This document shows, piece after piece, positions 1 to 64,000 of a stretch of DNA of 64,000 nt. Source of the DNA: Cryomorphaceae bacterium (GTDB lineage: Bacteria; Bacteroidota; Bacteroidia; Flavobacteriales; ECT2AJA-044); the NCBI GenBank assembly GCA_017798125.1, contig CP059070.1, positions 806,001-870,000 of the forward strand, in the 5' to 3' direction. The position numbers and the translations under genes are program-made. Within the stretch, counting starts at the first letter, position 1, and each line of letters opens with the position of its first letter. The notes under the pieces were generated by a model. That model ran no database searches. It was not told the origin of the DNA and saw nothing but the letters and a program-made list of their open reading frames with translations.

Positions 1-1
1 C

Positions 2-1123
2 GTATCTCCAGACAACACGACGGCTTGGGCGGTTTGCCAAGAGAACAACGCTGTGATTAAGATCGATTTGACCAACAACAGTATTACAGCCATAGTGGCC
101 CTAGGCTTTAAAGATTGGATGGATCCAAACAATGTTATGGACGCTTCGAACCGTTCCAGCGCAGTGGAATTCAAGAACTGGCCTATTTACGGTATGTATC
201 AGCCAGATGCTATGGACGCTTTTGAGCACAACGGAAGCAACTACATTGTAACTGCTAACGAAGGCGACGCTCGTGATTACGACGGATTCTCTGAGGAGGA
301 GCGCGTCGAAGATTTGACCTTAGACGCAACTGCTTTTCCGAATGCGGCAGACCTTCAAAACGAAGACAGCCTAGGCCGCATGAACATCACCACCACCTTA
401 GGCGACTTGGACGGAGACGGTGACTTCGATGAATTGTACTGCTACGGAGCGCGTTCCTGGTCTGTTTGGGATGAGAACGGTGTACTCGTTTGGGACAGCG
501 GAAGTGAAATTGGACAGCAGACCTTTGCCGCATACCCGAACAACTTCAACTCCACCAACGACGACAACGATTCATTCAAGAACCGTTCAGACGATAAAGG
601 AGCTGAGCCCGAAGCCATCGAAGTAGCGGACTTGAACGGAAGCCGTTTCTGCTTTGTAGGATTGGAGCGTATGGGTGGCGTCATGGTGTACGACATCAGC
701 AACCCTATGGCCCCATCGTTTGTAAGCTATTTCAACAACCGTGACTTCACCGTGGATGCTGATCAAAGCGGCGCAGGAGATCTCGGACCAGAAGATGTAA
801 AATTCATTTCCGCTGCGAACAGCCCTACCAACAGCCCTCTCTTAGCGGTGGCCAGTGAAGTAAGCGGAACCCTTTCCCTTTATTCCATTGGTGGAACCAT
901 CGGACTGGACGATAAGGCACGCGAAAACGCTTTGACTGCCTTCCCGAACCCAGTTGTTGACGTAGTGAACTTCAACCGTGAGGTTACGGGTGGAGTTCTG
1001 TACAACATGAACGGTCAGGCTGTGATGGAAGTAAATGGAGAAAGTGCCGACATGAGCTCATTGGCGCGCGGACTCTACACCTTGTCTGTAGGAGACATCA
1101 CCCTTCAGATTTTGAAGCAGTAA
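2..1123 (+). CDS. choice-of-anchor I family protein with T9SS sorting domain (5' partial)
   Basis: The reading frame is open from the first complete codon of the window, so the N-terminus lies upstream; the internal GTG at 53 is not a convincing start. The visible part begins with a PDNTTAWAVCQENNAVIKID-like stretch, followed by a conserved NEGDARDYDGFSEEER motif and a DLDGDGDFDEL segment. These are typical of the choice-of-anchor I / alkaline-phosphatase-like beta-propeller family of exported proteins. The last ~70 residues form a type A T9SS sorting domain (AFPNPVVD, then a YNMNGQ strand, ARGLYTLSV and a basic tail). The protein is therefore expected to be exported through the outer membrane by T9SS and anchored or released at the surface. 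The substrate is unknown. A strong terminator follows the stop. Confidence 0.85.
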   Translation, partial: VSPDNTTAWAVCQENNAVIKIDLTNNSITAIVALGFKDWMDPNNVMDASNRSSAVEFKNWPIYGMYQPDAMDAFEHNGSNYIVTANEGDARDYDGFSEEERVEDLTLDATAFPNAADLQNEDSLGRMNITTTLGDLDGDGDFDELYCYGARSWSVWDENGVLVWDSGSEIGQQTFAAYPNNFNSTNDDNDSFKNRSDDKGAEPEAIEVADLNGSRFCFVGLERMGGVMVYDISNPMAPSFVSYFNNRDFTVDADQSGAGDLGPEDVKFISAANSPTNSPLLAVASEVSGTLSLYSIGGTIGLDDKARENALTAFPNPVVDVVNFNREVTGGVLYNMNGQAVMEVNGESADMSSLARGLYTLSVGDITLQILKQ

Positions 1124-1148
1124 GCTCCCTCTAACCCTTATACTCCAG

Positions 1149-1180
1149 GCCCCTTGTGCATGTCGCAAGGGGCTTTTTTA
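1149..1180 (+). terminator. Rho-independent terminator
   Basis: Perfect 8-bp stem GCCCCTTG (1149-1156) / CAAGGGGC (1166-1173), then a T run at 1174-1179. It closes the choice-of-anchor gene. Part of its loop, TGCATGTCG, recurs in the terminator after the giant adhesin at 30.7 kb. Confidence 0.9.
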
Positions 1181-1212
1181 TTTCGTAAATTCCGCGTCCT
1201 AAACACTACTAC

Positions 1213-3357
1213 ATGAAAAGGAACATTTTTTTCTCTGCCTTCACGGCAGGATGCGTCCTCGCTTCCTGCTCTTCCCCACAAACAAGCGAAACAGCTATGA
1301 CCATCGAAACTCCGGACTATCCGGAAACCGCAACCGTGGATACGGTTCATACCTACTTCGGAAATGAAGTAGCTGACCCCTACAACTGGCTCGAAAACGA
1401 TACGAGCGCGGAAACCGAAGCTTGGGTTCGCGCTCAAAATGAAGTGACCCGCGGCTATTTAGACCAAATCCCATACCGCGATTCCTTGGTTTCACGGATG
1501 ACCGAGCTGATCAATTATCCGCGCATTGGCGCTCCTCGTAAGGTGGGCGATTACGTGTTCTTGACCAAGAACGACGGCCTTCAAGATCAAAGCGTCATCT
1601 ACTACAAGAAAGGAGACGACGGTGAAGAGATGGTCTTCATGGACCCCAACGCCATGAGCGAAAACGGTACGGTCAGCGTAGGGCTTCTCGGAGCTAGCGA
1701 TGACGACAAGTACATGGCCTATAGCGTCAGTGAAGCGGGAAGCGACTGGAGCTCTATTCACATTCGGGATATTGAAACAAACACCGAGCTCGAAGACGTA
1801 TTGGAATGGTGTAAGTTCAGCGGCGCTAGCTGGTACGGAAACGGATTCTTCTACTCGCGCTATCCTGCCCCAGCAGAAGGAACAGAGCTTTCAGCATCCA
1901 GTGATTTCCACATGATTTACTATCATGAGATCGGAACTCCGCAAAGCGAGGACAAACTCATCTACAAGAACGAAGACAACCCGCGCTTGTACCACTATGG
2001 TTACATGACCGAAGACAATGAGTACTTCGTGATGTACGAAGCACAAGGAACTGAAGGGGTAAACGTCTACTTCCAGGATCCTGAAAAACTCGACGAAGGC
2101 TTCATTGCGTTCACCAATGACTTTGGCAGCAAAAGCGATATCGTTGACTTCAAAAACGGCAAATTCATCATCGCCACAGACCTCGATGCACCCATGCGCC
2201 GAGTAGTAGCCGTGGACCCAGCAAACCCAACTTCAGAGCACTGGGAGACCATTGTTCCTGAACGTGAGGTTTACTTGAGCTCTGTGTCTACTGGTGGCGG
2301 AGCCATGTTCGCTTCGTACCTCGAAAACGCAATGTCTCGCATCTACCGAATGAACTACGACGGTTCAGAGGTAAGCGAAATTGAGTTGCCTGGTGCTGGA
2401 TCGGCTGGTGGTTTTGGCGGCCTGAAGGACTACGAAACCCTTTATTACAGCTACACGAGTTTCACGGACCCAGGAACCATTTACGCCTATGATGTTGCCT
2501 CCGGGGAGTCGGAAGTGTACTATCAAGCCGAGCTAAAGTTCAATCCAGAAGACTACGAAAGCAAACAAGTATTCTACGAGAGCAAGGACGGTACTGAAGT
2601 ATCCATGTTTATCGTGCACAAGAAAGGCGTAGAGTTGGATGGAACCAACCCGACCTTGCTGTACGGATACGGTGGGTTCAACATCAGCTTAACTCCAAGC
2701 TTTAGCACAACACGTCTATTGCTTCTCGAGAACGGAGGTGTTTTTGCCATGGCTAACTTGCGCGGTGGTGGCGAATACGGTGAAGAATGGCATTCTGCAG
2801 GAATGTTGATGAAGAAGCAGAACGTATTCGATGACTTCATCGCTGCCGGAGAGTACCTCATCGAAGAAGGCTACACCAGTTCTGAGCACCTGGCCATTAT
2901 GGGCGGTTCCAACGGAGGACTTTTGGTTGGAGCTTGCATGACCCAGCGTCCAGAACTCTTCGCTGCTGCCTTACCTGCAGTAGGAGTTCTTGATATGCTG
3001 CGCTACCACAAATTTACTGTGGGTTGGGGATGGGTTCCAGAATACGGATCCAGCGAGGAAAGTGAAGAGATGTTCGACTACTTGATCGACTACTCTCCAC
3101 TGCATAATCTAGAAGAAGGAACCAGCTACCCCGCGACCTTGGTGACGACTGGAGACCACGATGACCGCGTAGTACCGGCGCACAGCTTTAAGTTTGCGGC
3201 GACCTTGCAGAATGCTCATGTTGGGGACAATCCTGTCTTGATTCGCATTGAGACTGACGCAGGGCACGGTGCGGGAAAACCGATTTCAAAGATCATCGAG
3301 GAGTACGCCGATGTGTACAGCTTTATGATGTGGAATACAGGCGTTCGCGAACTGTAA
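1213..3357 (+). CDS. prolyl oligopeptidase family serine peptidase (S9A), lipoprotein
   Basis: Cleaves after proline in short peptides (family S9A, EC 3.4.21.26). The N-terminus is a lipoprotein signal peptide with the lipobox LASC near residue 19, so the enzyme is probably tethered in the periplasm or outer membrane. The order is an N-terminal seven-bladed propeller (about residues 60-430) and then the alpha/beta-hydrolase domain. The visible catalytic residues are Ser566 in GGSNGG, Asp650 in DHDDRVVP and His685 in GHGAGK, spaced as in porcine prolyl oligopeptidase. The length of 714 residues is normal for the family. The gene is a single unit: a terminator lies upstream, and downstream it ends against the convergent dehydrogenase gene. 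A palindromic element lies inside the signal-peptide codons. Confidence 0.95.
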   Translation: MKRNIFFSAFTAGCVLASCSSPQTSETAMTIETPDYPETATVDTVHTYFGNEVADPYNWLENDTSAETEAWVRAQNEVTRGYLDQIPYRDSLVSRMTELINYPRIGAPRKVGDYVFLTKNDGLQDQSVIYYKKGDDGEEMVFMDPNAMSENGTVSVGLLGASDDDKYMAYSVSEAGSDWSSIHIRDIETNTELEDVLEWCKFSGASWYGNGFFYSRYPAPAEGTELSASSDFHMIYYHEIGTPQSEDKLIYKNEDNPRLYHYGYMTEDNEYFVMYEAQGTEGVNVYFQDPEKLDEGFIAFTNDFGSKSDIVDFKNGKFIIATDLDAPMRRVVAVDPANPTSEHWETIVPEREVYLSSVSTGGGAMFASYLENAMSRIYRMNYDGSEVSEIELPGAGSAGGFGGLKDYETLYYSYTSFTDPGTIYAYDVASGESEVYYQAELKFNPEDYESKQVFYESKDGTEVSMFIVHKKGVELDGTNPTLLYGYGGFNISLTPSFSTTRLLLLENGGVFAMANLRGGGEYGEEWHSAGMLMKKQNVFDDFIAAGEYLIEEGYTSSEHLAIMGGSNGGLLVGACMTQRPELFAAALPAVGVLDMLRYHKFTVGWGWVPEYGSSEESEEMFDYLIDYSPLHNLEEGTSYPATLVTTGDHDDRVVPAHSFKFAATLQNAHVGDNPVLIRIETDAGHGAGKPISKIIEEYADVYSFMMWNTGVREL
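1235..1252 (+). repeat. palindromic GAT element, variant with 5-nt loop
   Basis: Stem CTGCC/GGCAG, loop TTCAC, trailer GAT, preceded by a T-rich run. It lies in the signal-peptide codons of the prolyl oligopeptidase and encodes the FTAGC stretch. The outer stem pair is C-G rather than the usual G-C. Confidence 0.4.
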
Positions 3358-3376
3358 ACAAGATATTTTTAGAAGG

Positions 3377-3412
3377 AATTGGGCGTGCTGAGCAATCAGG
3401 CGCCCAATTTTT
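3377..3412 (+). terminator. terminator between convergent genes
   Basis: Nine-base stem AATTGGGCG (3377-3385) / CGCCCAATT (3401-3409) followed by Ts. The right arm overlaps the last codons of the threonine dehydrogenase gene on the opposite strand, so the hairpin doubles as coding sequence. Confidence 0.75.
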
Positions 3413-4352
3413 GTTTGAGCCGGTGCAACATGGTCTCGGTCATCTTGTCCAAGTCATAGTCGTGTTGCCAACCCCAGTGTTCTCGAGCTTCGCTATCGTC
3501 AATGCTCGACGGCCAACTATCGGCAATAGCCTGACGAAAGTCCGGATCGTAGTCCATTTTGAAGTCGGGGAGCACCTTTTGAATGGAAGCCGCAATTTCT
3601 TCTGGGGCAAAGGTGATGGCCGCCAGATTATAGCTAGAGCGAATCTTGACCTGCTCAGCAGGAGCCTTCATGATTTCGATGGTCGCACGAATGGCGTCAT
3701 CCATGTACATCATGGGCAAGCGAGTACCCTGCCCCAAGAAACAGCCTTCATAGGCGCCTTTTTCGATGGCGTCGTAGTAGATCTCAACCGCGTAGTCCGT
3801 AGTGCCACCACCGGGCTTTGATTTCCAAGAGATGATGCCTGGATATCGAATACTGCGCACATCTACCCCATAGCGCTTATGGTAGTATTCACACCATCGC
3901 TCACCAGCCAGTTTAGAAATACCGTAAACGGTTGTCGGCTCGCAAACCGTTACTTGAGGGGTGTTTTCTTTTGGAGTTGTCGGCCCAAATACGGCTATGC
4001 TCGACGGCCAGTAAATATGCTTGATCTTGCCTTCACGGGCCAGCTCCAAGACGTTGAGCAACCCCGTCATGTTGAGGTGCCACCCGTACTTGGGCTTCTG
4101 CTCCGCTGTACCGCTCAACAAGGCCGCCATTTGAAAAACCGTATCGATCTCGTGGCGTTCAATGATTTCTTCCAGGCGCATGGCATCGGTGATGTCCATG
4201 GGGGCAAATGGCCCTGAGGCCATAATTTCATCGGAAGCGGGGCGAATGTCCCCGGCAACTACGTGCTCGTTGCCATATTCTTTGCGCAGTTCCATGACGA
4301 GCTCTGTACCGATCTGACCGGCGGCGCCCACCACTAGAATATTCTTGCTCAT
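3396..4352 (-). CDS. SDR-type NAD-dependent L-threonine 3-dehydrogenase
   Basis: An extended short-chain dehydrogenase of 318 residues. The N-terminal Rossmann motif is GAAGQIG (residues 9-15), with an acidic residue ending beta-2 (GDIRP), which suggests NAD. The catalytic YGISK motif lies near residue 144. The SWKSKPGGGTTDYAV stretch that follows is characteristic of the SDR-type threonine dehydrogenases (L-threonine to 2-amino-3-ketobutyrate, EC 1.1.1.103), as opposed to UDP-sugar epimerases. The usual partner, 2-amino-3-ketobutyrate CoA ligase, is not in this window. The gene is divergent from trhO, and an inverted repeat lies between the two starts. Confidence 0.88.
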   Translation of the reverse strand: MSKNILVVGAAGQIGTELVMELRKEYGNEHVVAGDIRPASDEIMASGPFAPMDITDAMRLEEIIERHEIDTVFQMAALLSGTAEQKPKYGWHLNMTGLLNVLELAREGKIKHIYWPSSIAVFGPTTPKENTPQVTVCEPTTVYGISKLAGERWCEYYHKRYGVDVRSIRYPGIISWKSKPGGGTTDYAVEIYYDAIEKGAYEGCFLGQGTRLPMMYMDDAIRATIEIMKAPAEQVKIRSSYNLAAITFAPEEIAASIQKVLPDFKMDYDPDFRQAIADSWPSSIDDSEAREHWGWQHDYDLDKMTETMLHRLKQKLGA

Positions 4353-4367
4353 GAGGTGTGTGGTGTA

Positions 4368-4403
4368 GTGAACTGCTAAGATATATGATATCCGTCAGTT
4401 CAC
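4368..4403. promoter_or_regulatory. inverted repeat in divergent tdh/trhO intergenic region
   Basis: GTGAACTG (4368-4375) pairs perfectly with CAGTTCAC (4396-4403). A second inner pair, GATAT (4380-4384) with ATATC (4388-4392), sits inside it. The site lies just upstream of the dehydrogenase start and of the TAATTTTG element for trhO. It could be an operator or a 5'-UTR hairpin of the dehydrogenase transcript. Confidence 0.4.
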
Positions 4404-4421
4404 GACCCGCTCTGATTTCCG

Positions 4422-4429
4422 TAATTTTG
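4422..4429 (+). promoter_or_regulatory. Bacteroidota -7 promoter element for trhO
   Basis: TAATTTTG is an exact match to the Bacteroidota -7 consensus TAnnTTTG, 26 nt upstream of the trhO ATG. No clear TTTG was found at the -33 position. Confidence 0.45.
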
Positions 4430-4455
4430 CGCCTGGAGCAGAAAGAGTTAAGCCG

Positions 4456-5511
4456 ATGGATCCGAATTCAGGAAAAAAAGGGTTGTTCAACAAGCTGGGT
4501 AAAGAGCAGCTTCAAGCTCGTTTGGACGCTGAGAACTTCAAACGCATCACCGTGTCGTTTTATCGATACGTGATTATCGAAGACCCTAAAGGGATGCGCG
4601 ATGCCCTTTATGAAAAGTGGGCAGCGCGTCAGTGTTTGGGACGAATCTACGTGGCCCGAGAGGGAATCAATGCACAGATGAACGTTCCCGAGCACGAATG
4701 GGACGCCTTTGTGGAAGAGCTTCACACCATTCCTGAATTCAGTGAGATTCCATTCAAAATTGCCGTGGAAGACGATGGTCGTAGCTTTTTGAAGCTGATC
4801 ATCAAGGTGCGCAAGAAAATTGTAGCAGACGGTTTGGCAGATGACGAGTACGACGTGACCAACGTAGGCCGTCACTTGAATGCTAAGGAGTGGAACGAAG
4901 CGCTTTCGGAAGAGGGAACCATCGTAGTCGACATGCGCAATCACTACGAAAGCGAAGTCGGACACTTCGAGGGTGCCATCACGCCGCAGGCGGAAACCTT
5001 CCGCGAAGAACTTCCGGAGGTACTGGAAGCCTTGGAAGGAAAAGAAGACCAAAAAGTATTGCTCTACTGCACCGGAGGAATTCGCTGTGAAAAAGCCAGC
5101 GCCTTCTTGAAGCACCACGGGTTTAAGGATGTCAATCAGCTGCACGGCGGCATCATTGACTACGCGCGGCAATTGCGTTTTGAGGAGCTTCCCAATAAAT
5201 ACCACGGCAAGAATTTCGTCTTCGACGACCGCCTGGGAGAGCGGATCTCCGAGGAAATCATTGCCCACTGTCACCAATGTGGCAAGCCGTGTGATACGCA
5301 AGTGAACTGCGCCAATAAGATGTGCAACTTGCTCTTTATTCAATGCGAGGAGTGCGCGGAAAAATACGATCACTGCTGTTCTGATGAGTGCTCTGAAATC
5401 GCAGCCCTACCAGAAGAGAAACAACGAGAACTTCGCAAGGGACAGAAGTCCGAAAGGCGCTTTCATTCTCACCGGAAGTTCGACGAACGACCTACACAAA
5501 AACAGACCTAA
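4456..5511 (+). CDS. trhO: tRNA uridine(34) hydroxylase, rhodanese family
   Basis: TrhO (YceA-type) performs O2-dependent hydroxylation of U34 in tRNAs, the first step toward 5-methoxy/5-oxyacetyl-uridine. The 351-residue protein has the N-terminal acylphosphatase-like region ([15 protein letters not shown]), then a rhodanese domain with the active loop YCTGGIRC (Cys205, Cys210), and a C-terminal Cys-rich region ([29 protein letters not shown]) typical of this family. The stop overlaps the hmgA start as TAATG, which implies translational coupling. The pairing of a tRNA-modifying enzyme with tyrosine catabolism is probably only positional. A weak palindrome (CGCC/GGCG with GAT, reverse strand, near 4978-4993) lies in the rhodanese codons. 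Confidence 0.93.
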
Positions 5512-6671
5512 TGCCTATCTACCACAAACTCGGGAAAATCCCGCACAAGCGTCATACGACGTTTAAAAAGCCAGACGGCAACCTCTATTATGAGCAGTTG
5601 TTTGGGACCATTGGATTCGATGGAATGTCGAGCTTGATGTACCACGTTGAGCGACCTACCATGGTGACTTCTGTTCAAGACGCCATAGATGTTACGCCCG
5701 AAGTGGCGGTGAAGCACAACATGCACAGCCGACTGCTCAAGGGCTGGGATTTAAAGCCGGAGGCGGATTTTTTAAAGAGCCGAAAGACCGTTTTGACCAA
5801 CCAAGACGTCAATATCACCTTGGCCGCGCCGACCGAATCGCTCCGCGATTATTTCTACAAGAACGCCGACGCCGATGAGATGATCTTTGTGCACAAAGGC
5901 ACAGGAACGCTTCGAACCATGTTGGGAAACTTGAAGTTCGGCTACGGAGACTATCTCTTGATTCCACGAGGAATGATCTACCAGATCGATTTCGACACCG
6001 AGGATAACCGCCTTTTCATTGTCGAGAGCCACAGTCCCATGTACACCCCGAAGCGATACCGGAATTGGTTTGGGCAGCTGTTGGAGCACAGCCCATTCTG
6101 TGAGCGCGATATTCGCCGACCTGAAGAGCTGGAAACGCATGAAGAAAAGGGTGAATTTGTGATGAAGGTGCGCAAGCAAAACCACCTGCACACCCTGACC
6201 TACGCGAGCCACCCTTTTGATGTGGTGGGTTGGGACGGGTACAACTACCCCTACGCCTTCAGCATCCACGACTTTGAACCGATTACTGGACGCGTACACC
6301 AGCCGCCACCCGTACATCAGACCTTTGAGACCAACACCTTTGTGGTGTGCAGCTTTGTGCCTCGCCTGTACGATTATCACCCGGAAGCCATACCTGCACC
6401 GTACAACCACAGCAACATCGACAGCGATGAGGTCTTGTACTATGTGGATGGAGACTTCATGAGCCGAAACAATATTGACAAAGGATACATCAGCTTACAT
6501 CCAGCGGGAATCCCACACGGACCGCACCCTGGAGCCTACGAACGAAGCATTGGCCAAACAGAGACGGAAGAACTCGCCGTAATGGTCGATACCTTCAAGC
6601 CCTTGTGGGTCACCAAAGATGCCTTAGCTTTGGACGATGGGGAATACTGGAATTCCTGGATTGAGCACTAA
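5511..6671 (+). CDS. hmgA: homogentisate 1,2-dioxygenase
   Basis: A cupin-fold Fe(II) dioxygenase that opens the homogentisate ring to maleylacetoacetate (EC 1.13.11.5) in tyrosine/phenylalanine catabolism. The 386-residue protein starts with the typical GKIPHKRHTTF and GFDGMSSLMYH motifs. Likely iron ligands are His300 and Glu307 in YNHSNIDSDEVLYY and a His in the IPHGPHPG motif (His336 or His339). The start overlaps the trhO stop by one base, and hppD follows after 15 nt, so the genes form an operon with the pathway's preceding enzyme downstream. No fumarylacetoacetase or maleylacetoacetate isomerase was found in the window. Confidence 0.95.
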   Translation: MPIYHKLGKIPHKRHTTFKKPDGNLYYEQLFGTIGFDGMSSLMYHVERPTMVTSVQDAIDVTPEVAVKHNMHSRLLKGWDLKPEADFLKSRKTVLTNQDVNITLAAPTESLRDYFYKNADADEMIFVHKGTGTLRTMLGNLKFGYGDYLLIPRGMIYQIDFDTEDNRLFIVESHSPMYTPKRYRNWFGQLLEHSPFCERDIRRPEELETHEEKGEFVMKVRKQNHLHTLTYASHPFDVVGWDGYNYPYAFSIHDFEPITGRVHQPPPVHQTFETNTFVVCSFVPRLYDYHPEAIPAPYNHSNIDSDEVLYYVDGDFMSRNNIDKGYISLHPAGIPHGPHPGAYERSIGQTETEELAVMVDTFKPLWVTKDALALDDGEYWNSWIEH

Positions 6672-6686
6672 AAAAACCACTACACC

Positions 6687-7826
6687 ATGTCTACGGATAC
6701 GACTTCTCTACAACTCGAAAAACTATTCCCAGAGGCGGAAGATTTTCTGCCTTTGAACGGAACCGATTACGTCGAACTCTACGTTGGAAACGCCAAGCAA
6801 GCCGCACATTACTACCAGCACGCCTTCGGGTTTCAGCCGGTGGCCTATGGCGGACTTGAAACGGGTCTTACGGACCGTGCGAGCTACGTATTGGGACAAG
6901 ATAAAATCCGTCTCGTACTGACCACGCCTCTGCATGAAGGTGGGCTAATCAACGAACACCTCAGTAAACACGGCGATGGGGTTAAGGTCGTGGCCCTTTG
7001 GGTAGACGATGCCACCAAGAGCTGGGAAACCACTACGAGCCGAGGAGCCAAGAGCTTCATGGAGCCCGAGGTGATTGAAGACGCCAATGGTAAAGTCGTG
7101 CGTTCCGGAATCCACACCTACGGAGATACCGTACACCTCTTCATTGAGCGCAGCGAGTACGACGGACCATTCTTGCCGGGATATAAAGTCTGGGAACCGG
7201 AGTACACGGCGCCAGCTACAGGCCTTAAGTACATCGACCACATGGTCGGCAACGTGGGTTGGAACGAAATGAATACCTGGGTGGAATTCTACGCCAAGGT
7301 TATGGGCTTTGCTCAATTGGTTTCCTTCGACGACAAGGATATTTCCACCGACTACACCGCCTTGATGAGTAAGGTGATGACCAACGGAAATGGACGCATC
7401 AAGTTCCCGATCAACGAGCCCGCTGAAGGGAAGAAGAAATCCCAAGTGGAGGAGTATTTGGACTTCTACAACGGCGCCGGGGTTCAGCACATCGCGGTGG
7501 CAACGGACAACATCATTGAAACCGTAACCGCTATGCGCGACCGCGGAGTGGAGTTCTTACGGGTACCTGCGACCTACTACGATACCGTATTGGATCGCGT
7601 AGGGGAGATCGACGAGGACCTAGAGCCGCTAAAGGAGCTCGGCATCTTGATCGACCGCGACGACGAAGGCTACCTCTTGCAGCTCTTTACCAAGCCGGTG
7701 AGCGATCGCCCAACCTTGTTCTTCGAGATCATCCAGCGCAAGGGAGCCAAGAGCTTTGGAAAAGGAAACTTCAAGGCCCTTTTCGAAGCGATTGAGCGCG
7801 AGCAAGAAGTGCGCGGAACGCTTTAA
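6687..7826 (+). CDS. hppD: 4-hydroxyphenylpyruvate dioxygenase
   Basis: Converts 4-hydroxyphenylpyruvate to homogentisate (EC 1.13.11.27), the substrate of the HmgA encoded just upstream. The protein has two vicinal-oxygen-chelate domains in 379 residues. The Fe(II) ligands are recognisable as His185 (YIDHMVGNV), His268 (VQHIAVAT) and Glu347 (FFEIIQRKG). The C-terminal GFGKGNF-like helix motif appears as SFGKGNFKALFEAIE. It is the third gene of the trhO-hmgA-hppD run. Confidence 0.96.
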   Translation: MSTDTTSLQLEKLFPEAEDFLPLNGTDYVELYVGNAKQAAHYYQHAFGFQPVAYGGLETGLTDRASYVLGQDKIRLVLTTPLHEGGLINEHLSKHGDGVKVVALWVDDATKSWETTTSRGAKSFMEPEVIEDANGKVVRSGIHTYGDTVHLFIERSEYDGPFLPGYKVWEPEYTAPATGLKYIDHMVGNVGWNEMNTWVEFYAKVMGFAQLVSFDDKDISTDYTALMSKVMTNGNGRIKFPINEPAEGKKKSQVEEYLDFYNGAGVQHIAVATDNIIETVTAMRDRGVEFLRVPATYYDTVLDRVGEIDEDLEPLKELGILIDRDDEGYLLQLFTKPVSDRPTLFFEIIQRKGAKSFGKGNFKALFEAIEREQEVRGTL

Positions 7827-7859
7827 AATTGCGACATTGGGGTTCCCAAACGAAGCCCC

Positions 7860-9776
7860 ATGTTGAAAAAACTACTGACAGGGGTCGCTTTTGCGGCCCT
7901 TTTTTTTGCCTGTACTGGCCCTAACGGGCCGATGGAGGAAGATGCCCAATCAAACGATACCGTCGCCGAGTTGAGCATCGAGGAGCGTCTCGAAGCCGAC
8001 TACACCAAGCACGAATACCGCATCCCGATGCGCGATGGCATCGAGCTCTACACCGTGGTGTACTACCCGGTGGACAGCAGCCGCAGCTACCCCATCTTGA
8101 TGCAGCGAACACCCTACAGCTGCAAACCCTACGGACCAGATCAAACAGTGGCCATTACGCGCAACAAATACCTCATGGATGACGGGTATATCTTCGTTCG
8201 TCAAGACGTTCGCGGCCGATGGATGTCTGATGGCGAATGGGACAACATGCGCCCCTTCCTCGCAGATACCGCCGGTGGTGGAATAGACGAGGGGACCGAC
8301 ACCTACGACACGGTGGACTGGCTGATCAAAAACCTGGAAGGGCACAACAGCCGAGTCGGTGTATATGGCATCTCTTACCCTGGCTTTTATGCCGCGGCGG
8401 CTTCGGTCCGCGCGCATCTGGCCGTGAAGGCCGTTTCCCCGCAAGCACCGGTGAGCGATTTTTACTTCGACGATTTTCACCACCGCGGGGCCTATACCTT
8501 GTTGTACTGGCCCATCAACCCGGTATTCGGTTTTCAGAGCGACACGACCAGCACGAGCTGGTACACGGATAAGTTCCCGGATCCTGACAATCAGGACCCC
8601 TACCAGTTCTACATGGATCACTCAACCTATGCGGAGCGTGAGGCCTTCAAACCTGAGGGCGACTTCTTTTGGGAGCAGATCAAAAGCCACCCGAACTACG
8701 ATGAATTTTGGCAAGCTCGAAGCATTCTACCGCACCTTCAAGACAATCACGTAGCGGTTTTGACCGTAGGCGGATTGTTTGATGCGGAGGACCTGTACGG
8801 GCCCTTCAACATCTATCGTACCCTAGAAAACTTGCGCGGAGATGAGGGTCAAGCCAACTCCATCATTATGGGGCCATGGAGTCATGGCGATTGGTCTCGC
8901 GATAAAGAGCATCAAGTCGTGGGCGATATGTACTTCGGCTCAAATTTGAGCGACGGATTTAAAGCCACAATGGAGGCCCCATTTTTCCGTAAGCACCTCC
9001 ATGAAGAAGGAGATTTCGAGCCAGCGGAGGCGCTGATTTACAATACGGGCACCTGCCGCTGGGACACCTTTGCCACCTGGCCACCTACAGACGCTGTAGC
9101 CGAGACGTTCTGGCTGGCTCCGAACGGCGTGCTTTCCAATCAAAAAGGCGAGCTGCCCACGGAGAACAGTTTCATCAGCGACCCGGCCAAACCGGTTCCT
9201 TACCGCGCCGCAGCAGACCTGTCCTGGCGTTTTACGCCCCGTCCTTATATGTGCGAGGACCAGCGCTTCGCCGCTCGCCGTCAAGACGTGCTGGTGTATG
9301 AGAGCCTACGGCTCGATGAAGACCTAACCCTCTCTGGCGAACTCTTGGCCGAACTCTTTGTCTCTACGACACAAAGTGACGCGGACTGGGTGGTCAAATT
9401 GATCGATGTTTTCCCGGGGGATTCCGCCAACCACGAACACACGCCGGAAGGCAGCAGCTTGGCCAACCACCACATGATGGTCCGTTCTGAAATCATGAGG
9501 GGCCGGTATCGAAATAGCTTTGAAAACCCGGAGCCCATGACACCGAATAGAATCACGGAGATCCAGCTGCCCTTACAAGGAGTGAACCACACCTTCAAGA
9601 AGGGACACAAGATCCAGGTCCAGATTCAGAGTACGTGGTTCCCGCTCTTTGATCGGAACCCACAGCGATATGTGGAAAACATATTTGAGGCGGAAAGAGA
9701 AGATTACGTCAAAGCAAAGCATACCGTCTATCAAGGCGGTGCTCAGGCTTCCCGTATCCAGGTGATGCGTCGTTAA
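7860..9776 (+). CDS. CocE/NonD family hydrolase (S15-like), lipoprotein
   Basis: An alpha/beta-hydrolase of the X-Pro dipeptidyl-peptidase S15 / cocaine esterase / alpha-amino-acid ester hydrolase group, 638 residues. It has a lipoprotein signal with lipobox FFAC (Cys18). The nucleophile is Ser172 in GISYPG; the acid is probably the Asp in GGLFDAEDLY and the base the His in GPWSHGDW. The C-terminal jelly-roll domain contains SDADWVVKLIDVFPG, which is typical of the family. The substrate is unknown; peptides or amino-acid esters are likely. It starts 33 nt after hppD and may be co-transcribed. Two palindromic elements lie in the gene, one directly after the lipobox. The signal peptide contains a run of eight Ts. 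Confidence 0.9.
   Translation: MLKKLLTGVAFAALFFACTGPNGPMEEDAQSNDTVAELSIEERLEADYTKHEYRIPMRDGIELYTVVYYPVDSSRSYPILMQRTPYSCKPYGPDQTVAITRNKYLMDDGYIFVRQDVRGRWMSDGEWDNMRPFLADTAGGGIDEGTDTYDTVDWLIKNLEGHNSRVGVYGISYPGFYAAAASVRAHLAVKAVSPQAPVSDFYFDDFHHRGAYTLLYWPINPVFGFQSDTTSTSWYTDKFPDPDNQDPYQFYMDHSTYAEREAFKPEGDFFWEQIKSHPNYDEFWQARSILPHLQDNHVAVLTVGGLFDAEDLYGPFNIYRTLENLRGDEGQANSIIMGPWSHGDWSRDKEHQVVGDMYFGSNLSDGFKATMEAPFFRKHLHEEGDFEPAEALIYNTGTCRWDTFATWPPTDAVAETFWLAPNGVLSNQKGELPTENSFISDPAKPVPYRAAADLSWRFTPRPYMCEDQRFAARRQDVLVYESLRLDEDLTLSGELLAELFVSTTQSDADWVVKLIDVFPGDSANHEHTPEGSSLANHHMMVRSEIMRGRYRNSFENPEPMTPNRITEIQLPLQGVNHTFKKGHKIQVQIQSTWFPLFDRNPQRYVENIFEAEREDYVKAKHTVYQGGAQASRIQVMRR
7917..7933 (+). repeat. palindromic GAT element
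   Basis: Stem GGCCC/GGGCC, loop TAAC, trailer GAT. It encodes GPNGPM directly after the lipobox cysteine of the CocE-type lipoprotein. Confidence 0.6.
9302..9317 (+). repeat. palindromic GAT element
   Basis: Stem GAGCC/GGCTC, loop TAC, trailer GAT. It encodes SLRLD in the CocE-type hydrolase. The A-T pair in the stem shows a compensatory change relative to other copies. Confidence 0.6.
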
Positions 9777-10468
9777 ACTTTGAAGACAAAGCCTACGCCG
9801 TGCACGTTGTCGATCTTCACGGCTTTTTCGGGCTTGAGGTATTTACGCAATCGCGAGATGAAGACATCGAGGGAACGCCCCAAGAAGTAATCGTCATCGC
9901 CCCAAATCTTCAATAAGATCTCATCGCGCTTGAGGACCTTGTTGGTGTTGGTGCAGAAGTAGTGCAGAAGTTGAGCTTCTTTCTGGGTCAGCTTTTGTTT
10001 CTCAGCCCCATCGGTCAAGGTGTACGTTTCGTAGTCGAAGTGAAAACGACCCAAGGTAAATTGCTTTTGATCGGCTTCAGTTGGCTCGTTGTACTTACTG
10101 CGGCGCAGGAAGATTTCAATCTTCAAGATGAGCTCTTCAATGCTAAAGGGCTTGGTCAGGTAATCATCTGCACCGGTTCGCAATCCGGCCAGACGATCTT
10201 CCTTCATGCTCTTGGCCGTTAAGAAAATGATCGGAATGTCTTCATTGACCTTGCGAATTTGCTCTGCCAGGGCAAAACCATCCATTTTCGGCATCATCAC
10301 ATCCAGCAAGCAAAGGTCGTATCCGCCTTTTTGGAAGCACTCCAAACCCGCCTCCCCGTCGGGGCAATGCGTGACTTGAAAGCCGTGCTTTTCCAAGTTG
10401 TCCTTGGTCACAAAGCTGAGGTTGATGTCATCTTCTACGTAGAGAATGTGTGCGCCGGAGTAGCTCAT
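9773..10468 (-). CDS. OmpR-family response regulator
   Basis: A 231-residue DNA-binding response regulator. The N-terminal receiver has the acidic pair Asp13/Asp14, phospho-acceptor Asp56 (LLDVMMP), Thr84 and Lys86. The C-terminal winged helix (about residues 135-231) contains the LTQKEAQLLHYF and SLDVFISRLRKYL motifs. The start overlaps the cognate kinase stop by 4 nt (ATGA), so the kinase-regulator pair is translationally coupled. The stop overlaps the stop of the convergent hydrolase gene. OmpR/PhoB-type regulators bind direct repeats spaced about 11 bp; such repeats lie upstream of the kinase gene. Confidence 0.95.
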   Translation of the reverse strand: MSYSGAHILYVEDDINLSFVTKDNLEKHGFQVTHCPDGEAGLECFQKGGYDLCLLDVMMPKMDGFALAEQIRKVNEDIPIIFLTAKSMKEDRLAGLRTGADDYLTKPFSIEELILKIEIFLRRSKYNEPTEADQKQFTLGRFHFDYETYTLTDGAEKQKLTQKEAQLLHYFCTNTNKVLKRDEILLKIWGDDDYFLGRSLDVFISRLRKYLKPEKAVKIDNVHGVGFVFKV

Positions 10469-11742
10469 AGGTTTGATTTGGCGTGGGGAATCAGCAAGGT
10501 AAATTCACTGCCAACTCCTTCAGTGCTTTCGCAATTCAGTTTCCATTTATGGGCCGATGCAATGTTCTTCACATAGTGCAGCCCAAGTCCAAACCCTTTC
10601 ACGTCATGTACATTACCGGTCGGGACCCGATAAAATTTATGGAAAATCTTGTTCAGCTGATCAGGCGCCATTCCAATGCCCGTATCCTTGATGGACACCC
10701 GGAGTAGTTTGTCGTCATCAGAAGTCCGAACACAAATGTCCACCTGGTCCTTGCTGTACTTCACGGCGTTATCCAACAGGTTCCAAACGACGTTGATGAA
10801 ATGCGTTCGATCAGCCTCAATAAACCGGCGCGTAGCTCGGAGATCGGACGTAATCTTGGCATCCGTCCCGTAACTCTTGAGATTTATTTTGTGGACAGCA
10901 GTTTCCAAAACTTCGTGAACGTCTAACCACTCCTTGCGCAGGCTCAGCTCTTCCTTTTCACTCTTGGCGACCTGAAGGACTTTTTCCACCTGAGTATTCA
11001 GACGCTGCGCTTCATCGGCAATGATGTTCGCATAGCTCTTCAGGCGCTCCGGCTCATCCTTGATCTCATCTTCACTGAGTACACGGCTCGATATAGCAAT
11101 CGTACTGATCGGTGTCTTAAACTCGTGGGTCATGTTGTTGATGAAGTCCCGCTGAACTTCACTCAATCGACGCTGGCGTAGAATGATGAAAATGGAATAG
11201 CTGAAGAAGATGGTAGCAATAAAGACGAGCAGGGTGGTAAAGGTCCAAGGCCCCAAGCTCGCGCGCAGGTACTGATTCTTGGTGGGGAAGCGAACCCCGA
11301 AATAATACAAGTACTCTTTGGACTTCGGCATGTCTACCGTTGCGACGGGCTGCTCTTCGGCGACACTTCCTTCCGGTTTGCACGCCACCATTTGATCCGA
11401 GGCACAGTCGTAAATCGCGTACTCAAATTCGATTTCAATATGCTGATAGTCCAGCTCCTTGCTCAAGTAATACTCTAGGACCTCTTCGTTGATGAAGTCT
11501 TGTACGTTCACTACAAAGTAATCCTGACCCATCTGGCGGACCGGATTCTCGCGGTTGGGCACATGCCCGTTGTATTCCGCCAATTGGTGCGAAACAATGG
11601 TCAGCGCCTCGTTCACCTTTTGATTGAATTCACGCTCCTCAAAGGCATAAGCCTTCTGCACCCAATAGACTTGAGCGGAGATGATTCCGATGATCGAAAG
11701 CGCTCCCAAGAGCACCACCATTTGTATCTGACGACTTTTCAC
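10465..11742 (-). CDS. sensor histidine kinase, Bacteroidota RprX-like type
   Basis: A 425-residue membrane kinase. It has an N-terminal transmembrane segment (about residues 8-28), a periplasmic sensor region of ~140 residues, and a second membrane helix (FTTLLVFIATIFFSYSIFII). The dimerisation/phosphoacceptor box follows with His206 in NNMTHEFKTPI, a form common in Bacteroidota. The ATPase domain shows the N box (NLLDNAVKYS), DTGIGM and GFGLGLHY. No HAMP domain is evident. It phosphorylates the downstream OmpR-type regulator, with which it overlaps. The signal sensed is unknown. Confidence 0.93.
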   Translation of the reverse strand: MKSRQIQMVVLLGALSIIGIISAQVYWVQKAYAFEEREFNQKVNEALTIVSHQLAEYNGHVPNRENPVRQMGQDYFVVNVQDFINEEVLEYYLSKELDYQHIEIEFEYAIYDCASDQMVACKPEGSVAEEQPVATVDMPKSKEYLYYFGVRFPTKNQYLRASLGPWTFTTLLVFIATIFFSYSIFIILRQRRLSEVQRDFINNMTHEFKTPISTIAISSRVLSEDEIKDEPERLKSYANIIADEAQRLNTQVEKVLQVAKSEKEELSLRKEWLDVHEVLETAVHKINLKSYGTDAKITSDLRATRRFIEADRTHFINVVWNLLDNAVKYSKDQVDICVRTSDDDKLLRVSIKDTGIGMAPDQLNKIFHKFYRVPTGNVHDVKGFGLGLHYVKNIASAHKWKLNCESTEGVGSEFTLLIPHAKSNL

Positions 11743-11782
11743 GACGCTAAAATAAGGTCTTCTGCGGCCTTTTGTTTAGGGC

Positions 11783-11820
11783 TTAACAGGGCATTAACAA
11801 TTATTAGGACCTCATTAACA
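11783..11820. promoter_or_regulatory. TTAACA direct-repeat boxes, candidate OmpR-type operator
   Basis: Three exact TTAACA hexamers start at 11783, 11794 and 11815, that is 11 and 21 bp apart. A degenerate TTAGGA at 11804 fills the missing turn. This one-helical-turn spacing is what OmpR/PhoB-family dimers recognise, and TTAACA resembles the Bacillus PHO box. The boxes lie between the divergent kinase gene and the DUF1573 gene, and the last one sits where the -33 element would be. Confidence 0.5.
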
Positions 11821-11841
11821 GCGCTCTACGGCGGGTCCCAA

Positions 11842-11849
11842 TACTTTTG
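11842..11849 (+). promoter_or_regulatory. Bacteroidota -7 promoter element for the DUF1573 gene
   Basis: TACTTTTG matches TAnnTTTG exactly, 23 nt before the ATG at 11873. No TTG is present at -33; that position is occupied by a TTAACA box instead, as expected for an activator-dependent promoter. Confidence 0.5.
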
Positions 11850-11872
11850 ACTCGAACTCTAAACATAAAAAC

Positions 11873-12298
11873 ATGAAGAAGTTTTCACTCTTACTCCTAA
11901 CGTTGACCTTTGGCCTAATGGCCATGTCTTTTGCGCCTCACGGCGCGATGAGCAATGTGCTCGGCCTTTCTGGTGCTTCACTCAAAGCTGAAGATGGCCC
12001 TATGAATTGGGAACGCACCTCGCATGATTTTGGCGTCATCGAACAAGACGCGCCAGTTTCCTACGACTTTGTCTTTACCAATGAATCGGGTCAAGCCATG
12101 ATCATCACCAAAGTAAAGCCCAGCTGTGGTTGTACAGCCACTAATTATCCAGAAGCACCGATTCAACCCGGAGAATCTGCGAGCATTACCTGTACGTATA
12201 ACGCCAAGGCCATGGGCAAGTTTCGCAAATCCATCGTAGTAAACACCAATGTGAACTACGGAGAAGCGGTACTCTACATTTCGGGCGAAGTGAAATAA
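11873..12298 (+). CDS. DUF1573 domain protein, exported
   Basis: A 141-residue protein with an N-terminal signal peptide (about residues 1-20). The DUF1573 domain (about 45-141) shows the family hallmarks HDFGVI, YDFVFTN, KPSCGCT and a C-terminal VNTN...YISGEVK strand. These are Ig-like domains widespread in Bacteroidota, of unknown molecular role. The gene is divergent from the two-component system; direct-repeat boxes and a good -7 element suggest control by that regulator. A palindromic element encodes the FAPHGAM stretch between the signal peptide and the domain. Confidence 0.9.
   Translation: MKKFSLLLLTLTFGLMAMSFAPHGAMSNVLGLSGASLKAEDGPMNWERTSHDFGVIEQDAPVSYDFVFTNESGQAMIITKVKPSCGCTATNYPEAPIQPGESASITCTYNAKAMGKFRKSIVVNTNVNYGEAVLYISGEVK
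11933..11949 (+). repeat. palindromic GAT element
   Basis: Stem GCGCC/GGCGC, loop TCAC, trailer GAT, T-rich 5' flank. It encodes APHGAM after the signal peptide of the DUF1573 protein. Confidence 0.6.
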
Positions 12299-12306
12299 TT
12301 ATTTGT

Positions 12307-12344
12307 AATAGTATTGCTATTATAAAAGTATTGTTATACTTTTA
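12307..12344 (+). other. AT-rich hairpins after the DUF1573 gene
   Basis: Two consecutive inverted repeats: AATAG (12307-12311) / CTATT (12317-12321), and TAAAAGTA (12323-12330) / TACTTTTA (12337-12344). The segment is far more AT-rich than its surroundings. It may be the 3' processing end of the DUF1573 mRNA or a promoter region for the structured RNA that follows. Confidence 0.35.
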
Positions 12345-12349
12345 CACCA

Positions 12350-12490
12350 GAATCTTCAACTACAATTAGTTGTTTCCTCTCTTCCGGCTTACTCATGGCC
12401 GACAACTACACAAGAAGATTCACTCATGAGTACTACTAGGTTTGGTTGAAAAAGTCCTCGGATAGCTCAGTTCCGGGGACTTTCTTTTTT
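12350..12490 (+). ncRNA. candidate structured RNA (leader or small RNA)
   Basis: Nested perfect stems: GAATCTTC (12350-12357) / GAAGATTC (12414-12421), TAGTTGT (12367-12373) / ACAACTA (12402-12408), and CGGC (12385-12388) / GCCG (12398-12401). The apical loop TACTCATG (12390-12397) is exactly complementary to CATGAGTA (12425-12432), so a pseudoknot is possible. AGTTG (12368-12372) can instead pair with CAACT upstream (12357-12361), giving a mutually exclusive fold. A strong terminator ends the element 11 nt before the acetyltransferase ATG. It resembles no RNA family I recognise; it could be a riboswitch-like leader or an independent small RNA. Confidence 0.4.
12451..12490 (+). terminator. 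Rho-independent terminator
   Basis: An 11-bp stem AAAGTCCTCGG (12451-12461) / CCGGGGACTTT (12473-12483) with one G-U wobble, then a T-rich tail. It stands between the structured RNA candidate and the acetyltransferase start at 12502. Confidence 0.85.
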
Positions 12491-12501
12491 ACATTCGACT
12501 C

Positions 12502-12786
12502 ATGGAATTAAAGAATGAATTCGACGGTCGAAAAGGCGCCTACTACTTCGATCAAGACGGTCAGCGTATGGGAGAATCCACCTATACCATGGCCGGACCA
12601 GACAAGCTGATCATCGACCACACCGAGGTGGATGACAGTTTGCAAGGCACAGGGAAGGCGGCACAATTGGTCCAAGCCATTGTTGACCACGCTCGAGAAA
12701 ACCAATTGAAAATCATGCCCTTGTGCCCCTTTGCTCGACTGATGTTCGACAAGAAAGGGGAGGAGTGGGCAGATGTGCGCTTCTGA
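12502..12786 (+). CDS. small GNAT N-acetyltransferase (YidJ/Gcn5-related)
   Basis: A 94-residue single-domain protein of the minimal GNAT type. The acetyl-CoA-binding segment is DDSLQGTGKAAQLVQAIVDH, followed by LKIMPLCPFARLMFDKK; the LCPF motif with its cysteine is typical of this small family. Substrate unknown. The start lies 11 nt after the T-run of a terminator, so expression depends either on readthrough/antitermination or on a promoter hidden in the terminator region. The haem-binding gene follows 2 nt after the stop. Confidence 0.85.
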   Translation: MELKNEFDGRKGAYYFDQDGQRMGESTYTMAGPDKLIIDHTEVDDSLQGTGKAAQLVQAIVDHARENQLKIMPLCPFARLMFDKKGEEWADVRF

Positions 12787-12788
12787 TT

Positions 12789-13232
12789 ATGACTCGAAAG
12801 AAAGTACTTCTTCTCATCGTCCTAGTCTTACTAGGCATTCAAGCAATCCGCCCCAATCGGGCCGTTCCTGAGATCGATCCATCGCAAGATTTTATCGCTA
12901 TTTATCCCGGCGAACCAGAAATAGAACAGCTCTTTAAGGATGCCTGCTACGATTGTCATTCGCACGAAACCACCTATCCCTGGTATTCGGAAATAGCACC
13001 CGTGAGTTGGATTGTTCAGGATCACGTTAACCACGGAAAAGAGCACCTCAACTTTAACGAATGGGGCCTGCGCGGAAAGGCAAAACGCTCCCATGCCCTG
13101 GAGGAAATGGTGGAAGAGACACTCGAGTTGGAGATGCCGCTGAAGTCCTACGCCAATATGCACCCAGAAGCACAACTGACGGCCGAACAGCGGAAACAGC
13201 TGGCCGCATGGTGGAAAAGCCTGAGGCCTTAA
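12789..13232 (+). CDS. haem-binding domain protein (CxxCH)
   Basis: The start at ATG 12789, just after the acetyltransferase stop, gives a signal peptide or membrane anchor (KKVLLLIVLVLLGI). The frame extends further upstream, but only inside the preceding gene. The 147-residue protein carries one c-type haem motif, CYDCH, in the context DACYDCHSHETTYPWYS, and a C-terminal LTAEQRKQLAAWWKSL helix, which matches the haem_bd family of small periplasmic haem proteins. Partner unknown; it is probably co-transcribed with the acetyltransferase. Confidence 0.87.
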   Translation: MTRKKVLLLIVLVLLGIQAIRPNRAVPEIDPSQDFIAIYPGEPEIEQLFKDACYDCHSHETTYPWYSEIAPVSWIVQDHVNHGKEHLNFNEWGLRGKAKRSHALEEMVEETLELEMPLKSYANMHPEAQLTAEQRKQLAAWWKSLRP

Positions 13233-13233
13233 A

Positions 13234-14208
13234 TTACTCGTTGATTAAATCGAGCAGTGCCTGATAGTCTGGAATCAAGATGATTTCGATGCGACGGTTC
13301 TTCGCTTTACCTCCATCCGCGGCATTGTCCGCGACGGGTAGGTATTCGGAACGACCCGCTGCAGTAACCCGCGTTGGATCGACACCGTCGTTCGCGGTTA
13401 AGATCTTCACCACACTAGTTGCGCGCATCACACTCAGATCCCAGTTGTCCTTAATGACCTGACCACCGTAGTACTGATCGTCATCGGTATGCCCTTCGAT
13501 CAAGATGTTAATCTCTGGGTTTTCGGCCAATACACCAGAGAGCTGATCCAAGGCTTTGGTTCCTTCTGAGCCCACGTCCCACTTTCCAGACTGGAACAAC
13601 AAGCTGTTGTCCAAGGTCACGTAGATACGGCCGTCTTTCTCTTCGACATTTACACCTTTGCCCTTGAATCCGAGCAAGGCATCGGCGACACTTTTACGCA
13701 GGGCCTCTGTTGCACTGTCTTTTTCGGTGAGCATGCGCTGGAGCTCATTCACTTTGGCTTCACGTGCGACCAAGGCGGTCGAAATACTGTCCATTTCTTC
13801 AGAACGCAGACGAAGGCTGTCCTCTTTTCCTTGGAGTTTGGCCTCCAAGACTTGCATCTCTTCGAGCAAACGGCGGTTCTCTTCGGCATTGCGCGCGATG
13901 AGGGAGTTGTTGTTTTCAATCAGCAGCTCATAGCTGTCGTTGAGCTCCTCGTAACTGCGCTTTAAGGCGCGAAGCTGCTTGCCTTTTGAGGTTGTATCCG
14001 CCACCAAACCCTTGGTAGACTTGGCCAATCGATCGCGCTCGGCTTCAATTTCTTTCAGGGTCATGGAAAGTTCCGAGTTCTCCGTTTTCAGGCGAGACAA
14101 TTCCTCTTGACTCTGGTCGTAGTTCGCTTGAAGCTCCTCAAATTTTTTGATCGGAACGCATCCGGCCGTGAGGCCGAAAACCAATAAAAACAACGCAATC
14201 TTCTTCAT
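13234..14208 (-). CDS. OmpA family lipoprotein with coiled coil
   Basis: A 324-residue lipoprotein (lipobox TAGC, Cys17). After the lipid anchor comes a long coiled coil (about residues 25-175, rich in E, L, R and K heptads), then an OmpA-like peptidoglycan-binding domain. That domain is marked by LIEGHTDDDQY, NWDLSVMRATSVVKIL, AAGRSEYLPV and KAKNRRIEI. It probably bridges the outer membrane and the cell wall. It converges with the haem-protein gene with 1 nt between the stops. A palindromic element lies in the signal-peptide codons. Confidence 0.93.
   Translation of the reverse strand: MKKIALFLLVFGLTAGCVPIKKFEELQANYDQSQEELSRLKTENSELSMTLKEIEAERDRLAKSTKGLVADTTSKGKQLRALKRSYEELNDSYELLIENNNSLIARNAEENRRLLEEMQVLEAKLQGKEDSLRLRSEEMDSISTALVAREAKVNELQRMLTEKDSATEALRKSVADALLGFKGKGVNVEEKDGRIYVTLDNSLLFQSGKWDVGSEGTKALDQLSGVLAENPEINILIEGHTDDDQYYGGQVIKDNWDLSVMRATSVVKILTANDGVDPTRVTAAGRSEYLPVADNAADGGKAKNRRIEIILIPDYQALLDLINE
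14160..14176 (-). repeat. palindromic GAT element, variant outer pair
   Basis: On the minus strand: stem CGGCC/GGCCG, loop TCAC, trailer GAT. It encodes LTAG at the lipobox of the OmpA lipoprotein. The outer pair is C-G where most copies have G-C. Confidence 0.45.
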
Positions 14209-14303
14209 AGTACCCTATTTTGCGGCTAAGATACGCGATGCGAAGGGCCGATTTTCAGGCTTTGACTTAACAAAACCCACAATCCATCGTTAATAAACCG
14301 CCC

Positions 14304-17300
14304 ATGAAGGTCGCACGCACCCTGTTCTTGCTGTTGCTCCCCGCATTTGCGGTGGCACAGGTCGCGGATCCGGACCAGCGGTTGCTGACGATTCCGTGGC
14401 CCAGCGACACCCTGGTGCTGGACTCCACGTCGATTGCGCCGCAGTCTTTGCGCCTCACGGCGCGATGGGGCCCTCTCAACCCCCAGGACTACCATTTCGA
14501 CTTCCGAACCCGACAGCTCTGGGTCGCTCCCTTGGACACCGGCCAACTCACCATCGCTTACACCGCTTTGCCTTACGATTACGGAGCCCCCGTTTCCCGA
14601 AAAGACACCTCCCTACTCAACATCCGGATGTTGGACAATCGCCCACCCGGCTATTATGAAGTGGGATCTGAGCAAATCGACTTTGAGCCTTTTGAAGGCC
14701 TGGACAAAAACGGATCCATCAGCCGCGGTGTCACCGTGGGAAACCGCCAAGACCTCGTATTGAATTCGAGCCTTGATCTGCAGCTCAGCGGGCGCTTGAA
14801 CGAGAACACCTATATCCGTGCGTCCATCACCGACGATAATGTGCCTATCCAGGCCGACGGATATACCCAGCAGCTGCGGGAATTTGACCGGGCGTACATC
14901 GAGCTCGAAAACGACCAGTTAGGGAAGATCATTGCCGGCGATTATGAAGTCACGGCCGAACGCTTTCGCTTCATGCCTTGGTACAAGAAACTGAGCGGGG
15001 CCACCTTTCAACGGCGCGATGCCGAAAGCGGACTCGAGGTACGCGCTTCGGCCGCCCTCTCCCGAGGGCAGTTTGCTCGAAACAACTTCTTCGGTATCGA
15101 AGGAAACCAAGGGCCCTATAAATTGACCGGAGCCAACAACGAGCAGTTCATCATCATCGTTTCGGGTTCTGAGCGCGTTTTCATCGATGGGCAACTCATG
15201 ACCCGCGGTCAAAACCACGACTACGTTATCGACTACAATGCCGGTGAGATCACTTTTACGGCCCTGCAGCAGATCACGAATGTGAAGCGGATCGTCGTGG
15301 AATTTCAGTATACGGACCAGAGCTATGCGCGATCCCTGCTCGAAGGCGAGGTCGCCCAAACCAAGGGCACTTGGCAGTGGGCGCTCGGGGTTTACTCCGA
15401 ACAGGATGCTCGGAACCAAAACCTGCAACAGGACCTATCCGATGAGGACAAACGTTATTTATCCACCATCGGGGATAGTCTCGAGGCTGCCGTCATTCCT
15501 GCGATTGACAGTGTGGGGTATACGGAAGGTGAAATTCTATACGCCCTTCGAGACTCCCTTGGATTTGACAGCGTCTTGGTCTACTCTACCAACCCATCTG
15601 AGGCCTATTACCGGGCTTCCTTCAGCAACGTTGGCGTTGGAAACGGAGACTACATCTTGAGTGATGCCGCAGTTAACGGTCGCGTTTTTCAGTGGGTCCC
15701 GCCTGTGGGGGGTGTTCCGCAAGGGGAGTACGCACCCGTGCGCACCATCATCACACCGCGCCAACTTCAAATCGCCTCGGGAGGTCTTTCCTTCAATCAA
15801 GACGGACTGCGTGTTGGGGCTCAGACTTCGGTTTCTCGATACGACCCCAACACCTTCAGTGAGCTCGACAGTGACGACGATGTCGGCCTCGCGGTAAATG
15901 TCTTTGCAGATAAAAAATGGCAGACCGGCTGGGAGGCTGGCGTTGACTACGAATATGTACAGGACCGCTACCAGCCCGTTCAGCGGTTTCGAAGTGTTGA
16001 ATTTCAGCGGGACTGGAACCTCACAGACACCTTGACACCAGGCGATCAGCATTTCATCACGGCGCGTGCCGGATACCGGAAGCAAAATGTCGGAGGAATT
16101 CAATACGCTGTGCAGTACTTAGCCAATGGACCGGAGTACGGAGCCTTGCGCAACAACTTATTGGGAGACGTCAATCACCGCGGAACTTTGGCCTCTGTTC
16201 AAGCCTCTTGGTTGGAGTCTTATGTGGGCGGCGCTCGCCAGCGTTTCATTCGTCAAAAAACCCAGTTCAGGCAGTATTGGAAGTGGCTCAAATTTGGGAT
16301 GCGGGGCGAAAGTGAATTCAACGAAAAGCAGAGCAACGGTACCGATTCCCTTCAATCGGGCAGCTATCGATTTGACCAGTGGGAGTTCTTCATTGGAAAC
16401 AACGATTCCCTTAAAAACGGACTGGAATTCACCTATTTGAATCGAACAGATTACGCTCCGAGCCCTCAAGACTTGGACCCCTCCACCATTGCCAATGCGC
16501 TCACCTTGGACGGGCGCTTGCGCATCGCTCGAAGCGGGAATTTGAAGGCCGGATTTACCTTTCGCGATTTGGAGAACTTGAACGACACCGTAAATCCCGA
16601 GGACCGGACCCTCACGGGTCGATTACAGTACCGACAGCGACTCTTCCGCAACGCCATTAACTTGACCACCTTCTACGAAAGTGGTTCTGGTCAGGAGGCG
16701 CGTCGGGAATTCACCTACGTGGAGGTTGCGGCCGGTCAGGGGCTTTACGCGTGGGTCGATTACAACGGTGACGGGATTCAACAGCTCGATGAATTTGAGA
16801 TTGCTCAATTCCCCAGCGATGCCCGGTATATCCGAGTCTTTCAGCAGTCGAATGAATACGTTCGCACCAACTTTAACAAGTTCTCTCAGGTCATCATCCT
16901 CAACCCCGGAGCCGTATGGGGACGCACGACCGACATCCGAAAAGTCTTGAGCAAATTCTCGGTACAAGTCACCTACAATACCGAACGAAAAAGCCAAAGA
17001 GGTGATCTCGCCTCGAGCCTCAATCCCTTCAGCCGAATCACCTTTGATTCGACCTTGATAGCCTTGAACCAAGGTTGGCGGAATACCCTCTTTTTCCAAC
17101 GGAGCGAGGCGAGCTTTGGTGCCGATTACACCTTTGTTCAAAACCAGGGTCGAAACCTGGTCAGCTACGGATTCGAATCGCAGCGCAATTTGGAGCATCA
17201 AATCCAGTGGCGCTGGATGTTCTTGGAAAACTGGATCTGGAACAGTCAAGTCGGGACCCGGGAGCGGGCCAATGGTTCGGAGGGATTCGATGCTAGGAGT

Positions 17301-17708
17301 TATGATTTGGATGAGCAGCGCACGGAGCAAACCATCACTTTTCAACCGGGACGTACCTGGAAACTCAGTTTCATTGTGGGATATCGAGCCTCTCTCAACA
17401 ACAGTGAACTAGGGGAGGAGCTAGATGCCCTAAACACAGGGGTTGAATTCAACTACAACGTGGCCTCCAAGGCCCTTATCACCGCCCGAGTAAACCTCAT
17501 TCGCAATACGTATTCGGCGGCTGCCAATACACCAGTGGCTTATGCCATGCTCGAGGGTTTGCAGCCCGGTCAAAACGCGACCTGGAATGCAACGCTCCAG
17601 AGCAATATTGCCAAGCATTTACAGCTGAACATTCTGTACGACGGGCGCGTAAGTGAAGGCGTTCCAGCAGCACATACCGGGAGTGTTCAGCTCAAAGCGT
17701 TCTTCTAA
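14304..17708 (+). CDS. large outer-membrane/surface protein, uncharacterised
   Basis: 1134 residues with a clear signal peptide (cleavage after AVAQ, about residue 19). I do not recognise a named domain. The N-terminal ~330 residues look like an all-beta globular region (PPGYYEVGSEQIDFEPFEG, TVGNRQDLVLNSSLDLQLSG, AGDYEVTAERF). The rest is dominated by alternating aromatic/polar strands, as in an outer-membrane beta-barrel, ending in LKAFF. A calcium-loop-like DYNGDGIQQLDEFE occurs near residue 820. Related sequences occur across Bacteroidota as hypothetical surface proteins; similarity in style to SprA-like barrels is an impression only. It is divergent from the OmpA lipoprotein gene. Confidence 0.75.
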   Translation: MKVARTLFLLLLPAFAVAQVADPDQRLLTIPWPSDTLVLDSTSIAPQSLRLTARWGPLNPQDYHFDFRTRQLWVAPLDTGQLTIAYTALPYDYGAPVSRKDTSLLNIRMLDNRPPGYYEVGSEQIDFEPFEGLDKNGSISRGVTVGNRQDLVLNSSLDLQLSGRLNENTYIRASITDDNVPIQADGYTQQLREFDRAYIELENDQLGKIIAGDYEVTAERFRFMPWYKKLSGATFQRRDAESGLEVRASAALSRGQFARNNFFGIEGNQGPYKLTGANNEQFIIIVSGSERVFIDGQLMTRGQNHDYVIDYNAGEITFTALQQITNVKRIVVEFQYTDQSYARSLLEGEVAQTKGTWQWALGVYSEQDARNQNLQQDLSDEDKRYLSTIGDSLEAAVIPAIDSVGYTEGEILYALRDSLGFDSVLVYSTNPSEAYYRASFSNVGVGNGDYILSDAAVNGRVFQWVPPVGGVPQGEYAPVRTIITPRQLQIASGGLSFNQDGLRVGAQTSVSRYDPNTFSELDSDDDVGLAVNVFADKKWQTGWEAGVDYEYVQDRYQPVQRFRSVEFQRDWNLTDTLTPGDQHFITARAGYRKQNVGGIQYAVQYLANGPEYGALRNNLLGDVNHRGTLASVQASWLESYVGGARQRFIRQKTQFRQYWKWLKFGMRGESEFNEKQSNGTDSLQSGSYRFDQWEFFIGNNDSLKNGLEFTYLNRTDYAPSPQDLDPSTIANALTLDGRLRIARSGNLKAGFTFRDLENLNDTVNPEDRTLTGRLQYRQRLFRNAINLTTFYESGSGQEARREFTYVEVAAGQGLYAWVDYNGDGIQQLDEFEIAQFPSDARYIRVFQQSNEYVRTNFNKFSQVIILNPGAVWGRTTDIRKVLSKFSVQVTYNTERKSQRGDLASSLNPFSRITFDSTLIALNQGWRNTLFFQRSEASFGADYTFVQNQGRNLVSYGFESQRNLEHQIQWRWMFLENWIWNSQVGTRERANGSEGFDARSYDLDEQRTEQTITFQPGRTWKLSFIVGYRASLNNSELGEELDALNTGVEFNYNVASKALITARVNLIRNTYSAAANTPVAYAMLEGLQPGQNATWNATLQSNIAKHLQLNILYDGRVSEGVPAAHTGSVQLKAFF
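14450..14466 (+). repeat. palindromic GAT element
   Basis: Stem GCGCC/GGCGC, loop TCAC, trailer GAT, identical to the copy at 11933. It is read here in a different frame (RLTARW) near the N-terminus of the large surface protein. Confidence 0.6.
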
Positions 17709-17738
17709 TACACCTTTTCAGAGCAAAGAATTTCGCAC

Positions 17739-17776
17739 AAAAGAAAACCCCGCAACAACAAGTGCTGCGAGGTTTC
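17739..17776 (-). terminator. terminator of the coiled-coil protein gene
   Basis: On the minus strand a 10-bp stem AAACCTCGCA / TGCGGGGTTT (with one G-U wobble), followed by TCTTTT. It is directional: the plus strand lacks a T run after the hairpin. Confidence 0.65.
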
Positions 17777-17797
17777 AAAACCAGGTAAATCGGTTCC

Positions 17798-18700
17798 TTA
17801 GAACAAGCCTCCTTCCAAAGTGAATTGGCTTGTTCCAATCAATTCATTCTCTGCGTATACTTCGACGTCGTAGGTTCCTTCAACCCATTCTTGACCTTCC
17901 ATACGGTCTAGGTACATGCAGACGTCCATTGCTTCGTTGTCGTAAATCACTGTTTGCTTTTCACTGCAAACGATTTGCTGTCCGTTGTAGCTCACTGCGT
18001 ACTCGGCCATACTCTTTCCGATCAACATTCCTTCTGGGTCCGTCACGCGCAAGTAGATGACTTTCTCACCGGATTTAGCGATCTCATTCTTCGCCAAAAC
18101 AAAGCACGTTTTGATTCGATCTGTCTTGCGAGCTTTAGATACTTCTTTCTCTTCGCCGCTGCCTTTTTCCTTGATACCACCAGAGATGATTTCAACGGCA
18201 TTAAGCACTTGACCACGAGCTACACGATCTTCCAACTGAGATTTCTCAGCACTTAAAGTGTTGGTCAGCTCTTTTTCTTCGGTCAACTCCTCTTCAATCG
18301 CTGCCTTCTCGGTAGCGAGTTGCTCGTTGACAATGATCAAAGAGTCCGCACGAGCCAAGAGAACAGCTTTCTCTTTTTTCAAGGTGTAGACTTCGTTGCG
18401 GTAACGCGTTAAGCGCGCAACATCGGCTTGGAGCGTTGCAACAGAATCGCGAAGTGCAATGATGCGTGCTCGCTCAGCGACCAATTCTTCATTGGCACTG
18501 TCGTTTTCCAAGATCAACGCTTCGTATTGAGCAGCTAATTCGTCGAGATCCACGATCAACGCGTTCTTCTCCTCCGTCAAATCGGTCACCTCCGTATCGT
18601 TGTTCTGCTTTTGAATGTAGAGCCCCGCGACGGCTGCTACCAACGCAATCAACAGCACAATGATAATGATGCGGTTGTTGCGGTTCGATGAATCAGACAT
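17798..18700 (-). CDS. single-pass coiled-coil membrane protein, unknown function
   Basis: The start at 18700 gives MSDSSNRNNR followed directly by a membrane helix (IIIIVLLIALVAAVAGLYI), 300 residues in all. Longer starts on this frame are unlikely because a good promoter lies between them and 18700. After the helix comes a coiled coil of ~140 residues rich in E and L. A C-terminal domain of ~100 residues follows (KTCFVLAKNEIAKSGEKVIYL, then YDVEVYAENELIGTSQFTL) that looks like an Ig-like beta-sandwich. I recognise no family. The topology suggests a periplasmic or cell-envelope scaffold. Confidence 0.8.
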   Translation of the reverse strand: MSDSSNRNNRIIIIVLLIALVAAVAGLYIQKQNNDTEVTDLTEEKNALIVDLDELAAQYEALILENDSANEELVAERARIIALRDSVATLQADVARLTRYRNEVYTLKKEKAVLLARADSLIIVNEQLATEKAAIEEELTEEKELTNTLSAEKSQLEDRVARGQVLNAVEIISGGIKEKGSGEEKEVSKARKTDRIKTCFVLAKNEIAKSGEKVIYLRVTDPEGMLIGKSMAEYAVSYNGQQIVCSEKQTVIYDNEAMDVCMYLDRMEGQEWVEGTYDVEVYAENELIGTSQFTLEGGLF

Positions 18701-18740
18701 AATCCTTTTTTTGGTTAAATTCGTTAACTGACTGATGGCG

Positions 18741-18770
18741 ACAAAGATACAGTGTCCTTGGAACTCTGCA
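18741..18770 (-). promoter_or_regulatory. Bacteroidota promoter (-33 TTG, -7 TATCTTTG)
   Basis: On the minus strand TTG (18768-18770) is followed by 19 nt and then TATCTTTG (18741-18748), an exact TAnnTTTG, 41 nt before the ATG at 18700. It supports that start and overlaps the earliest possible comF start on the other strand. Confidence 0.55.
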
Positions 18771-18788
18771 ATGAATAATGTTTCAAGT

Positions 18789-19487
18789 ATGCGTACACCA
18801 CGTTTCATCCGCAATTCCGTGCAGGCATTGAGTTTCCTGCTTTTACCCGAACATTGTCTACACTGCAATTCCGAGCTGTACCATGGCGAACGCCACCTTT
18901 GTGGTCGTTGCCGAACTCTACTGGCCTACACGGATCACCACCGTTTGTACCGGCATGAACTGCTTCGAATCTTCGATGGCCGAATGCCTATAGAGGCGGC
19001 TATTGCGCTCTGGTATTTTGATGGTGAAGGCCCAACCAGGCCTTTGATGCACGCCATCAAATACAAGGGCACCCTCTCGGCTGCACACCACTTTGGGGCA
19101 GAGCTCGGGAGCCGATTGCATGCAAGTGGCTTTCAAGCTGATGCCCTTTGCCCCATTCCGCTTCATCCTTCGAGACAGCGTCGTCGCGGGTTCAATCAAG
19201 CCGAGGTCATCGCCGAAGGAATCTCGGCTAGTTCGGGGATACCTGTTTGGAAAGGGCTGAAGCGCGTTCGAAAAACAAAGACCCAAACCAAGATGGACGC
19301 CTGGACCCGGAAAGGTAATGTGGAGGACGTTTTTGCGCTGAAAAAATCGCCTGATGGCATACCGAAGAAGATTTGGCTGGTGGATGATGTCGTGACCACC
19401 GGAAGCACGATTGAAAGTGCAGCGTCCGTCATCGCGCCGTTGGCGCAAATCGGCGTTTTGGCCCTCGCTTGGGCGGAGAAGGCCTAG
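18789..19487 (+). CDS. comF: ComF family phosphoribosyltransferase-like protein
   Basis: ComF-type protein, linked in naturally competent bacteria to single-strand DNA uptake. It has an N-terminal zinc ribbon (CLHCN ... CGRC) and a phosphoribosyltransferase fold with the PRPP-loop motif IWLVDDVVTTGST and the family motif PIPLHPSRQRRRGFNQAE. The start at 18789 (MRTPRF, 232 residues) gives the usual length. ATGs at 18735 and 18771 are in frame, but the first lies at the promoter of the divergent gene. A palindromic element near the C-terminus encodes APLAQ. Confidence 0.88.
   Translation: MRTPRFIRNSVQALSFLLLPEHCLHCNSELYHGERHLCGRCRTLLAYTDHHRLYRHELLRIFDGRMPIEAAIALWYFDGEGPTRPLMHAIKYKGTLSAAHHFGAELGSRLHASGFQADALCPIPLHPSRQRRRGFNQAEVIAEGISASSGIPVWKGLKRVRKTKTQTKMDAWTRKGNVEDVFALKKSPDGIPKKIWLVDDVVTTGSTIESAASVIAPLAQIGVLALAWAEKA
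19431..19446 (-). repeat. palindromic GAT element
   Basis: On the minus strand: stem GCGCC/GGCGC, loop AAC, trailer GAT. It is antisense to the comF codons for IAPLA, and the only full copy whose loop does not begin with T. Confidence 0.5.
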
Positions 19488-19607
19488 AGTAAGCGGTCAT
19501 TCACAACACGGAACATGACGTTCACAACATTTAGGGCTTTCAATATCTAAGACGCCCGTTTTTAGGACTATCTTCTCAGTCTCTTACATTTTACAAGTCT
19601 TCTTGTC

Positions 19608-22600
19608 ATGAAACATCTTTACAAAGCGATTTTAATCGCAACAGCAGCGCTATTACCTTTCCTGAGTAATGGCCAGGACATAAATTGGTCGTTTGATACA
19701 GACGGAAACGGAAGCAACGCTCAAGCGACTAGTTCGAACTCCGCTGGAGTAGTGGCCACCTATACAGCCTCTGGCCAGGTCCTTGTATCGGGAGTTTTTG
19801 GGACAGGGGCAGATCCACACGTATTTGCACAGAGTCCGAGTACATCATCAGTTACCATTAGCTTTTCTCAGGCTGTTGATTTGACCTCTATCCAAGCGGG
19901 AGAGTTTTCTTCAACCAAGACATGGACGGCTACTCCGACTGGAGGAAGTAATTCAGCCGTTTCTTTTTCAGTTGGAACAAGCCCCTCGACAAAAACCCTG
20001 AATTGGACCGGGATTACTTCGTTCACTCTAAGCACATCAGGAGGATCGAATTTTGCCATTGATGACTTCGTCATTCCCATAAGCTGTAACGATCCTGACG
20101 TTCCGGTCATTACTGCGACTCCCAGTACCGTTTGTCCAGGCTCTTCATCTACCCTCAGTTGGACGGGAAGTTTGAATAGTGCTTTAAACTGGGTTGTTTA
20201 TTCAGGGTCTTGCGGCGGAACTCAGGTAGGTTCTACGACGAACAACTCATTGCAAGTAACTCCGTCATCAACTACGACCTATTACATTCGGGGAGAAGGA
20301 GATTGTGTGACACCAGGGTCATGCGGCCAAGCCACGGTGACCGTTACAACCACTTCTAGCCCTTCGTTTACCGCATTAGCTGATTTGTGTGTTGATGCCG
20401 GCGTTCAGACTGGGCAAGGAGGAGGAACACCTACAGGAGGCGTATACTCTGGGACTGGGGTAACGGATGATGGGAATGGAACGACCTACTCATTTGACCC
20501 TGCAACTGCTGGAGTAGGAACACATCAAATCACATACACGATTACCTCATCGGGGTGCCCTGTTTCGGCTTCCGATGATGTTGTAGTGGGTTGCGGACCC
20601 ATCGCCACTCCATCAAATTTGATGTTTGTAGCAAATGATGGAACGAACACGAACCTCTATGGCTACAATGCTACAACTGGACGTGTGGTTCCGGTAGCCA
20701 TCCCAAACCCAGGGAGCACTGGAATCGCGCGAAGGTTTGATATTTTCGAGTATAACAACAAGGTCTATTGCGCTTATTTCGATGAGGATTTTGTAACACA
20801 AATAGGGGCTTACGACGGTCGAGACGTAGACTTTTTTGGAAGCATATCGACAAATTTCGACCCTGAAACTCGAGAGTTTGTCGTGTACAATGGTGATGTG
20901 TACTTCACCTACGAACCTTCCGGTGACCCACGACACGTCTATAAGCTCGATTTGACTACAGAAACGATTACGGATCTGACCAGCGCGACTCTGAACAGAG
21001 CAGGGATGGATGGCTTAGTGGTGTACAATGACGGAACGGGTGATAAGCTGTATTTCGCCGGCCGGGCAGGCAGCAGTGGCGCCACAGATCTCTACATGTG
21101 GGATGGAACAACATTATCAGCTGCGCCAAATTTCAGTCTTTATGAGCCAGGCAGAATGGCTGTATATAATGGATATATCTATATGTCCGCCAGTACTAGT
21201 TCAACGCTGTATTACAATGACACAGAGCTATATCGATACAATGGCTCGGGAACTTCCTTGGTTCACGCCTTTGCAGACTTGTCAGGAACTGCTGCGACAG
21301 ACCCGGACCCAAGAGATTTTATAACCTTTGATAGTAAGCTCTTTTTTGTTGGAGGAGCAGGGTTTAACCCCGGTCAGTATCGCCTCTACTCCGTGAATAG
21401 TTCCAATACTGTGACCCAGGAGTACAGTCCTACCTCTGGCTATGCGCCGCAGGATTTAATGGTGGTCGGCTCAAACCTATATTTTGGTTTGAACACTGCG
21501 TCATACCCTAGCCAAACCTATCACTTCTTCAGGTATAATAGTGCTGGAAACGCCACTAATGTCACTACCGGAGCGACAAACTGGAACACCTCTCGATTTA
21601 GAAATGCGAATGCATTCGGTGACGGAATAGCGTATCAGCAAGACAGAGGTAATGGAGACGAGCCACAATTTTTGAATTTGACGACCAGTACAGCTGCTGA
21701 GTTGGCGGATATTAATTCGGGAACCGGGGATGCACTTCAGAACAATACAATTAATGTATTCTACGTCACGCTCAATCAAAATACGGCTCCTGTTGTCGAT
21801 GTAGGAAACGACCTTTCCATTTTAGCATCGACGGCGAGTGCGACAGTGGTCAACAGCTCGTTAAATGTATACGAGCTGGATGATAGCCAAATCGACTCAG
21901 CTGAGGTGAGTTTTAGTTCAGGCTTTCAGGCAGGAGATGTACTAAGTGCGACGGCTTCAGGCGGAATCTCCGTGTCGTATAACTCAACTACGGGAGTATT
22001 GTCCCTTTCAGGTAGCGCTTCCCCGAGCGCCTACCAAACAGTACTTAGAACTGTAGCTTTTGACCCTACGACTACTGCCGGAACGCGCGAACTGCTTTTC
22101 ACGGCGACGGATGGGTCGGGAAATACGAGCACTGTTGTTCACCCAACTGGAAAGGCTCGTTACAAAGTCATTTCTGGAACGGTTACAACCCTAGATTTTG
22201 CATCGCAACCCACAGGTGTTCCGACAAGTGGAACTTATGTTGGAAGCTTTTCATTGTCGAACGCGAACCTTGGGACTGTTGACTTTAAGACCACCGATAA
22301 CGGTCTTAGTACGGCGTTTGCAAGCCTAGCCTTGTCTTTTGAAACGGACAGTTTCGGCTTTCAATATGATAATACCGGAGGGCGAATAGAAGTTCATCAA
22401 GTTGAAGAGGACCCCTACGAGCATCCGGAATACATGGCATTGAAGTTTGCGAACGATGCGGAATTTGTGGCCTTCGATGCTGCGGATGATGCTTTCTCCT
22501 TTTATGATAGATATACGATTACAGGATTCAATGACGGGGTGCAAGTAGCGCAGGAAACGATCATAGGAGCGTCTTCAGCAACGACCTATATAGTTTCAGC

Positions 22601-25600
22601 AAGCGGTTTTGCGAGTGTTGATGAGATTCGGATTAAAGGGAGCGATTCTTTTGGTGGTTTGTACGCAGGCTGGGGGTCATTCTTGGACAACTTTATATTC
22701 GTACAAGCGGCGTGCTCCGATCCAGATGTTCCAACGGTTACATTTTCGCCAAGTACGGTTTGTGTTGGTGCAACGGCGACGCTCAATATCAGCGGGAGCT
22801 TGAATGATGCTACGGCCTGGCATGTGTATACGGGATCCTGCGGGGGAACCTCAGTAGGATCGACAACAGGATCGACCATTACCGTTTCTCCGGGGACTCC
22901 TAGTACTACCTATTATGTTCGTGGTGAGGGAGGGTGTGTGACCGCTGGGAGTTGTGGGTCTGTGACTATTACACCAACGGCTGTAGATGATGCATCATTT
23001 AGCTACAGCGCTTCCAATTATTGTGTGGATGCTTCAGATCCCACACCGACCATTACGGGAACTACCGGGGGTACTTTTAGCAGCACTTCAGGCCTTTCTT
23101 TGAATACGAGTTCAGGGGCGATTGATGTATCTGCCTCTACGGCTGGAACGTATTCTGTTACTTACACTACAGCGGGAAGTTGCCCTGCAAATTCGACTGT
23201 TTCGGTCACCATTACCGCGTTAGACAACGCTGCATTTAGCTACGGATCATCCAGTTATTGCAAGGATGCATCGGATCCTTCGCCGACCATAACGGGTGTA
23301 ACCGGGGGAACGTTTAGCAGCACTGTAGGATTATCCATTGCCTCCAATGGTACCATTGATGTATCTGCGTCTACGGCAGGGACCTATACGGTGACCTACA
23401 CCACCGCAGGAACATGCCCGAACAGCTCGACAGCTTCGGTAACCATCAACAACCTGGACGACGCGTCCTTTTCATACGGGTCAACCAGTTACTGTGTGGA
23501 CGCCTCTGATCCAACACCTACCATTTCAGGACTGACTGGAGGATCTTTTAGCAGTACTGTCGGACTATCATTGAGCTCTAGTACAGGAGCGATTGACGTC
23601 TCCGCTTCGACTCCTGGAACGTATACTGTGACCTATACTACAGCCGGAACGTGTCCGAACAGCTCAAATACATCCGTGACAATAAATGCTCTAGATGACG
23701 CATCCTTTAGTTACGGACAATCGGAGTATTGTTCTACTGGTTCTGACCCTACTCCAACGATTACCGGACTGACCGGTGGAACCTTTAGCAGTGGCGTCGG
23801 GCTTTCGATTGCCTCTGGTTCGGGAGCGATTGACCTTTCAGCGTCTACGCCGGGTACTTATACGGTTACTTATACGACAAGTGGTACCTGTCCCAACTCC
23901 AGCTCCACAACAGTTACCGTTGCGGATGATGTTACAGCGGTTTGTCAAGCCGTAACACTTCAATTAAATGCATCCGGTTCTGCGACACTGACTACAGGGG
24001 CAGTGGATAACGGAAGTTCTGCAACTTGCGGAATCGCTAGTTACACGCTAAGTCAAACCGCATTTTCCTGCTCAGATCTTGGCGGAAATGAGGTTACGCT
24101 CACGGTTACATCGAACTCTGGAAGAACAGCATCTTGCTCAACAACGATCACCGTAGTGGACAACATCAGTCCGACCGCAATCTGTCGGAACGTGACCGTC
24201 CAGTTAGATGCCAATGGAAATGGAAGTATAACGACAGCTGATGTGAATAACGGGAGTACGGATAACTGTACGATTGCGAGCTATGCATTGAGCGAGACTT
24301 CGTTTACGTGTAGTGATTTAGGTTCGAATACCGTAACACTTTCTGTAACGGACAACAGTGGAAATGTGGGCACATGTATGACTACGGTGACGGTAGTGGA
24401 CAACATCAGTCCAACGGCTCTATGTCAGAATGTAACCGTCCAGTTAGATGCCGATGGAAATGGAAGCATAACGACAGCTGATGTAAACAACGGGAGTACG
24501 GATAACTGTACGATTACGGGTTATGCATTGAGCGAGACTTCGTTTACGTGTAGTGACTTAGGCTCGAATACCGTAACCTTGACGGTGACGGATCAAAGCG
24601 GGAACTACAGCACATGTATGACTACAGTGACGGTGGTGGACGACATTAGCCCAACCGCAATCTGTCAGGCTGTAACGGTTTGGTTGGATGCAAGCGGAAA
24701 TGGAAGCATATCAGTGACGGATGTAAATGATGGAAGTACTGATAATTGCTCGATCACGGGCTATTCCCTAAGCCAAACGAGCTTTACGTGCAGTAATCTG
24801 GGTTCCAATACGGTAACCTTGACGGTGACGGATCAAAGTGGCAACTACAGCACCTGTATGACTACAGTGACGGTAGTGGACAACATCAGTCCAACCGCAA
24901 TCTGCCAGAACGTAACGGTTCAGTTGGACGCCAATGGAAATGGAAGCATAACGACAGCTGATGTGAATAACGGAAGTACAGATAACTGTACGATTGCGAG
25001 CTATGCATTGAGCGAGACTTCGTTTACGTGTAGTGATTTAGGTTCGAATACCGTAACACTTTCTGTAACGGACAACAGTGGAAATGTGGGCACATGTATG
25101 ACTACGGTGACGGTAGTGGACAACATCAGTCCAACGGCTCTATGTCAGAATGTAACCGTCCAGTTGGATGCCAATGGAAATGGAAGTATAACGACTGCTG
25201 ATGTGAATAACGGGAGTACGGATAACTGTACGATTGCGGGCTATGCATTGAGCGAAACTTCGTTTACGTGTAGTGATTTAGGCTCGAATACCGTAACACT
25301 TTCTGTAACGGACAACAGTGGAAATGTGGGCACGTGTATGACCACAATTACTGTAGTGGATAACATCAGTCCAACGGCGATTTGCCAGAACATAACCGTC
25401 CAATTAGATGCAACTGGAAATGTCTCAATAACCGGAGGACAAATTGACGATGGAAGCAGTGACAACTGCACAATTTCCAGCTTGACTGCTTCACCGAATA
25501 GTTTTACTTGTTCGGATATAGGCGCCAATACGGTGACTCTGACGGTAACCGATCAAAGCGGAAATTCGAGCACGTGCACAGCAACGGTTACAGTTGAGGA

Positions 25601-28600
25601 TAATATAGCTCCGAATGCACAGTGTCAAGACTTCACGGACCTTCTTCCATTTGGTGGTACTTACATTTTGAGTCCTGCAAGTATTGACAATGGAAGTTCG
25701 GATGCTTGTGGAATAGCGAGTTATACGATTAGCCAGACTACTTTTAATGCTACCCATTTGGGTGCGAATACCGTTTACTTGACCGTTACGGACAATAATG
25801 GGAATAGCAGTGTTTGTTCTTCTACATTTACCTTGACCTCTAGCCCGCCGGACATAATTTGTCAGGACATCACTGTTCAGTTGGATGCTACTGGAGCAGC
25901 TTCTATAACACCAAATATGGTGGATAACGGATCAAGTAGCCCGTATGGAGTTCCTTTATTGATGACAGTGGCACCCTATAATTTTAGTTGTCAAAATATT
26001 GGAGCCAACACGGTAACACTAACGGCTACGGATTCGTATGGCCAATCGGCAACATGCACAGCGACGGTTACGGTCGTGGATCAAGTGGCCCCCCAGGTGA
26101 CTTGCCAAGACGTGAGCATTGTGCTTGACGCGAGCGGCAGCGCATCTATATCAACCAGTGATGTTGTACAAAGCTCTACTGATGCTTGTGGCGCAGTCAC
26201 ACTGAGTTTGGACAAGTCTACATTTGATTGTACCAATGTTGGGTCGAATGTAGTGACGGTTACGGCAACTGATGTAAATGGAAATACATCCACATGTTCT
26301 GCAACCATAACAGTTTCGGACCAAACTGCTCCTACTGCATTGTGCAAGAATGTCACGATTCAATTGGACGCGACTGGTGCGGCTAGTCTTTCAACGAGTG
26401 ATGTCGACAACGGGTCATCGGACGTGTGTACTGCCGTGACTTTGAGCTTGGATAAGACCAGCTTTGACTGCTCGGATATAGGCGTACAAACGGTGGTTAT
26501 GACCGTTGTTGACGCCTACGGGAATACAAGCACCTGCAGCGCTCAAGTGAGCGTTGTTGATCATATCGCGCCGCAGGCGCAGTGTCAGAATGTTACGTTG
26601 CAATTGAATGGTTCTGGTCAAGCCAACCTTACTCCGTCCATGGTGAACGCTGGAAGCACGGATAACTGTTCTATTGCCAGTTACACCCTTAGTAAGACGA
26701 GCTTTGATTGTGGAGATTTGGGGACAAATATGGTAACGATGACCGTTACGGATGCGAGTGGAAATTCATCTACGTGTACTGCTACTATTACGGTTGAAGA
26801 CCAAGTGGCGCCCGTCTTGAACTGCCAATCAGTTACGTATTCTCTGATCAATGGACAGGTGACTATAGATGTTAATGACTTCATCGTGAACGCTTCCGAT
26901 AATTGCAGCAGTGTCTCGCTAAGTGCAAATCTGAGCACCTTTGATTGCACCCAATTGGGCACTTTCACGATTGATATTACCGGCGTTGACGCACAGGGAA
27001 ATTCGACAACCTGTAGTCCAAGCGTGACCATCGTTGACAACGCATTGCCAACAGCGGTCTGTCAGAATGCAACACTCATTTTGGATAACAGTGGACAAGC
27101 TACGCTGAGTGCTATGGACATTGATGGAGGGAGCTCTGCATCTTGTGGAGGAACGCTCACCTACGCGTTGAGTCAGACCTCATTTGACTGTTCTCATTTA
27201 GGCGTTAATAGTGTTTCATTGACGGTTACGGATGGAAACGGAAATTCAGCGACCTGCACGGCACAAGTTACCGTCGTGGACAATACTCCCCCCGTTGCTA
27301 TGTGTCAAGACATCAATGTCGTCTTGGATGCCTCAGGACAAGCGACGATTTTACCTTCGTCTGTAGATAATGGAAGTTCGGACGTATGTGGTGGAGTTAC
27401 CTTAAGTCTAGATCAGACTCAGTTCACGTGTGTACATCTCGGTACTAATTCAGTGATTTTGACGGTCACTGATGGAAGTGGAAACTCTTCGACTTGTGGA
27501 GCAACGGTTACGGTATTGGATCAAACCCCTCCGGCGATTACCTGCTTGAACCCGACGGTCACGTTGAATGCAAGTGGAATAGTCACTATCCTGCCGAATC
27601 AAATGGCTAGTGCAACAGACCTCTGTGGGGCAGTGACACTAACAGCTTCAATTGCTTCATTTAATTGTTCTCACGCTGGAAGTACAGTGCCAGTGACCCT
27701 AACAGCTACCGATGCAAGCGGGAATGTAAGTACCTGTACTTCGAATGTAACGGTGGTCGACAACAATGTACCTTCAGTTACATGTAAGAATGTCACGGTC
27801 TCATTGGATGCTAATGGGAACGCCAGTATTTCGACATCAGACGTTGTGGCATCGAGCCTTGCACCTTGCGGGGTTGCTGGGGTGACGGTATCACAATCTC
27901 AGTTTGATTGTAGCGATCTTGGCGCCAATAGCGTAGTGATCACGGTTACCGGGAACAATGGGCAAACGGCAACATGTTCAGCTACGGTCACAGTGGTAGA
28001 TAACATGGCACCGAATGTAACGTGTCAGAACGCCAATATTTATCTCGACGCGAATGGACAGCCCGTATTGACCGTCACGGATTTGGGATTGATTTTCTCA
28101 GACAATTGCGGTGTTACAGGGGCTAACTACGACATCAGTCAATTCGACTGTGACAATACAGGAGTACAAAGCTTGGCTATTGTAGTTTCGGATGCGAGCG
28201 GGAATACAACCACCTGTACATCTCAAGTGACTGTATTGGATACCGTAAGTCCGACAATCTCATGTCAAAACGTAAGTGTTCAACTTGATGCCAGCGGTCA
28301 AGCGACCCTGGCCTCTTCGGATGCTTTGGTGAGCGGAACGGATAACTGCCCAGGGACCACATACGCCTTGAGCAAATCGACGTTTGATTGTTCTGACTTG
28401 GGGACTCAACTGGTTACCTTGACCGCTACGGATGCCTCAGGGAATCAAAGCACATGTGATTTTGTAGTGACGGTCAGTGATCAAACTCCGCCATCCTTGG
28501 TGTGTAGCCCTACAACATTCAGCATAGGAACGGCGGGCATTGTAAATCTATCGTCTACGAGCGTGGTACAAAGCAGCACTGACAATTGTAGTGGAACAAC

Positions 28601-30677
28601 AATCACTTTATCCCAAACCGCCTTTACGTGCTCAGACGTTGGATCCAACACCATAACGGTGACTGCAACGGATGCTAGTGGAAACTCTGTGAGTTGCACG
28701 ACCACAGTGACTATTACAGACATGACGGGTCCGACCATTACATGCCCGAGCAATATCATAGCCAATAATGATCCGAATACCTGCGGGGCGGCGGTGACCT
28801 TCGCGGCTCCAGTTGCAGTCGACGGTTGTGGTACTGTTACCGTTACTCAAACGGATAATACGGGACTCTCTTCAGGAAGTACATTCCCGGTAGGAACGAC
28901 TACTCTAAGCTTTAGTGCCCAGGATCCATCCGGAAATACGTCTACGTGTAGCTTTGATATTACGGTAGTAGATACTGAGGCTCCACAAGTCTCTTGCCCT
29001 GCAACGGTCAACGCAAATGCACAATTTGGCCAGAGTTCTACGGTCGTCAATTATACGACCCCAACAGCTGTAGATAATTGTGGAAATGTTACCGTGAACC
29101 AAACTGCTGGAATTCCGAGTGGAGGGGTATTCCCCGTCGGAATTACGGTCAACACGTTTGAATTTACCGATCAAGCGGGTAATATGGCTTCTTGTTCTGT
29201 AGATGTAATTGTTTCGGATGGTTGGGCGCCACAGGTCCAATGTCCAAATGATATAACAGCCAATGTAGACGCTGGTCAATGCGCGGCGACAGTTACTTTT
29301 AATGACCCTGTAGTCTTAACTCCAGGCACGACAACTACAACGCGTATAGACAACAATACTAATCTTGTGTCAGGTAGTCAATTCCCGCTTGGTACAACCT
29401 TGATTCAGTGGCAGATTGCACGTCCAAATGGTAGTTCTTCGTTCTGCTCCATGTCCATAACGGTTGCAGACAATGAAAATCCGATAATCAGTTGTCCTCA
29501 GAACATTTCTGTTTCGAATGACGCAGGGCAATGTGGGGCAATAGTCAACTATGCGGTTCCAACAGCCACGGATAACTGTACCAATGTATCGTTAACCCGT
29601 ATCAGCGGCCCTGCCTCAGGAAGCGTGTTCCCGATAGGAACAACGGCGATTAGTTATCAAGCTACGGACGACGCGGGGAACACCAGCCAGTGCACGTTCA
29701 CCGTGACGGTTTCGGATCAGGAAGCACCTGTTTTGAGCTGCCCATCGAACATCACCGTTTCCAGTACGGGAAGTTCATGTAATGCGATCGTGAGTTATCC
29801 CTTCCCAACGGCAACAGATAACTGCCCGGGTCAAGTGACCATTGCGCAAAGCGGGAATAGCTCCAGTGGTATTTATCCGGTCGGGACTACATCGATAACC
29901 TTCACTGCGACGGATGCAAGTGGAAACACGAGCACGTGTAGTTTTAGTATTACTGTGACGCCTTCAATCACGGTAAGTCTAGGGCCGGCGGTTACAGAAT
30001 GCTCTGTGGCAACCTTAGTGCCACAGGCGCCATCCGGAGGAACGTATCAATGGAGCACAGGTTCTAACGCGAGTTTGCTTACAGTGACGCAGTCGGGCAC
30101 CTATTCTGTGACGGTTACCTATCCGGGTGGATGTTCGGCCAGTGACGCCGTTTCAGTGACCATCACAGGGAATCCGAACGTCAGCATTAGCGGAATGCCA
30201 CCGAATAATTTCTACTGCCTAGATCTTCCTGCGCTGACCCTGACGGGATCACCGGCAGGCGGAACCTTTAGCGGACCGGGAATGACGGGGAATTCGTTTG
30301 ACCCAGCGGCGTCTGGAAGTGGAACCTTCACGATTTTCTACAATTATACGGATGCGAATGGATGTTCGGGTCAAGCGAGCGAGCAGATCACCGTGCTGCC
30401 TTGTGACGTGAGTTTGGAAGAGGAACACAGCTTCCAGGTTCAGATGTTCCCGAACCCGACATCGACAGAAGTCAAGTTGGAGTGGACGTCTTCGCGACCC
30501 GGCGAAGTGGACATCCTGGTGGTCAATACCCTTGGGCAGTTGATGTACGAGCAGGCGCAGCCTAGCGGAAGCAGTAGCGTCACGATACCGGTGCACCAGT
30601 GGGCGAACGGACAGTACACGGTCCTTATTCAACACGAATACGGAGTCGAACGCAAACGACTTGTGGTACAACACTAA
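19608..30677 (+). CDS. giant HYR-repeat surface adhesin with T9SS sorting domain
   Basis: 3689 residues with a signal peptide (about 1-23). The order is: choice-of-anchor-like sandwich (24-160); Ig-like module (162-250); propeller-like region (331-725); cadherin-like and second sandwich region; second Ig-like module (1038-1123), paralogous to the first; four ~79-residue repeats each opening with a (D/N)(A/D)xFSYG-like strand (1127-1440). Next come 20 HYR-like units of ~80 residues (1440-3037; consensus DNISPTAxCQNVTVQLDAxG) and five canonical HYR domains (3038-3448; xPxxSCPxNI ... ATDNC). Ig-like modules and a type A T9SS sorting domain (3608-3689; MFPNPTSTEVKLEW) end the protein. The role is probably adhesion or surface layer. 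Base composition in the repeat zone is visibly more AT-rich than in neighbouring genes. Confidence 0.95.
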   Translation: MKHLYKAILIATAALLPFLSNGQDINWSFDTDGNGSNAQATSSNSAGVVATYTASGQVLVSGVFGTGADPHVFAQSPSTSSVTISFSQAVDLTSIQAGEFSSTKTWTATPTGGSNSAVSFSVGTSPSTKTLNWTGITSFTLSTSGGSNFAIDDFVIPISCNDPDVPVITATPSTVCPGSSSTLSWTGSLNSALNWVVYSGSCGGTQVGSTTNNSLQVTPSSTTTYYIRGEGDCVTPGSCGQATVTVTTTSSPSFTALADLCVDAGVQTGQGGGTPTGGVYSGTGVTDDGNGTTYSFDPATAGVGTHQITYTITSSGCPVSASDDVVVGCGPIATPSNLMFVANDGTNTNLYGYNATTGRVVPVAIPNPGSTGIARRFDIFEYNNKVYCAYFDEDFVTQIGAYDGRDVDFFGSISTNFDPETREFVVYNGDVYFTYEPSGDPRHVYKLDLTTETITDLTSATLNRAGMDGLVVYNDGTGDKLYFAGRAGSSGATDLYMWDGTTLSAAPNFSLYEPGRMAVYNGYIYMSASTSSTLYYNDTELYRYNGSGTSLVHAFADLSGTAATDPDPRDFITFDSKLFFVGGAGFNPGQYRLYSVNSSNTVTQEYSPTSGYAPQDLMVVGSNLYFGLNTASYPSQTYHFFRYNSAGNATNVTTGATNWNTSRFRNANAFGDGIAYQQDRGNGDEPQFLNLTTSTAAELADINSGTGDALQNNTINVFYVTLNQNTAPVVDVGNDLSILASTASATVVNSSLNVYELDDSQIDSAEVSFSSGFQAGDVLSATASGGISVSYNSTTGVLSLSGSASPSAYQTVLRTVAFDPTTTAGTRELLFTATDGSGNTSTVVHPTGKARYKVISGTVTTLDFASQPTGVPTSGTYVGSFSLSNANLGTVDFKTTDNGLSTAFASLALSFETDSFGFQYDNTGGRIEVHQVEEDPYEHPEYMALKFANDAEFVAFDAADDAFSFYDRYTITGFNDGVQVAQETIIGASSATTYIVSASGFASVDEIRIKGSDSFGGLYAGWGSFLDNFIFVQAACSDPDVPTVTFSPSTVCVGATATLNISGSLNDATAWHVYTGSCGGTSVGSTTGSTITVSPGTPSTTYYVRGEGGCVTAGSCGSVTITPTAVDDASFSYSASNYCVDASDPTPTITGTTGGTFSSTSGLSLNTSSGAIDVSASTAGTYSVTYTTAGSCPANSTVSVTITALDNAAFSYGSSSYCKDASDPSPTITGVTGGTFSSTVGLSIASNGTIDVSASTAGTYTVTYTTAGTCPNSSTASVTINNLDDASFSYGSTSYCVDASDPTPTISGLTGGSFSSTVGLSLSSSTGAIDVSASTPGTYTVTYTTAGTCPNSSNTSVTINALDDASFSYGQSEYCSTGSDPTPTITGLTGGTFSSGVGLSIASGSGAIDLSASTPGTYTVTYTTSGTCPNSSSTTVTVADDVTAVCQAVTLQLNASGSATLTTGAVDNGSSATCGIASYTLSQTAFSCSDLGGNEVTLTVTSNSGRTASCSTTITVVDNISPTAICRNVTVQLDANGNGSITTADVNNGSTDNCTIASYALSETSFTCSDLGSNTVTLSVTDNSGNVGTCMTTVTVVDNISPTALCQNVTVQLDADGNGSITTADVNNGSTDNCTITGYALSETSFTCSDLGSNTVTLTVTDQSGNYSTCMTTVTVVDDISPTAICQAVTVWLDASGNGSISVTDVNDGSTDNCSITGYSLSQTSFTCSNLGSNTVTLTVTDQSGNYSTCMTTVTVVDNISPTAICQNVTVQLDANGNGSITTADVNNGSTDNCTIASYALSETSFTCSDLGSNTVTLSVTDNSGNVGTCMTTVTVVDNISPTALCQNVTVQLDANGNGSITTADVNNGSTDNCTIAGYALSETSFTCSDLGSNTVTLSVTDNSGNVGTCMTTITVVDNISPTAICQNITVQLDATGNVSITGGQIDDGSSDNCTISSLTASPNSFTCSDIGANTVTLTVTDQSGNSSTCTATVTVEDNIAPNAQCQDFTDLLPFGGTYILSPASIDNGSSDACGIASYTISQTTFNATHLGANTVYLTVTDNNGNSSVCSSTFTLTSSPPDIICQDITVQLDATGAASITPNMVDNGSSSPYGVPLLMTVAPYNFSCQNIGANTVTLTATDSYGQSATCTATVTVVDQVAPQVTCQDVSIVLDASGSASISTSDVVQSSTDACGAVTLSLDKSTFDCTNVGSNVVTVTATDVNGNTSTCSATITVSDQTAPTALCKNVTIQLDATGAASLSTSDVDNGSSDVCTAVTLSLDKTSFDCSDIGVQTVVMTVVDAYGNTSTCSAQVSVVDHIAPQAQCQNVTLQLNGSGQANLTPSMVNAGSTDNCSIASYTLSKTSFDCGDLGTNMVTMTVTDASGNSSTCTATITVEDQVAPVLNCQSVTYSLINGQVTIDVNDFIVNASDNCSSVSLSANLSTFDCTQLGTFTIDITGVDAQGNSTTCSPSVTIVDNALPTAVCQNATLILDNSGQATLSAMDIDGGSSASCGGTLTYALSQTSFDCSHLGVNSVSLTVTDGNGNSATCTAQVTVVDNTPPVAMCQDINVVLDASGQATILPSSVDNGSSDVCGGVTLSLDQTQFTCVHLGTNSVILTVTDGSGNSSTCGATVTVLDQTPPAITCLNPTVTLNASGIVTILPNQMASATDLCGAVTLTASIASFNCSHAGSTVPVTLTATDASGNVSTCTSNVTVVDNNVPSVTCKNVTVSLDANGNASISTSDVVASSLAPCGVAGVTVSQSQFDCSDLGANSVVITVTGNNGQTATCSATVTVVDNMAPNVTCQNANIYLDANGQPVLTVTDLGLIFSDNCGVTGANYDISQFDCDNTGVQSLAIVVSDASGNTTTCTSQVTVLDTVSPTISCQNVSVQLDASGQATLASSDALVSGTDNCPGTTYALSKSTFDCSDLGTQLVTLTATDASGNQSTCDFVVTVSDQTPPSLVCSPTTFSIGTAGIVNLSSTSVVQSSTDNCSGTTITLSQTAFTCSDVGSNTITVTATDASGNSVSCTTTVTITDMTGPTITCPSNIIANNDPNTCGAAVTFAAPVAVDGCGTVTVTQTDNTGLSSGSTFPVGTTTLSFSAQDPSGNTSTCSFDITVVDTEAPQVSCPATVNANAQFGQSSTVVNYTTPTAVDNCGNVTVNQTAGIPSGGVFPVGITVNTFEFTDQAGNMASCSVDVIVSDGWAPQVQCPNDITANVDAGQCAATVTFNDPVVLTPGTTTTTRIDNNTNLVSGSQFPLGTTLIQWQIARPNGSSSFCSMSITVADNENPIISCPQNISVSNDAGQCGAIVNYAVPTATDNCTNVSLTRISGPASGSVFPIGTTAISYQATDDAGNTSQCTFTVTVSDQEAPVLSCPSNITVSSTGSSCNAIVSYPFPTATDNCPGQVTIAQSGNSSSGIYPVGTTSITFTATDASGNTSTCSFSITVTPSITVSLGPAVTECSVATLVPQAPSGGTYQWSTGSNASLLTVTQSGTYSVTVTYPGGCSASDAVSVTITGNPNVSISGMPPNNFYCLDLPALTLTGSPAGGTFSGPGMTGNSFDPAASGSGTFTIFYNYTDANGCSGQASEQITVLPCDVSLEEEHSFQVQMFPNPTSTEVKLEWTSSRPGEVDILVVNTLGQLMYEQAQPSGSSSVTIPVHQWANGQYTVLIQHEYGVERKRLVVQH
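22987..23930 (+). repeat. four ~237-nt tandem coding repeats
   Basis: Four consecutive units of about 78-79 codons, starting near 22987, 23224, 23458 and 23695. Each opens with a FSY(G/S) strand and carries YCxDASDPxPTI, GGTFSS and GTYTVTYTTAG motifs. Confidence 0.85.
23925..28718 (+). repeat. tandem array of 20 HYR-like units, exact 240-nt core
   Basis: Twenty units, each opening D(N/Q)xxPxxxCQ(N/D) and ending in a TATVTVV-like strand. Units from 24157 to 25596 keep an exact 240-nt period and differ by few bases. Bases 24261-24445 are identical to 24981-25165 (185 nt, offset 720 nt). Later units diverge in length and sequence. Confidence 0.9.
26565..26580 (-). repeat. palindromic GAT element
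   Basis: On the minus strand: stem GCGCC/GGCGC, loop TGC, trailer GAT. It is antisense to codons IAPQA in the giant adhesin. The protein context (xxAPxAxC) is conserved in neighbouring units, so part of this match may be due to the coding sequence. Confidence 0.4.
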
Positions 30678-30683
30678 GAGGAG

Positions 30684-30712
30684 AAGCCCCTGCATGTCGG
30701 GGGCTTTTTTTT
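30684..30712 (+). terminator. terminator after the giant adhesin
   Basis: Stem AGCCCC (30685-30690) / GGGGCT (30700-30705) with loop TGCATGTCG, followed by eight Ts. The loop is shared with the terminator at 1149-1180. Confidence 0.85.
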
Positions 30713-30728
30713 ATCGCGCCGTAGGCGC
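30713..30728 (-). repeat. palindromic GAT element (intergenic)
   Basis: On the minus strand: stem GCGCC/GGCGC, loop TAC, trailer GAT. It lies directly against the T run of the preceding terminator. The remaining intergenic stretch up to 30844 has a weak long-range inverted repeat (CAGAAC at 30733 / GTTCTG at 30785) and nothing else that I recognise. Confidence 0.65.
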
Positions 30729-30844
30729 AGATCAGAACACAAACCCCGTCAAGAGCGGAAATCCCCTAAGGTCGCCCGCCTGACGTTCTGTTGTCACTGA
30801 CTAGGTTAATCTTGTAGCGTACATTAGGGCACCAAGCTACAGTT

Positions 30845-33835
30845 ATGAAGAGAGCATTATGGACGGTTGTCGCGATTTTCGCGCTGGCCAATGTGAGTCA
30901 GGCGCAGGCGCGTTTGGAAATCAGCATCCTTTCGGGGAACGACGGCAAGCCGGTGGTCGGTCAAGTGGTCGAAATCAGCAATGGAGGGATAGGTTATTCC
31001 ATAGAGCGCGAAACGGACAAGCAAGGAAAAATCAAGCTGAGCGGACTGTCCACGAGCGGGACGTATCGGGTCGTGAGCCCGGAGACGCGCAAGTATTTGG
31101 CGGCCAATAGCGGGAGTTTTGCCCTTCGGTCGAATCAGACCCAGAGTGTCACGCTGATCTTGCTGGAGAAGGCCAATTACAGCCTCGAAGAGGTCACCGT
31201 TGTGGAGTCCAGCAATGTACGTATCAACACGGTCAACGCCGAGGTGAGCAGCGAGCTTACGGCTCGAGAGATCACGGAGCTACCCGTTGAAGGAAGGGAC
31301 ATTACCCGAGTGTTGTATCGTTTGCCGAACGTGACTCAAGCCACGGGATTTTACCCGGAAGCACCCAACGTGAGCATCAACGGCTCCAATGGGCTGTACA
31401 CGAACTACACCATCGACGGTCTGGACAACAACGAGAATTTCTTGGGCGGGCAGAAATTTGCCGTGCCCATCGGTTTTGTGGACAACATTACCGTGCTGAC
31501 CAACAACTACAGCGCCGAGTACGGGTGGACCGGAAACGGCGTTTTTGACATCACCACCAAAAGCGGAAGCAACACCAAGACTGGCGAGGTCTTCTACTTG
31601 GTGCGCCCCGGGCCCGTCATTGACGCATCGTCTCCCTACGCCCAGCGCGATTTGACGGGGAACGCCGTCAAGGATGGTTTTCAGCGCCATCAGTTGGGCT
31701 TTGGTTTAGGAGGGGCCCTACGGGCCGATGAGACCTTTTACTACATCAACGTCGAGCAGACTTTTGACCTCAAGGACAACCTCCTCAATGTACCTCAACT
31801 CGGGGTCAACGAAACGGTTCAAGGGCAAAACCGGTACACGTATTTGAGCGGAAAACTCGACCATTTCTGGAACACTCGATTCCGTTCATCGGTCCGAGTG
31901 AACGCCGGATTTGTTGGTGTAGAATTCCAGGGCGGTGGTCTTGAAGGGGGAGTGACCTTCCCCTCGGCAGGCTATACCCAGAATAGAAATTCGCTCTTGG
32001 TGGCCTCTAAGAACATCTATACCGGAGATGACTTTGTCAGCGAGACCAATCTTCAGTACAGCCGCTTTCAATGGAACTACGCCAATCCGAATAACCCCGA
32101 AGATCCGAACGTGACGGTTTTGGACCCAAATGAGCAGACAATCGCCCTGCTCGGTCACCCGGGCTTCGTCTTTGATCAGACCGAGAATACGGTCCAAGTG
32201 CAACAGAAATTCACGTGGTACAAGGATCGCCACACGATCAAAGCTGGGGGGATGGTCATCAGCAGTCAACACGATCTTTTTGGCGGTGGCAATCCGAACG
32301 GGAGCTATACCGTCAAGCTCACCCAGGATCAATTGGACGCCCTGGCGGCCAGCGGCATTGGATCCGACCTGGGCGTCGGAGACATTCCAAGCGATGTAGA
32401 GGTTTTGAACTACAGCGTAGAACTGCAGCAAAAGGCCTTTGGAGCACGACAGAACCGGTTCAGTCTTTACGTTGAAGACCTCATTGCCGTTTCTCCTAAA
32501 CTGAACGTGACCGTGGGCTTGCGCTATGACTACGACAACCTCTCCAAGGGCGGGAGCGACTCTGGTGATTGGAACAATTTAGCCCCACGTGTTAACGCGA
32601 ATTATCGCCTTGACGAAGTGAGCAGCATTCGCTTCGGTTATGGAGTTTTCTACGACAAGATCATCTACGCCATTTACAGCGACGCCTTGCAACAAAGCAG
32701 CACCTCTGAAGACTACAAAGCACAACTTCAGGCGCTCATAGACGGAGGACAGCTCCCTTCGAATACCGATATTGATGCTGTGACTTTTGACGGAAACTTG
32801 AGTGCTAATGTAGCCGGAGTGGACTACCTACAAGGGCCATCTGCCGATGACCTTCAGGGCCAACGCGAGCTCATTTTCAGCAATGAGCGTCGAATCCTCA
32901 ATCCCAACGGCTACGACAACCCCATCACCCACCAGTTCAATTTGGGCTATCAACGCCAGGTCAAAGGAAATATGCTTTTTTACGTCGACTTACTGCACAC
33001 GCGTTCGGAGAACCTATTCCGCGTGGTGGATGTCAATGCACCAGAAGCCTATCCGATTGACCCGGACGACGTGGAGGTAAGATCTCAAGCTGATGCGGAT
33101 GAAAGCAGAGATGTTCCCGTGTACGAGGGAAGCTATGCCGTGGCCAATGGAGATACTCTGCGCGGGGCGGCTCGGGGGGTCATCATGACGGAAACAGGCG
33201 GAAGCTCTCGGTACTATGCGGCCAACGTTAATTTGGTCAAGGAGAAAGGACAGGACAAGTATGCCTATCGATTAAGCTACACCCTTTCACGACTAGAAAA
33301 CAATACAGAAGACATCAATTTCCGAGCGCAGGATTCAAATAACTTCGAAGATGAATGGGGCCCGAGCATCAATGATCGAACCCACGTTCTCAATGCCCTG
33401 ATGTACTTCTTTCCATCGGATAAGTTTAGCATCAGTGTCGCCAGTTTGATTCAAAGTGGCCAGCCGATCAACCGTATTCCGGATGCGACGATTTATGGAA
33501 CAACCGACTTAAACGGTGATGGTCGTGCTTTTGGGGATGCCTATGTAGGGAATAGCGACCGGAGTCCCGGAGAGTCTCGAAACAGTGATCGATTACCCTG
33601 GAGCACGACCTTTGACTTGGGGGCGCAGTATCAATTTACGTTTAGTAATGGTGGACGAATGGAAATTCGGGCCGATATTTTTAACTTGTTCAATGCGGAG
33701 AACCTGAGTGGTTATAGCAACAATGCAACACAGAGCAATCAGATCCAAGTGGGTCCGGCGAGTTCTGGAGTATTGGTGCGCCGAAACGCAGCTCCTCCGC
33801 GACAGTTTCAATTCGGAATTCGATATCTATTCTAA
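30845..33835 (+). CDS. TonB-dependent receptor with carboxypeptidase-like regulatory domain
   Basis: 996 residues with a signal peptide ending SQAQA. An N-terminal Ig-like CarboxypepD_reg domain (about 24-115; GNDGKPVVGQVVEISNGG) is followed by the plug (about 120-250; VRINTVNAEVSSELTAREI, YTIDGLDNNENFLGG) and a 22-strand barrel ending in FQFGIRYLF. This subgroup (OMP/RagA-unlike, no SusD partner) is often annotated as an Oar-like protein. The substrate is not evident, and no SusD gene is adjacent. The stop overlaps a possible small ORF (TAATG). A palindromic element encodes ALRAD in the plug/barrel junction. Confidence 0.92.
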   Translation: MKRALWTVVAIFALANVSQAQARLEISILSGNDGKPVVGQVVEISNGGIGYSIERETDKQGKIKLSGLSTSGTYRVVSPETRKYLAANSGSFALRSNQTQSVTLILLEKANYSLEEVTVVESSNVRINTVNAEVSSELTAREITELPVEGRDITRVLYRLPNVTQATGFYPEAPNVSINGSNGLYTNYTIDGLDNNENFLGGQKFAVPIGFVDNITVLTNNYSAEYGWTGNGVFDITTKSGSNTKTGEVFYLVRPGPVIDASSPYAQRDLTGNAVKDGFQRHQLGFGLGGALRADETFYYINVEQTFDLKDNLLNVPQLGVNETVQGQNRYTYLSGKLDHFWNTRFRSSVRVNAGFVGVEFQGGGLEGGVTFPSAGYTQNRNSLLVASKNIYTGDDFVSETNLQYSRFQWNYANPNNPEDPNVTVLDPNEQTIALLGHPGFVFDQTENTVQVQQKFTWYKDRHTIKAGGMVISSQHDLFGGGNPNGSYTVKLTQDQLDALAASGIGSDLGVGDIPSDVEVLNYSVELQQKAFGARQNRFSLYVEDLIAVSPKLNVTVGLRYDYDNLSKGGSDSGDWNNLAPRVNANYRLDEVSSIRFGYGVFYDKIIYAIYSDALQQSSTSEDYKAQLQALIDGGQLPSNTDIDAVTFDGNLSANVAGVDYLQGPSADDLQGQRELIFSNERRILNPNGYDNPITHQFNLGYQRQVKGNMLFYVDLLHTRSENLFRVVDVNAPEAYPIDPDDVEVRSQADADESRDVPVYEGSYAVANGDTLRGAARGVIMTETGGSSRYYAANVNLVKEKGQDKYAYRLSYTLSRLENNTEDINFRAQDSNNFEDEWGPSINDRTHVLNALMYFFPSDKFSISVASLIQSGQPINRIPDATIYGTTDLNGDGRAFGDAYVGNSDRSPGESRNSDRLPWSTTFDLGAQYQFTFSNGGRMEIRADIFNLFNAENLSGYSNNATQSNQIQVGPASSGVLVRRNAAPPRQFQFGIRYLF
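31714..31729 (+). repeat. palindromic GAT element
   Basis: Stem GGCCC/GGGCC, loop TAC, trailer GAT. It encodes ALRAD in the TonB-dependent receptor, the same peptide encoded by the copy at 53331. Confidence 0.6.
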
Positions 33836-34077
33836 TGAGCAAGCAAAAGAGAAGTGGGCGACGTTTTTTGTTCCTGCTTTTCCTATTTCTATTAATTGCT
33901 TTCTTCTTTGTGATTTGTACTCGTTCTCCTTGGGAGTTTAATCGAGGAAATGGATTCCGAAGCTGGAGCAGTCTTCAATACGAGTTACCAACATGTCCAA
34001 ATTCGATCATTTTGAAAGCGTCTACTGGGTATTCACCCAGCTCTGTAATGATGAGTGTGCGCACTGCTACAACATGA
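33835..34077 (+). CDS. possible small membrane protein ORF
   Basis: An 80-codon frame whose ATG overlaps the receptor stop (TAATG). Its first ~28 residues look like a genuine membrane segment (basic N-terminus, then FLFLLFLFLLIAFFFVI). Its second half overlaps the start of the radical SAM gene in another frame, and the composition there does not look like a protein. It may be a real short membrane peptide or a chance frame in a 157-nt gap. Confidence 0.2.
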   Translation: MSKQKRSGRRFLFLLFLFLLIAFFFVICTRSPWEFNRGNGFRSWSSLQYELPTCPNSIILKASTGYSPSSVMMSVRTATT

Positions 34078-34922
34078 GCGGACCGCGCGGTGCGCGGATC
34101 TCCCTTGAGGACTGTTTAGCCATAGTCGATAATCTTCCCGAAAAAATGGATCGCTTAATTTTAAGCGGTGGTGAACCTCTTGCCGAACGCGAGAAACTCT
34201 ATGCGATTCTGGATAAGGTACGGGTGCGCTATGGCGATTCTGTTCAAATCATGCTTCAGACCAATGGCGACCTCCTGAATGAGGAGCGCTTGAAGACCTT
34301 GATCGAAAAAGGGGTGACCCGATTTGATATTGCCAGCATCGATCGTTTTCACAAACACAAGGGGGAACGATTGGGGCAAATTGCCGAGCTCTTTGCGAGT
34401 CAGGGAGTGCGGAGCGATAAGGATCCATTGATTGGAAAAGACGACCATGTCCGCCAGGACTTGACCTGGGGATATTGGGGTGCAACGGAAGACATGTGGC
34501 TGGGCGGTAATTGGGCTCGCGGTCGGGCGATGTTAACGGATGTCTGGAAGCGAGATCCCAAGCACAACCCGTGCGGAGTACTCAGTGGGGCAATTGGGTT
34601 CTTAGGCGGAAAGGAAGTGCCCATGGAGGTGAGTATTCAGCTCTGGGCGATCAATCCGTGTTGTCCTGGAACCAAGGACGCGATGGGAGACGCGCGAACC
34701 GAAAAGGTGAGCGAGGTGGTCGAGCGCGTGAGCAAATCAGCCGTTTTTCAACAGCTGAATGAAGGAAACCCTTGGGCGATGGGTGAGGCCATTGGTATTT
34801 CCGAAGATCACGCTCGTGCGCGAACAGAGGCTCTTGAGAATGTGTGCTTGTGGTGCGACGAGTTCTTCGACAAGCACTTTGACATGCGCACTTTAGCGGC
34901 AAGGGAAGACGTGATCTTGTGA
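33993..34922 (+). CDS. orphan radical SAM protein with C-terminal cysteines
   Basis: 309 residues. The 4Fe-4S/SAM motif is CNDECAHC near the N-terminus (the CxxxCxxC pattern), with LSGGEPL as the GGE motif and a QTNGDLL strand, all typical of the radical SAM barrel. The C-terminal half contains further cysteines (NPCGVL, NPCCPGT, CLWCDEFF) that could bind an auxiliary cluster, as SPASM/twitch domains do, but the spacing is not a standard one. There is no recognisable precursor peptide or partner enzyme. The neighbours are a TonB receptor upstream and an outer-membrane protein downstream. The reaction is unknown. Confidence 0.8.
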   Translation: MSKFDHFESVYWVFTQLCNDECAHCYNMSGPRGARISLEDCLAIVDNLPEKMDRLILSGGEPLAEREKLYAILDKVRVRYGDSVQIMLQTNGDLLNEERLKTLIEKGVTRFDIASIDRFHKHKGERLGQIAELFASQGVRSDKDPLIGKDDHVRQDLTWGYWGATEDMWLGGNWARGRAMLTDVWKRDPKHNPCGVLSGAIGFLGGKEVPMEVSIQLWAINPCCPGTKDAMGDARTEKVSEVVERVSKSAVFQQLNEGNPWAMGEAIGISEDHARARTEALENVCLWCDEFFDKHFDMRTLAAREDVIL

Positions 34923-34940
34923 AAAACGCCACGATTCGGC

Positions 34941-34956
34941 ATCGGGCCGTAGGCCC
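34941..34956 (-). repeat. palindromic GAT element (intergenic)
   Basis: On the minus strand: stem GGGCC/GGCCC, loop TAC, trailer GAT. It lies 18 nt after the radical SAM stop, in a gap that otherwise holds only the leader of the next gene. Confidence 0.65.
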
Positions 34957-35054
34957 AGAATGAAAAAACGCGCAAGTGCTCTTTTCGATTTCCCCTATTC
35001 GATGACTTGAGTACGGCCAGGGTTAAATTCGGAGAATGGCGTAACTTGGCTTTC

Positions 35055-35927
35055 ATGTTACGCTATATTCTCTTTTTGTCACTTCTTGTAGCTGTAGCCA
35101 TGCCCGCAGCAGCTCAGGATACTACGGATTACGTTTCGGATACCCGAATGGTAGTGGTTATTCTCAACGACGGTAGTCAGAAGATGGGCTACTTCATTTC
35201 GGACGATGGACGTGAGGTGATCATAGAAACCTCAAACCTCGGTCAAATTGCCATTCCGAAATACCAGATCAAGGAGATCAGAGAGATCAATGAGGCGCTT
35301 CGCGGTCAGGAAGAAGCTTGGGCACAGGAGCCATTTCAGAATCGATATTTTTTTACGTTCAACGGTCTTCCCAGGCGGACTAAAAAGAACTACCTAAAGA
35401 TTTACCCCCTAGGGTTGGATGCCCAATTTGGAATTGGAGAAGATTTTCAAGTGGGAGGGATCACCACGTGGATTGGCGCTCCTATTGTTGCAACGGCCCA
35501 AGGGAGATTTGACCTAGGGAAAAATGTGCATGGCGCCCTCGGGACCTATATAGGGACCAACAGTTGGTTTGCGCTTGCCGCCGAATCACCTTTCTTTTTT
35601 GCTCTTCCTTACGGAAGCGTTACTATGGGCAACTACAGCAGTAATGTCATGGTTGGCTACGGTTATGGCTATGCTTCAACGGACGGGACCTCTGGGGGAA
35701 CGAGCCTAATTATGGTAGGAGGAACGACTCCTATTGGGTCAAAGGCAAGTTTCGTGTTCGAGGCAATATTTACGGCGGTACAAGGCACCACTGGAGGGAT
35801 CATTTCACCGGGGGTTCGGTGGTACAACAAACCTGGTCAAGCCTTTCAATTTGGATTTGCTGCGGCTTTTGCTGATGGGGTTTTCGCCCCTCTTCCTGCG
35901 GTAAGCTGGTACAAAACCTTGGATTAA
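35055..35927 (+). CDS. exported outer-membrane protein, unknown
   Basis: The start at 35055 gives a textbook signal peptide (MLRYILFLSLLVAVAMPAAAQ), 290 residues in total; the earlier ATG at 35007 would add 16 non-signal residues. Residues ~30-90 form a small beta domain (MVVVILNDGSQKMGYFISDD ... IPKYQIKEIREI) like those found at the start of DUF481-type proteins in this window. A glycine-rich beta-barrel follows. The function is unknown. The stop overlaps the stop of the convergent sheath-like gene by 4 nt. Confidence 0.8.
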   Translation: MLRYILFLSLLVAVAMPAAAQDTTDYVSDTRMVVVILNDGSQKMGYFISDDGREVIIETSNLGQIAIPKYQIKEIREINEALRGQEEAWAQEPFQNRYFFTFNGLPRRTKKNYLKIYPLGLDAQFGIGEDFQVGGITTWIGAPIVATAQGRFDLGKNVHGALGTYIGTNSWFALAAESPFFFALPYGSVTMGNYSSNVMVGYGYGYASTDGTSGGTSLIMVGGTTPIGSKASFVFEAIFTAVQGTTGGIISPGVRWYNKPGQAFQFGFAAAFADGVFAPLPAVSWYKTLD

Positions 35928-37075
35928 GTCTTGAGCTTCCGAGTCATTCGGAGAACTCGAAATTCGGCGGGTTTCAAAAAGGCCACTCCTACTTCCACAA
36001 TCAAACGACCTTGTTGAACATCCACGGCGGTCATGGTATGTCCGAGGCCGACTTTAACGTAGTACGCATGACTGGCCTTGCTGCCTTGCAGGGCTCCTTT
36101 TCGAAAAAGGCTATTCAAATACCCGTCGACGGAACGCTCCACTCTGCTCCATAGACGCGGGGCATTTCGATGCAGTCGGAATCGCTTCAAATAGCTCTCG
36201 ATATGTGCTTCTACCCATCGAGCCATGCGCTCCGAAGCGATGTATTTGTGCTCTGGATCCATTGAAAGCGTTCGGGCTCCCCAGATTTTGATATTGCCAC
36301 CTATCTGGAGGATCGGATTAATGGCTCGTTGCCCGCTTTGAGAGAAAATGCTCAGGGCAGTGGGGTCGTATGCTTCTGATAGCTGGGTCGTGTTTAAAGT
36401 TAAATTCGCCGGTCCTTTCCACATACCCTTGGAGGTACTGTGTACATCGACAGCTCCGGCTACAGCCCCGAGTAACGGCGTGGAAGCCCCGCTCGTGCCA
36501 AGTTGATTGGGGGTATACATAGCGCCATATTCGAAGTTGTTCAAGGTGGAAAGTGCATTGCGAAGCGACTGCATTTCTGATAGCGAATCGGAAGAGGCTC
36601 TTAGCTCGAAAAGCGCAAAGGCAGCAGGCAGTCCAGAGGTGTGATCGAGGGCTCCACGAAGAAAGGAGACATAGTCGGCCCGAGGTAAATAGATGGAATC
36701 TGGTGCGAGGATGATCCGAGCCTCATGGCTGTTGCGAAGACGTTGCCAAGCGGTGAGGAAATCCGTTCCCCGCAAGGGCGCTGTCCTAGAGCGACGAAGA
36801 GCTCCGCCGATTGATCCAGCGGAAAGAACCAAGGCCTCGGTACCTCCTTGTTCAAAGAACTGTATCAGGGAGGACCGCAACTGAAAATGATCATGGGGAA
36901 CCTGACGCGAGGTTGAGAAATAGGTGTCAAACAAAGCGATCGAACGAACCCGAATTCCCGACCTATTTTGCGCGTTGCTCCTTCCGGTGTACCCTATGAA
37001 GCATGTTCCGGATACGGGCAGGGCTTTGATGGTGTCGGTCACCGAGGACTTTCTGATGCGCTTGGACTTACTCAT
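35924..37075 (-). CDS. stand-alone contractile tail sheath-like protein
   Basis: The C-terminal ~170 residues match phage/contractile-injection tail sheath proteins. GMWKGPANL is followed by GQRAINPI, IWGARTLSMDPEHKYIASER (264-283), RLWSRVERSVDGYLNSLF and RLIVEVGVAFLKPAEF (357-372), the family signature order. At 383 residues the protein is short, so insertion domains are absent. No tube, baseplate, spike, AAA+ or tape-measure gene lies anywhere in the window, so it is not part of an injection-system cluster. It may be an orphan remnant, a component acting with a system elsewhere, or a protein using the sheath fold for another job. It is divergent from a membrane protein gene with 35 nt between the starts. 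Confidence 0.8.
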   Translation of the reverse strand: MSKSKRIRKSSVTDTIKALPVSGTCFIGYTGRSNAQNRSGIRVRSIALFDTYFSTSRQVPHDHFQLRSSLIQFFEQGGTEALVLSAGSIGGALRRSRTAPLRGTDFLTAWQRLRNSHEARIILAPDSIYLPRADYVSFLRGALDHTSGLPAAFALFELRASSDSLSEMQSLRNALSTLNNFEYGAMYTPNQLGTSGASTPLLGAVAGAVDVHSTSKGMWKGPANLTLNTTQLSEAYDPTALSIFSQSGQRAINPILQIGGNIKIWGARTLSMDPEHKYIASERMARWVEAHIESYLKRFRLHRNAPRLWSRVERSVDGYLNSLFRKGALQGSKASHAYYVKVGLGHTMTAVDVQQGRLIVEVGVAFLKPAEFRVLRMTRKLKT

Positions 37076-37110
37076 GACGCTTTTCTTTACCTTGTTGGCT
37101 ATCTAAAGAT

Positions 37111-38462
37111 ATGGAGGACAATAAGAACACCCCAAAATGGCTCGTTCGCGTTCAAGAGCAGAGCTGGGAACCGGAAATTCTGATTTCGGGTATAGTCCTT
37201 CTGATTTTGACCCGCTACCGGATCAAATTGATTTTTTTGTCCAGTACCTAAAGACCCAGACCACTTGGGTCCTTTGGTTCACGAACCTTCCTGAGAACCT
37301 TTCGGCCTTCTTGAAAGTCGCCATATACTGGACCATTTTTGGATTGGGCGCACACTTGATCATGCGCATTGTTTGGGTAAGTATGGTAGGGTTGAGTTAT
37401 GCCTTTCCACGGGGAATCGACAGCGATAAACTCAACTACAAGGGCCGTTTTGCGGACATGGTTCAGGGCCTGCCCGATTTTCCCAAGCAAATCCAGCACC
37501 TCGAGCGCATTTGCAGCACCATCTACGCCATTACCTTCTTGATGTTCATGCTTATGATTGGCGTCTTCCTCGCCATCATTGCACTGACCTCGATCGTTAT
37601 CCTATGGATGATCATCGACTCGGAGAGCTTTATGGCCTCTCTGGACGTCATCGACACGTACCTCAATTGGGCCATTTTAATCATTACCGTGCCCTATCTC
37701 ATCGACTTCATCACCCTTGGAGGACTAAAGAAAATCAAGTGGATCCACCCGATTTACCGGCCGATCTACCGAATCCTCGGGGTGTTGACGCTTGCCCCCA
37801 TTTACCGACCGGTGTATTACGGACTCGTATCGAACCTCAAGAAGAGGTGGCTGATCACGGGACTCATCGTGTATACCGGGGTTTCAATTCTATTGTACGG
37901 AACGGTTGGTGCCAACGCTTCCAACGCCCATGAGATGTATTCTCGGATGTACAACCAATCCGATTATACAGGCTATTACGAAGACATTTCAAATGGTCAA
38001 ATCAGCCGCGTGGCGCATATTCCCAGTGAGCACGTAAGTGGTCAGGCCGTTCGCCTTTTTGCCATTCACAACAGCGGCTTGGAGGACAGTATCGCCCGCG
38101 CTTGTGAAGCTTATCATGAGGACTCCTTGAGGTTCCCAAACCCGGGCGGACCCTGGGAAGACCTCAAGTGCCTCAATTACTTCTACATTCCCGTTGTGGA
38201 TCAAGACACCATTTGGGAACCGGAATGGTGGTTTCGGCGCGATGCCCGCTACGACCAGCGCGGTATCTACATATGGCTGGACCTCGCTAAATACGGCCGT
38301 GGTAAGCACGATATCCGACTGCTCTACCGCTTTAAAGGAGGCCTAGACAATCAAGCCTTCATCACCTTCTGGAAAGACAGCCCCGCGCTTACACCCCTCG
38401 AAGAACCCGCCAGCGAAAGCCCGCATAGTACATCCGACCCAGAATCGGTCCCCACACCATAG
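37111..38462 (+). CDS. multi-pass membrane protein with an apparent frameshift near the N-terminus
   Basis: The natural start is ATG 37111 (MEDNKNTPKWLVRVQEQSWE, then EILISGIVLLIL), but that frame stops at 37249. The rest of the protein (LPDQIDFFVQYL onward, with membrane helices, to residue ~440) is in the -1 frame. The protein has about five or six membrane helices and a soluble C-terminal domain. The shift is best placed at 37203-37215; alternatively a -1 slip could occur at the T7 run 37232-37238 (T TTT TTG). The cause may be an indel, a sequencing error or programmed frameshifting. The C-terminal tail overlaps the convergent receptor gene by 74 nt. Function unknown. Confidence 0.7.
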
Positions 38463-40647
38463 AGGCGTCAAAGGCCTCATCAAAGGGGTCTTCTGCGCTT
38501 ACAATCGGGCGGGTCATTTTGAAGTTCGTCAGATTCTCCACACCGAGGTAGACCTCCCATCCGGCCGTAGGCCATTCCTTTGAAAGCTGAAGATTGACCG
38601 TGACAAAATCAGGCGCCTGCGGCGCGATGCGGTATTCCGGCGCATTGTCCTCCGTGGTCGGCAACTTCGCCACCCCCTGCCACTGGACCGTTACATCGGC
38701 TTTCCAGTAATCCCGACTGGCATAGGATGCGTTGATAAAGGCCCGATGCGGAGCGATGTAGGGAACCGCTTGTTCCACGCCATCGAAAGTGCTCTGGACA
38801 TCCAAATAGCGATAGGCCATACGGACATCAAGGCGTCGAACCACTTCATAGTCCAATTGAACCTGTAGGCTGTGGGAGAAGCTTCGACCATCCAAGTTGT
38901 ACAAGCGAACCTCACGGGCGGTAGCATATAAATCTGTGACGATTTGATTCTGGAAATCCGTGTAGTAATAATCCACGCGAATAGCGCCAGGACGGAAGTC
39001 TAACTCAAATTCTTGAGAAGCGCTCAAACCAAAATTCCAAGCCTCTTCTTGCCGTAATCCGTACGGCAGATCGTCGTCAGAAGTGGTGAAGCGCCAAGCC
39101 CGATTGCTCGCCATCAAGCCCATTCGTTCCGCAAACACATTCGGTGTTCTGTAGGCCTTGCCCGCGCTCGCACGAAGCACGAACTGTTCGCTCAAGGCCC
39201 AGCGCGTGTGCAATCGCGGTGTCACATTCAGCCCGTACAGGTTGTGTTGATCCGCACGGATCCCAAGAACCAATGAAAAGCGATCCTCGTCTGCCCAAGT
39301 ATACTCTGCAAAGGCGCCCGGAATGGTCTCCAAACGGTCGTAGATATCATCGTTGAAGGTCTCATCTTGATTGTGGTAGACAAAGCTGGCCCCGAGCTTG
39401 ATGGTGTGCTTGGGGTTCCGAACCCAAGTCTCGTAGATTCCATTGACATAGGCGCTTTGCTCGGTTCCTTCCCAGGTATTGACCGCTCTATTCAAACCTC
39501 CGAATGTAGAGAGCAGGTCGTGGTACGTGTAGTTGATCTGAAAGCCAAAGCTCTGTCCGCGATCTACGTCCAGTACATACCCCCCCTTACCCCAAAGTTC
39601 AATCCGATTGGTTCGGTTTTCAAAGCCCCAGAGTGCTTCCGATATTTCAGAAGAGCGGTAACCCTTTTGTCCGGACCACTGGTCCAACAGGCTGTATTTC
39701 ACTCCGAATTGCATACCCAGCCCATCCGTATTGAAGCGTTTCCAGACATTTTGAATAAAGAAGTGATTTCCGACAGGAGTATCCAGAAAGCCATCTTCAT
39801 TTCGATCGACTTCTAAGAGTTGATGTCGACCATGGATCAACAACGCAGCACCCCATTGATCGTTGAGCTTGGCACTCCAAACGGCGTTTTCTTCCAGACG
39901 ACCGGCACCATTTACATAGCCGTTTACAAAAAGCTTCTCTGGGTCGCTTGGCCCTCGGAGCTCGTAGTTGATCTGCCCGGTCACACTGCTGTACCCGTTC
40001 ACGGCGGATCCGGTTCCTTTGGTCAATTGAATGGACTTGATCCAAGTACCCGGAATTAGAGCCAGTCCATAAACGGAAGCCAATCCGCCAAGAGCTCGAA
40101 TATTCCCGCGGGTGTAGGTGCTGTACGGACCGTCCAAGCCCAGAAGGCGAATTTGCCGGGTTCCTGTAACGGCATCCGTAAAGCTGGCATCCACACTCGG
40201 GTTGGTTTCAAAGCTCTCGGACAAGTCGCAGCACGCGGCCTTGAAGAGCTCCCGCTCGCTGATGTTCTCGGTTAAGTTGACATCCAGATACCGCAAATTG
40301 GTGGTTCCGGCCTTCTCGCGAATGGTGATTTCGTCCAACTGTTCATCCGATGCCCGGAGGGTAATTTCCACCTGCCGGCGGTTCGGATCAATGCTGAGCG
40401 TGTCTGCTCCGAAACCAATGAAGGTGACGATGAGGTCCACAGCGCCCGGAGGGCGTTCCAAGATAAATCGGCCTTCAGGGTCCGTCGAAATCCCCACGGT
40501 CGTTCCACGCCAGTAAACATTGGCCCCGACCAAGGGAAAGGTCTCTTCCGAGGTCTGTCCTAGGACGGTACCTTGGAGCACGTCGGATTGAGCCATCACC
40601 GCGCTACTTCCCAGCAGCAGTGTGGCCCACAATAAGAAGCGAGTCAT
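38389..40647 (-). CDS. TonB-dependent receptor, probable metal uptake
   Basis: 752 residues with the start at 40647, where ATG overlaps the upstream HMA-gene stop (TGATG). Signal peptide, carboxypeptidase-like domain (about 25-105; VGANVYWRGTTVGISTDPEG), plug with EITIREKAGT and the unusual KAACCDLSESFETNPS, then a barrel ending RMYYAGFRWRV. The paired cysteines in the plug, together with the upstream HMA and HYC_CC_PP-like genes, suggest copper or another soft metal; this is inference from context. Two palindromic elements lie in the C-terminal part. Confidence 0.9.
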   Translation of the reverse strand: MTRFLLWATLLLGSSAVMAQSDVLQGTVLGQTSEETFPLVGANVYWRGTTVGISTDPEGRFILERPPGAVDLIVTFIGFGADTLSIDPNRRQVEITLRASDEQLDEITIREKAGTTNLRYLDVNLTENISERELFKAACCDLSESFETNPSVDASFTDAVTGTRQIRLLGLDGPYSTYTRGNIRALGGLASVYGLALIPGTWIKSIQLTKGTGSAVNGYSSVTGQINYELRGPSDPEKLFVNGYVNGAGRLEENAVWSAKLNDQWGAALLIHGRHQLLEVDRNEDGFLDTPVGNHFFIQNVWKRFNTDGLGMQFGVKYSLLDQWSGQKGYRSSEISEALWGFENRTNRIELWGKGGYVLDVDRGQSFGFQINYTYHDLLSTFGGLNRAVNTWEGTEQSAYVNGIYETWVRNPKHTIKLGASFVYHNQDETFNDDIYDRLETIPGAFAEYTWADEDRFSLVLGIRADQHNLYGLNVTPRLHTRWALSEQFVLRASAGKAYRTPNVFAERMGLMASNRAWRFTTSDDDLPYGLRQEEAWNFGLSASQEFELDFRPGAIRVDYYYTDFQNQIVTDLYATAREVRLYNLDGRSFSHSLQVQLDYEVVRRLDVRMAYRYLDVQSTFDGVEQAVPYIAPHRAFINASYASRDYWKADVTVQWQGVAKLPTTEDNAPEYRIAPQAPDFVTVNLQLSKEWPTAGWEVYLGVENLTNFKMTRPIVSAEDPFDEAFDASMVWGPILGRMYYAGFRWRVLRGV
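38613..38628 (+). repeat. palindromic GAT element
   Basis: Stem GCGCC/GGCGC, loop TGC, trailer GAT. It is antisense to receptor codons IAPQAP. A second, imperfect copy (GGCC/GGCC, minus strand) lies 40 nt away at 38559-38573. Confidence 0.6.
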
Positions 40648-40985
40648 CAATGGGGGTGCATTTCGCGATAGCGGCAACAGCCGTGAACCTGCTGGTACTT
40701 CTCGTCTGTAGCCTTAATATCTCGGGTGTCGTGACCCACGTCGGCAATGGCCTGTTGGATGGTCATCAGATCGGTTTTATCGGTGCGATAAACCACGACC
40801 AACTGATGATTTTCAACCGTCCAGTCCGCTTTTTTAACGCCTTTGATGTACGCAGCATTTTCAATGCGCTCTTCGCACATGCCACAAACGCCATTTACCC
40901 AGAGGGTGTCGGTTGCGAGATTGTCTTGCGCATTTACCTGTGAATAGGCCGCCAGCGCTAAGGCGATGAAGAATATCTTTTTCAT
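40647..40985 (-). CDS. periplasmic heavy-metal-associated (HMA) domain protein
   Basis: 112 residues from ATG 40985, chosen because MKKIFFIALALAAYSQVNAQ is a complete signal peptide. The HMA domain carries the metal-binding motif CGMCEERIE (form GxCxxC) and a C-terminal HGCCRYREMHPH tail rich in Cys and His. It probably binds Cu(I) or a similar ion in the periplasm and works with the receptor encoded next, with which it is translationally coupled. Confidence 0.88.
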   Translation of the reverse strand: MKKIFFIALALAAYSQVNAQDNLATDTLWVNGVCGMCEERIENAAYIKGVKKADWTVENHQLVVVYRTDKTDLMTIQQAIADVGHDTRDIKATDEKYQQVHGCCRYREMHPH

Positions 40986-41039
40986 GATTTTAATTCTAAG
41001 GTTGTTTTGAAACAAAAACAGTCAATGGGAAATAGACCG

Positions 41040-41432
41040 TCAACCGTAGAATTGCAAAGACATGTGCTCCAGGTAGAGCCGTAGTTCCGGAGGTTTTTGT
41101 GCCTGCGGCACGATGGGTTGAGCCTCCTTATCCAACACTTCTTCTAGGCTAGGAAGAGCACATCGGCCCGTGAGGGCCAAAGGAAATAGAGCGGGAACCC
41201 ACTGTTCTTTCTGTGCCAATTGCTCTTCAACAAGCCAGATTTCTACTTCGTTGTTGTCGCAGCACCCACCCATCGCAGGGCTCTCGTGACAGGGTTCCGC
41301 GCAGCAACTCAGCTCTTCATGGCCCCAGGACCAATCCGTTACCCGGCCCATGCATTCGTGAACCGTACCGTGCACGCCGATGCTCAGCGTGAGGTAGAAG
41401 AGGGTATATAGGATGGCGCAAGCTTTTTGCAT
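41040..41432 (-). CDS. HYC_CC_PP-like small cysteine-rich exported protein
   Basis: 131 residues from ATG 41432 (the ATG at 41444 is also possible). Hydrophobic N-terminus, then VHECMG, a cysteine-rich centre (CCAEPCHESPAMGGCCDN) and a proline pair near the end (QKPPELRLYLEHM). This matches the HYC_CC_PP layout that commonly precedes HMA and TonB receptor genes in Bacteroidota. It is probably involved in metal binding. Two palindromic elements lie in its second half. It is divergent from, and overlaps the leader of, the hybrid kinase gene. Confidence 0.75.
   Translation of the reverse strand: MQKACAILYTLFYLTLSIGVHGTVHECMGRVTDWSWGHEELSCCAEPCHESPAMGGCCDNNEVEIWLVEEQLAQKEQWVPALFPLALTGRCALPSLEEVLDKEAQPIVPQAQKPPELRLYLEHMSLQFYG
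41099..41114 (+). repeat. palindromic GAT element
   Basis: Stem GTGCC/GGCAC, loop TGC, trailer GAT, T-rich 5' flank. It is antisense to codons IVPQAQ of the cysteine-rich protein. The T-A pair is a further compensated stem change. Confidence 0.6.
41162..41178 (-). repeat. palindromic GAT element
   Basis: On the minus strand: stem GGCCC/GGGCC, loop TCAC, trailer GAT. It encodes ALTGR. It shares the extended 5' flank TTTCCTTT with the copy at 53331. Confidence 0.65.
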
Positions 41433-41481
41433 AACTTGGGACAAAGATACGAACTCCCTAAGGGAAAGTCAATCGGACCTG

Positions 41482-44127
41482 ATGACCGGTGCACCTGAAA
41501 ATATTAGCCAGCGGACGCTGTGGCCCTACTTTTGGGCCCTTTTGATTTTTACGTCCTTGGTGGTTGGTGCACTGACCTACAACAACTATCGCCAATTCCG
41601 GGACAATTATTATACCAGCCTTCTAACCGACGCCGAAAAGCGAATTGAGGTGCTGGAGGAGTTCTTGCGGAATGAGATGGTCGAGACCTATCAGGATCTT
41701 GAGTACTTCCGCTCCAATCCGGTCAATTCCTTCTACATCAACGACGAATTGGCACCCTTTGACCGGATGGTTTTTGAGAAAACCCTGTCCAAGTATGGGG
41801 ACATCAAAGAAAGCTATCGGCAAATCCGACTCTTGGACGATGAAGGTCGTGAGAAGCTGAAAATCCGCTATTTAGGCGACTCCATAAGGGTGAACGACCT
41901 CTTGCAGGATAAGTCGGATCGCTACTACTACCAGGGACTCAAGTTGACCCAGTCGAATGAAATTTACTTCTCTCGCTTTGATCTGAACATGGAAGAAGGT
42001 CGGGTGGAGTATCCCTTGAGCCCGGTTATTCGAATAGGGTCTCCAGTATACTTTCAGGGTGAACGACAAGGCTATATTCTACTGAGCTACAAGGGAAGTC
42101 GAATTCTAGACTACTTCGATGTAATCGAAAACGACGAACTCTTTGACGCCTATTTGATCGACGCTTTGGGGAATTGGATCAAGGCCCCGGACTACGTAGA
42201 GCCTTACGACTATGTGATCGATCCGCAAAATGCGAATAGCCTATCCAAAGACCGACCGGAACTCTGGAAATTGATCAATCGAACCGATACGTCACGCGTG
42301 GTATCTCCTCGAGATTTGATTGTTTTTGAGCAGCTTGAACTCCTCGAGTATTTTGGGAAGGACGTGCGGTCGGAAAAGACCAGTACGCATTGGACGCTGT
42401 TGGTTCAGGCCGATGCGGGTCGAGTGGAAGAGGTTCTTTCAGCCCGTAGTTTCCGGACCTCTCGAAATGCCCTGATTTTGATGGGGCTGTTCGGCTTGAT
42501 TCTATTTGGTGTGTTCCGGGAAATGGAGCGTCAAGGAGTCACCATTTCTGAGATTAATTCCACCCTTGTTTCGCGTAATGAAGAACTCGTGCACAATCGG
42601 GCAGAGCTTCAAAAAGCCATGACCATTGCGGAGGAGGCGAGCGCGGCCAAAGGCCAGTTTTTGGCCACCATGAGCCATGAGATTCGCACGCCGATGAACG
42701 CGGTTATTGGAATGGCAGATTTGCTTGAAGAAACCCACTTGAGCTCGGATCAACGGCATTTTGTAGAGACCATTCAAGTCAGCGGAAGTGCCCTGCTTAC
42801 GGTCATTAACGACATTCTCGATTACAGTAAAATCGAATCGGGGAGCATGGAACTCGACGTCCATTCCTTCCGCTTGGACAAGGTCATAGAAGATGTCATG
42901 TCCATCCTCCGGAACACGGTCAATTCAAAGGGTCTGGACCTTTACTATTCTCCCAAAGGACATGTGCCCTCCTTGGTCCGGGGGGATGGCAACCGTATCC
43001 GCCAGATTCTTCTGAACCTAGCCAATAACGCTGTGAAGTTTACGGACCGGGGATTTGTGGCTATTGAAGTGTCCTATCACGAAGGACGTGAAGGTGGGAA
43101 TTACCGGCTGTCTGTGGTGGATACCGGGATCGGAATTCCCCCGGAAAAGCAGTCTCGACTCTTCAAGTCCTTTTCGCAAGTGGACAGCTCGGTTACCCGT
43201 CGATACGGAGGAACCGGTTTAGGTCTGGTCATTTGTAAGCGACTGGCAGAGCTGATGGGCGGAAGTATTGGAGTTGAATCCGAGCAGGGTAAGGGATCGG
43301 CCTTTTGGGTTGATATTCAGCTCGAGGTAGCCGAAGTACAGCCAGAAGTCAAGCTTTCACAAAACGAAGTTCATATGGCCCTGTATACGGACACCGATAC
43401 GGAAGCCTTTTACATCCAGCAGTGCTTGAATGTACACGGACATCAAGCGCTTCGGATTTACGACTCGGACTTGGAGCATTGGCCAACCAAACAAAAAGAG
43501 CTCACGCTATTGGTCCTAACGGAAAAGAAGGAAGTCATAGAGCACTTGAAGGATCGGGCAACGTCCTTATCGGGTAAGTATCGGGCCTTCCTTTTCAGCC
43601 GCTCCCATTCACCCTTGCTGGAGGGCCCTCAGTCAAGCAAGCTTGCCGTCCATGGAAAACCCTGGAAATACTCTACTTTCCTGAGCAGCCTGCGCATGGA
43701 AGAGGTGGTCAAGAAAAAACGAGTTACGGATGAGGTTATCGCCCAAGACATCAGCGTTTTGGTCGCCGAGGACAACCCCGTGAATCGGGAGCTCCTAAAA
43801 TTCCAATTGACCAAGGTGGGCATCAACGCCGATTGGGCAGAAGACGGTATCCAGGCGATTGAAAAAGCCATCAGTCAAGAGTATGAACTGATCTTGATGG
43901 ACATCAATATGCCGGGTAAGGACGGCCTCGAAGCGACTATTGAAATCAAAGAATATTACGGAGACCAAGCGCCCATCATCATAGCCCTTACGGCCAATGC
44001 AATGAAAGAAGATCGAGACCGATTCTTGGCCGCTGGAATGGATGATTACCTCAGCAAACCCTTTCATCAAAACGATTTGATTGCGCGCATTCAAAAATGG
44101 ACCAAATTCAAGGTCAATACCGGGTAA
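41482..44127 (+). CDS. hybrid sensor histidine kinase with periplasmic sensor
   Basis: 881 residues from ATG 41482; the earlier in-frame ATG at 41413 lies inside the divergent gene. Membrane helix (~20-38), periplasmic Cache-like sensor (~40-335), second helix (~340-358) and coiled linker. HisKA follows with His399 (MSHEIRTPMN), then HATPase with NLANNAVKF, DTGIGIP and GGTGLGL. A degenerate receiver-like region (~635-745) lacks the phospho-Asp, and a full receiver has Asp807 (LMDINMPGKDG) and Lys in LSKPF. The signal is unknown; the glycogen genes directly downstream may share its regulation, but no DNA-binding output is present. Confidence 0.92.
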   Translation: MTGAPENISQRTLWPYFWALLIFTSLVVGALTYNNYRQFRDNYYTSLLTDAEKRIEVLEEFLRNEMVETYQDLEYFRSNPVNSFYINDELAPFDRMVFEKTLSKYGDIKESYRQIRLLDDEGREKLKIRYLGDSIRVNDLLQDKSDRYYYQGLKLTQSNEIYFSRFDLNMEEGRVEYPLSPVIRIGSPVYFQGERQGYILLSYKGSRILDYFDVIENDELFDAYLIDALGNWIKAPDYVEPYDYVIDPQNANSLSKDRPELWKLINRTDTSRVVSPRDLIVFEQLELLEYFGKDVRSEKTSTHWTLLVQADAGRVEEVLSARSFRTSRNALILMGLFGLILFGVFREMERQGVTISEINSTLVSRNEELVHNRAELQKAMTIAEEASAAKGQFLATMSHEIRTPMNAVIGMADLLEETHLSSDQRHFVETIQVSGSALLTVINDILDYSKIESGSMELDVHSFRLDKVIEDVMSILRNTVNSKGLDLYYSPKGHVPSLVRGDGNRIRQILLNLANNAVKFTDRGFVAIEVSYHEGREGGNYRLSVVDTGIGIPPEKQSRLFKSFSQVDSSVTRRYGGTGLGLVICKRLAELMGGSIGVESEQGKGSAFWVDIQLEVAEVQPEVKLSQNEVHMALYTDTDTEAFYIQQCLNVHGHQALRIYDSDLEHWPTKQKELTLLVLTEKKEVIEHLKDRATSLSGKYRAFLFSRSHSPLLEGPQSSKLAVHGKPWKYSTFLSSLRMEEVVKKKRVTDEVIAQDISVLVAEDNPVNRELLKFQLTKVGINADWAEDGIQAIEKAISQEYELILMDINMPGKDGLEATIEIKEYYGDQAPIIIALTANAMKEDRDRFLAAGMDDYLSKPFHQNDLIARIQKWTKFKVNTG

Positions 44128-44188
44128 AAAACCGCGCTCCTCGTCCTTATTTTTCGTTATTTAGTTCGGCCAAGAACCACCCCTAACT

Positions 44189-46099
44189 ATGGAAGCTCAA
44201 GTACAGTCGTTTTCGCTCTTCACGGAGGGTGATGTACAGTCTTTTCGCGACGGAACCCATTTCGCCCTTCATCGTCTATTTGGCAGCACCCCTATGGAAA
44301 TTGAAGGCGTGCAGGGCACCTATTTCGCGGTCTGGGCACCCAGCGCTAAAAGCGTACATGTGATTGGAGATTTCAACGGGTGGAACCACACCCTCCATTT
44401 GCTCAATGTTCGTTGGGACAGTTCCGGTATTTGGGAAGGGTTTATTCCCGGAGTTTCCCCAGGACACGCGTACAAGTATTTGATTATGTCGAATACCGGA
44501 GAAGTTCTGGAGAAAGGCGATCCCTTTGCTCGCCGATGGGAAGTTCCTCCGCGCACCGCGAGTATTGTGCATGGAGCTCCCTACGAGTGGAAGGATTCTA
44601 ATTGGATTGCCCAGCGGGAAAACAAAAACGCCTTAGCCTCACCGATGTCTGTCTACGAAGTGCATTTAGGCTCCTGGCGACGCAAAGACGACGGCTACTC
44701 CTTAAGCTACCTCGAACTCATCGACGAACTGGTTCCCTACGTCGTGGACATGGGCTATACCCACGTGGAATTCATGCCCGTGATGGAACACCCGTTCTTT
44801 GGTTCATGGGGCTACCAAATAACCGGATATTTTGCGCCTACGGCGCGATTCGGAACACCAGAGGATTTCAAATCTTTGGTCGACGCTTTTCACGCCGCAG
44901 GTATTGGCGTCATCTTGGACTGGGTGCCTTCGCACTACCCCGGAGATGCCCACGGTCTTTACCGCTTTGACGGTACCCATTTGTACGAGCACGCCGATCC
45001 CAGAAAGGGCTTTCACCCCGACTGGAACTCCTACATCTTCAACTACGGGCGGAATGAAGTACTGGCCTTTTTGGTCAGCAATGCCCGGTTCTGGATGGAG
45101 GAATACCACGCGGACGGATTGCGGGTCGATGCCGTTGCCTCTATGCTCTATCTGGACTATTCACGAAATGACGGAGAGTGGATTCCGAATGAACACGGGG
45201 GTCGGGAGAACCTTGAGGCCATCCAGTTCATGAAGACTATGAACGAGGTCGTTTACCGCGATTTTCCGGGAACTCAGGTCATCGCTGAAGAAAGCACCAG
45301 TTTTCCAGGGGTCACTCAACCCACCTACCTCGGAGGTCTGGGCTTTGGGAAGAAATGGATGATGGGGTGGATGAACGATACCCTAGAGTACTTTAAAAAA
45401 GACCCCCTCTATCGCCAGTACCACCACAATGAAGTCAGCTTCTCTTTGACCTACATGTTCACAGAGAACTTCATGCTACCGCTATCCCATGATGAGGTAG
45501 TTCACGGAAAAGGCGCTTTGCTCGAACGAATGCCGGGAGATGAATGGCAGCGCTTTGCGCACCTACGCCTGCTTTTCGGCTACATGATGGGCCATCCAGG
45601 AAGCAAGTTGTCCTTTATGGGGAATGAGCTCGCTCAACCCGCTGAGTGGAAACACGACGAGCAACTGCGGTGGGATCTTCTGGAATACGAGCCACACCGG
45701 GGACAACAGAACCTGATTCGAGCGTTGAATGAACTGTACACTTCCCAACCGGCCTTGTACGAATTGGCGTACGCGCAAAAGGGCTTTGAGTGGGTCGATT
45801 ACAGCGATCACCAGAACGGAACCTTGATCTGGCTGCGCAAAGGACTCAACTCCGATGATGACTTATTAATTGCCGCCAATTTCACACCAGTGGCCCGCGA
45901 AGCCTTTAGAATTGGTTGTCCAACCGGCGGTGAATGGAACGAAATTTTAAACACGGACGAACACCGCTTCTACGGAAGTGGATTCACCAACGGGGCTGCG
46001 CTCGAAGCGCAAGATCAAGGTTGGCACGGACGTCCGTTTTCCCTTGAAGTAAACTTGCCTCCTCTAGGCGTTTCATACCTCAAGAGAAGCAAAGCATAG
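44189..46099 (+). CDS. glgB: 1,4-alpha-glucan branching enzyme
   Basis: Introduces alpha-1,6 branches in glycogen (EC 2.4.1.18, GH13). 636 residues: N-terminal CBM48 (about 20-120; [19 protein letters not shown]), GH13 barrel with nucleophile Asp314 ([10 protein letters not shown]) and acid Glu367 (AEEST), [10 protein letters not shown], and the C-terminal beta domain. All conserved motifs are present. The stop is 3 nt before the GH57 gene, so the two form an operon. A palindromic element coincides with the conserved [10 protein letters not shown] motif. Confidence 0.96.
44834..44849 (+). repeat. palindromic GAT element
   Basis: Stem GCGCC/GGCGC, loop TAC, trailer GAT. It encodes APTARF in GlgB, where most homologues have a similar APTSRF/Y peptide. 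Confidence 0.5.
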
Positions 46100-46102
46100 T
46101 AC

Positions 46103-48535
46103 ATGTCGAATATACCTTATGTCTGTATTCACGGACACTTTTACCAACCGCCGCGAGAAAACGCTTGGTTGGACGAGATTGAAATACAAGAATCCGCGGC
46201 TCCATACCATGATTGGAATGAGCGCATCATGCGCGAGTGCTACGGGCCCAACAGTACTAGTCGCATCTTAAATGACCAGGGGAAGATTGTCGACATTGTC
46301 AACAACTACGCCCGCATGAGTTTCAACTTCGGCCCGACCCTACTGTCGTGGTTGGAGCAACATGCTCCTCAGGCCTACAAGGCCATTATTGACGCGGACA
46401 AAATGAGCATGGAGCTCTTTGGAGGGCACGGCTCGGCCATGGCACAGGTTTACAATCACATCATTATGCCACTGGCCTCGCGTCGCGACAAGGAAACCCA
46501 GGTGTTCTGGGGGATGTACGATTTTAAACAGCGGTTCGGACGAGAAGCTGAGGGAATCTGGTTAGCCGAAACGGCTGTAGATACCGAAACCCTTGAAGTC
46601 TTGGTAGATTTTGGCATTAAATTCACCGTTCTTTCCCCTTATCAGGCCAAGCGCTTCAGAAAAATCGGGGACTCCCAATGGCATGACGGGATTGACTCTA
46701 GAAGACCCTATCGAGTGAACCTTCCCTCGGGCCGTCACATTGATTTGTTCTTTTACGACGGAGACCGAAGCAAGGGCGTTGCCTTTGAAGGCTATTTGAA
46801 TGACGGCGGCTTCTTTGCTGAAAGCTTGCTATCTGGCTACGATCCAAATCACACGGAGACGCAGCTAATCAATATAGCCACAGATGGAGAAAGCTATGGC
46901 CACCATCACCCCAACGGAGATATGGCCCTCGCGTACTGTATGCGCTTTCTCGAGGAATCTGGAAGGGCTAAGTTGACCAATTACAGTCAATTTCTAGAGC
47001 TGTTCCCACCGGAATACGAGGCCGAGATTCACGAGGATTCGAGTTGGAGTTGTGCCCATGGAATTGAACGTTGGAGAAGTAATTGCGGATGCCACACAGG
47101 TGGTCCTGGTCATTGGAACCAAGAATGGCGCGTAGGTCTGCGCGATTCCCTGAACTGGCTTAATGAAGAATTCTCCTCCATATTCGAGGAGGAAATGGGC
47201 CAGTATGTTGACGACCCGTGGAAAGTGCGCAATAAGTACATAGAAGTCATCTACGATCGCTCTCTTGAGAGCCACGAGCGATTCGTTGAAGAGCATGCTC
47301 ATCGAGAGCTCAGCATGGAAGAGTTAACCCGGTTCAACCGGCTACTCGAAATGCAGAAGCACAGCATGTACATGTTTACCAGTTGTGGGTGGTTTTTCAA
47401 CGACATATCCGGAATTGAAACGGTTCAGATTCTTCAGTATGCCGCTCGCGGAATCCAACTGGCGGAGAGTGTTCAGTCTAAAAAGCTCACCGCGGGCTTT
47501 GTGAAAAGACTCAAGAAATCGGTGAGCAACCTGCCTGAACGGGGCACTGGAGAGGACATTTATCGGAACGACGTAGAACCCAAGGCGCTTACCCTTACGC
47601 AAGTTGGAATGCACTATGCTGTGGACAGCCTTTTCGAAGATAGCGCCACAGATCTCACGGTTCTCAACTACGACTGTACAAGCGATTGGTTCCTTAGGCG
47701 GAAAATGGGCACCTATATTTTCGCCGCGGGATTTACGCGAGTTCGGTCACGCGTTACTTTGAGCGAGAAGAAGTTCAGTTTTGCGATTCTATATCTTGGG
47801 AATCACCACTTGGTTGGAAGTACGGCAACGAAGTTGAGCTCGGAGGAGTTCGACTCCATTGTTGAAGTCGCCGCTGCTGCATTTGACGAAGGAAACTTAT
47901 CGGATTGTATCGACGTCATCAAGAAGTACTTCAAAGAGAAGAGCTTCTCTTATTTTGACTTGTTTAAGGACCAACAGCTTCGCTTGCTGCAGCGCGTGAT
48001 CAAGGAGCATGAAGAAAAGGCCATGGCCTCTTTTGAGAAGATCTATGATTCGAGCTATAGCCTGCTCAACCTCATGCGCAATGGGAAACTCAATATTCCC
48101 AAGATCCTGCAAAGGAATTTGGAGACGGTCTTCGAGTACAAATTGGAAGAAGTCTTTACGAACGTTGATAAACCGCTAAATTTTACCAAACTGGCTCGTT
48201 ATGCCGATGCCATAGAGGAGTGGAATGCGTCTACATACTTGGACTACGATCGATTGAACTACTTGGCGACCAACCGTTTGGTGGTGCGAATCAATAAGAC
48301 CAATGAGGATACCGACTGGGAGCTCTGGCTCAAGGGAACTGCGCTCTTCTTAGAGCTCATGGAGCGCATCGGAATTGAACCTCAAATCAATCGACTTCAG
48401 GAATTTGTGTTCAAGTTTGTCGTGGCCAATCACTTGAAACCCGCAGTTAAAAAATCCGCAACCGAACTGGCCGAGCTCATTCAGCTCGACATCAGTTCGA
48501 ATGCGGTCACTACACAAAAAGAAGGTTGGGCCTAA
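46103..48535 (+). CDS. GH57-family glycoside hydrolase with DUF3536
   Basis: 810 residues. The N-terminal GH57 catalytic domain (about 5-300) shows HGHFYQPPREN, a WLAETAVD motif with the probable nucleophile Glu156, and GESYGHHH. DUF3536 (about 300-600) and a C-terminal helical region follow. Proteins of this arrangement are predicted alpha-glucan-acting enzymes (amylase, branching or 4-alpha-glucanotransferase type), but the reaction is not established. It follows glgB after 3 nt and shares a transcript with it. Confidence 0.88.
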   Translation: MSNIPYVCIHGHFYQPPRENAWLDEIEIQESAAPYHDWNERIMRECYGPNSTSRILNDQGKIVDIVNNYARMSFNFGPTLLSWLEQHAPQAYKAIIDADKMSMELFGGHGSAMAQVYNHIIMPLASRRDKETQVFWGMYDFKQRFGREAEGIWLAETAVDTETLEVLVDFGIKFTVLSPYQAKRFRKIGDSQWHDGIDSRRPYRVNLPSGRHIDLFFYDGDRSKGVAFEGYLNDGGFFAESLLSGYDPNHTETQLINIATDGESYGHHHPNGDMALAYCMRFLEESGRAKLTNYSQFLELFPPEYEAEIHEDSSWSCAHGIERWRSNCGCHTGGPGHWNQEWRVGLRDSLNWLNEEFSSIFEEEMGQYVDDPWKVRNKYIEVIYDRSLESHERFVEEHAHRELSMEELTRFNRLLEMQKHSMYMFTSCGWFFNDISGIETVQILQYAARGIQLAESVQSKKLTAGFVKRLKKSVSNLPERGTGEDIYRNDVEPKALTLTQVGMHYAVDSLFEDSATDLTVLNYDCTSDWFLRRKMGTYIFAAGFTRVRSRVTLSEKKFSFAILYLGNHHLVGSTATKLSSEEFDSIVEVAAAAFDEGNLSDCIDVIKKYFKEKSFSYFDLFKDQQLRLLQRVIKEHEEKAMASFEKIYDSSYSLLNLMRNGKLNIPKILQRNLETVFEYKLEEVFTNVDKPLNFTKLARYADAIEEWNASTYLDYDRLNYLATNRLVVRINKTNEDTDWELWLKGTALFLELMERIGIEPQINRLQEFVFKFVVANHLKPAVKKSATELAELIQLDISSNAVTTQKEGWA

Positions 48536-48547
48536 AGACCCTGAATA

Positions 48548-48859
48548 TTATGAAAGTGAAACGATGGAGTTCTCTTCAAAGGTGAGCTGGTTTGGACGAT
48601 ACGCATCCGCTTCCCAATCATTCTCCCAAGTTTCTCCATCAATCACATAGCGAAAGGCGTAGTCGCGACCTGTTTCCAAGTCAACGACCGTCTTAAACGT
48701 GCCGTTCTTTAATTTTTTCATTGGGGTCTTTGACGGATCCCAATTGTTGAATTCACCTGCAATGGAGACCTTATCGGCCGCCGGAGCAGCTTCAGACGGC
48801 AAGGAGAAGGTAACCTTGCAGACTGGTTTTGTTTTTAGGAATTGCTTTTTAAGGCTCAT
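48548..48859 (-). CDS. stand-alone CBM48/AMPK-type glycogen-binding protein
   Basis: 103 residues, almost entirely one CBM48 domain: KVSIAGEFNNWDPSKTPMKKL, a GTFKTVVDLETGRDYAFRYVIDG stretch in two strands, and DAYRPN. The conserved Trp and Lys for oligosaccharide binding are present. It probably binds glycogen or starch-like glucan. It converges with the GH57 gene and is divergent from glgP. Confidence 0.9.
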   Translation of the reverse strand: MSLKKQFLKTKPVCKVTFSLPSEAAPAADKVSIAGEFNNWDPSKTPMKKLKNGTFKTVVDLETGRDYAFRYVIDGETWENDWEADAYRPNQLTFEENSIVSLS

Positions 48860-48896
48860 GGTGTTTCAATTGATGAAGCAAACATAACATAAATTT

Positions 48897-48921
48897 ACTT
48901 AGTGTTAAAGCTACACTAAGT
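48897..48921. promoter_or_regulatory. inverted repeat between CBM48 and glgP genes
   Basis: Perfect 9-bp arms ACTTAGTGT (48897-48905) / ACACTAAGT (48913-48921) with a 7-nt spacer, in an AT-rich divergent intergenic region. The layout suits a dimeric regulator controlling both genes. A TTTTAATTTG promoter-like stretch follows at 48930-48940. Confidence 0.5.
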
Positions 48922-48968
48922 TAATTTTCTTTTAATTTGTTGCCAATTAAACTTAAAGCCCTGCAATA

Positions 48969-50582
48969 ATGACCTCAAACAACCTGCCTAAAGTGGCGTA
49001 TTTCTGCATGGAATACGGTCTACACGAAGAGTTTAAAATGTACGCCGGAGGACTTGGTATCCTGGCTGGTGACTACATGAAAGGAGCAAAACAGTATGAT
49101 TTTCCCATTGTCGGTATCGGAATTAAATGGAAGCAAGGGTATACCGATCAGCGAATTGACACAGAGGGAAAACCGTATGATACATATCACAACTACGAGT
49201 ATCCATTCTTAGAGGATACTGGAGTGATTGTTCCGGTCGAGATTCGCGGGGAAGAAATATTCTGCAAAGTATGGAAGACTGAGCGCTACGATAATGCGCC
49301 TCTGTATCTTTTGGATGTCGACATCCCAGAGAATGGCGAGCGATGGATTACCGGTCAGCTCTATGGCTGGTTCGGTGAAGAGCGAATCGCTCAGGAGCTG
49401 GTTCTCGGCGTTGGGGGCGTTCGAGCGCTCCGCGCTATGGGGATGGAGGTTGATATCTACCACTTCAATGAAGGGCATGCACTTTTTGCCGGCTTTGAGT
49501 TGATTAGAGAGAAAAAAGAAGGCGGGCTTTCCCATGAAGAAGCGGTTGAGCAAACAAAGAACGAAGTTGTTTTCACCACGCATACACCGGTGCTTCAAGG
49601 GAATGAATCGCATCCTATTGATCGTTTGATGTATATGGGAGCGAATATGGGCATGACCATTGAGCAATTGGTTGAATTGGGTGGATCACCATTTAATATG
49701 ACCGTTGGCGCCCTCTGTCTTTCCAAAATGTCCAATGCGGTGGCACAATTGCACGGAGTCACGGCAAACAAAATGTGGGACCATGTTGAGGGCCGATCAG
49801 ATATTAAAGCCATTACCAATGCCATACATGTCCCTACATGGGTCGATGGTGGAATGCTTGACGCTGCTGAATCAGGTCAGGGAATTTGGGAACGCCATCA
49901 AGTAAATAAGCGAAACCTGGTAGACTTTATTCGCGAGCGTACCGGAGCCGAATTGGATGCTGAGAAGCTGTTGATCGGTTTTTCGCGGCGAGCAGCACCA
50001 TACAAGCGTTCTGATTTTATTTTCTCCAAGCCTGAGGTCATTGAGCCACTGCTCAAAGATCAGCAGCTGCAGATTGTCTTCAGCGGAAAAGCTCACCCAT
50101 TTGACGATACCGGAAAAGGGATTGTTAAGAATTTGGTGGCCATGAGCAAGAAGTATCCGAACAGTGTGGTCTTTTTGGAGAATTACGGGATGGAAATCGG
50201 CGCGCAATTGACACGAGGATCTGATGTCTGGTTGAACAATCCAAGACGACCTATGGAAGCCTCAGGAACTTCAGGAATGAAGGCTGCGATGAACGGCGTC
50301 TTGAATTTCAGCATCCTCGATGGTTGGTGGCCAGAAGCCTGTGAGCACGGGGTTACAGGATGGCAGTTTGGTGATGGGTTTGAGAGTGAAGATGACGCCG
50401 TTCTCGATGCTCACGACCTAGAAGCCCTCTACACTGTTCTTCAGAACGAGGTAATTCCTACCTACTACAGCGATCGTGAGAAATGGGTACATATGATGCG
50501 AGAGAGCATTCAGCAAACACGTGTTCAATTTGACGTGAAGCGCATGCTGGAAGAATACTATGAATACCTCTACACGGCCTAA
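48969..50582 (+). CDS. glgP: alpha-glucan phosphorylase (short GT35 type)
   Basis: Releases glucose-1-phosphate from alpha-glucans (EC 2.4.1.1). 537 residues, so the short bacterial type, with AYFCMEYGLHEEF-like start, AGGLGILAGDYMK, HFNEGHALF, FTTHTPV, RRAAPYKRSDF and the PLP lysine Lys438 in GTSGMKAAMNG. Its presence with glgB, GH57 and CBM48 genes indicates a glycogen turnover cluster; glgA and glgC are not in the window. A terminator follows. Confidence 0.95.
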   Translation: MTSNNLPKVAYFCMEYGLHEEFKMYAGGLGILAGDYMKGAKQYDFPIVGIGIKWKQGYTDQRIDTEGKPYDTYHNYEYPFLEDTGVIVPVEIRGEEIFCKVWKTERYDNAPLYLLDVDIPENGERWITGQLYGWFGEERIAQELVLGVGGVRALRAMGMEVDIYHFNEGHALFAGFELIREKKEGGLSHEEAVEQTKNEVVFTTHTPVLQGNESHPIDRLMYMGANMGMTIEQLVELGGSPFNMTVGALCLSKMSNAVAQLHGVTANKMWDHVEGRSDIKAITNAIHVPTWVDGGMLDAAESGQGIWERHQVNKRNLVDFIRERTGAELDAEKLLIGFSRRAAPYKRSDFIFSKPEVIEPLLKDQQLQIVFSGKAHPFDDTGKGIVKNLVAMSKKYPNSVVFLENYGMEIGAQLTRGSDVWLNNPRRPMEASGTSGMKAAMNGVLNFSILDGWWPEACEHGVTGWQFGDGFESEDDAVLDAHDLEALYTVLQNEVIPTYYSDREKWVHMMRESIQQTRVQFDVKRMLEEYYEYLYTA

Positions 50583-50608
50583 TATCTAGGCATTGAGAAT
50601 AGGACCAA

Positions 50609-50636
50609 GCCCGAGGTATACGCCTCGGGTTTTTTT
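50609..50636. terminator. terminator between glgP and the yebC-type gene
   Basis: CCCGAGG (50610-50616) / CCTCGGG (50623-50629), loop TATACG, then seven Ts on the plus strand. It lies between convergent genes; the T run overlaps the stop of the yebC-type gene. Confidence 0.85.
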
Positions 50637-51348
50637 ATGCCATGGTGGAGTAGACGTTCGAAACGTCATCGTCCTCCTCGAGCATCTCGAGGAGCTTCTC
50701 AACATCCGCGGTTTGCTCTTCATTGAGCTCTTTGGTATCCGTTGGGATGTATTCTGTACCCGATTCAAGGATTTCGATATTCTGTTCGTCTAGGGCGCTT
50801 GAAATTGGGCCAAACTGCTCAAATGGGCCATAGACCATAACCGAACCATCTTCCTCGTCGGCAAAAATGTCATCCACACCGAAATCGATCATTTCAAGCT
50901 CGAACTCCTCTAGATCGAGGCCTTCACCTGGAACCTTGAAATGGCATTTATGCTCAAACATGAATTCGACCGATCCAGAAGTCCCGAGGTTTCCGTCGCA
51001 TTTATTGAAGTAGGAGCGAACGTTCGCCACAGTGCGTGTCGTATTGTCCGTAGACGTTTCAACGAGAACGGCAATACCGTGCTGAGCATATCCTTCGTAG
51101 ACGACGGTTTTGTAGTCGCTCTGATCCTTATCGGACGCTTTCTTGATGGCCCGCGCGACATTGTCCTTAGGCATATTCGCCTGCTTCGCATTTTGAATGA
51201 GAAGCTTCAACTTGTAGTTGGTTTCAGGACTTGGCCCTCCCTCTTTAACGGCCATGATAATGTCCTTCGTCAAACGTGTAAATGCTTTGGACATACTCGC
51301 CCAACGCTTCATCTTTCTCGCTTTGCGGTATTCAAACGCGCGTCCCAT
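50635..51348 (-). CDS. yebC: YebC/PmpR family protein
   Basis: 237 residues with the complete three-domain YebC fold: MGRAFEYRKARKMKRWASMS start, NMPKDNVARAIKKA, YEGYAQHGIAVLVE, and GSVEFMFEHKC. YebC-type proteins act as DNA-binding transcriptional regulators or, for the YebC2 branch, help translate proline stretches; the sequence alone does not tell which. The E-rich C-terminal tail is normal for Bacteroidota. Confidence 0.94.
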   Translation of the reverse strand: MGRAFEYRKARKMKRWASMSKAFTRLTKDIIMAVKEGGPSPETNYKLKLLIQNAKQANMPKDNVARAIKKASDKDQSDYKTVVYEGYAQHGIAVLVETSTDNTTRTVANVRSYFNKCDGNLGTSGSVEFMFEHKCHFKVPGEGLDLEEFELEMIDFGVDDIFADEEDGSVMVYGPFEQFGPISSALDEQNIEILESGTEYIPTDTKELNEEQTADVEKLLEMLEEDDDVSNVYSTMA

Positions 51349-51388
51349 AATTCAAATGCTTTGCTGCAAAAATAAAGATTACCAATTT

Positions 51389-52927
51389 CTAGGCTTCCTT
51401 TTTCGCAACGAGGTGCGATTTCAGCTTTCGGTAGAGTTGATCTGGCTCAAACGGTTTACCCGCGAAGTCACTCATTCCCAAGGCCAGTACTTCACGGCGT
51501 GTGGATTCATTCGTGCTGGCGGTTAAAGCGACAATGGGGAGTTCGGTATTGAACTCACGAATTTTTTCCGTGGCCTCACGCCCATCCATAACGGGCATTT
51601 GCAAGTCCATCAAGACCAAATCAAAGTCTTTGTTTCGGACAAGCTCAACAGCCTCATACCCATTGGAAGCAGTGGTCAATTCAATATTCCACTTGCCAAT
51701 GATCTTGCTTAGGGTAATGATGTTGAACTCCAAATCATCTACAGCCAGAATCCGAGCATTACCGAGATCTTTCACTTCGTCTATTGGGCCGGAGTTCGGT
51801 GTTTCAGGAGAAACGGATTCCCCGGTAACCAAGGTTAGATCAAAGTAAAAAGTAGATCCTTGCCCTTCAGAGCTCTTCACCTTGATGGAAGAACCCATCA
51901 AATGAAGGAGCTTTTTGGTGATGGCAAGTCCTAGACCGGTACCGCCATAGTTCCGATTGGTCTCAGCGCCAGCTTGAGTAAAGGGCTCAAAAATGCGCTT
52001 GAGTTTTTCTTCTGGAATTCCGATCCCCTCGTCTTCAACGGAAACCCGAACGGTCACCTCGGTATCGTTTGAGCGCATGACGGTAGCGTCGATGCGGACC
52101 ATACCTTCATTGGTGAATTTCACCGCATTGGAAACCAAGTTGGTGATGATCTGACCCAATCGCGCGCTGTCTCCACGAACACTGGTGGGCAATTCATCGT
52201 CAACGAATAGCTTCAAGATATTCCCTCTTTCCTTAGCAGCGTGATCATTGGCTTTCCGAATATTCTTCAGCAAGTGAGCCAGATCAAATGAATGCTGTTC
52301 AAGCTCGAGGTTTCCGGAGTCGATCTTGTTGAAATCGAGAATGTCATTAATCAGGAGCATTAAGTTTCTTGAAGAAATCTCCAAGACACTCAAATTCTCT
52401 TCTTGGGAGGGCAAGTGCTCTTCGTTGTTTAAGATATGCGTCATACCGATTACCGCATTCAGCGGTGAGCGGATTTCATGACTCATAATCGACAAGAACT
52501 CCGTCTTGGCCTTTGCTGCTTTTTCGGTCTCCACAATAGCCTCTTTCAAAGCTTCTTCGATTTGACGGCGAAGCATGACCTCTTCTCCGAGCAAATCTGC
52601 GATGGAGAGCAGGTCCAAGTTTTCGTCAATGTCTTCGGAGCCGGATTCGGCCTGGCGCAAAGTATTCACCGCTTCGATCAGCTTAGCAATACTCTGTTCA
52701 CGAGTTTTTTTCTCCTCAAGAAGACGTCTATTGATTTCCTGATACTCGCTGTCTGCAATATCAAACATACGCTGTGAGAGCTCCTTATCTTGATCAAAAG
52801 ATGAGTAACTCTTGCTTACAGCTTCAAGAAAGTGATCCAAGGCCTCTCGGTCAGGAAGCTCTTTTAAATCGTTCAGGTGCTTGCGGACCTGGCGCTTGAG
52901 TAATTTATGATAAGCAGAAGGAGACAT
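51389..52927 (-). CDS. soluble hybrid histidine kinase, partner of FIST protein
   Basis: 512 residues, no membrane segment. An N-terminal helical/coiled region (1-135) is followed by HisKA with His150 (MSHEIRSPLN), HATPase with NLVSNAVKF, EGIGIP and GGTGLGL, and a C-terminal receiver with Asp441 (LMDLQMPVMDG). It starts 5 nt after the FIST gene, so the two are co-transcribed. By analogy with NosP-kinase pairs, the FIST protein may modulate this kinase. No output regulator is adjacent. Confidence 0.92.
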   Translation of the reverse strand: MSPSAYHKLLKRQVRKHLNDLKELPDREALDHFLEAVSKSYSSFDQDKELSQRMFDIADSEYQEINRRLLEEKKTREQSIAKLIEAVNTLRQAESGSEDIDENLDLLSIADLLGEEVMLRRQIEEALKEAIVETEKAAKAKTEFLSIMSHEIRSPLNAVIGMTHILNNEEHLPSQEENLSVLEISSRNLMLLINDILDFNKIDSGNLELEQHSFDLAHLLKNIRKANDHAAKERGNILKLFVDDELPTSVRGDSARLGQIITNLVSNAVKFTNEGMVRIDATVMRSNDTEVTVRVSVEDEGIGIPEEKLKRIFEPFTQAGAETNRNYGGTGLGLAITKKLLHLMGSSIKVKSSEGQGSTFYFDLTLVTGESVSPETPNSGPIDEVKDLGNARILAVDDLEFNIITLSKIIGKWNIELTTASNGYEAVELVRNKDFDLVLMDLQMPVMDGREATEKIREFNTELPIVALTASTNESTRREVLALGMSDFAGKPFEPDQLYRKLKSHLVAKKEA

Positions 52928-52931
52928 GTAT

Positions 52932-54059
52932 TTACTTCTCGGCGATGGTTGTGACGGTCATGGTTTGGTTGTGCAGCGAGCAACTATTCAGGGCTTGAAA
53001 CGGACTGATCTCACCATAGCTGTAGAAGCCAGAAATGACCGTTTCGTTGCCGAGCGTTTCTCTCGCCGCTTCGATTTCCTCGTCAATACGATTTCCGAAA
53101 ATCAGTTTACGACCGACACACGAAATCAACACAGACAATTGATCGCCCTGAATAACTTCATCCGAAACGGAATGTTCAACGGCGTCAAAAGCAGCGTCTA
53201 CTAAATGGTCGAGATTCGCCTTCATGAGTCGCACAATACTTCCTTCCGGCATATTCCCCGCAAAGGTCATGGACTTCTCTTCTTGGTCGATCGTTAAGAT
53301 GGTGCGGACCACCTCTTCGCCATCGGGGCCATCGGCCCGTAGGGCCAAAGGAAAGAGCAGGGCGGAGCCTGGAAGTTGCTCGGCATATTCACCGAGGTAT
53401 TTTTTATAGAGGTCCAATGCGCTTGTTCCGTCGATTTCGTACAGAACGTTGTCTTTGGACTTGGTGATGGTTCGCGAAGGGCCGAAACTGCTCCAACCGC
53501 CTTTGGAACCGTATCCATATACCAGGCTATCTCCGTAAAATCCGATGGCGGCAATGAGTCCTTCTCCGAGATGGTCGTCAAGGCCGACAACTGTTTGCTG
53601 GAAATCCGCACCGTCCCCGGCAAGTCCGCCTGAGATCGGAATTTCGTTGTTCACGGCTTCATTCATGCCTTCAACCAACTCTGAGCCGTTCACTTTTTGT
53701 CCATCTGAAATCACGAAGAGGAATTTCAGGTCCGCGCGATCAAACTTATCTACGAGAGCTTTACCGGCTTCCTTGCTGGAGGCGTGGTCTTCGATTTGAA
53801 CCGAGTTGGAAACGGTTTTCACTTTGTCAAACCAAACGGCCGTCGCTACAATGTTCTCGTCCAGAACAGCGGAATTGCTGATTTCTCCAGAAGTGGAGCC
53901 CGCTAAAATGGTGCTGTTGGGGTTGGCGTCGCGCAGTGCTTTATAGCCACCTGCTGTCAATTGTTGGCGTTGACCAAAGGCCAAAATAAGGTCTGCAGGG
54001 TCGGATGGCATAGAAGAAAAATCCCAGCCTCCATTGTAGATCAGTTGTTTTGTCTTCAT
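52932..54059 (-). CDS. FIST N/C-domain sensor protein
   Basis: 375 residues. The N-terminal FIST domain (about 25-215) contains ILAGSTSGEI, FLFVISDGQKVNGSELVEG and ISGGLAGDGADF. The C-terminal FIST_C domain (about 225-365) contains CVGRKLIFGNRIDEE and ISGFYSYGEISPF. FIST proteins are signal-input modules; some (NosP) bind haem and NO and work with a co-encoded histidine kinase, which is the arrangement here. The haem-ligand residue was not identified by eye. A palindromic element encodes ALRADG. Confidence 0.92.
   Translation of the reverse strand: MKTKQLIYNGGWDFSSMPSDPADLILAFGQRQQLTAGGYKALRDANPNSTILAGSTSGEISNSAVLDENIVATAVWFDKVKTVSNSVQIEDHASSKEAGKALVDKFDRADLKFLFVISDGQKVNGSELVEGMNEAVNNEIPISGGLAGDGADFQQTVVGLDDHLGEGLIAAIGFYGDSLVYGYGSKGGWSSFGPSRTITKSKDNVLYEIDGTSALDLYKKYLGEYAEQLPGSALLFPLALRADGPDGEEVVRTILTIDQEEKSMTFAGNMPEGSIVRLMKANLDHLVDAAFDAVEHSVSDEVIQGDQLSVLISCVGRKLIFGNRIDEEIEAARETLGNETVISGFYSYGEISPFQALNSCSLHNQTMTVTTIAEK
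53331..53346 (-). repeat. palindromic GAT element
   Basis: On the minus strand: stem GGCCC/GGGCC, loop TAC, trailer GAT, 5' flank TTTCCTTT. It encodes ALRAD in the FIST protein. Apart from the loop base, it matches the copy at 41162 over ~25 nt. Confidence 0.65.
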
Positions 54060-54152
54060 AGGTAGTAATTTGATTCTCCAAAGTATGGAAAATTTGCGTA
54101 CTTCAAGGGTCGCTTAAACGACCAATAAACAAACGACTAAAACTCAGTTTAA

Positions 54153-55181
54153 ATGTCTTCGAATTTTAAAACTTTGCTTGCCTTTTTAGGCCTCTTTTTT
54201 GGCTACGCCGTTCAAGCACAAGACACCATCGTTCTGCTCAATGAAGATCGCGTCATTGGCGACTTTAAAGGGATGTCCCGAGGCGTGGCCACCATTGAAA
54301 CGGCCTATAGCGATGCCGATTTTACTATTGAGTGGTCTGGAGTCGGCTACGTCATCACGAACAAGGTGTTCCTCATCAGGTATGAAGGTTCGGATTACGA
54401 TGCGGGTAAGATCCGCATGAACCCATCAGACCCCTCACAGATTATGATCACCTATGAAGATGGAGCCGGTGAGGTAACGGTGCCGCTACAGAGCATTGTG
54501 GAGCTCAGCGATGTAGACGGGGGGTGGATTGACCGCATGAGCGCCAATATCTCCGTGGGAGCAAGTTTGACGCGAGCGAATAACCTCCGCCAATTTACCG
54601 CGTCTGGTCTAGTAGGGTACATCGACGAAAACTTCAGTCTGAACGCAACAGTCAACTCCATTTACAGCACGCAGGACGATGCGAGCGATACGCGTCGGAC
54701 CGATGCGAGTTTGACCGGTCAGGTCTTCATCACACGAGGCTGGTTTGGCGCCGCATCCGTCAACTATTTGAGTGATGGGGAAATCAACTTGGTCTCTCGT
54801 TTGAACAACCGAGCGGGTCTCGGTAAGAACTGGTATCAAACCAACACTTGGTACTTCAGTTCCACGGTAGGGGTTGCGAACAACCAGGAAGAATTTTCGG
54901 GAGAAGACGCAGCAAGCATCAACTCATGGGAGGCCTTTGTGACGCTTGAACTCAATCTCTTTGACACGGGCGATCTGAGCCTGTTCTCGAACTTCACGGC
55001 GTTCCCAAGCTTGACGGAGGCCGGTCGTTTTCGTTATGATGCTAAGCTCGACGTCAAGTACGATTTACCGTATGATTTCTTTGTCAAACTCGGAACCACG
55101 TTGAACTACGATAACCAGCCTTCTGGTGGCGCAGTACCTTTGAGTTACATCTTCCAAACGACGTTTGGCTGGGAGCTCTGA
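54153..55181 (+). CDS. DUF481 outer-membrane protein, first of a tandem pair
   Basis: 342 residues with a signal peptide ending AVQAQ. A small N-terminal beta domain (about 25-110; DTIVLLNEDRVIGDFKGMSRG) precedes the DUF481 barrel (about 130-342; SANISVGASLTRANNLRQF, YSTQDDASDTRRTD, GKNWYQTNTWYFSSTVG), which ends in a terminal aromatic strand TTFGWEL. Function unknown. The next gene is a close paralogue 38 nt downstream. Confidence 0.9.
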   Translation: MSSNFKTLLAFLGLFFGYAVQAQDTIVLLNEDRVIGDFKGMSRGVATIETAYSDADFTIEWSGVGYVITNKVFLIRYEGSDYDAGKIRMNPSDPSQIMITYEDGAGEVTVPLQSIVELSDVDGGWIDRMSANISVGASLTRANNLRQFTASGLVGYIDENFSLNATVNSIYSTQDDASDTRRTDASLTGQVFITRGWFGAASVNYLSDGEINLVSRLNNRAGLGKNWYQTNTWYFSSTVGVANNQEEFSGEDAASINSWEAFVTLELNLFDTGDLSLFSNFTAFPSLTEAGRFRYDAKLDVKYDLPYDFFVKLGTTLNYDNQPSGGAVPLSYIFQTTFGWEL

Positions 55182-55219
55182 GCCTGATGTAGTACCTTCG
55201 CGTCGAAGCTATTGATTCG

Positions 55220-56245
55220 ATGCGGTTTAAAGCGTTTTTCTTTTTGATTTTGGGCCTCACGGCCCGATATACCCTGCACGCGCAGCATGATACGCTGTAC
55301 CTAACCAACGGTGACTTCATGGTTGGTGAAGTCAAGTCCATGAAAAACGGGGTGCTCAAGATTGAAACGGATTACAGCGACACCGATTTTTTGGTGGAAT
55401 GGGAGAAGGTTGCGGAGATGCATTCCGACCAGCCGTTCTTGATTCGGTACATCGGGAGCGATTATGTCAACGGAACTTTTGTGATGGATCCCGGTGATTC
55501 GACCATGATCATCATATCCCTAGAGTACGGGAGTTCTCTGAACGTTCCTATTCAATCCATCGTCTATCTCAGTGAGTTGGGTGGGGGTTGGAAAGATCGA
55601 CTAAAGGCGGATATAGCCGTAGGCCTGAACCTCACCAAAGCCAATAATCTTCGTCAGTTTAACGTAACGGGAAACCTTGGTTACTACACGGCCAACTGGA
55701 ACCTGAGCGCATCGGGGAATTCCCTTCTGAGCAGTCAAGATGATGTTGACGACACGCGACGAACCGATGCAACCTTTGGCTATACTCACTACCTCAGAAA
55801 CGCATGGCAAGGAGCAATTGGGGTGAGTTTTTTAAGCAACGACGAAATCAACCTGAGGTATCGTGTTGTGAATGGAGCAACTTTTGGTAAGAACTGGTTT
55901 CAAACCAATACGTGGTACTTCAACACGTCCTTGGGAGTAGCAAACACCGAAGAGGTCTTTTCAGATGCTGATGAGACTACCCGAAATTCTTGGGAAGGCG
56001 TTGTGTCCGTTGAGCTCAATCTTTTTGACTTAAGCGACTTGGATCTTCTCTTCAGCTTCGTTGGCTATCCCGGTTTCACGGAACGCGGTCGTTTTCGTTA
56101 CGATACCAAGACCTCTTTGAAGTATGACCTCCCATTAGACTTCTTTATCAAGGTGAGCACCACGGTCAACTTCGACAATCAGCCCACTGGAGACGCCGAG
56201 CGTCTCGACTACGTTATCCAGACCACCTTCGGCTGGGAACTTTAA
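55220..56245 (+). CDS. DUF481 outer-membrane protein, second of a tandem pair
   Basis: 341 residues, colinear with the preceding protein: DTLYLTNGDFMVGEVKSMKNG, ADIAVGLNLTKANNLRQF, SSQDDVDDTRRTDA, FGKNWFQTNTWYFNTSLGVAN and the same TTFGWEL end. The signal peptide (RFKAFFFLILGLTARYTLHA) contains a palindromic element. The pair arose by duplication and has diverged at many sites. Likely one transcript. Confidence 0.9.
   Translation: MRFKAFFFLILGLTARYTLHAQHDTLYLTNGDFMVGEVKSMKNGVLKIETDYSDTDFLVEWEKVAEMHSDQPFLIRYIGSDYVNGTFVMDPGDSTMIIISLEYGSSLNVPIQSIVYLSELGGGWKDRLKADIAVGLNLTKANNLRQFNVTGNLGYYTANWNLSASGNSLLSSQDDVDDTRRTDATFGYTHYLRNAWQGAIGVSFLSNDEINLRYRVVNGATFGKNWFQTNTWYFNTSLGVANTEEVFSDADETTRNSWEGVVSVELNLFDLSDLDLLFSFVGYPGFTERGRFRYDTKTSLKYDLPLDFFIKVSTTVNFDNQPTGDAERLDYVIQTTFGWEL
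55252..55268 (+). repeat. palindromic GAT element
   Basis: Stem GGGCC/GGCCC, loop TCAC, trailer GAT, 5' flank GATTTT. It encodes GLTARY in the signal peptide of the second DUF481 protein. Confidence 0.6.
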
Positions 56246-56542
56246 TTCTCAAAACAAGACCAAAAACCCGCCAAATTCCACATTCGAGAATTAGAAACCT
56301 CTTTTATATCAATGACCGTGCCAAAGTCTAAAACATTAAAAAACAGAACTATAAGGTTTTTATTATTCTAAAAAAGCTTCAAAACGAGAAAAATTGCCCC
56401 AAAAAGGTAAAATTTTCGTCGTTTTTCTTGTCCATTTGGAAATCCGGTTGTAATTTCATTATGAGCTTAGAGCTTTCTCCACCTTGCTCAAAGCCTAATT
56501 GCGCTACCTAAATGTTTGAAATGCACTCTAAAAACAACTATC
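56246..56542. other. AT-rich non-coding gap
   Basis: About 300 nt markedly richer in A and T than anything around it, with A tracts (near 56330-56350 and 56370-56410). I see no open frame of note, no clear terminator hairpin and no exact TAnnTTTG element. It probably holds the promoter of the DNRLRE gene and the untranslated end of the DUF481 transcript. Confidence 0.5.
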
Positions 56543-57589
56543 ATGAAAGCGTTAACCACCACCGGGTTAGTCTTAGCTTTCGCACTGGCAAGTGTCGCGC
56601 AAAGTGGTATGCTCCTCTTCCAACCGGGTCCTGGTCAAAACAACGGTTCTGATCAGGGCGGTTGGACAGACGGAAAAGATACTTGGACATGGGAATTGAC
56701 TGGTCAGGGATATCCGTCAGCCCCTGAAATAGCCGCTTCTCCCGTCAGCACGACCAACACAAACCAGTACAAGGCCTACATGCAGTTTGACTTTGCAACG
56801 CTCCCATACGACGTTGACTCTGTAATCCTGCGCGTTCACTTTAAGTCTAACGCTTGTAGCTGTGTCAGCAACTGTACAGCACCCTTTTACTTTTATTACT
56901 TGAACGAGGCTTGGGACGAGTCCACATTAGATTGGAACAATGCCCCAATGGAAGGAATGAGTTTTGCTGGGCCATTCTGGTTAACGGCTCCCAATGATTA
57001 TGGTGTTGTCGAGATAGACTTTACCGATCCATATCAAGAATGGGCGCATGGTCGTCGCAACAACTATGGTTTTGTGGTTTACTCACCACAGATGGGGGAC
57101 AACAACGGTGAAGTCTCCTTCCGTATCCATTCCAGTGATCACTGGGATGAAGACAAGCGCCCTGCACTTATGATCTACCCGACCGAAAAGAACAATGTGC
57201 TTGACGTAGCTACATGGTCCAAGGACGATCGATTCATGGCACAACGGGCCAATCCAGGGGGTGCGCTGAGCCAAGATGAGAAACCGTCCAATTCTTTGAT
57301 GAGCCCTGAGGACTATATGTCATCTCTTATGTCTCAATTGGACGCCAACACAGTAGAATTGAATGGTTATCCAAACCCAGCAGTCAACTACTACACGGTC
57401 GAAGGCTTGAATAGCACAGATCAAGTTCAATGGTTTGATCTCCAAGGCCGTATGATTCAACCTTCTGTTCAATACGGATTTGATGGAGAGCATCAATACG
57501 ATGTCTCCGCTCTTCCTTCAGGTGTTTACTTGATCGAAGTGCGCAAAGGAAATGCAACCCAACAGTTGCGCATGGTTAAGGCTGGCTAG
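56543..57589 (+). CDS. DNRLRE-domain protein with T9SS sorting domain
   Basis: 348 residues from ATG 56543, which begins a clean signal peptide (MKALTTTGLVLAFALASVAQ); the ATG at 56516 would add nine residues. The body is a DNRLRE-type beta-sandwich (about 25-230; YKAYMQFDFATLPYDVDSVI, NEAWDESTLDWNNAP, NNYGFVVYSP, RPALMIYP). A type A T9SS sorting domain follows (about 275-348; LNGYPNPAVNYYTVEG, LPSGVYLIEV). Surface-exported, function unknown. Its end overlaps the convergent efflux gene by 14 nt. Confidence 0.9.
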   Translation: MKALTTTGLVLAFALASVAQSGMLLFQPGPGQNNGSDQGGWTDGKDTWTWELTGQGYPSAPEIAASPVSTTNTNQYKAYMQFDFATLPYDVDSVILRVHFKSNACSCVSNCTAPFYFYYLNEAWDESTLDWNNAPMEGMSFAGPFWLTAPNDYGVVEIDFTDPYQEWAHGRRNNYGFVVYSPQMGDNNGEVSFRIHSSDHWDEDKRPALMIYPTEKNNVLDVATWSKDDRFMAQRANPGGALSQDEKPSNSLMSPEDYMSSLMSQLDANTVELNGYPNPAVNYYTVEGLNSTDQVQWFDLQGRMIQPSVQYGFDGEHQYDVSALPSGVYLIEVRKGNATQQLRMVKAG

Positions 57590-59021
57590 GGTCTTCAGGC
57601 TGTGACTCTTGTTCACTGAGCCAACCACCACCTAAAGCCGCATATAAGCGGACATAACTCCCTAGCAATTCACTCCGCCGGGCCGAAAGCGTTAATTCCG
57701 CTTCGAAGGCCTGGCGTTGTGATTCCAGGAATTCCAAATAACTCGTCACCCCTTTATCGTACCGCTCTCGCGATAGGTATTCTGCGTTCATCGCCGCATC
57801 AACCCGATCAATGGTGATGTCAATTTCCTTTTCCAAGTTGTCAATGGCCGCTAGTGCGTCTTCAACTTCTCTCCAAGCATTGAGCACGGTTTTACGGTAC
57901 TCGAACTCTGTTTGCTCGGTGCGTTTTCTTTCTACTTCGACTTGCTTTTTGAGTTGACCAAAGTTGAATAGCGGGAATAGCAGTCCACCACCAGCACTCC
58001 AAAGCACTTGGTCAGGACTAATAAACCCATTGCTGAGCGTACCGGCTCCTATAAGAGCACTGATGCTGATACTCGGTAATCGATTGGCTTGAGCGACGCC
58101 AATAAACGCGTTTTGCGCCACTAGGTTTTGCTCTGCCGCCCGGACATCTGGGCGCTGGGCCAAAACGTCTATCGGGAACAAGACCGGAATCTCAACTTCG
58201 AGCTCTTCGGACTCCAGGACATTGGTGGTGCGGATAGGCCCCGGGGCCCGACCCACTAGAAAATTGAGCAAGTTTCGAGTCTGAATCACCTGACGCTCGT
58301 ACTGCGGAACAGCACTGGCGGCAATGGCATATTGAATTTGACTCTGATTTAGATCAATCTCGGGAACCAACCCTTCGTCATAGCGCGCTTGGATGATGAG
58401 CATCATACTGTCTCGAGAAGCAGCATTACGCTTGGAAATCTCGACTTGGCTTTGGGCGGCGAGGTACTCAAAATAGGTCGAGGCAATCGTTTCAATAAGG
58501 GATAATGCCAAGGATCGATATCCGAATTCCGTTGCGAGGAGATCAGCCCGTGCGGCTTCATTTAAACGACGGTATTTTCCCCAAAAGTCGATCTCCCAGT
58601 TCATATTGACCGCTCCGAAGGCTTGCCCCAAATCCTCCCCATTCTGAATGCTGAAGAAAGAGGAGTTGCCGTAGCTTCCATCCACTCCCACATCAAAACC
58701 TGGAAGCAGTTCCGCCTTTTGAATACCCAATTGATATTGGGCAATTTCAATTTGCTTCGCTGAAATTAGAAGGTCCTGGTTGTTGGCCAGGCCCTCTCGA
58801 ATGAGGGAATCCAAAACAGGATCGTTGAAGAATTCCCACCAGCGAAGATCTTCCACTACAAATGCCAGACTATCCGAATTCACGGAGTCCGTTTCAAAGG
58901 CTAGAGAATCGTGGACGCTAAACCCTTCGGCCACCTCAAAATCGCGGCCTGCGTATTTGGGCCCCACTTTACAGGAGGCCATCAAAACCGTTAGTGCTAA
59001 AAAGCCGACTATCTTCTTCAT
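57576..59021 (-). CDS. RND efflux outer-membrane factor (TolC/OprM type), lipoprotein
   Basis: 481 residues with lipobox MASC (Cys17) and the OprM-type duplication of two helical/barrel repeats (NQDLLISAKQIEIAQYQLG; AQRPDVRAAEQNLVAQNAFIGVAQANRLPSISI; YDKGVTSYLEFLESQRQAFEAEL). It forms the outer-membrane channel of the tripartite pump. The start overlaps the pump-gene stop by 4 nt. It is the last gene of a three-gene operon read right to left. Confidence 0.94.
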   Translation of the reverse strand: MKKIVGFLALTVLMASCKVGPKYAGRDFEVAEGFSVHDSLAFETDSVNSDSLAFVVEDLRWWEFFNDPVLDSLIREGLANNQDLLISAKQIEIAQYQLGIQKAELLPGFDVGVDGSYGNSSFFSIQNGEDLGQAFGAVNMNWEIDFWGKYRRLNEAARADLLATEFGYRSLALSLIETIASTYFEYLAAQSQVEISKRNAASRDSMMLIIQARYDEGLVPEIDLNQSQIQYAIAASAVPQYERQVIQTRNLLNFLVGRAPGPIRTTNVLESEELEVEIPVLFPIDVLAQRPDVRAAEQNLVAQNAFIGVAQANRLPSISISALIGAGTLSNGFISPDQVLWSAGGGLLFPLFNFGQLKKQVEVERKRTEQTEFEYRKTVLNAWREVEDALAAIDNLEKEIDITIDRVDAAMNAEYLSRERYDKGVTSYLEFLESQRQAFEAELTLSARRSELLGSYVRLYAALGGGWLSEQESQPEDPSQP

Positions 59022-62000
59022 TCGTCTTCCGTTTTAGCTTGAAGCGCAGCGCGCTTTTCTTCGTACTTAAAGAGCTTCCCGACCATTACAAACATCATGG
59101 GATACATGAAGACCCCAATCAAGGTGGCAATACCAACCCCTCCAAGTAGGGCCATCCCCATGACCTTACGTGCTTCTGCGCCGGAGCCCGAAGCTAGAAT
59201 CAGTGGAAATACCCCGAGGATAAAGGAGAATACCGTCATCAATATAGGCCGGAAGCGCAACTTGGCTGCGTCCATAGCAGCGTCATAAAGACTCATTCCC
59301 TCTTGGAATTTAATGTTCGCAAATTCAACGATAAGAATCGCATTCTTCGCGGCCATCGCAATGAGCATGACCAGGGAAATTTGTGCGAATACGTTGAGTT
59401 CGTAGCTGGTACTGAACAAGCGAGCGAGATACAAGAACAGGAAAGACCCGAGCAAGGCGAAGGGCGTTCCTAAAAGGATACTCAATGGAAGCGACCAGCT
59501 TTCGTATTGAGCCGCCAAGATCAAGAACACCAGCACCAACGAGAAGGCGAAGACCACACCGACCGTACCTGATGCTGCCTTTTCCTGATAACTCATTGCG
59601 TTCCATGCAAAGGTCATGTCGGAAGGTAGCGTCGCACGGGCCACTTCTTCCAGGGCCGTCAGTGCTTGAGCCGAGGTATAACCCGGAGCTGGCCCTCCCA
59701 TAACTTCCGCCGACCGGTATAGATTGAAACGGTTGGTGTAGTCCGGGCCACTGGTGGGTTCTACTTGGACAAAGGTGCTGATCGGAACCGACTGACCGTC
59801 TCGATTTTTCACGTAAAAGAGGTCTAGACCGGAGGCGTCGCGACGGTACTCTGGCTCGGCTTGTATGTACGCCTTGTACAAGCGCCCGAATCGGTTGAAG
59901 TCATTCACGTAGGAACCTCCCAAGAAGGCCCCAAAAGTCTCGTACACAGAGTTCAAATCAACACCAGCCTTCAAAATTTTGTCCCGGTTGATGATGATCT
60001 CTCGTTGAGGAACCTGTGCTTGGAATTGAGAGAATGCAGCACCAATTTCAGGGCGGGCATTGGCCGCCTGAACAAAGGCCATTGTATTCTCAAACAAGTA
60101 CTCAGGGGGGTTACCCGATTTGTCTTGGATCATGATGCTGAATCCACCACCATTCCCCAATCCGGGAATAGCAGGAGGGCCAAAGCCATTCACTTGGGCT
60201 TCTGGAATACGCATCAATTGTGCATTCAACCTGCGCACAACTTCAAGAGCTGTGGCTTCGCGGTCATCCCAGTTCTTGAGCGAGACAAACATAAAGCCGT
60301 TAGACGGGCTAAAGGCACTGGTCAAAAGGCTAAATCCAGTCACGTTGGTGACGTACTCCACTTCGGGTTGTTCCATCAAGAAGGTCTCTACTTTCCGGGC
60401 AACCTCGTCGGTTCGTTGAATAGAAGATGCGTTGGGGCCTTGGATATTGATGTAGAAGTATCCTTGATCTTCTTCAGGAATAAAACCGCCTGGAACTTGA
60501 GTGCCCAAAAAGCCTGCCGCGCCAAAGGCAATCAAGAGAAACAGCACTCCACGTCCAATCTTGCGTCCAACAATTTTGGTAAAGCTCATGTACCCTTCAG
60601 TGCTTTTATCAAAGCCCCTATTGAAGGCTCCAAAAAATGCGCCCAATGGCCCCTTGATGGGCTTGGGCTTCTTCATGAGAATAGAGCACAGTGCTGGACT
60701 CAGTGAAAGGGCATTGATGGAGCTGAACACCACGGAAACGGCCACGGTAATCGCAAACTGCTGGAATAGACGACCGGTGATTCCGGCAATTCCGGCAACC
60801 GGGATAAATACCGCAACTAAAACAAGGGTAGTAGCGATGACCGGTGCGGTCACTTCTTTCATCGCCTCGGTCGTGGCCGTCTTGGGGTCCATTCCGTTCT
60901 CGATATTCACCTGAACAGCTTCCACGACGACGATGGCGTCATCTACCACAATACCAATGGCGAGTACCAACCCCAATAGGGAAAGAACGTTGATGGTAAA
61001 TCCGAGCAGGGGAAAGAGCATAAAGGCGGCTACCAGCGAAACGGGTATGGCCAGTGTCGGAATCAAGGTTGCTCTCCAATCTTGAATAAAAATGAAGACC
61101 ACTAAAATTACGAGAAGCAAGGCCACGACAAGAGTCTCTACGATCTCCGCAATACCGGCGGTGATTGGTTCTGTACTGTCTAGCGAAACCACATAGTCCA
61201 TCCCAGGAGGGAAACTCTCTGCCATATCTTCCATGGCCTCCCGAATTTCATCGGCCATCGCTACGGCATTCGATCCGGGTGCCTGATACATCGCAATCAA
61301 TGCCCCTGGCTTTTGCAAACCATCCACGGAGCTCAAACGAGTGTAGGCGTCATAGGATTGAAGACCCAGCTCAATTCGAGCAATGTCTTTAATCTTGACT
61401 TGTGATCCATCGGAGTTTGTTCGAACCACAATCTCTCCAAATTCTTCTTCGCGCTGCAAGCGGTCGGGAAGGCGAACGGTATAGGTAAACTCAGTTCCTT
61501 TGGGAGCCGGCTCGGCACCGAATTTTCCACCGGGCACAATGACGTTCTGCTCCTTGATGGCGTTGCTGATCTCTGAAATGGTAATCCCCAGCTTGGCAAG
61601 GATGTCCGGTTTTACCCAGATGCGCATCGAGTAATCTGCGCCCCCAAGAACGCTCACTTCACCCATTCCTTTGATCCGAGCCAGTCGGTCTTTGATGTTG
61701 ATGTTTGCGTAGTTCCCCAAGAACCCTTGATCGTAGCGATCATCTGGAGAAGTCAGCATGACGAGCATCAAAATATTCGGCATACTCTTCTTGGTGGTCA
61801 CCCCAAGGCGCTTCACTTCTTCTGGCAGTTTTGGCGTAGCCGTGGACACCCGGTTCTGGGTAAAGACGTTACTCATATCCGGGTCCGTACCTACGTCAAA
61901 AGACACTTGAATGGACATGGTTCCATCATTGGCGTTGGTGGACTTCATGTAAATCATGTTCTCCACACCATTGATTTCCTGTTCCAGAGGGGTCGCTACG

Positions 62001-62197
62001 GATTGCTCCACGGCAACGGCATTGGCCCCAGTGTAGGAAGCGGTCACTTTAATGACAGGCGGAGTAATATTTGGGTATTGCTCTAGGGGAAGCCCGGTAA
62101 TGGATACGGCTCCAACAATGACCATGATGATGGCGATCACCATCGAAACGATGGGACGGCGTACGAAAAAATTGTGCGATACTTCTGGATTACTCAT
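59018..62197 (-). CDS. efflux RND transporter permease, HAE1 family
   Basis: The inner-membrane proton-driven pump of the AcrB/MexB type, 1059 residues from the ATG at 62197 (MSNPEVSHNFFVRRPI); an ATG three codons upstream is also in frame. It has twelve membrane helices in two repeats, with conserved GIVVDDAIVVVEAVQVNIE, GFIPEEDQGYF, and MLIAMAAKNAILIVEFAN containing the charged helix residues of the proton relay. It is drug/hydrophobe type, not heavy-metal CusA type, judged by these motifs. It overlaps the upstream MFP gene by 8 nt. Confidence 0.95.
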   Translation of the reverse strand: MSNPEVSHNFFVRRPIVSMVIAIIMVIVGAVSITGLPLEQYPNITPPVIKVTASYTGANAVAVEQSVATPLEQEINGVENMIYMKSTNANDGTMSIQVSFDVGTDPDMSNVFTQNRVSTATPKLPEEVKRLGVTTKKSMPNILMLVMLTSPDDRYDQGFLGNYANINIKDRLARIKGMGEVSVLGGADYSMRIWVKPDILAKLGITISEISNAIKEQNVIVPGGKFGAEPAPKGTEFTYTVRLPDRLQREEEFGEIVVRTNSDGSQVKIKDIARIELGLQSYDAYTRLSSVDGLQKPGALIAMYQAPGSNAVAMADEIREAMEDMAESFPPGMDYVVSLDSTEPITAGIAEIVETLVVALLLVILVVFIFIQDWRATLIPTLAIPVSLVAAFMLFPLLGFTINVLSLLGLVLAIGIVVDDAIVVVEAVQVNIENGMDPKTATTEAMKEVTAPVIATTLVLVAVFIPVAGIAGITGRLFQQFAITVAVSVVFSSINALSLSPALCSILMKKPKPIKGPLGAFFGAFNRGFDKSTEGYMSFTKIVGRKIGRGVLFLLIAFGAAGFLGTQVPGGFIPEEDQGYFYINIQGPNASSIQRTDEVARKVETFLMEQPEVEYVTNVTGFSLLTSAFSPSNGFMFVSLKNWDDREATALEVVRRLNAQLMRIPEAQVNGFGPPAIPGLGNGGGFSIMIQDKSGNPPEYLFENTMAFVQAANARPEIGAAFSQFQAQVPQREIIINRDKILKAGVDLNSVYETFGAFLGGSYVNDFNRFGRLYKAYIQAEPEYRRDASGLDLFYVKNRDGQSVPISTFVQVEPTSGPDYTNRFNLYRSAEVMGGPAPGYTSAQALTALEEVARATLPSDMTFAWNAMSYQEKAASGTVGVVFAFSLVLVFLILAAQYESWSLPLSILLGTPFALLGSFLFLYLARLFSTSYELNVFAQISLVMLIAMAAKNAILIVEFANIKFQEGMSLYDAAMDAAKLRFRPILMTVFSFILGVFPLILASGSGAEARKVMGMALLGGVGIATLIGVFMYPMMFVMVGKLFKYEEKRAALQAKTEDE

Positions 62198-63350
62198 TGT
62201 CCGCAAACTGAGATTGGAACTCCTTTACGGTATACTGCACCTTTTGTCCGTCACGGAGGCGCTGAAGGCCATCATAGGCAATTTTAACGCCGGCGTCAAG
62301 CCCATGACTGATCACATAGTAATCGCGATACTTGGGCCCGAGGGTTACCGCTGTTCGGGTCACTGTTGAATCAGAGTTGATGACGTATACGGCATTTCTT
62401 CCTTGGGTCTCCATCACGCAGCGTTGCGGAACCAAGACAGCACCTTGAACCACGTCCATATTGGCGCGCACCTTGGCAAACTGCCCCGGACGAATGAGGC
62501 CACCGGTGTTCTCGAAGGAAGTCTGAACCAAGATCGCTCCCGTCCCGACATCTACGTTTCGGTTGATGAAATCCGTACGACCTTTTCCTTCAAAGACGCT
62601 TCCGTCGGATAAAATCAAGCGAAGATTAGACTCATGGGGTGGGTCCGGCTCTTCGTGGGTGTCTTCTCGTTCTTTGAGTGTCTCTCTAGCTAAGGCCAGG
62701 TAATCGCTTTCCGTCAAGAAGAACTGTACCCGGATGGAGTCAATCTGAGAAACCGTATTCAGAATTACGGGGTTTGGCGACTTCCCAACATATTCACCGA
62801 CCTCGGCCTCGGACTTTCCAATGACTCCAGAGATAGGAGCTTTGATGGAGCAATAGCCTAAGTTAATTTTGGCCAAATTCAGTGAGGCTTCTGCTGCGCG
62901 AACGCTCTCATCCGCTGCATCCTTGTTGGCTTTGGCATTGTCGTAGTCACTCTGACTGACCGCATTGATTTTAATTAGCGGTTCATACCGTTCTAGCTCG
63001 CTTTGTGCGTTGACTGCGTGAACTCGAGCCTCGGCCAGCTGACTCTCTGCGGCATTGACATCTTCACGGAAAGGTTGATCATCGATGGTGTAAAGCAGCT
63101 GACCCTTGGTCACGCGACGTCCTTCCCGAAAGTGAATCTTTTCTAGGTATCCATCGACCCGTGCTCGAATAGGGATATCTGATTTACCGAGTACCTCACC
63201 CACGAATTCCTTTTCCACAGGAACATCTTGAGTGGTGATGGCCACGGCTGAAATAGCAAAAGGAGGTGGGGTGGCGGCTGGGCCTTTCTTCCCGCAAGCC
63301 GCGAGTATGAAGGGCGCAGTGAGTAGAAGGGCTTTGAGCGATTGTCGCAT
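62190..63350 (-). CDS. efflux RND periplasmic adaptor (membrane fusion protein), lipoprotein
   Basis: 386 residues from ATG 63350, chosen because MRQSLKALLLTAPFILAAC is a complete lipoprotein signal. AcrA-type order: barrel-sandwich start (RARVDGYLEKIHFREGRRV), long hairpin (about 95-165), lipoyl return (GYCSIKAPISGVIGKSEAEVG), beta-barrel (GQFAKVRANM) and membrane-proximal end. It links pump and channel. It is the first gene of the operon; a TAAATTCG element just upstream (63375-63382, minus strand) is one base off the -7 consensus. Confidence 0.94.
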   Translation of the reverse strand: MRQSLKALLLTAPFILAACGKKGPAATPPPFAISAVAITTQDVPVEKEFVGEVLGKSDIPIRARVDGYLEKIHFREGRRVTKGQLLYTIDDQPFREDVNAAESQLAEARVHAVNAQSELERYEPLIKINAVSQSDYDNAKANKDAADESVRAAEASLNLAKINLGYCSIKAPISGVIGKSEAEVGEYVGKSPNPVILNTVSQIDSIRVQFFLTESDYLALARETLKEREDTHEEPDPPHESNLRLILSDGSVFEGKGRTDFINRNVDVGTGAILVQTSFENTGGLIRPGQFAKVRANMDVVQGAVLVPQRCVMETQGRNAVYVINSDSTVTRTAVTLGPKYRDYYVISHGLDAGVKIAYDGLQRLRDGQKVQYTVKEFQSQFADNE

Positions 63351-63396
63351 GGATGTAAATTTTATCCGTTGCTCCGAATTTAGCTCAATTTTAGGA

Positions 63397-64000
63397 CTAT
63401 TCCTTCTTTGCCGCGGCCCCAATCGGGATTTCAAAGGTAATTTGCCAATACTGCATGCGAGACTCTAAATCACTGTTGGGATCTGGGTATTCCAAAAGAC
63501 CGTAGCAGTACTTGGCACTAATCCACAGACCAGCCGTGTTGGTACGGAAACGATAGGCTAGACCACCGACCACGCGCGCGTCTATTCGCGAGTATTCATC
63601 TGTAATGTCCACATTCAACTGCGCCCCATCTTCGATATCCGCAGTGAACATGTCCACTGCCGAGGTCATTAAAGCGGGCTCAAAACCGGCCTGCAGCAAC
63701 CAGTGCGGTGTAACAGCATAGCGTGCGATGAGGGGCACAGAGATGAAATTGATCCGGCGCTCAACCCGAAATCGGTCCGTGAGGTCGTCAAATTCGGGAT
63801 CGCCGATGGAGTAGGGGTCCAGGTTCTCTACGCCTACGGAGGACACCACTTGTACGGAAGGGTGGATCCACCAATGCTCACTCAAGCGAATGTTAAAGGA
63901 CGGACCAATAAAAAAGCTGGACGCCCAATCACCGGGGTTGTATCCATCGAGATAGCTGATGGTCGGCCCCAGTTCTAGGCCGAACTCTACATTTGGAGAG
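63397..64000 (-). CDS. PorT-like outer-membrane beta-barrel protein (5' partial)
   Basis: The frame is open to the window edge (the first complete codon is at 63999), so the N-terminus is missing; the TTG at 63885 is not a real start. The visible ~200 residues are amphipathic strands (VEFGLELGPTISYLDGYNPG, FFIGPSFNIRLSEHWWIHPS, INFISVPLIARYAVTPHWLL, QYWQITFEIPIG) typical of the PF13568/PorT-like barrel family. It lies upstream of the efflux operon in the same direction, with 46 nt between the stop and the MFP start. Confidence 0.8.
   Translation of the reverse strand, partial: SPNVEFGLELGPTISYLDGYNPGDWASSFFIGPSFNIRLSEHWWIHPSVQVVSSVGVENLDPYSIGDPEFDDLTDRFRVERRINFISVPLIARYAVTPHWLLQAGFEPALMTSAVDMFTADIEDGAQLNVDITDEYSRIDARVVGGLAYRFRTNTAGLWISAKYCYGLLEYPDPNSDLESRMQYWQITFEIPIGAAAKKE

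Follow-up and report, generated by a model that had tools for sequence, protein, structure and literature searches.

A candidate pseudoknotted small RNA of one flavobacterial genus with a conserved block complementary to the dnaA leader

What does the structured intergenic stretch between the gene of a DUF1573 protein and that of a small GNAT acetyltransferase encode in a Cryomorphaceae bacterium (GCA_017798125.1, contig CP059070.1)? The stretch lies in a window of 64,000 nt, the whole piece of DNA that was analyzed, and a preliminary description had proposed a riboswitch-like or trans-acting RNA at positions 12350-12490. The source genome (G000) is a single contig of 2.84 Mb. Our sample of the order comprises 395 genomes, in which the family of G000 has one other member, G001, of the same genus; all comparison of the RNA rests on these two sequences. 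The orthologous interval in G001 (L035:2180-2410) carries the parts of the RNA in identical order. The GNAT gene (12502-12786) is followed by a gene for a haem-binding protein. The genes and structural elements are as follows.

11873-12298, + strand: upstream gene, DUF1573 protein (PF07610)
12349-12490, + strand: proposed sRNA of ~142 nt, delimited by a promoter-like box, a conserved pseudoknot and a terminator
12350-12357 / 12414-12421, + strand: outer stem, GAATCTTC / GAAGATTC, exact match; absent from G001
12357-12361 / 12368-12372, + strand: hairpin 1, CAACT / AGTTG; in G001 CAATT-GAAA-AGTTG, with one C-G to U-G change
12368-12373 / 12402-12407, + strand: middle stem, AGTTGT / ACAACT, which excludes hairpin 1; not found in G001
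12385-12388 / 12398-12401, + strand: hairpin 2 (inner stem, pseudoknot stem S1), CGGC / GCCG, with a compensatory change
12390-12397, + strand: 5' strand of pseudoknot stem S2, the apical loop TACTCATG, with two compensatory changes
12425-12432, + strand: 3' strand of S2, CATGAGTA, complementary to the loop TACTCATG over 8 nt
12432-12444, + strand: conserved block ACTACTAGGTTTG, the proposed seed, identical in G001 and an exact complement of the dnaA leader
12450-12490, + strand: intrinsic terminator, 12-bp stem (12451-12462 / 12472-12483), 9-nt loop and T run to 12490
12502-12786, + strand: downstream gene, small GNAT (Acetyltransf_CG, PF14542)

Exact matching placed the stems, the 8-nt loop complementarity, the second partner of AGTTG (CAACT, 12357-12361) and the terminator where the preliminary description had put them. 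The three nested stems are thus present in G000, whereas only the inner one has a counterpart in G001, where it reads CGGU/ACCG and is lengthened to 8 bp; the outer and middle stems have none. Seven base pairs of S2 (12391-12397) are retained in G001 as GCCCATG / CATGGGC. The base of the terminator, AAAGTCC/GGACTTT, also occurs in G001, with a weaker T tract. An automated scan reported no terminator here, as it accepts loops of at most 8 nt and the one in question has 9. Eleven nucleotides lie between the end of the T run at 12490 and the GNAT start codon at 12502.

Folding of positions 12340-12500 gave -41.7 kcal/mol (z -3.76; 1 of 200 shuffles equally good). Much of this significance is owed to the terminator, since positions 12348-12446, which exclude it, are not significant when folded by themselves (z -1.03; 27 of 200 shuffles equally good). 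A hairpin with a loop pseudoknot of at least 8 nt within 60 nt arose in 67 of 20,000 dinucleotide shuffles. Comparison with G001 was more telling. The pseudoknot segment is identical at 25 of 52 aligned positions (48%), and all 11 pairs are kept (4/4 in hairpin 2 and 7/7 in the pseudoknot), three of them through compensatory double changes: C-G to U-A in hairpin 2, and A-U to G-C and U-A to C-G in the pseudoknot. Unconstrained simulations reached 11 pairs with three double changes in 35 of 200,000 runs at equal divergence and in 27 of 200,000 at a lower divergence of the paired columns. Control partners slid along the sequence pair at 25-40% of positions, compared with 100% for the true partners. 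The alignment that we used (A4, MAFFT on a shorter segment) contains a misplaced gap that loses one pseudoknot pair, and alignments A1-A3 misplace the block; a count made on A4 itself gave 10 pairs and two double changes, a result reached by 129 of 500 row shuffles, which is uninformative with two sequences. The covariation expected among relatives is therefore found in G001 for the inner hairpin and the pseudoknot; the outer stem is missing there. We judge the structure to be real because these two elements covary, and we give this conservation more weight than the fold energy. On this comparative evidence, the earlier observation of a pseudoknotted structured RNA holds. Although about half of the rest of the RNA has diverged, the 13-nt block ACTACTAGGTTTG is identical in the two genomes.

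The structure was said to match no recognized family, and a search of the window with Rfam release 15 (4227 models) agrees: there were no matches at the gathering cut-off, nor any at E<=10. The best scores below the cut-off were SpR08, with 20.8 of 80 bits on the other strand, and His_leader, with 18.5 of 49. 6S RNA (RF00013) had no match in G000. A model built from the G000 and G001 sequences (R1) found the RNA in 2 of the 395 genomes of the order, namely G000 and G001. Another match, in G228 (26.4 bits; E 0.003 x 395), lacks both the block and the pseudoknot and was set aside as chance. The pattern CCATG..CATGG..CTACTAGG, run over the 395 genomes, recovered the true copy in G001 and two chance, coding-like matches (L096 and L098) without the surrounding parts. 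Viral contigs searched for the block together with the terminator base yielded none. The preliminary description had suggested searching upstream of homologous GNAT and haem-protein genes; this link is not conserved outside the genus, with R1 matching 0 of 88 GNAT loci (28 from the genome search and 60 named records) besides the window and its G001 orthologue. Ten genomes from the nearest families (f5, f8 and f15), with 21 DUF1573 loci, yielded nothing convincing. Within the searched material the RNA is thus confined to one genus, as the true matches of R1 are limited to G000 and G001. The divergent pair formed by the DUF1573 gene and a histidine kinase gene (10465-11742, - strand) persists in another family (L193 and L194); in both loci the order of kinase and DUF1573 genes is retained, a different gene comes next and no copy of the RNA was detected.

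When R1 was run on 20 stretches of G000 (400 kb), the sole match up to E 1 was the antisense strand of the dnaA leader (15 bits, E 0.8). This dnaA gene was identified from a 476-residue stretch (Bac_DnaA E 3.5e-65). The complement of the block, CAAACCTAGTAGT, lies at -26 to -14 from the dnaA ATG in G000 and is exact over 13 nt; with G-U pairs the duplex reaches 18 bp. In G001, the dnaA leader has CAAACCTAGTA at nearly equal distance, which leaves 11 nt of complementarity and a shorter duplex of 11 bp plus one A-U pair. The block is thus complementary to an mRNA encoded elsewhere over 13 nt in one genome and 11 nt in the other. A search with CTACTAGGTTTG at <=1 mismatch gave one exact and four one-mismatch non-self places in G000, the sole exact extra copy being the one antisense to the dnaA leader. 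In G001, the dnaA leader is one of three one-mismatch places, and the other exact copy lies on the sense strand of a coding region. Among the five non-self sites of G000 and the four of G001, dnaA is the only one common to both genomes.

Core duplex energies likewise ranked dnaA first, among 353 leaders in G000 (-18.3; next -11.7) and among 194 in G001 (-14.7; next -11.3), in samples that are partly non-random, as stretches holding dnaA were deliberately included. With a longer seed (12422-12452), dnaA was again first of 344 in G000. It fell to 10th of 194 in G001 when the longer seed of that genome, pseudoknot strand included, was used, and to 119th of 344 when the whole G000 RNA up to the terminator served as the query. 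The leader of a histidine kinase gene in the window ranked second of 344 with the long seed and was rejected as a target, since it did not reach the top six when the G001 seed was used. An exact complement of a random intergenic 13-mer occurred among 350 leaders in 56 of 20,000 draws (0.28%), which we scale to a chance of ~2% over all leaders of ~2,500 genes. The dnaA match alone is therefore not decisive. Of the 30 dnaA loci of the order that we collected (L132-L161), 29 were usable, L152 being set aside for a misplaced start, and two of these, G000 and G001, have the block in the leader; the dnaA leader is well conserved between these two genomes in any case.

The site in the dnaA leader is probably transcribed, since each of the two dnaA start codons is preceded by a YAHHTTTG box, at distances of 87 and 86 nt. 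A transcription start at TAGTTTTT, beside the site, is disfavored because -7 boxes hardly ever carry G at the corresponding positions (PMC6847099), and the box at -87 is the better one. In many families, a YAHHTTTG-like box (often cacATTTGtc) stands ~80-100 nt 5' of dnaA, and a box of this kind is present somewhere in the 130 nt preceding the gene in 25 of the 30 leaders.

Our tentatively favored interpretation is that the locus is an independent sRNA gene of one flavobacterial genus whose seed pairs with dnaA mRNA and lowers its expression, and whose transcription is controlled through a palindrome described below. The covarying pseudoknot, the conserved block, its complementarity and the shared palindrome can be read directly from the DNA. 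To these, the interpretation adds transcription, pairing in the cell, the direction of the effect, and the regulator with its signal, all of which we infer. The fold of the RNA would comprise a hairpin at the 5' end, an H-type pseudoknot (S1 of 4 bp, S2 of 7-8 bp) and the terminator, with the block ACUACUAGGUUUG between pseudoknot and terminator acting as the seed. The seed would pair with dnaA mRNA 14-26 nt 5' of the AUG, and this pairing would lower the translation or stability of the mRNA.

A somewhat unlikely alternative is a real small RNA of the same structure that does not target dnaA, its block instead pairing elsewhere or holding the fold together. The ~2% chance of some 13-nt leader match per genome leaves room for this reading, as does a one-mismatch leader site before a FixP-type cbb3 oxidase gene in G000; against it, dnaA alone is common to both genomes among the non-self sites with at most one mismatch. 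The site at the oxidase gene, CAAACCTACTAG (G000:C1:1071340-1071351; L127), differs from the block's complement at a single position and stops 2 nt short of the start codon of the FixP-type subunit. This gene is a possible second target, judged by complementarity, and no such site appears in G001 at one mismatch or less.

The promoter region bears on whether the RNA is a gene of its own. Flavobacterial promoters carry TTTG / TAHHTTTG motifs, the box spanning -12 to -5 (PMC6847099 and PMC9723704). Three features around the RNA are relevant.

12307-12321, + strand: palindrome AATAGTATTGCTATT, arms AATAG/CTATT, a putative operator overlapping the -33 region (TTG 12314-12316); identical in G001
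12337-12344, + strand: -7-like box TACTTTTA, of the TAHHTTTG type except for its last base, 20 nt downstream of TTG 12314-12316 (sequence and the consensus in PMC6847099)
12490-12497, + strand: putative weak -7-like box TACATTCG just 5' of the GNAT ATG, with TATCTTCG in G001, from sequence comparison

In the matching position, G001 has TTG-N19-TACATTTA where G000 has TTG-N20-TACTTTTA, and the final G of the box is missing from both. The box at 12337-12344 predicts a +1 at 12349, one base 5' of the start first proposed. With its 5' end set in this way, the interval 12349-12490 is best read as a free-standing sRNA gene of ~142 nt, with a promoter-like box and a terminator identified from sequence alone. 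The putative box TACATTCG could make the GNAT mRNA leaderless or nearly so, starting right after the terminator. The RNA could instead lack its own promoter and form the end of the DUF1573 mRNA, as 3' untranslated region and terminator, possibly processed to an sRNA. This reading has the shared strand in its favor, and no terminator is seen between 12298 and 12349. However, the TTG and -7-like elements of both genomes, and a conservation of the pseudoknot that exceeds the needs of a terminator, make it improbable.

The fold allows more than one form. Crude energies, in which the pseudoknot penalty is assumed to be 7 to 9.6, are -38.6 to -41.2 for the pseudoknot and -41.2 for the nested form in G000, and -43.2 to -45.8 and -44.6, respectively, in G001. 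Because these energies are close, a switch between the two forms is possible in these models. In both species, part of the block is paired in the nested folds that disrupt the pseudoknot, but through unrelated sequences. In the pseudoknot form, the block would lie directly 3' of S2 and be at least partly free.

The least probable reading is a cis-acting leader, a riboswitch or attenuator of the GNAT-haem pair whose competing folds would determine whether transcription stops 11 nt short of the ATG: the terminator does stand immediately 5' of that codon, there are mutually exclusive pairings, and the pseudoknot and nested forms are nearly equal in crude energy, but the terminator hairpin is present in every predicted whole-RNA fold with no antiterminator seen, no Rfam riboswitch matches, the 88 GNAT loci outside the genus lack the RNA, restriction to one genus would be unusual for a metabolite aptamer, and the reading frame MADNYTRRFTHEYY (12395-12439, 14 aa) is not retained in G001, where it differs after a 4-nt indel, so that there is no conserved leader peptide.

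Of the two kinds of RNA named in the preliminary description, the structure, pseudoknot and terminator common to both stand, and the trans-acting kind fits better than the riboswitch-like one because of the promoter-like box, the RNA's own terminator, its restriction to the genus, the empty GNAT loci and the block antisense to dnaA.

The palindrome occurs with at most one mismatch at four places in G000 and four in G001. Three sites are orthologous (this RNA, sbtA and an ABC exporter), and one in each genome is single (icd in G000, an MCP-like gene in G001). The sites other than that of the RNA in G000 are at G000:C1:1342369, 2103615 and 2678230, and those in G001 include C2:28301, C3:52554 and C42:6037. 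With at most two mismatches on both strands, there are 15 sites in G000 and 9 in G001, compared with 3 and 6 for a reversed control, the former counts being inflated because palindromic sites are counted on both strands. The sbtA gene was assigned by its match to Sbt_1 (E 1.7e-112); a P-II-like gene then follows, and a carbonic anhydrase gene adjoins. The palindromes abut or neighbor -7-like boxes, as putative repressor sites might. The motif AATAGTAttRCTATT thus marks a small putative regulon of this RNA, sbtA-sbtB, the ABC exporter, icd and the MCP-like gene. A literature search with two forms of the palindrome returned, in the text available, only yeast cohesin and a pneumococcal RNA, neither apparently related.

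A regulator binding AATAGTAttRCTATT would set transcription of the sRNA, through a site in common with sbtA (bicarbonate uptake), the ABC exporter and isocitrate dehydrogenase. Since the palindrome is common to these genes, replication could slow with carbon or energy state. That one regulator of sbtA-sbtB, icd and the exporter also switches an RNA pairing just 5' of the dnaA start, joining a bicarbonate and TCA regulon to replication, is a doubtful proposition; if true, it would amount to an sRNA brake on the Bacteroidota chromosome replication, set by inorganic-carbon or energy state.

To our knowledge, little has been worked out on how Bacteroidota small RNAs act on mRNAs. A full-text literature search, covering few subscription journals, found no paper on a Bacteroidetes sRNA acting on dnaA mRNA. 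If the proposal is true, pairing 14 nt before the dnaA start would be one mode of sRNA action in Bacteroidota, and replication initiation would be under post-transcriptional control in this phylum. As described in the accessible sections of PMC6847099, Bacteroidota have no Shine-Dalgarno sequences to block, and structure around the start codon tunes translation. In such a setting, pairing at 14-26 nt 5' of the AUG would hinder initiation.

The closest likeness by target is EcpR1 of Sinorhizobium meliloti (PMC4414408), presented in that report as a trans-encoded sRNA that binds dnaA mRNA through a conserved motif, close to where the ribosome binding site and the start codon lie, with a proposed role in cell-cycle modulation under detrimental conditions. 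Unlike the RNA studied here, EcpR1 is there alphaproteobacterial, has several targets (gcrA and dnaA) and carries its seed in a GC-rich hairpin loop; ours is from Bacteroidota, is pseudoknotted and has its proposed seed 3' of the pseudoknot, so the two are likened by target only, with no claim of common ancestry. Rfp18 and other independent transcripts of Flavobacterium psychrophilum (PMC9723704), compared by description only and from part of that report, are likewise structured flavobacterial sRNAs with predicted mRNA targets, and the sigma-A promoters of that group use a TAnnTTTG box; Rfp18, however, acts on metalloproteases, with predicted pairing through its third stem-loop. Trans-encoded sRNAs of Bacteroides thetaiotaomicron, likened by description only from the accessible part of PMC7366714, belong to the same phylum and come from different hosts.

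A separate observation concerns the composition of G000: in the 20 stretches and the window, CTAG is strongly depleted, with 551 occurrences observed against ~1812 expected from base composition.

Follow-up and report, generated by a model that had tools for sequence, protein, structure and literature searches.

An orphan compact contractile-sheath protein in a Cryomorphaceae genome that holds one distant tube gene

The stretch of DNA analysed here (the window: 64,000 nucleotides, positions 806001–870000 of the single 2,844,510-base contig of a genome that is 96% complete) holds a 383-residue open reading frame set between a convergent gene for an outer-membrane-type protein and a divergent gene for a predicted multi-pass membrane protein (Table 1). 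An earlier note, made from the letters of the window, had named this frame a contractile sheath protein by the motifs GPANL, IWGARTLS, and RSVDGYLNSLF; it does carry all three, and the profile, PDB, and predicted-fold comparisons agree with the naming. PHROG 17610 (“tail sheath”) matches the protein with E 1.1e-38, and a phmmer comparison with PDB sheath chains gives the AlgoCIS sheath as the best match (E 7e-37), with further matches to the Anabaena tCIS sheath All3325 (E 1e-31) and Afp2 (E 1e-30). The Pfam model of the sheath C-terminus, PF17482, scores 17.3 bits, below its own threshold of 26.9 bits.

Table 1. Position of the sheath gene, its neighbors, and the distant tube operon (window coordinates, except where a genome or locus is named; G000 is the genome that contains the window).
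Feature	Position	Strand	Remarks
Radical SAM protein	33993..34922	plus	syntenic in G001, 91% identity
Convergent neighbor, outer-membrane-type protein	35052..35927	plus	signal peptide judged by eye; matches no family; same place in G001, 59–64% identity
Orphan compact contractile-sheath protein	35924..37075	minus	383 aa; core of the sheath preserved, PGVY (arm) and FEP motifs gone
Sheath C-terminal domain, about residues 271–383	35927..36265	minus	highest conservation within the gene between the window and G001
Sheath N-terminal segment, residues 1–30	36986..37075	minus	stands where the canonical TPGVYVEE arm would be; includes the core start (FIGYT)
Divergent neighbor, predicted multi-pass membrane protein	37137..38462	plus	predicted by eye; no family match
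Lone tube gene, 143 aa	G000:C1:2054148-2054576	minus	PF06841 (gp19 family)
Apparent tube operon	L032 13762-17381 = G000:C1:2053762-2057381	minus	six genes

Structure prediction leads to the same answer. A scan of viral contigs with the single window protein as query gave no match; repeated with an alignment as query, it returned 79 loci, which were fed into the fold prediction. The resulting AlphaFold2 model, built from a 30-sequence alignment, has a mean pLDDT of 84.5 and a pTM of 0.84, and VIA-align superimposes it on AlgoCIS Alg2 (7adz) with a Z-score of 36.6 over 345 residues (rmsd 2.5 Å), so that core domains I and II of the sheath fold are present in the model. Among the Foldseek matches listed, all 50 of 50 are contractile-tail or sheath structures. 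Judged by its sequence and predicted fold, the protein is a genuine member of the contractile-sheath family, and by the same measures it belongs to the AlgoCIS/tCIS/Afp lineage. The earlier note had also called it short, a description we have dropped: one-domain sheaths span 321–410 aa (PMC9230969) and the PDB chains of Afp2/Pvc2 have 354–355 residues, and a length of 383 is thus not abnormal.

The sheath retains 32 of the 39 near-invariant residues of the family. The seven losses are the P and G of the N-terminal arm, N76, A221, and F-E-P at 301–303, five of them thus falling in just two places, the arm PG and the FEP motif. Canonical sheaths begin with TPGVYVEEI..FPPSVAQVETAIPAFIGYT, the window sheath with MSKSKRIRKSSVTDTIKALPVSGTCFIGYT. 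The arm motif, (T/Y)PGVY(I/V)E, is found in 65 of the 74 sheaths compared, some of the exceptions being truncated or trivial variants; it is missing from the window sheath, from the copy in the related genome G001, from two of the lone sheaths described below (L061 and L062), and from the Pvc4-like L085 and L088. As the Pvc4-like sheaths also do without it, the motif is, at the level of sequence comparison, not an absolute criterion for a sheath. Residues 1–18 of the window sheath have pLDDT values below 50 in the AlphaFold model, a low value that for a sheath arm in a monomer model is uninformative. Because of this, and because L085 also lacks the motif, the description “N-terminal arm deleted” was weakened to an arm whose motif is lost and which is about five residues shorter.

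We take the PGVY arm of canonical sheaths to be a handshake strand that links neighboring subunits. The C-terminal handshake strand, PAEFRVLRMTRK, is conserved in the window sheath and corresponds to residues 373–380 of the AlphaFold model. In AlgoCIS, a conserved “handshake” interlocks the sheath subunits, while domain I carries an attachment helix that binds to the tube (PMC8894135). From the altered arm we infer that the mode of subunit linkage has changed in the window sheath, while polymerisation may persist.

The genes around the sheath are kept in G001, the one available genome of the same genus (a draft contig), in the order radical SAM protein, outer-membrane-type protein, sheath, membrane protein, and TonB receptor; the synteny proposed for checking in the earlier note thus exists. 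Two TonB-type receptors are 85% and 70% identical between the two genomes. The sheath diverges much faster than these neighbors, with 35–36% identity over the N-terminal two thirds and 54% over the C-terminal third. An in-frame stop and a frameshift break up the sheath copy of G001, and a search of that genome for a tube gene found none. Breaks also occur in two conserved genes of this draft contig, one of GH57 type and one for a histidine kinase, so that sequence error may contribute to the broken sheath.

Synonymous sites are saturated between the window and G001 (pS 0.74–0.88), and raw codon-position differences were used in place of dN/dS; DNA without constraint would be expected to differ nearly equally at all three positions. 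Positions 1/2/3 differ by 0.36/0.28/0.70 in the C-terminal part of the sheath and by about 0.54/0.42/0.68 in the remainder. Such unequal differences indicate that selection acted on the gene for much of the time in which the two copies diverged: by this measure there was past purifying selection on the sheath, loose except in the C-terminal domain.

Two other genes of the window deserve mention in their own right. The divergent membrane-protein gene apparently has its true N-terminus upstream of the annotated frame, near 37110 and in another frame (window 37110-37240), where it reads MEDNKNTPKWLVRVQEQSWEPEILISG..., matching the MKEQSSQPKWLTRVQEQSWEPEILISG... of its sister in G001; the gene is apparently frameshifted near T-rich runs, through either a sequence error or a real break. 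A giant repetitive protein of 3,689 residues (window 19608-30677) combines HYR-like repeats with a sorting-type domain at its C-terminus, as is common among secreted Bacteroidota proteins.

The earlier note had considered the sheath an orphan within the 28 kb to either side. Profile searches of the whole genome extend this to 2.84 Mb: there is one sheath gene without a second copy, nothing credible was found for gp25 or Baseplate_J, Pvc16_N (the tube terminator) had no match, and Phage_base_V (the spike) gave a single sub-cut-off match of 12.8 bits with an internal stop inside it. The gp25, Baseplate_J, Phage_base_V, and Pvc16 models all detect the eCIS of G008, which belongs to the same order and served as positive control; its cluster comprises a sheath, two tubes, a spike, gp25, a baseplate, and a terminator. 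Nor did the gp25 and Phage_base_V models find a credible gp25-like TssE or VgrG spike of a type VI secretion system, and the PDB matches of the window sheath are of the eCIS type. The part of the orphan claim that needs amending is the tube: one tube gene exists (PF06841, 140 bits), 1.21 Mb from the sheath, a distance at odds with the one-operon clustering of eCIS genes. The window sheath is therefore an orphan genome-wide, with this distant tube as the sole exception, and neither a contractile system nor a second sheath was found elsewhere. The open reading frames read next to the sheath and the tube held no evident gene for an AAA+ ATPase (Afp15). Of the two outcomes that the earlier note had named as refuting it, a model without a sheath fold and a full contractile system elsewhere with sheaths of its own, neither thus turned up.

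The lone tube matches the AlgoCIS tube with E 6e-57 and shows about 57–60% identity to tubes of eCIS clusters and to the best tube matches in related genomes. It lies in an apparent operon which, in the order of transcription, encodes papain-family proteins of 282 and 375 residues, a 138-residue protein, a chagasin-family (I42) inhibitor, the tube, and a 128-residue protein. The inhibitor and tube genes overlap by four bases (ATGA), as do the tube and 128-residue genes, which suggests translational coupling. The two papain-family proteases have no obvious signal peptide by eye; they could be cargo, and the inhibitor could serve for self-protection. The 138-residue protein and the larger protease have a C-terminal stretch, WAYI.G.GWKK, in common. 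G463 has a lone tube, 61% identical to this one, which adjoins a 127-residue gene that is homologous to the 128-residue partner (24% over 120 residues, E 4e-9 in a single comparison). A model of the tube partner built from G000 and G463 and run against 395 genomes of the class gave credible matches in these two alone; three further matches, with E-values of 0.002–0.004, were treated as chance.

Lone sheaths are not confined to the genus. The three full-length sheaths elsewhere that are most similar to the window sheath are L065 from G500 (33%), L062 from G463 (35%), and L061 from a Chitinophagaceae MAG (29%), and each of them is a lone gene of 393–420 residues that has lost the FE of the FEPN motif. 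Each also has a strongly hydrophobic N-terminus with an apparent signal, lipoprotein-like in L062 (..LLFSC) and Sec-like in L061 and L065. There is no internal ATG ahead of the sheath core, so that the signals would be part of the proteins unless a non-ATG start is used; the window sheath, unlike these three, has no signal peptide. The compact orphan sheaths group together with support of 90/87 in one tree and 49/84 in another, on long branches, that of the window sheath being very long in both. The two trees thus group them weakly and do not settle a single origin.

Further genomes in which neither gp25 nor the spike scores above cut-off also hold such single genes, among them G229 and G240 with a lone sheath, G503 and G507 with sheath and tube apart, and G416 and G470 with a lone tube. 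Orphan sheaths and tubes are, as far as gene content and profile matches tell, recurrent in Bacteroidota and span several families. G463 itself, in which gp25 has no match, carries a sheathless mini-cluster (C1, L064 4773-9268) of a Pvc16-like protein, a tube, a VgrG-like spike, a PAAR-like protein, and a 478-residue protein. Some lone tubes (L071 7889-8416, L074 7718-8248, and L075 8019-8525) have a strongly hydrophobic, anchor-like N-terminal extension, internal start codons being possible in these frames. An AAA+ ATPase resembling that of eCIS is found beside a lone sheath in G317 (L068 7501-9245) and beside a lone tube in G507 (L071 8423-8947).

How might these parts be used? The reading we favor, at about an even chance, is that the window sheath outlived its machine and was kept for another, non-injecting role. 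Because the subunit-linking arm has changed, the protein would no longer assemble as a normal interlocked contractile sheath. It would probably stay in the cytoplasm, given that it has no signal peptide, and would probably serve the lone tube as a scaffold in the form of a ring or a short sleeve. That its partner is this tube, encoded 1.21 Mb away, is a tentative proposal to which we give somewhat less than even weight. A wider scheme, in which compact stand-alone Bacteroidota sheaths, some of them exported as periplasmic proteins or lipoproteins, would form a baseplate-free assembly with a lone tube and a small partner, seems to us rather unlikely as a whole; no description of such a use of contractile-tail parts was found in the literature searched.

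The most serious competitor is decay: a full AlgoCIS-type eCIS would once have been present in the genus, and after the loss of its cluster the remaining sheath and tube would now be disappearing as well. The interrupted sheath and the missing tube of G001 are what decay predicts (part of this may be sequence error), and the fast divergence of the sheath, its very long branch in both trees, and the failure of the gp25, Baseplate_J, Pvc16, and Phage_base_V models to find any other machine gene fit it too. On the other side stand an intact frame with most near-invariant residues in place and a confident predicted fold, and codon-position differences that point to selection since the window and G001 separated. 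The tube, close in identity to eCIS tubes and overlapping its operon neighbors by four bases, and the comparable lone sheaths of other families, which begin with apparent export signals, also speak against decay. We infer that repurposing ranks above decay, which we nevertheless regard as a real possibility, if not the expected one.

The survival of both sheath and tube, at separate places, could instead reflect a contractile injection system that is complete but dispersed over the chromosome, with a baseplate and a spike too diverged for the family models; the sheath itself misses its Pfam threshold, so a diverged baseplate could escape too, and the protease and inhibitor genes beside the tube could be cargo and self-protection. 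We consider this improbable, as four independent models find nothing credible here and yet all detect the G008 system, the arm motif is gone from the sheath, and the genes of both Anabaena tCIS and AlgoCIS are clustered. Contractile phages commonly have sheath genes, and the gene might also be what is left of a prophage acquired recently or of an R-type tailocin. This is very improbable: the window sheath has no match at E 1e-3 among 50,697 phage records, its nearest relatives are eCIS sheaths, its neighbors are conserved chromosomal genes kept in G001, and no baseplate gene was found.

Lone sheath genes were not found described in a literature search that covered few subscription journals. 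Surveys based on operons pass over single genes by their very design, one of them having asked for ten or more core genes in one place (PMC8213781), and most work on contractile-tail proteins concerns complete clusters. Three things lay beyond the reach of the earlier note: the operon of the lone tube 1.21 Mb away, the motifs that the sheath has lost, and the comparable orphans elsewhere in Bacteroidota. With a sheath and a tube retained although no baseplate or spike is recognised, one can ask whether such polymers can take on a new use when the machine that nucleates them is missing, and lone sheaths with export signals, if these are true, would put a part of a cytoplasmic machine in the periplasm or on a membrane.

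Of the named systems, AlgoCIS Alg2 (Algoriphagus machipongonensis eCIS; PDB 7adz/7ae0) has its core fold in common with the window sheath over the 345 aligned residues, with 29% identity, but differs in having the extra domains III and IV, the conserved handshake, and a gene placed in a complete cluster. In size and compact architecture, the window sheath resembles the eCIS sheaths of the Afp4/Pvc4 and Afp2/Pvc2 type (6rao, 6j0n), and Pvc4 aligns with its residues 10–376; these, however, are parts of full eCIS particles. The Pvc4-like L085 resembles it in having no PGVY motif, but the two do not group in the tree and FEP is lost in the window sheath. The lone sheaths L061, L062, and L065 differ from it by the Sec- or lipoprotein-like signals at their start, and are like it in being single genes that have lost the FE of FEPN.
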